From positions 1 to 11,683 of the forward strand of contig JAIPJR010000076.1 of the NCBI GenBank assembly GCA_021734045.1: a stretch of 11,683 nucleotides of DNA, written 5' to 3'. Positions 1 through 11,683 of the stretch are shown in pieces. Under the pieces are notes generated by a model. That model did no database searches and was not told the DNA's origin. It saw only the letters and a program-made list of their open reading frames with translations. The number at the start of each line of letters is the position of its first letter. Position 1 is the first letter of the stretch. The translations under genes and the position numbers were made by a program. This stretch comes from Fidelibacterota bacterium. GTDB lineage: Bacteria; Fidelibacterota; UBA8477.

Positions 1-608
1 CCTTTTTCGTGGGCATAATTGGTGAGTTTTTTCAAAAATCCCACCAGAGATGCTTCGCGAAACGCACGCACATCAAAATTCATCTTCATGGGCATGGGTT
101 CACCGGTGAGCTTTTCATATTTGGCTTGGCACGTGGGACAACGACAAACCCATTCGTCTTCCGAGAGCTGCTGTTTACGGTCCAACGATCCCAAAAAGAA
201 GTGGGGTTCGTCCCACATGGCCACATTTGCTTTGGCTTCGGCCGCCAGATCAATCCAGCGCTTTAATAGCGCGGTAAATTCCGGGTGATTGGGGCAAACG
301 GCCGGCACAAACCGACCCGTGTAGGTCATCTGAGCCGTGTCCGGATGATGTTGCAGGAGCCCCGAAAATGCCTCGCCACCGAAGACGCGACCGAATCCCC
401 ACGGATTCATGTACACCGTCATTTCCCGTTCACGCGCCAGTCCGGTCAATGCCACCATCGTCTCGGCGTAAAATGCCAGATCCGCTTCAGAAGTGGTGAA
501 CAGCACGGTATTGGCACCATCTGCTACCATTCTGTCCAGGTCACGCGCCACATGTTCAGGATTCCGTACACCGAAGTAGGACCAGCCCCGAATGGTTGAA
601 TTTTTCAT
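1..608 (-). CDS. TIM-barrel glycosidase-like protein, N-terminal part (cut by window edge)
   Basis: This is an open minus-strand frame running off the left edge: 202 codons are visible from ATG 608 and there is no stop. A GGAG motif 8 bases before the ATG supports the start. The pattern (GWSYFGVRNPEHV, then GANTVLF, then MTVYMNPWGFG, then NVAMWDEPHFF) reads like successive strands of a beta/alpha barrel, as in glycoside-hydrolase-like proteins. D133-E134 in WDEP sits where such barrels often place catalytic or binding acids. Residues 155-160 form CxCxxC, followed by KLTGEPMP, which could be a small metal or structural loop. There is no signal peptide, so a cytoplasmic location is likely. It follows the phosphofructokinase gene by 75 bases on the same strand and may be co-transcribed with it. 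The substrate is unknown and the family assignment is inference from motif style only. Confidence 0.75.
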   Translation of the reverse strand, partial: MKNSTIRGWSYFGVRNPEHVARDLDRMVADGANTVLFTTSEADLAFYAETMVALTGLAREREMTVYMNPWGFGRVFGGEAFSGLLQHHPDTAQMTYTGRFVPAVCPNHPEFTALLKRWIDLAAEAKANVAMWDEPHFFLGSLDRKQQLSEDEWVCRCPTCQAKYEKLTGEPMPMKMNFDVRAFREASLVGFLKKLTNYAHEK

Positions 609-683
609 ACAAAACACTCCGGGGACATTGGGCGGTAAATCGTGAGGTGTGAGACAGATTGTGTCAAAATGAGTCCCTGGCAA

Positions 684-1928
684 TCAGGATAGTTTTTTAG
701 GGATCAGGTTGCGTTGCAGCTGGGTGTAGATCGGCAAACCATTTTCAAAACGAGGAAACACTTCGCCGGTGATGAGCGGCTCACAATAGGTTCGGAATGC
801 GTCCGTAATATGAAAACCGTCTTCCCGGATGTATTCGGCAGGCAGGACTTTTTCCTGATTGGCGATATTCTGGATATCCGTATGTCCCACCGTCCATCGG
901 TAGGGCGAATCGGATTCCCGCACCAGGGCGACCATTTCACCATTCAGGCCCATTCCCGCCAGCCGCACGGCTTCCCGACCGACTGCTATGGCTTGCTCCA
1001 GATCCACTTTGGAAGCAATGTGGCGCCCGGAGCGCTGGAAATAATCCGGTAGGGCGTTGTGAACTTTCAGCTTAAGCTGCTCTTTTACCAGATCGGAAAT
1101 GAAACTACCCGCACCCCCCAATTGGGTATGGCCAAAGCTGTCTGATGTCCCGGAATCAGCGATGAATTTACCCTCAGCGTTTTTCGTTCCTTCCGAAACC
1201 ACGATGACACAATATCCCACTTTTGAAATGACCCGCTCCATCTGCGCCAGAAATTTTTCAGGCTGGAAGACAATTTCCGGCAGCAAAATAATATGCGGCC
1301 CGTCTTTTTCCGTAGAAGCCGCCAGTCCGGCGGAGGCCGCAATCCAACCCGCGTGACGCCCCATGGTTTCTGCTACAAAGACCTTGGTGGAGTCGCGGTG
1401 CATAGATGCCACATCGTAGGAGGCTTCCCGCACGCTCACGGCATTGTATTTGGCCACAGAACCAAATCCGGGGCAGTTGTCCGTCACCGGCAGGTCATTA
1501 TCCACCGTTTTCGGGACACCGATACAGGTGACATCATAACCCATCTCGTGGCTGAGCTGGGAAACTTTATAGGCCGTGTCCATTGAGTCATTGCCGCCAT
1601 TGTAGAAGAAATAACGGACATTATGCGCTTTGAAGACGGCAATAATGCGTTCAAAATCAGCGCGGTTTTTTTCCAGGGAGGGTAACTTCTTCCGGCAGGA
1701 TCCAAATGCACCAGCCGGTGTGAAGGGCAGATTCTCGATATCCGCCGAACTTTCCCGGCTGATATCAATCAGGTTTTCCTCCAGGACACCGTTAATGCCA
1801 AATAGTCCGCCATAGATATTATCGATAAAATCCGCTTCCTGTGCGGCTTTGATGACACCGTAGGCAGATCCGTTAATCACACTGGTGACACCGCCTGATT
1901 GGGCGTATACGGCATTAGCCTTTTGCAT
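684..1928 (-). CDS. pfp: Diphosphate-fructose-6-phosphate 1-phosphotransferase (PPi-dependent phosphofructokinase)
   Basis: This enzyme phosphorylates fructose-6-phosphate to fructose-1,6-bisphosphate with pyrophosphate as phosphoryl donor, a reversible cytoplasmic step of glycolysis and gluconeogenesis. The 414-residue protein has the PFK fold. It shows a phosphate loop with SGG at 11-13, GGNDS at 111-115, PKTVDND at 139-145 (D143 is the expected proton acceptor), MGRHAGW at 189-195 for fructose-6-phosphate, and E218 in LLPE. Two residues mark the PPi type: Asp114, where ATP enzymes have Gly, and Lys140 in PKT, where ATP enzymes have PGT. QRSGR at 298-302 is the usual C-terminal substrate segment. 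An AAGGA motif 6 bases before ATG 1928 supports the start. No allosteric domain is visible beyond the core. The family is sure; the donor rests on the two signature residues. Confidence 0.95.
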   Translation of the reverse strand: MQKANAVYAQSGGVTSVINGSAYGVIKAAQEADFIDNIYGGLFGINGVLEENLIDISRESSADIENLPFTPAGAFGSCRKKLPSLEKNRADFERIIAVFKAHNVRYFFYNGGNDSMDTAYKVSQLSHEMGYDVTCIGVPKTVDNDLPVTDNCPGFGSVAKYNAVSVREASYDVASMHRDSTKVFVAETMGRHAGWIAASAGLAASTEKDGPHIILLPEIVFQPEKFLAQMERVISKVGYCVIVVSEGTKNAEGKFIADSGTSDSFGHTQLGGAGSFISDLVKEQLKLKVHNALPDYFQRSGRHIASKVDLEQAIAVGREAVRLAGMGLNGEMVALVRESDSPYRWTVGHTDIQNIANQEKVLPAEYIREDGFHITDAFRTYCEPLITGEVFPRFENGLPIYTQLQRNLIPKKLS

Positions 1929-1997
1929 AGGAAATCCTTTTGCTGTAAATGGTGATAATGGTGGTTTCCGGGAGTGGTTGGGGTTTGGTAAAACCTG

Positions 1998-2006
1998 ATC
2001 TTAGCA
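1998..2006 (-). promoter_or_regulatory. Candidate extended -10 promoter element for pfp
   Basis: Read on the minus strand, this is TGCTAAGAT, an extended -10 form (TGn followed by a 4/6 match to TATAAT). It would start transcription about 60 bases before the pfp ATG. No convincing -35 box lies 16-18 bases upstream. This is weak, and the sigma consensus of this organism is unknown. Confidence 0.25.
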
Positions 2007-2034
2007 TAAGCGGGCGTAATTTATCGCGGCGCGC

Positions 2035-2300
2035 TCACTCTGCAAGCAGCAAACTGCGGGGAAAGAAAGCGTAGGAGAATGGCGTTAGAGAAAAAACAAG
2101 GTCCTCGCGCACGAGTCGCTCGCTGTCTTGCTGAGCTTTGTCGAAGCACAGCGAGGGGGGTGCAGAATTAATTTCAATTACGATTAAAATGAAAGAGGCG
2201 TTAACCCGGATTGAAAGCAACCACAAGGTGTGCTGCTCGCCCTTTGATCCGACTTCGCTCCGCTTCGTCGTGGCAGTCAAGCTCAGGGAGATGAGCAGAA
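2035..2300. repeat. Probable decayed dispersed repeat in the pfp-thyX gap
   Basis: The gap 1929-2323 has no credible gene. Its right two thirds carry repeat-like sequence. CTCGCTGT (2119-2126) and ACAGCGAG (2148-2155) form a perfect 8-base inverted repeat around a CTGAGCTTTGTCGAAG core. CTGCTC (2233-2238) pairs with GAGCAG (2293-2298), flanking CGAC/GTCG (2250-2253, 2267-2270) and a second GCTCAGGG segment. Cores of the type CTGAGC-TTGTCGAAG recur as intergenic repeats in many bacterial genomes. The match and the family are from memory. A frame through 2280-2035 starts with TTG and lacks a ribosome site, so I do not call it a gene. The repeat's hairpins could also stop transcription after thyX. 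Confidence 0.4.
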
Positions 2301-2323
2301 TCTAACAAAGAAAGTGGGGCAAT

Positions 2324-3031
2324 CTACCACCCGCGATGTTCACGAATAGCTTTGATCGATACCGGTGCTGCTGTTTCGGCCAGATCCAGCAGCGCTTTTG
2401 CATACTGTTGAATTTCCCACTGGGCACCGGGATGAATACGGAGCTCGATGAAGTGCAGCAGGTTATGGAGATTCACGGTGGCGTACATCTCGGTGTAGAG
2501 GTTTTGCGGAAGGACCATGCGGGCCTGCTCCCGGGCCACGCCCATTTCCAACAGGCGATTGTAGAAGGCAACCGCGCTGACCGTGTGTTCCTGCACGGCG
2601 TCTTCAATCGTGGGTCCCGCTGAACCGGTCTGGAAGGTCAATAATTCGTCCGTACTGGCCTGGCGGTTAGATTCAGCTTGTTGACGGTAAGCTGTTGGGA
2701 TGTAAAAATCAAGTCCCACGCTGGTGTAGCGGCGGGAAATTTCATTGTAAGACCAGGTGCGGTGCCGGTGCCACTGACGGGTGACAAACAAGGGACATTT
2801 TACATGAAAGGTGAAACTGACATGCTCGAACGGTGATGTGTGCCGGTGTTTGACCAGATAATCAATGAGTACACGATCTTTCTCATCCAGCGTCTCTTTA
2901 CGTTTTCCAAAGGAGACCCGCGCACCGTTCACCACATCCACATCGCTGCCCATGGCGTTGATGAGACGAACAAAACTCTTACCATCTCCCAGAACATCAA
3001 TGGCATCTGAAACCGCCTGCTTATTCACCAT
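2324..3031 (-). CDS. thyX: FAD-dependent thymidylate synthase ThyX
   Basis: ThyX makes dTMP from dUMP using methylenetetrahydrofolate, FAD and NADPH. Numbered from ATG 3031 (235 residues), the ThyX signature RHRxxSxNExSxRY is complete at 89-102. The C-terminal part reads ARMVLPQNLYTEMY and then LRIHPGAQWEIQQYA, with R198 at the place of the family's dUMP-contacting arginine. The protein ends in REHRGW, as is common in the family. The length is typical of a stand-alone ThyX. An alternative ATG lies at 3043, but it has no ribosome site, while ATG 3031 has GGAAG 5 bases upstream, so I prefer 3031. The start lies inside the end of the cysQ-like gene, an 11-base overlap that implies translational coupling in one operon. 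Homotetramer formation is known for the family and is not visible here. Confidence 0.96.
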   Translation of the reverse strand: MVNKQAVSDAIDVLGDGKSFVRLINAMGSDVDVVNGARVSFGKRKETLDEKDRVLIDYLVKHRHTSPFEHVSFTFHVKCPLFVTRQWHRHRTWSYNEISRRYTSVGLDFYIPTAYRQQAESNRQASTDELLTFQTGSAGPTIEDAVQEHTVSAVAFYNRLLEMGVAREQARMVLPQNLYTEMYATVNLHNLLHFIELRIHPGAQWEIQQYAKALLDLAETAAPVSIKAIREHRGW

Positions 3032-3824
3032 TATCGCTTCCATTCGAATGATTTTTATATGCTTCTAAAAATTTCTCGACCAAAACCGGATTGCCACCCA
3101 CCAAACCCGGTTTTGAAATGGTGGTGGGTTTGTTGTATTGCACTGTCGTTCCATCCAATACCTTGAGAATGCCGCCATTGGCTTTGAGAATGGCGTGTCC
3201 GGCGCAGATGTCCCATTCATTTTTGGGACGCAGGGTCACGAAAAAATCCTCCCGGCCCGTTCCCACCAAGGCCAGCTTGTACGCCACACTGCCGATGGGA
3301 ACCAGCTTCCGGAATGTGCTCTGCCACGGTTCCCATAAGCCCCGACGGGTTTCTGAACGGGAATTCACACACCCCACGTCGGTAAGTTCCTTCGCCTGAC
3401 ACAGGTGTGTTTCCTCGTCATTCAGAAGGGCCTGTCCGGTGTGATTGGTGTAGATTAGTTCCTTCCGGACAGGGTTATAAATGACACCTAAAACCGGCTC
3501 ACCATTTTTTACCAAACCAACCGAGACCACAAAATGGGAAACGCCTTCGATGAATTCCTTCGTGCCATCCAACGGGTCCACAATCCAAACATATTCTTTC
3601 TCCAGCCGGTCCGGCGAATCCACCGTCTCTTCAGATAACCAACCGAAATCGGGTGTCTCTTTCAGAATAAATTCTTTCAGAAAATCATCCGCCGCATGAT
3701 CAGCGGTGGTAACGGGATTGTGGTAGCTTTTGTCCCGGATTTCGTACTCGTCTTTGTAATATTCAAGTAAAATGGACCCCGCCCGGGTAGCAGCAGTTTG
3801 GGCGATTTGTACGAGTTCCTTCAT
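3021..3824 (-). CDS. cysQ: CysQ-like 3'(2'),5'-bisphosphate nucleotidase (inositol monophosphatase family)
   Basis: This is a Mg2+-dependent, lithium-sensitive-type phosphatase of the IMPase superfamily. The probable reaction is hydrolysis of 3'-phosphoadenosine 5'-phosphate, a by-product of sulfate and carrier-protein metabolism, to AMP. Numbered from ATG 3824 (267 residues), the metal site is complete: VTTAD at 38-42, SEE at 65-67, DPLDGTKEF at 83-91 and WDICAGH at 204-210. The KEF extension of the DPLDGT motif is characteristic of CysQ rather than of inositol monophosphatase. An in-frame ATG at 3920 would add 32 residues (rich in Ser, Gly and Pro) before the family's usual helical start, so I chose 3824, although no clear ribosome site precedes either. 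The 3' end overlaps thyX. Inositol phosphate or fructose bisphosphate substrates remain possible. Confidence 0.9.
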   Translation of the reverse strand: MKELVQIAQTAATRAGSILLEYYKDEYEIRDKSYHNPVTTADHAADDFLKEFILKETPDFGWLSEETVDSPDRLEKEYVWIVDPLDGTKEFIEGVSHFVVSVGLVKNGEPVLGVIYNPVRKELIYTNHTGQALLNDEETHLCQAKELTDVGCVNSRSETRRGLWEPWQSTFRKLVPIGSVAYKLALVGTGREDFFVTLRPKNEWDICAGHAILKANGGILKVLDGTTVQYNKPTTISKPGLVGGNPVLVEKFLEAYKNHSNGSDNGE

Positions 3825-4014
3825 GGCAGCAAGAATAACACCCTGACCCCATTCCACAAAGCCAGAATATGGTGAACCGGAGGTGCTCAGCGGTTCTGAG
3901 CTCACGTTTCTGCCAGACATGGTGAATGGTGCAGCATTTCACCTTGCTGCTCTGCGTAATTATGGATATACTCAGATTGTAACGATTCTTAAAACAATTT
4001 GAAGCCAGCATCTG

Positions 4015-4635
4015 ATGACTTTCAGCGAAAAACTACAGCTTGTGAAACAATTGTATCAATCATTCCAGAAAACCGTCTGGGGCCAACTGGTAAACTATCC
4101 TCAGCCAGATTTGTACTATCACTTGCTATTGAGTGCTATTTCGCCCATGGAAGAAGATATGCTGCGTCACCAGCTCACCCACACCAGCCATCAGCGAGAT
4201 TTGCGGCGTCTGACAGATTATGCCCGGGAAATCCTGCTGAACTGGCTCATGGAAGATTTGATTATTGAGCAGGTGTTATTTCAATATTTTCGGAGGATTA
4301 AACGCATTGGCAGCGATAGAAACCGGGAATTTTTAACCGGCCCAAAAGTCGCGGCGGACCCGGATATTCTGGCTGATGGCAGGCGGTATGATATGAAATT
4401 CGACTGGACCGGCTATTGGACAGCGAAAGGTGTGGTGGATTTGCGGGACGGCGAATATCCGCTTCTGATTCGTCAGGAGGCCGGTTTGATATTGATAACA
4501 CCAGCGGCGCGTAAACTGGCTATTCTATATAATTTGGAAGATTTAAAAGTGACACGTGGCCGCCGACACCATAAGTGGAATAAACCCTATTACGCGTTAA
4601 AAATTCCCCGAAAAATGTCTTGGCTGGCGTGGTGA
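4015..4635 (+). CDS. Uncharacterised protein with possible PD-(D/E)XK nuclease core
   Basis: I do not recognise this 206-residue protein as a named family. Residues 1-100 look all-helical (long amphipathic stretches around 1-20, 60-75 and 76-97). Residues 105-175 look alpha/beta. There P116-D117, eight residues, then D126-M127-K128 reproduces the PD-(D/E)XK order. E105 lies just upstream, where such folds often carry a helix acid, and strand-like segments follow (GVVDLRD, GLILITP, LAILYNL). The tail is basic and aromatic (RGRRHHKWNKPYY, ending WLAW). No signal peptide or membrane segment is visible. It is transcribed alone, divergent from the cysQ-thyX pair and converging on plsC with a 21-base gap. 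The nuclease idea is inference from one motif. The gene call rests on an intact long frame and compact spacing with neighbours; the ribosome site is poor. Confidence 0.8.
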   Translation: MTFSEKLQLVKQLYQSFQKTVWGQLVNYPQPDLYYHLLLSAISPMEEDMLRHQLTHTSHQRDLRRLTDYAREILLNWLMEDLIIEQVLFQYFRRIKRIGSDRNREFLTGPKVAADPDILADGRRYDMKFDWTGYWTAKGVVDLRDGEYPLLIRQEAGLILITPAARKLAILYNLEDLKVTRGRRHHKWNKPYYALKIPRKMSWLAW

Positions 4636-4656
4636 GATTTTCTGTAGGTTCGGGCA

Positions 4657-5502
4657 TTATTTCTTTTTGAATGGGTAGTGATAGAGTGCTGCCACCTGAT
4701 CTCGGAATTGGGCGGCAATTTTTTGCCGATTTTCAATGGTATCCGGATTTAAGTCAATAGATGTGGGATTTCCCACGCGAATGGTAACACCTATACTGGG
4801 CAGTCGCAGCAGGGTGAGGAAGTGCGCCAGGAAGGGATCATCTTTATACCACATTACCAGGTCGCGGGCTATCTCATCAGTGGGAATACCGCCTATGTGC
4901 GTGTAGGTAATGCCCACCGGCAGGACTGGCACGCCTGCTGTTGCAGCAGCGGCAAAGAGGGCGGACCGAAAGCGCAGCAAATCCTCCCCGCCGGTAGTGG
5001 TGCCTTCCGGGTAGAAAATGATGTTGGTGCCAAATCCCAGTACGGTTCGCATGACCTGTATATATTTCCCTGATTTTCCTCCCGTGTCACGATCCACGAA
5101 AATCGTTCCTGCAAAATAGCCTGCCCAACCAATAAGCGGCCATTGCTTTACATCCTGCTTAGCCACAAAAAGTACCGGAATTTGACTGGCCACGACGGGG
5201 ATGTCCAGATAACTGGTGTGGTTACCAATAACGACGAAGGACTTCCCCCGGGGAATATTATCCCCATTCTCAACTTTGATTTTCGCGTTCAAAGCGGTCA
5301 TGAGAACCCGTGTCCCCAGAAAGACCCAGTAGGACATGAACCTTAGATAGAATTTAACGGAAAAGAGTCGCACCATCAAAAGAACCATCGCACCCAGCAG
5401 AAAGTAAACCAGTGAGAAAATGAATAGTGCTATCCGTCCGGCCAGGACCCAGTTGTTCACCGGGCGAATGCGCTTATCAGGCCATAAGTTGGGTCTCGGC
5501 AT
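4657..5502 (-). CDS. plsC: 1-acyl-sn-glycerol-3-phosphate acyltransferase
   Basis: This enzyme transfers an acyl chain to lysophosphatidic acid to give phosphatidic acid, the precursor of membrane phospholipids, at the inner face of the cytoplasmic membrane. The 281-residue protein has a hydrophobic N-terminal anchor at about 19-46 and a second hydrophobic stretch at about 55-70. The acyltransferase motifs follow in order: NHTSYLD with H95 and D100 (HX4D catalytic pair), FVDRD at 135-139, YPEGTTT at 164-170 (substrate-phosphate binding) and VPVLPVGI at 191-198. The length fits the family. No ribosome site precedes ATG 5502, so a weakly initiated or differently placed start is possible, but the frame has no good alternative upstream. 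Other acyl-acceptor specificities within the family (for example lyso-ornithine lipid) cannot be excluded. Confidence 0.93.
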   Translation of the reverse strand: MPRPNLWPDKRIRPVNNWVLAGRIALFIFSLVYFLLGAMVLLMVRLFSVKFYLRFMSYWVFLGTRVLMTALNAKIKVENGDNIPRGKSFVVIGNHTSYLDIPVVASQIPVLFVAKQDVKQWPLIGWAGYFAGTIFVDRDTGGKSGKYIQVMRTVLGFGTNIIFYPEGTTTGGEDLLRFRSALFAAAATAGVPVLPVGITYTHIGGIPTDEIARDLVMWYKDDPFLAHFLTLLRLPSIGVTIRVGNPTSIDLNPDTIENRQKIAAQFRDQVAALYHYPFKKK

Positions 5503-5518
5503 AATGACGGGGAAATTA

Positions 5519-5584
5519 AGCGCCGGGTGTTATGAACCAATTGAATTCTCCCCCAAATCTGGTTCTGTTCCGATTGCCGGCGCT
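5519..5584. repeat. Nested inverted repeats in the plsC / GH1-like divergent gap
   Basis: AGCGCCGG (5519-5526) is perfectly inverted as CCGGCGCT (5577-5584). Inside it GAACCA (5534-5539) is inverted as TGGTTC (5560-5565). The pairs are concentric and lie in the only space available for the two divergent promoters. They could be operator half-sites or a folded leader. No terminator-like T tract follows. Confidence 0.35.
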
Positions 5585-5622
5585 GAAATTCTGATTGTTC
5601 CATATCCATTTTGTCGATTCAG

Positions 5623-7002
5623 ATGTATATTCACAATACCATGCTCCTTTACCTGATTATTCTGCTGCTGATCACCGTCCTGCTCTATGTGGTGGCGCGC
5701 CACATCAGTTCACGGGAAACTCACTGGGATTGGGGACGGATTAATCTTGAGAATCTGGCCTTCCCGCACGATTTCGAGTGGGGCGTAACCAGCTGCATTT
5801 TTCCTGATGAACCGGATCACCCGACCAATTTATCGACTTGGCAGGAATCGCTGCGGGGTGAGGAAAAGGACCATCACCAGAGCGGTGTGATGAGTTGGCA
5901 ACATCAGTCTGAACTGGTGGCAGGATTACAACGGTTACAGGTGAACACTTACCGATTTGGCCTGGCGTGGTCCGACATTCAACCCAAACCGAATGAATTC
6001 GATAAAGCCGTGCTGCAGCGCTACAGGAATTTTTGCGAAATGCTGCGTAGCGCCGGAATCCAACCAGTGGTTACCCTGCATCACTTAGCCGCTCCACTAT
6101 GGTTTGAAGCGCTGGGAGGCTTTGAGCGCAGGGAGAACATCCCGGTTTTTGTGGAATTTGCTGAACGGGTATTTGAAAAACTCAGCCCCTTTGTTTCTCG
6201 CTGGATTACATTCCATGAACCGGAAGTGACTGCATTGCAGGGTTGGTATTGGGGGAATTTCCCACCCGGGAAAAAAGATTTACGCCTCGCCACCCGAGTC
6301 TTGGCCAATCTGCTGGATGCTCACACTGCAGTCTGGCATCGGCTGAAAACTGCCGCTCACAAAGTCCCTGATTTGCAGATCGGGCTCACCAAGCAGATGA
6401 ATGCATTCGATCCGGCCCGGCGTTGGCATCCGCTGGATTGGATATTCACCGATACCCTGAATAAACTCTACCGGGACGAGGTGCTCCATTATCTTACCGA
6501 GGGTGTTTTTGATTTCCAAATTTACGGATTTTTTCGCACCCAGCGGGTCAATCCGAAAGCTAAGGGCGCTTTTGATTTTCTGGGGTTGGATTATTTCACC
6601 CACGAGCATGTACGCACTGTATTGGTTTGGCGGCGTCCCTTCCGACTTCGTCCACCGCAACTGGAGCCGGTGGATGATGTGAATGCTGCCATCTATCCTG
6701 AAGGTTTGTACATGGCGATTCAGCGGCTATCCCACCTGAAAAAGCCTCTTTACATCACTGCCAATGGAATTGCTGATCGGGAAGATGAGCAGCGGAGCCA
6801 ATTTATCCGGCGCCATATATACACTGTCCGCCGGGCATTGGCGGAAAATTACCCGGTGAAGGGGTATTCGTATTACAGCCTGGTGGATTCCCACACCTGC
6901 CGGGTGGGCGAACCGGCAGCGTATGGACTTTTTAAGGCTGAGGAAAATAAATTAATCGCCCGCGCTTCCGCCCAGACCTACACATCCATCATTGAATTGT
7001 AA
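5623..7002 (+). CDS. Membrane-anchored glycoside hydrolase family 1 homologue lacking the catalytic nucleophile
   Basis: Numbered from ATG 5623 (459 residues), residues 7-25 form one hydrophobic membrane segment, and the rest is a full-length GH1-type barrel. Recognisable parts are FEWGVTSC (51-58), TYRFGLAWSDIQP (109-121), TLHHLAAPLW (151-160), WITFHEP (194-200), FLGLDYF (319-325) and YITANG (377-382). The acid/base glutamate is kept (E199). The nucleophile of the usual ITENG motif is Ala380, codon GCC. Other usual active-site residues also differ: His198 for the Asn of TxNEP, Asp323 for the Asn of GLNY, and Thr425-Cys426 for the Glu-Trp of the WSLxDNxEW sugar-binding loop. The frame is intact and ordinary in composition, so this is not a decayed gene. 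A role in binding sugar, or a changed reaction, is inference. TTG 5611 and ATG 5641 are alternative starts; none has a clear ribosome site. Its 3' end converges on otsAB. Confidence 0.9.
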   Translation: MYIHNTMLLYLIILLLITVLLYVVARHISSRETHWDWGRINLENLAFPHDFEWGVTSCIFPDEPDHPTNLSTWQESLRGEEKDHHQSGVMSWQHQSELVAGLQRLQVNTYRFGLAWSDIQPKPNEFDKAVLQRYRNFCEMLRSAGIQPVVTLHHLAAPLWFEALGGFERRENIPVFVEFAERVFEKLSPFVSRWITFHEPEVTALQGWYWGNFPPGKKDLRLATRVLANLLDAHTAVWHRLKTAAHKVPDLQIGLTKQMNAFDPARRWHPLDWIFTDTLNKLYRDEVLHYLTEGVFDFQIYGFFRTQRVNPKAKGAFDFLGLDYFTHEHVRTVLVWRRPFRLRPPQLEPVDDVNAAIYPEGLYMAIQRLSHLKKPLYITANGIADREDEQRSQFIRRHIYTVRRALAENYPVKGYSYYSLVDSHTCRVGEPAAYGLFKAEENKLIARASAQTYTSIIEL

Positions 7003-7033
7003 TTCGATACTTTGTTATAGCGTCTTTTCCGAA

Positions 7034-9238
7034 TCATTCATTTGTCATCCTGCCACTCAGTGAATCCAGCAGACTCAGCACCCGATTCACATCCGGCACC
7101 CAATATTTAGCATGGGAATCGGTGTCCCCGACCCGGATTGACCAGCCATGGTCCGGAAGCACCCGGAAAACATCCTCATCGGTCCAATCATCGCCGATGG
7201 AAAGAATGAAGTCCCAGTCCCGTTGGTTCAGCCATTGTGCCACGGCACGACCCTTATCCACATTGGCATTTTTCACTTCAATGACACGATGTCCCTGCAG
7301 CACATTCAGTGACAAATGAGCCGTGAGTTGGACCAAATCCTCCATGAGTTCCAGCGTCCGCCGGCTGGCAAATTCTGAGTCCACTTTGCGGCAATGCCAG
7401 ACCAGTGAATAGTCCTTCTCCTCCAGAATAGCACCGGGTGTACGGTCAATGTAATGCTCCATGAGTGGACGAACCGAAGTTTTCCAGTCCGAGCGCAGCG
7501 GCTCAATCAAGCGCCACGATTCCCCCTGTGGCTTCAGCCAGACGCCATGCTCGGCAATGAAGTTCAGATTAAAATCGCCCAACCATTCATCCAGTGTCCG
7601 CCGGTCGCGACCGCTGACAATCGCCACAGTATTTTTAGGATCGTCGGTGAGTTTCCCCAGTATCTTCTGCAGCGCTTTTCCCGGTTTGGCGGCTTCCGGT
7701 TTGTCATGAAATCCTGTGAGTGTGCCGTCATAATCCAGCAGAATCAGACGGGTTTTGGCTTGATGATAAGCTTTCAGCAATTGCGTCCGGATTTTGGGTG
7801 TGAGCGCTCGTCTGACTGAACGGGGGCTGATGGGTTCCACCTTATCGAGGCGCTCCAGAAAATCCGCCGCCCACCGCCGGGCGTCATACCGTTTCAGGCG
7901 CTCCTGCATGACGGCATTTTCCCGCAAAATGGTCTTACGGGGTAATTCCAGTGCCGACTTGATAGATTCGGCCATTCCCTGGATATCGTTAGGATTTACC
8001 ACCAGCGCTTCGCCCAATTCCCGTTCCGCGCCAGCCCGTTCACTCAAGATGAGCACGGCCGGGTGACCTTCGTTGGCGGCGAGAAACTCCTTTGCTACCA
8101 GGTTCATACCATCCCGAATCGGCGTTACCATGCCAATATCCGCTGCCCGGTAGAGGGCAATCAGCCGGTGAAACGGAATCGATTTATACAAATACCAGAT
8201 GGGCACCCAGCCCAGCGTCCCGAACCGGCCGTTAATCTCCCCCACGCGTTCATCTACCTGGCGTTTTAACTGCTGGTAGGACTCCACCTTTGTGCGTGAG
8301 GGTACGGCTACGATGATAAACATCACCTTTTCCCGGTATTTGGGATATCGCTTCAGAAAGAGCTCATACGCCTCCAGCCGTTCCAGAATGCCTTTGGTGT
8401 AGTCCAACCGGTCAACAGAGAGGATAATTTTCTCTCCGGAAAGTTGGGCTTTGATTTTTTTAATCTCACGCTGCACCGGTTTCTCAGCAGGTGTGGTAGC
8501 GAATTTTTGGTAGTCAATGCCCATGGGGAATGAATCGGCTTTCACGTCACGGTTTTTGTACCGAATCGTGCCCAGGTAGTGTTCAATCCCGGTGAGTCGC
8601 CTGACACTGTGGAGAAAGTGGGTTACATAGTCATTGGTGTGGAGGCCAACCAGGTCGGCACCCAACACACCATCGATGATGGCATCCCGCCACGGCAGCT
8701 CCCTGTAAATCTCAGAAGCCGGCCAGGGAATGTGGAGAAAAAAGCCAATCCGTTGGTCCGGACGCTTCTCCCGCAACATACGTGGTAGCAACATAAAATG
8801 ATAATCATGCACCCAGATGGTGTCTTCCGGGCTGCTGATCCGCAGGATTTCATCACAAAATTGTTGATTCACCCGCACATATGCTTCCCACTGTCGGGAG
8901 TCGTATTTCACATGCTGGGTGAAGTAAACAAAAAGTGGCCAAAGCGTGTTATTGCAAAATCCGTTATAAAAGAGGTCCAAATCTTTCTGGGAAATAAAAA
9001 CGGAATGAAACCTGTTCCCGGCTAATTTTTCACGGATAGCCCGCTGGTTTTTCCCAGCCTTCTCACGGCTGATGCCAGGCCACCCCACCCAGAGGCTGTT
9101 TTGTTCACCATAAATACTGTCCAGTCCGGTGGCCAGCCCGCCGGCACTCTGGGTGAAATCAATACTTTTTCCCCGTGTCACCACGCTCACCGGAAGGCGA
9201 TTGGAAACCAGAATGATTTTTTTCTCAGTTGAATTCAT
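7034..9238 (-). CDS. otsAB: Bifunctional trehalose-6-phosphate synthase/phosphatase (OtsA-OtsB fusion)
   Basis: One 734-residue protein carries both steps of trehalose synthesis: nucleotide-sugar glucose plus glucose-6-phosphate to trehalose-6-phosphate, then dephosphorylation to trehalose, in the cytoplasm. Residues 5-465 are a GT20 glycosyltransferase. Key sites are SNRLP (12-16), GG at 33-34, WVHDYHFMLLP (142-152), VDRLDYTKG (275-283, with R277 and K282 for the donor phosphates) and RDGMNLVAKE (375-384). After a short linker, residues 495-730 are a HAD phosphatase with DYDGTL (502-507, nucleophile D502 and acid D504), SGR (542-544), K662 and GDDWTDED (682-689). Both active sites look intact. 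AGGAGA 8 bases before ATG 9238 is the best ribosome site in the window. corA ends 37 bases upstream on the same strand, so the two may share a transcript. Trehalose serves as osmoprotectant or reserve. Confidence 0.97.
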   Translation of the reverse strand: MNSTEKKIILVSNRLPVSVVTRGKSIDFTQSAGGLATGLDSIYGEQNSLWVGWPGISREKAGKNQRAIREKLAGNRFHSVFISQKDLDLFYNGFCNNTLWPLFVYFTQHVKYDSRQWEAYVRVNQQFCDEILRISSPEDTIWVHDYHFMLLPRMLREKRPDQRIGFFLHIPWPASEIYRELPWRDAIIDGVLGADLVGLHTNDYVTHFLHSVRRLTGIEHYLGTIRYKNRDVKADSFPMGIDYQKFATTPAEKPVQREIKKIKAQLSGEKIILSVDRLDYTKGILERLEAYELFLKRYPKYREKVMFIIVAVPSRTKVESYQQLKRQVDERVGEINGRFGTLGWVPIWYLYKSIPFHRLIALYRAADIGMVTPIRDGMNLVAKEFLAANEGHPAVLILSERAGAERELGEALVVNPNDIQGMAESIKSALELPRKTILRENAVMQERLKRYDARRWAADFLERLDKVEPISPRSVRRALTPKIRTQLLKAYHQAKTRLILLDYDGTLTGFHDKPEAAKPGKALQKILGKLTDDPKNTVAIVSGRDRRTLDEWLGDFNLNFIAEHGVWLKPQGESWRLIEPLRSDWKTSVRPLMEHYIDRTPGAILEEKDYSLVWHCRKVDSEFASRRTLELMEDLVQLTAHLSLNVLQGHRVIEVKNANVDKGRAVAQWLNQRDWDFILSIGDDWTDEDVFRVLPDHGWSIRVGDTDSHAKYWVPDVNRVLSLLDSLSGRMTNE

Positions 9239-9275
9239 GGTTTCTATCTCCTATGGTATGCACATAAAATCTTCG

Positions 9276-10343
9276 TCATAACCACTTCTTACGCCGGAAA
9301 TAAAAAAACATTCCCCCCATCACCACCAGCATGATACCCCAAATGATGGCATACCCGTATTTCCAGTGGAGTTCAGGCATAAAATCAAAGTTCATCCCAT
9401 ACACACCGGCAATAAACGTGAGCGGAATGAAAATCGTAGCAACAATGGTCAAAACTTTCATGACCTCATTCATGCTGTTGCTCACCGTGGACATGTACAA
9501 ATCCAGAAGACCCGGAATCAGCTCACGGGCGGACTCAACCTCATTGATGATATGGTTCAGATGGTCCCATGTGTCGGTAAAAAATTGAATGGTGGATGGC
9601 TCAATTAAGTGAGCGCCGGTCTTCTGCAGGTTCCCAATGGCGTCACGCATGGGAATCATCATTCGCCGCAAGAACACCAGATCTTTACGCATACTCTGTA
9701 ACTTCCCCAGAATTTCCTCGTTCGGGCTGGCGAGAATTTCCTCCTCGATATCATCTAATTGCGTATTCATATCATCCACTACCTGGTAATAGTGGTCCAC
9801 GATAACATCAACCAGCATGTAGAACAGGTAATCGCTTCCCCGCTTGCGTCCCCGACCCTGGGCATTATGCAGCCGCTGTTCCACTGACTTGAAAATGGGA
9901 CTGGGTAATTCCTGAAATGCCAGAACATACCCCTTCCCGAGTACCAGACTGACCTGCTCAGGTATAAAACTGCCATCCGGTCGCTTAATAGCCAGCGACT
10001 TCATGGTTAAGAAGACGTAGTTCTCGTAATCCTCTATCTTGGGCATGTGTTCTGTATTGAGAATGTCCTCCACTACCAGCGGATGGAGGTTGAATTTTTT
10101 CCCCACTTGGTCGATAAACTCCACATTATTCAATCCGCTGATTTTCAGCCAATTGATATGATCAGGTACCAGGTCAGGGATTTGAGGGTGCTGCCGGGGA
10201 AGCGTGTCCGTTTCAAAATGCTCTGCGTCAAAATGGTGGTGCACCACATCCACACGCTCCGCGCGCTGGGCGCCTACATGAATGAGGACACCGGGAGATT
10301 GTCCAATCTTTCGGGTGATGTTGCTTTTGCGGCGATGGGGCAT
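9276..10343 (-). CDS. corA: CorA magnesium/cobalt transport protein
   Basis: This is a pentameric inner-membrane channel for Mg2+ (also Co2+ and Ni2+). Numbered from ATG 10343 (355 residues), a cytoplasmic alpha/beta domain (about 20-220) and a long helix lead into TM1 (about 296-314). The selectivity motif YGMN is at 315-318, then the loop DFMPEL and TM2 (about 329-349), with the basic tail RRKKWL. By memory, length and sequence resemble Thermotoga maritima CorA (351 residues) closely, including the acidic residues in VVEDILN (D93) and FFTDTWDH at the regulatory Mg2+ sites. Gating by intracellular Mg2+ is therefore expected. A longer frame begins at TTG 10415, but the extra 24 residues do not fit the family and the ATG matches its usual start. 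The gene lies between epmA and otsAB on the same strand. Confidence 0.96.
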   Translation of the reverse strand: MPHRRKSNITRKIGQSPGVLIHVGAQRAERVDVVHHHFDAEHFETDTLPRQHPQIPDLVPDHINWLKISGLNNVEFIDQVGKKFNLHPLVVEDILNTEHMPKIEDYENYVFLTMKSLAIKRPDGSFIPEQVSLVLGKGYVLAFQELPSPIFKSVEQRLHNAQGRGRKRGSDYLFYMLVDVIVDHYYQVVDDMNTQLDDIEEEILASPNEEILGKLQSMRKDLVFLRRMMIPMRDAIGNLQKTGAHLIEPSTIQFFTDTWDHLNHIINEVESARELIPGLLDLYMSTVSNSMNEVMKVLTIVATIFIPLTFIAGVYGMNFDFMPELHWKYGYAIIWGIMLVVMGGMFFYFRRKKWL

Positions 10344-10499
10344 GACCGACTCTTTTCTTCGTTCTTTCACCGGATGCGGTGAAGTTAATGAGACATTCAC
10401 ACGGACAGTTTTCAACCAAATGTCAAATCAAACGATTGCGATTCAGCAGGTAAAGTAACAGGTAAACGGGGAGTTTGACAACATTACCGGCAAATTAGG

Positions 10500-11489
10500 T
10501 CATTCCGGCAGCGGCAGCAGGAAAAATTCCCGCAAGTCTTTCACACCGGTCAGCGCCTGTAACAAGCGTTCTACACCTACAGCTATCCCACCGGTGGGCT
10601 GCATTTTTCCCGATGCTTCAATCAGATCATGGTCAATGGGGTGGGGTGGAAATCCGTACTTTTGGCGCTGAAAATTGTTCTCCCGGAAGCGCGCCAACAG
10701 TTCATCCGGATCGGTGAGTTCAGAAAAGGCATTGCCCAGTTCAAACCCCCGGGCGTAAATCTCAAAACGCTCAGACCAGCGCGGGTCAGTTGGTTTACGG
10801 CGGGCTAATGCAGCCATTGATGCCGGATAATCATAGACAATCTCAGGTTTTTCCCGCCCCAGATGTGGCTCAACTATATCCAGCCATAAGCGGAAAAAAA
10901 TGTCTTCAAAGGTATCGTCATCCGCCGGTGCTTTATTCAACACCGATTCCGCTTCCCGGTGCCAGTACACCTCATCTGCCATAGCGCGGTTCAAATCGAT
11001 TCCCGTGTGGATTTTGAATAGCCCGGCCAGGCTGCTCCGCGTAAAAGGCGGTGACCAATCATAACCTGGCTCGGTATGAGGGAAGGTAGCAGCCAGGAAA
11101 CAAAAAAGATTCTCGCAATCTGTCATGATATGGGTGTAGTCGGCATTCACCCGGTACCATTCCAGCATATTGAATTCCGGGTGGTGTTGGGGACTGTTTT
11201 CACCGGAATTGCGAAACACCCGGGCAATTTCAAACAGATTCTGGCCCGCAAAATCCGGTGATCCCAATGCTTTTTTTATGGCAAATTCTGGTGAAGTAGG
11301 CAGGTACAACTTCTGCCGTTCGCCCATCTGATTGGCATATTCGGTGGCGAACCCTTGTAAAAACACTTCCATCCCTGGGGAGGGTACCAAAATAGGCGTC
11401 TCGATTTCAAAAAAACCTGCTTCAGTAAAGAACTGACGAATGAGTTTAATGAATTCACGCTTTTGTCTAAGGCGGTTGAAGCGGTTCAT
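10500..11489 (-). CDS. epmA: EpmA-type elongation factor P lysine ligase (GenX/PoxA, LysRS-like)
   Basis: EpmA is a paralogue of the lysyl-tRNA synthetase catalytic domain that attaches (R)-beta-lysine or lysine to a lysine of elongation factor P, which helps ribosomes through polyproline. Numbered from ATG 11489 (329 residues, close to the about 325 of E. coli EpmA), it lacks the N-terminal anticodon-binding domain of true LysRS. Class II motifs are present: motif 1 around IETPILVPSPGMEV (29-42), TSPEFAIK (65-72), motif 2 FEIARVFRN to PEFNMLEWYR (86-113) and motif 3 GGIAVGVERLL (300-310). The in-frame extension to ATG 11585 reads into repeat sequence and is unlikely to be translated. No ribosome site is clear; a TATATAAAA stretch 20-30 bases upstream may be promoter. 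EF-P and EpmB genes are not in the window. Confidence 0.92.
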   Translation of the reverse strand: MNRFNRLRQKREFIKLIRQFFTEAGFFEIETPILVPSPGMEVFLQGFATEYANQMGERQKLYLPTSPEFAIKKALGSPDFAGQNLFEIARVFRNSGENSPQHHPEFNMLEWYRVNADYTHIMTDCENLFCFLAATFPHTEPGYDWSPPFTRSSLAGLFKIHTGIDLNRAMADEVYWHREAESVLNKAPADDDTFEDIFFRLWLDIVEPHLGREKPEIVYDYPASMAALARRKPTDPRWSERFEIYARGFELGNAFSELTDPDELLARFRENNFQRQKYGFPPHPIDHDLIEASGKMQPTGGIAVGVERLLQALTGVKDLREFFLLPLPE

Positions 11490-11556
11490 GGTGAAAGATA
11501 GGGTTTTATATAGAGAAAGAGGCAAGAAGAAAGAAAAAAGAGCATGAGCAATCAGG

Positions 11557-11623
11557 ACATGGGTAACACTTATGTACCGAAACATAGGTAACAGTTTTCC
11601 AGTATTCCAAGTTACACTTTTCC
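11557..11623. repeat. Three short direct repeats, possible insertion-sequence terminus
   Basis: ACATGGGTAACACTT (11557-11571) and ACATAGGTAACAGTT (11582-11596) match at 13 of 15 bases, 25 bases apart. GGTAACAGTTTTCC (11587-11600) recurs as AGTTACACTTTTCC (11610-11623), 11 of 14. Read on the minus strand the unit is TGTTACCYATGT. Multiple short repeats with TG...TTACC near the end are typical of IS21- or IS481-like element ends. No transposase lies within the window, so the element, if real, extends to the right or is a relic. Confidence 0.4.
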
Positions 11624-11683
11624 ATTTTCACAGCTCACTCCGCCGGTGAAAAAGATACAGTCTCAAGGTTGATACTTCCCAAC

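Follow-up and report, generated by a model that had tools for sequence, protein, structure and literature searches.

Genomic context and domain organization of the GH1-like gene

The window, that is the whole 11,683-nucleotide stretch of DNA that was analysed, is contig C43 of a metagenome-assembled genome (MAG) of Candidatus Marinimicrobiota (G000; 2.5 Mb, 92% complete). On the forward strand, positions 5641–7002 hold the gene of a putative GH1-like pseudoenzyme, which encodes 453 amino acids from a conserved ATG and 463 when read from a TTG at position 5611. The ATG at 5641 is the likelier start, because a methionine is found there in all three species of the genus. Residue numbers given below are those of protein P0001, counted from the TTG at 5611. 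The initial annotation had begun its numbering at an ATG at 5623; its E199 and A380 correctly designated the residues called here Glu203 and Ala384, although its start is less likely than the ATG at 5641.

The protein consists of an N-terminal hydrophobic helix followed by a single GH1 domain. The helix, a likely membrane anchor, is encoded at positions 5644–5709 (+), has a 19-mer hydropathy of 2.99 and covers residues 2–23 of the predicted model. Lysines and arginines on its two sides carry no topology signal when averaged over the family (2.1 versus 2.1); in the window protein and its two genus orthologues, the sequences place positive charges after the helix, which hints that the barrel may lie on the cytoplasmic side. 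The GH1 (β/α)8 barrel extends over positions 5758–6996 (+), as indicated by the Pfam profile and by Foldseek and VIA matches. The match to Glyco_hydro_1 (PF00232) is full length (E = 6.2e-53, 180.3 bits, profile positions 4–449 of 453). No NCBIfam equivalog profile scored above cut-off with the window protein.

Upstream, a gene for an LPLAT/PlsC-type acyltransferase is transcribed divergently (4657–5502, reverse strand). The genus has this acyltransferase as an additional copy, and its gene lies beside the GH1-like gene in all three genomes. This pairing does not in itself establish a functional link, since relatives of the acyltransferase also occur in genomes without a membrane-anchored GH1. 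The shared divergent intergenic region (5503–5640) is partly conserved and contains the conserved word TGAACCAATTGAATTC at 5533–5548. A regulon defined by this word was rejected, the word being present only once in the genome. Downstream lies a gene for a trehalose-6-phosphate synthase/phosphatase (TPS-TPP, 7034–9238). A link to trehalose was likewise rejected, as this gene was not found in one of the genus members (G243, 89% complete), which retains the GH1-like gene. The absence of TPS-TPP from G243 and the occurrence of the acyltransferase without GH1 elsewhere mean that the neighbouring genes say little about function. The window also encodes a 206-residue protein at 4015–4635 (+), present in three genus members with 52–75% identity and having no Pfam match.

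Loss of the nucleophile and of the sugar-binding residues

The nucleophile motif, ITENG in active GH1 enzymes, reads ITANG in the window protein, Ala384 (codon GCC, 6760–6762, forward strand) replacing the catalytic glutamate. The acid/base residue Glu203 is intact (codon 6217–6219, within HEP), and the asparagine that precedes it in active enzymes has become His202 (CAT GAA, 6214–6219 (+), in TF-H-E-PE). On barrel strand 6 (6589–6597, +), Asp327 (GAT, 6589–6591, in GL-D-YF) stands for asparagine and Phe329 for tyrosine. Further along, Tyr422 takes the place of a tryptophan and the sugar loop DNFEW has degenerated to DSHTC (6874–6900, +), where Thr-Cys is encoded by ACC TGC at 6895–6900. Finally, Pro65 (5803–5805, +) replaces the sugar-binding glutamine of QVEG. 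The initial annotation had reported ITANG, the two asparagine replacements and the change of Glu-Trp to Thr-Cys, and all these codons read as described; its list was incomplete in that the changes to Pro65, Phe329 and Tyr422 had been missed.

At the corresponding sites, the aligned PDB relative 1vff has ITENG and NEP. With respect to Thermotoga BglA, Asp327 corresponds to N293 and Tyr422 to W398, while Phe329 occupies the position of the tyrosine facing the nucleophile, Y295. In the Sulfolobus β-glycosidase, eight side chains hold the sugar in the -1 subsite, namely Q18, H150, W151, N205, W425, E432, W433 and the nucleophile (PMC6522968). In the window protein, these eight columns read P, H, L, H, Y, T, C and A, so that seven of the eight are replaced and only the histidine is kept. 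Compared with a retaining GH1 enzyme, the window protein therefore lacks both the nucleophile and the sugar-contact set and possesses the acid/base glutamate.

Predicted fold and pocket

The AlphaFold model of the window protein is of high confidence (pLDDT 91.6, pTM 0.92). The pLDDT value drops below 50 only at residues 84–90 and 429–433, the latter corresponding to the former sugar loop. Its best Foldseek match is 1vff (E = 1e-31), which also ranks first among solved structures when sequences are compared (E = 3.1e-49). Structural comparison gave a Z score of 48.4 with an rmsd of 2.2 over 398 aligned residues, and structures from Paenibacillus, Thermotoga and others matched at Z scores of 47–49, all best matches being GH1 proteins. 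Retention of the acid/base glutamate and of the GH1 fold, as initially annotated, is thus borne out by the intact Glu203 codon, the full-length PF00232 match and the confident model.

Ten chosen positions, Pro65, Arg115, His158, His202, Glu203, Asp327, Phe329, Ala384, Asn385 and Tyr422, are all invariant among the three orthologues, against 64% of all columns. In contrast, rim positions 159, 429 and 430 differ within the trio. With an invariant floor and a variable rim, these comparisons, though only suggestive, indicate that the pocket probably remains in use. Asp327 is located on the strand adjoining that of the nucleophile and, judging from strand alternation, its side chain should point inward.

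Fixation in the genus and purifying selection

The in-depth homologue search covered one phylum and yielded three orthologues, including the window protein. The two others, from genomes G244 (locus L003) and G243 (locus L005), are 78% and 69% identical to it, respectively. A scan of public genome contigs returned a genus-mate as the sole match. ITANG, TFHEP, Asp327, Phe329, Tyr422 and Pro65 are shared by the three genus members that have been sequenced, with GCC and GCG as alanine codons. The replacement of the nucleophile is thus no isolated mutation in an otherwise ITENG group, and the result that the initial annotation named as refuting, ITENG in every close homologue, was not obtained.

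Two of these genomes, G000 and G243, each contain a second, catalytically complete GH1. In G000, this paralogue (G000:C42:343-1839, L002/L033) is 39% identical to the window protein and has all catalytic and sugar-binding residues. It shares the architecture and the N-terminal helix of the window protein and represents its presumed parent family. It differs, besides its intact active site, in that its gene is part of one operon with those for GH13, an MFS transporter and a GH36-like α-galactosidase; in relatives, genes for a nucleotidyltransferase and a galactokinase-like kinase come after. In G244 (82% complete), the ITANG protein is the only GH1 seen.

Comparison of G000 with G244 gave dN = 0.141 and dS = 1.39, hence a dN/dS of about 0.10 that denotes purifying selection, with synonymous sites largely saturated. 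Between G000 and G243, for which dS is saturated, amino acid identity is 68.6% for the ITANG protein, 68.0% for the active paralogue and, among the neighbouring genes, 69.5% for GenX. A tree of 58 proteins was calculated with IQ-TREE under a mixture model. The ITANG trio forms one clade (support 100/100), whose stem measures 1.89 changes per site and whose tips measure only 0.11–0.20. Such an accelerated stem followed by ordinary constraint is the pattern of neofunctionalization rather than of decay. A constrained topology placing the ITANG clade as sister of the genus's own active paralogue was not rejected (p = 0.23).

The distribution of constraint along the chain has also changed. When G000 and G243 are compared, segment 413–452, which contains the former tryptophan and the E-W loop, is identical at 21 of 40 positions, as compared to 37 of 40 in the active paralogue (p = 1e-4). 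Conversely, segment 273–352 (6427–6666, +) has gained constraint relative to the active paralogue, with 60 of 80 versus 42 of 80 identical positions (p = 0.005), and may form a new constrained face. Both segments were picked after inspection of the data, so that these p-values are indicative.

A second clade without the nucleophile

Across the phylum, 98 GH1 sequences were collected, 94 of which could be read at the nucleophile position. The glutamate is kept in 89. Besides the ITANG trio, the exceptions are L072 (genome G208) and L074 (G207), two membrane-anchored GH1 proteins from another family of the phylum, in which glycine occupies the nucleophile site (ITGN). These proteins also have TIDEP, threonine for the tyrosine and glycine for the tryptophan, and they retain the acid/base glutamate together with the sugar-site glutamine, histidine, glutamate and tryptophan. 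In the tree, they group with active GH1 proteins of the family to which they belong, and forcing all five proteins into a joint clade was rejected (p = 4e-6), and with it a single origin. The nucleophile has therefore been lost independently in the two clades, to alanine in one and to glycine in the other.

The two ITGN proteins are also under strong constraint (dN/dS of about 0.07). Whereas the window protein has an active paralogue, they are the sole GH1 of their genomes and occupy the ancestral locus, beside an S9 peptidase, MurQ and AnmK (context loci L111 and L112). The model of the ITGN clade has a pLDDT of 92.1 with no stretch below 50, and its best match is again 1vff. Because of its retained sugar residues, we regard this clade as a better candidate than the window protein for a protein that naturally binds sugar or acts in the manner of a glycosynthase, and for enzymologists it may hold the greater interest.

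Comparison with known GH1 proteins

Several characterized systems resemble the window protein in part. In the KL2 domain of β-Klotho, Ala889 occupies the nucleophile position and the retained acid/base residue Glu693 contacts serine residues of FGF21 (PMC10628560). KL2 and the window protein have in common the GH1 fold, the replacement of the nucleophile by alanine, the preserved acid/base glutamate and membrane anchoring, which makes the comparison with Klotho-type proteins proposed initially an apt one. However, Klotho is an animal protein anchored at its C-terminus and built of two GH1 domains in tandem, whereas the bacterial protein has one domain and an N-terminal anchor. By analogy, the window protein may work as KL2 does; it is not a member of the Klotho family, and the two are not linked by direct descent.

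The closest structure, 1vff, is that of BGPh, a membrane-associated β-glycosidase of Pyrococcus horikoshii. BGPh attaches to the membrane through a hydrophobic mound and has no N-terminal helix, unlike the window protein. BGPh also differs by keeping both catalytic glutamates, and it prefers long-alkyl aglycones, with long alkyl glucosides as favoured substrates (PMC4687101). Since the nearest structurally known active relative favours long alkyl glucosides, a lipid-related ligand is conceivable for the window protein.

In engineered GH1 glycosynthases, the nucleophile is replaced by alanine, glycine or serine. The window protein resembles these variants in the position and nature of the substitution, with a small residue at the nucleophile and a kept acid/base, but the donor-sugar site is intact in glycosynthases and lost here. 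The glycosynthase mechanism is treated in PMC6151457.

Probable non-hydrolytic role of the window protein

Assignment as a pseudoenzyme builds on several observations: residues have been lost, these losses are fixed in the genus, the predicted fold is intact, the sequence is constrained and an active-type paralogue exists. We consider that the window gene probably encodes a membrane-anchored, neofunctionalized GH1 pseudoenzyme, non-hydrolytic and kept as a binding or scaffold protein. Fixation, strong purifying selection and the long accelerated branch agree with the initial proposal of selection for a non-hydrolytic role.

Against this assignment, an invariant pocket floor in a new state would equally be expected of a rewired catalyst. 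In such an enzyme, Glu203 would still serve as acid/base, while the missing role would fall to Asp327 or to a nucleophile from outside, for instance phosphate; the reaction would then be an altered one, with a lipid-linked or non-pyranoside substrate. In all three species, Asp327, His202, Glu203 and Tyr422 are invariant in their new state, the acid/base glutamate is kept in both independent nucleophile-less clades, and alanine and glycine also serve as nucleophile substitutions in engineered glycosynthases. But residues that hold the -1 sugar are lost, including the glutamine, the tryptophan and, in two of the three species, the glutamate, and we know of no natural GH1 with rewired, nucleophile-less chemistry. 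Overall, a rewired enzyme seems unlikely, if worth keeping in mind. For transglycosylation with an activated donor, suggested in the initial annotation, no positive support emerged. Considering both clades, the glycine one with its largely kept sugar grip and the alanine one with its new Asp327, there is only a small chance that at least one catalyses a natural reaction without the usual nucleophile, for example inverting phosphorolysis or a synthetic reaction starting from an α-glycosyl phosphate.

The protein could alternatively be a sensor or lectin holding a glycoside uncut in the classical -1 site, consistent with the kept fold, acid/base glutamate and His158. This idea, also raised initially, is weakened by the replacement of seven of the eight sugar contacts and by the sugar loop being the least confident, poorly ordered part of the model. 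It suits L072/L074, with their glutamine, histidine, glutamate and tryptophan, better than the window protein, for which we find it rather improbable. A decaying duplicate on its way to becoming a pseudogene would explain the long accelerated stem, but is very unlikely in view of the intact frame in three species, the dN/dS of about 0.10, an identity equal to that of the active paralogue and the high-confidence fold. As for a sequencing or assembly artefact, conceivable with a MAG, it has practically no likelihood, because the same substitution occurs with differing codons in three separate genomes and GCC is two bases away from both GAA and GAG, as the initial annotation had pointed out in arguing against a read error.

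We therefore favour the binding or scaffold pseudoenzyme. On this reading, the membrane-anchored GH1 glycosidase of the phylum was duplicated, and one copy would have lost its nucleophile and its grip on the -1 sugar in a burst of change; strong purifying selection would then have maintained it for binding or scaffolding, without the ability to hydrolyse β-glycosides by the GH1 mechanism. What remains of the pocket (His158, His202, Glu203, Asp327, Tyr422 and Arg115), together with segment 273–352, might recognize an unusual ligand, or else a partner, at the membrane. One candidate is a peptide segment, by analogy with β-Klotho KL2; as the gene is paired with a divergent acyltransferase gene, a lipid headgroup is another.

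The well-known example of a GH1 enzyme that became a receptor is Klotho, and the window protein would illustrate the same change in a bacterial genus, beside an active paralogue. Literature searches for bacterial GH1 pseudoenzymes, within the collection of papers covered, retrieved none, which does not in itself prove their absence. If our assignment is correct, two independent losses within one phylum would mean that pseudoenzymes have arisen from the GH1 fold repeatedly, and the ITGN clade, in which most of the sugar grip is preserved, provides a direct test case for a natural glycosynthase-like or phosphorylase-like GH1. Family annotation alone would label all these proteins β-glucosidases.

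Other GH1 variants in the phylum

The survey revealed further variants. In L070 and L077 (genomes G216 and G217), the nucleophile is kept and the active-site tryptophan is replaced by arginine, a possible intermediate or altered specificity. In L007, L011, L018, L031 and other loci of family f19, a membrane-anchored GH1 is extended at its C-terminus by an AhpC-TSA/thioredoxin-like domain that has a CxxC motif, for a total of about 620 residues; the pairing is unusual, and the additional domain was demonstrated for L007. Finally, at L052:4095-9406 and at L035, L049, L050 and L051, an operon combines an MFS transporter, a membrane-anchored GH1, a nucleotidyltransferase and a galactokinase-like kinase, with GH13 and GH36-like genes in some genomes; it might serve galactoside or galactolipid breakdown.
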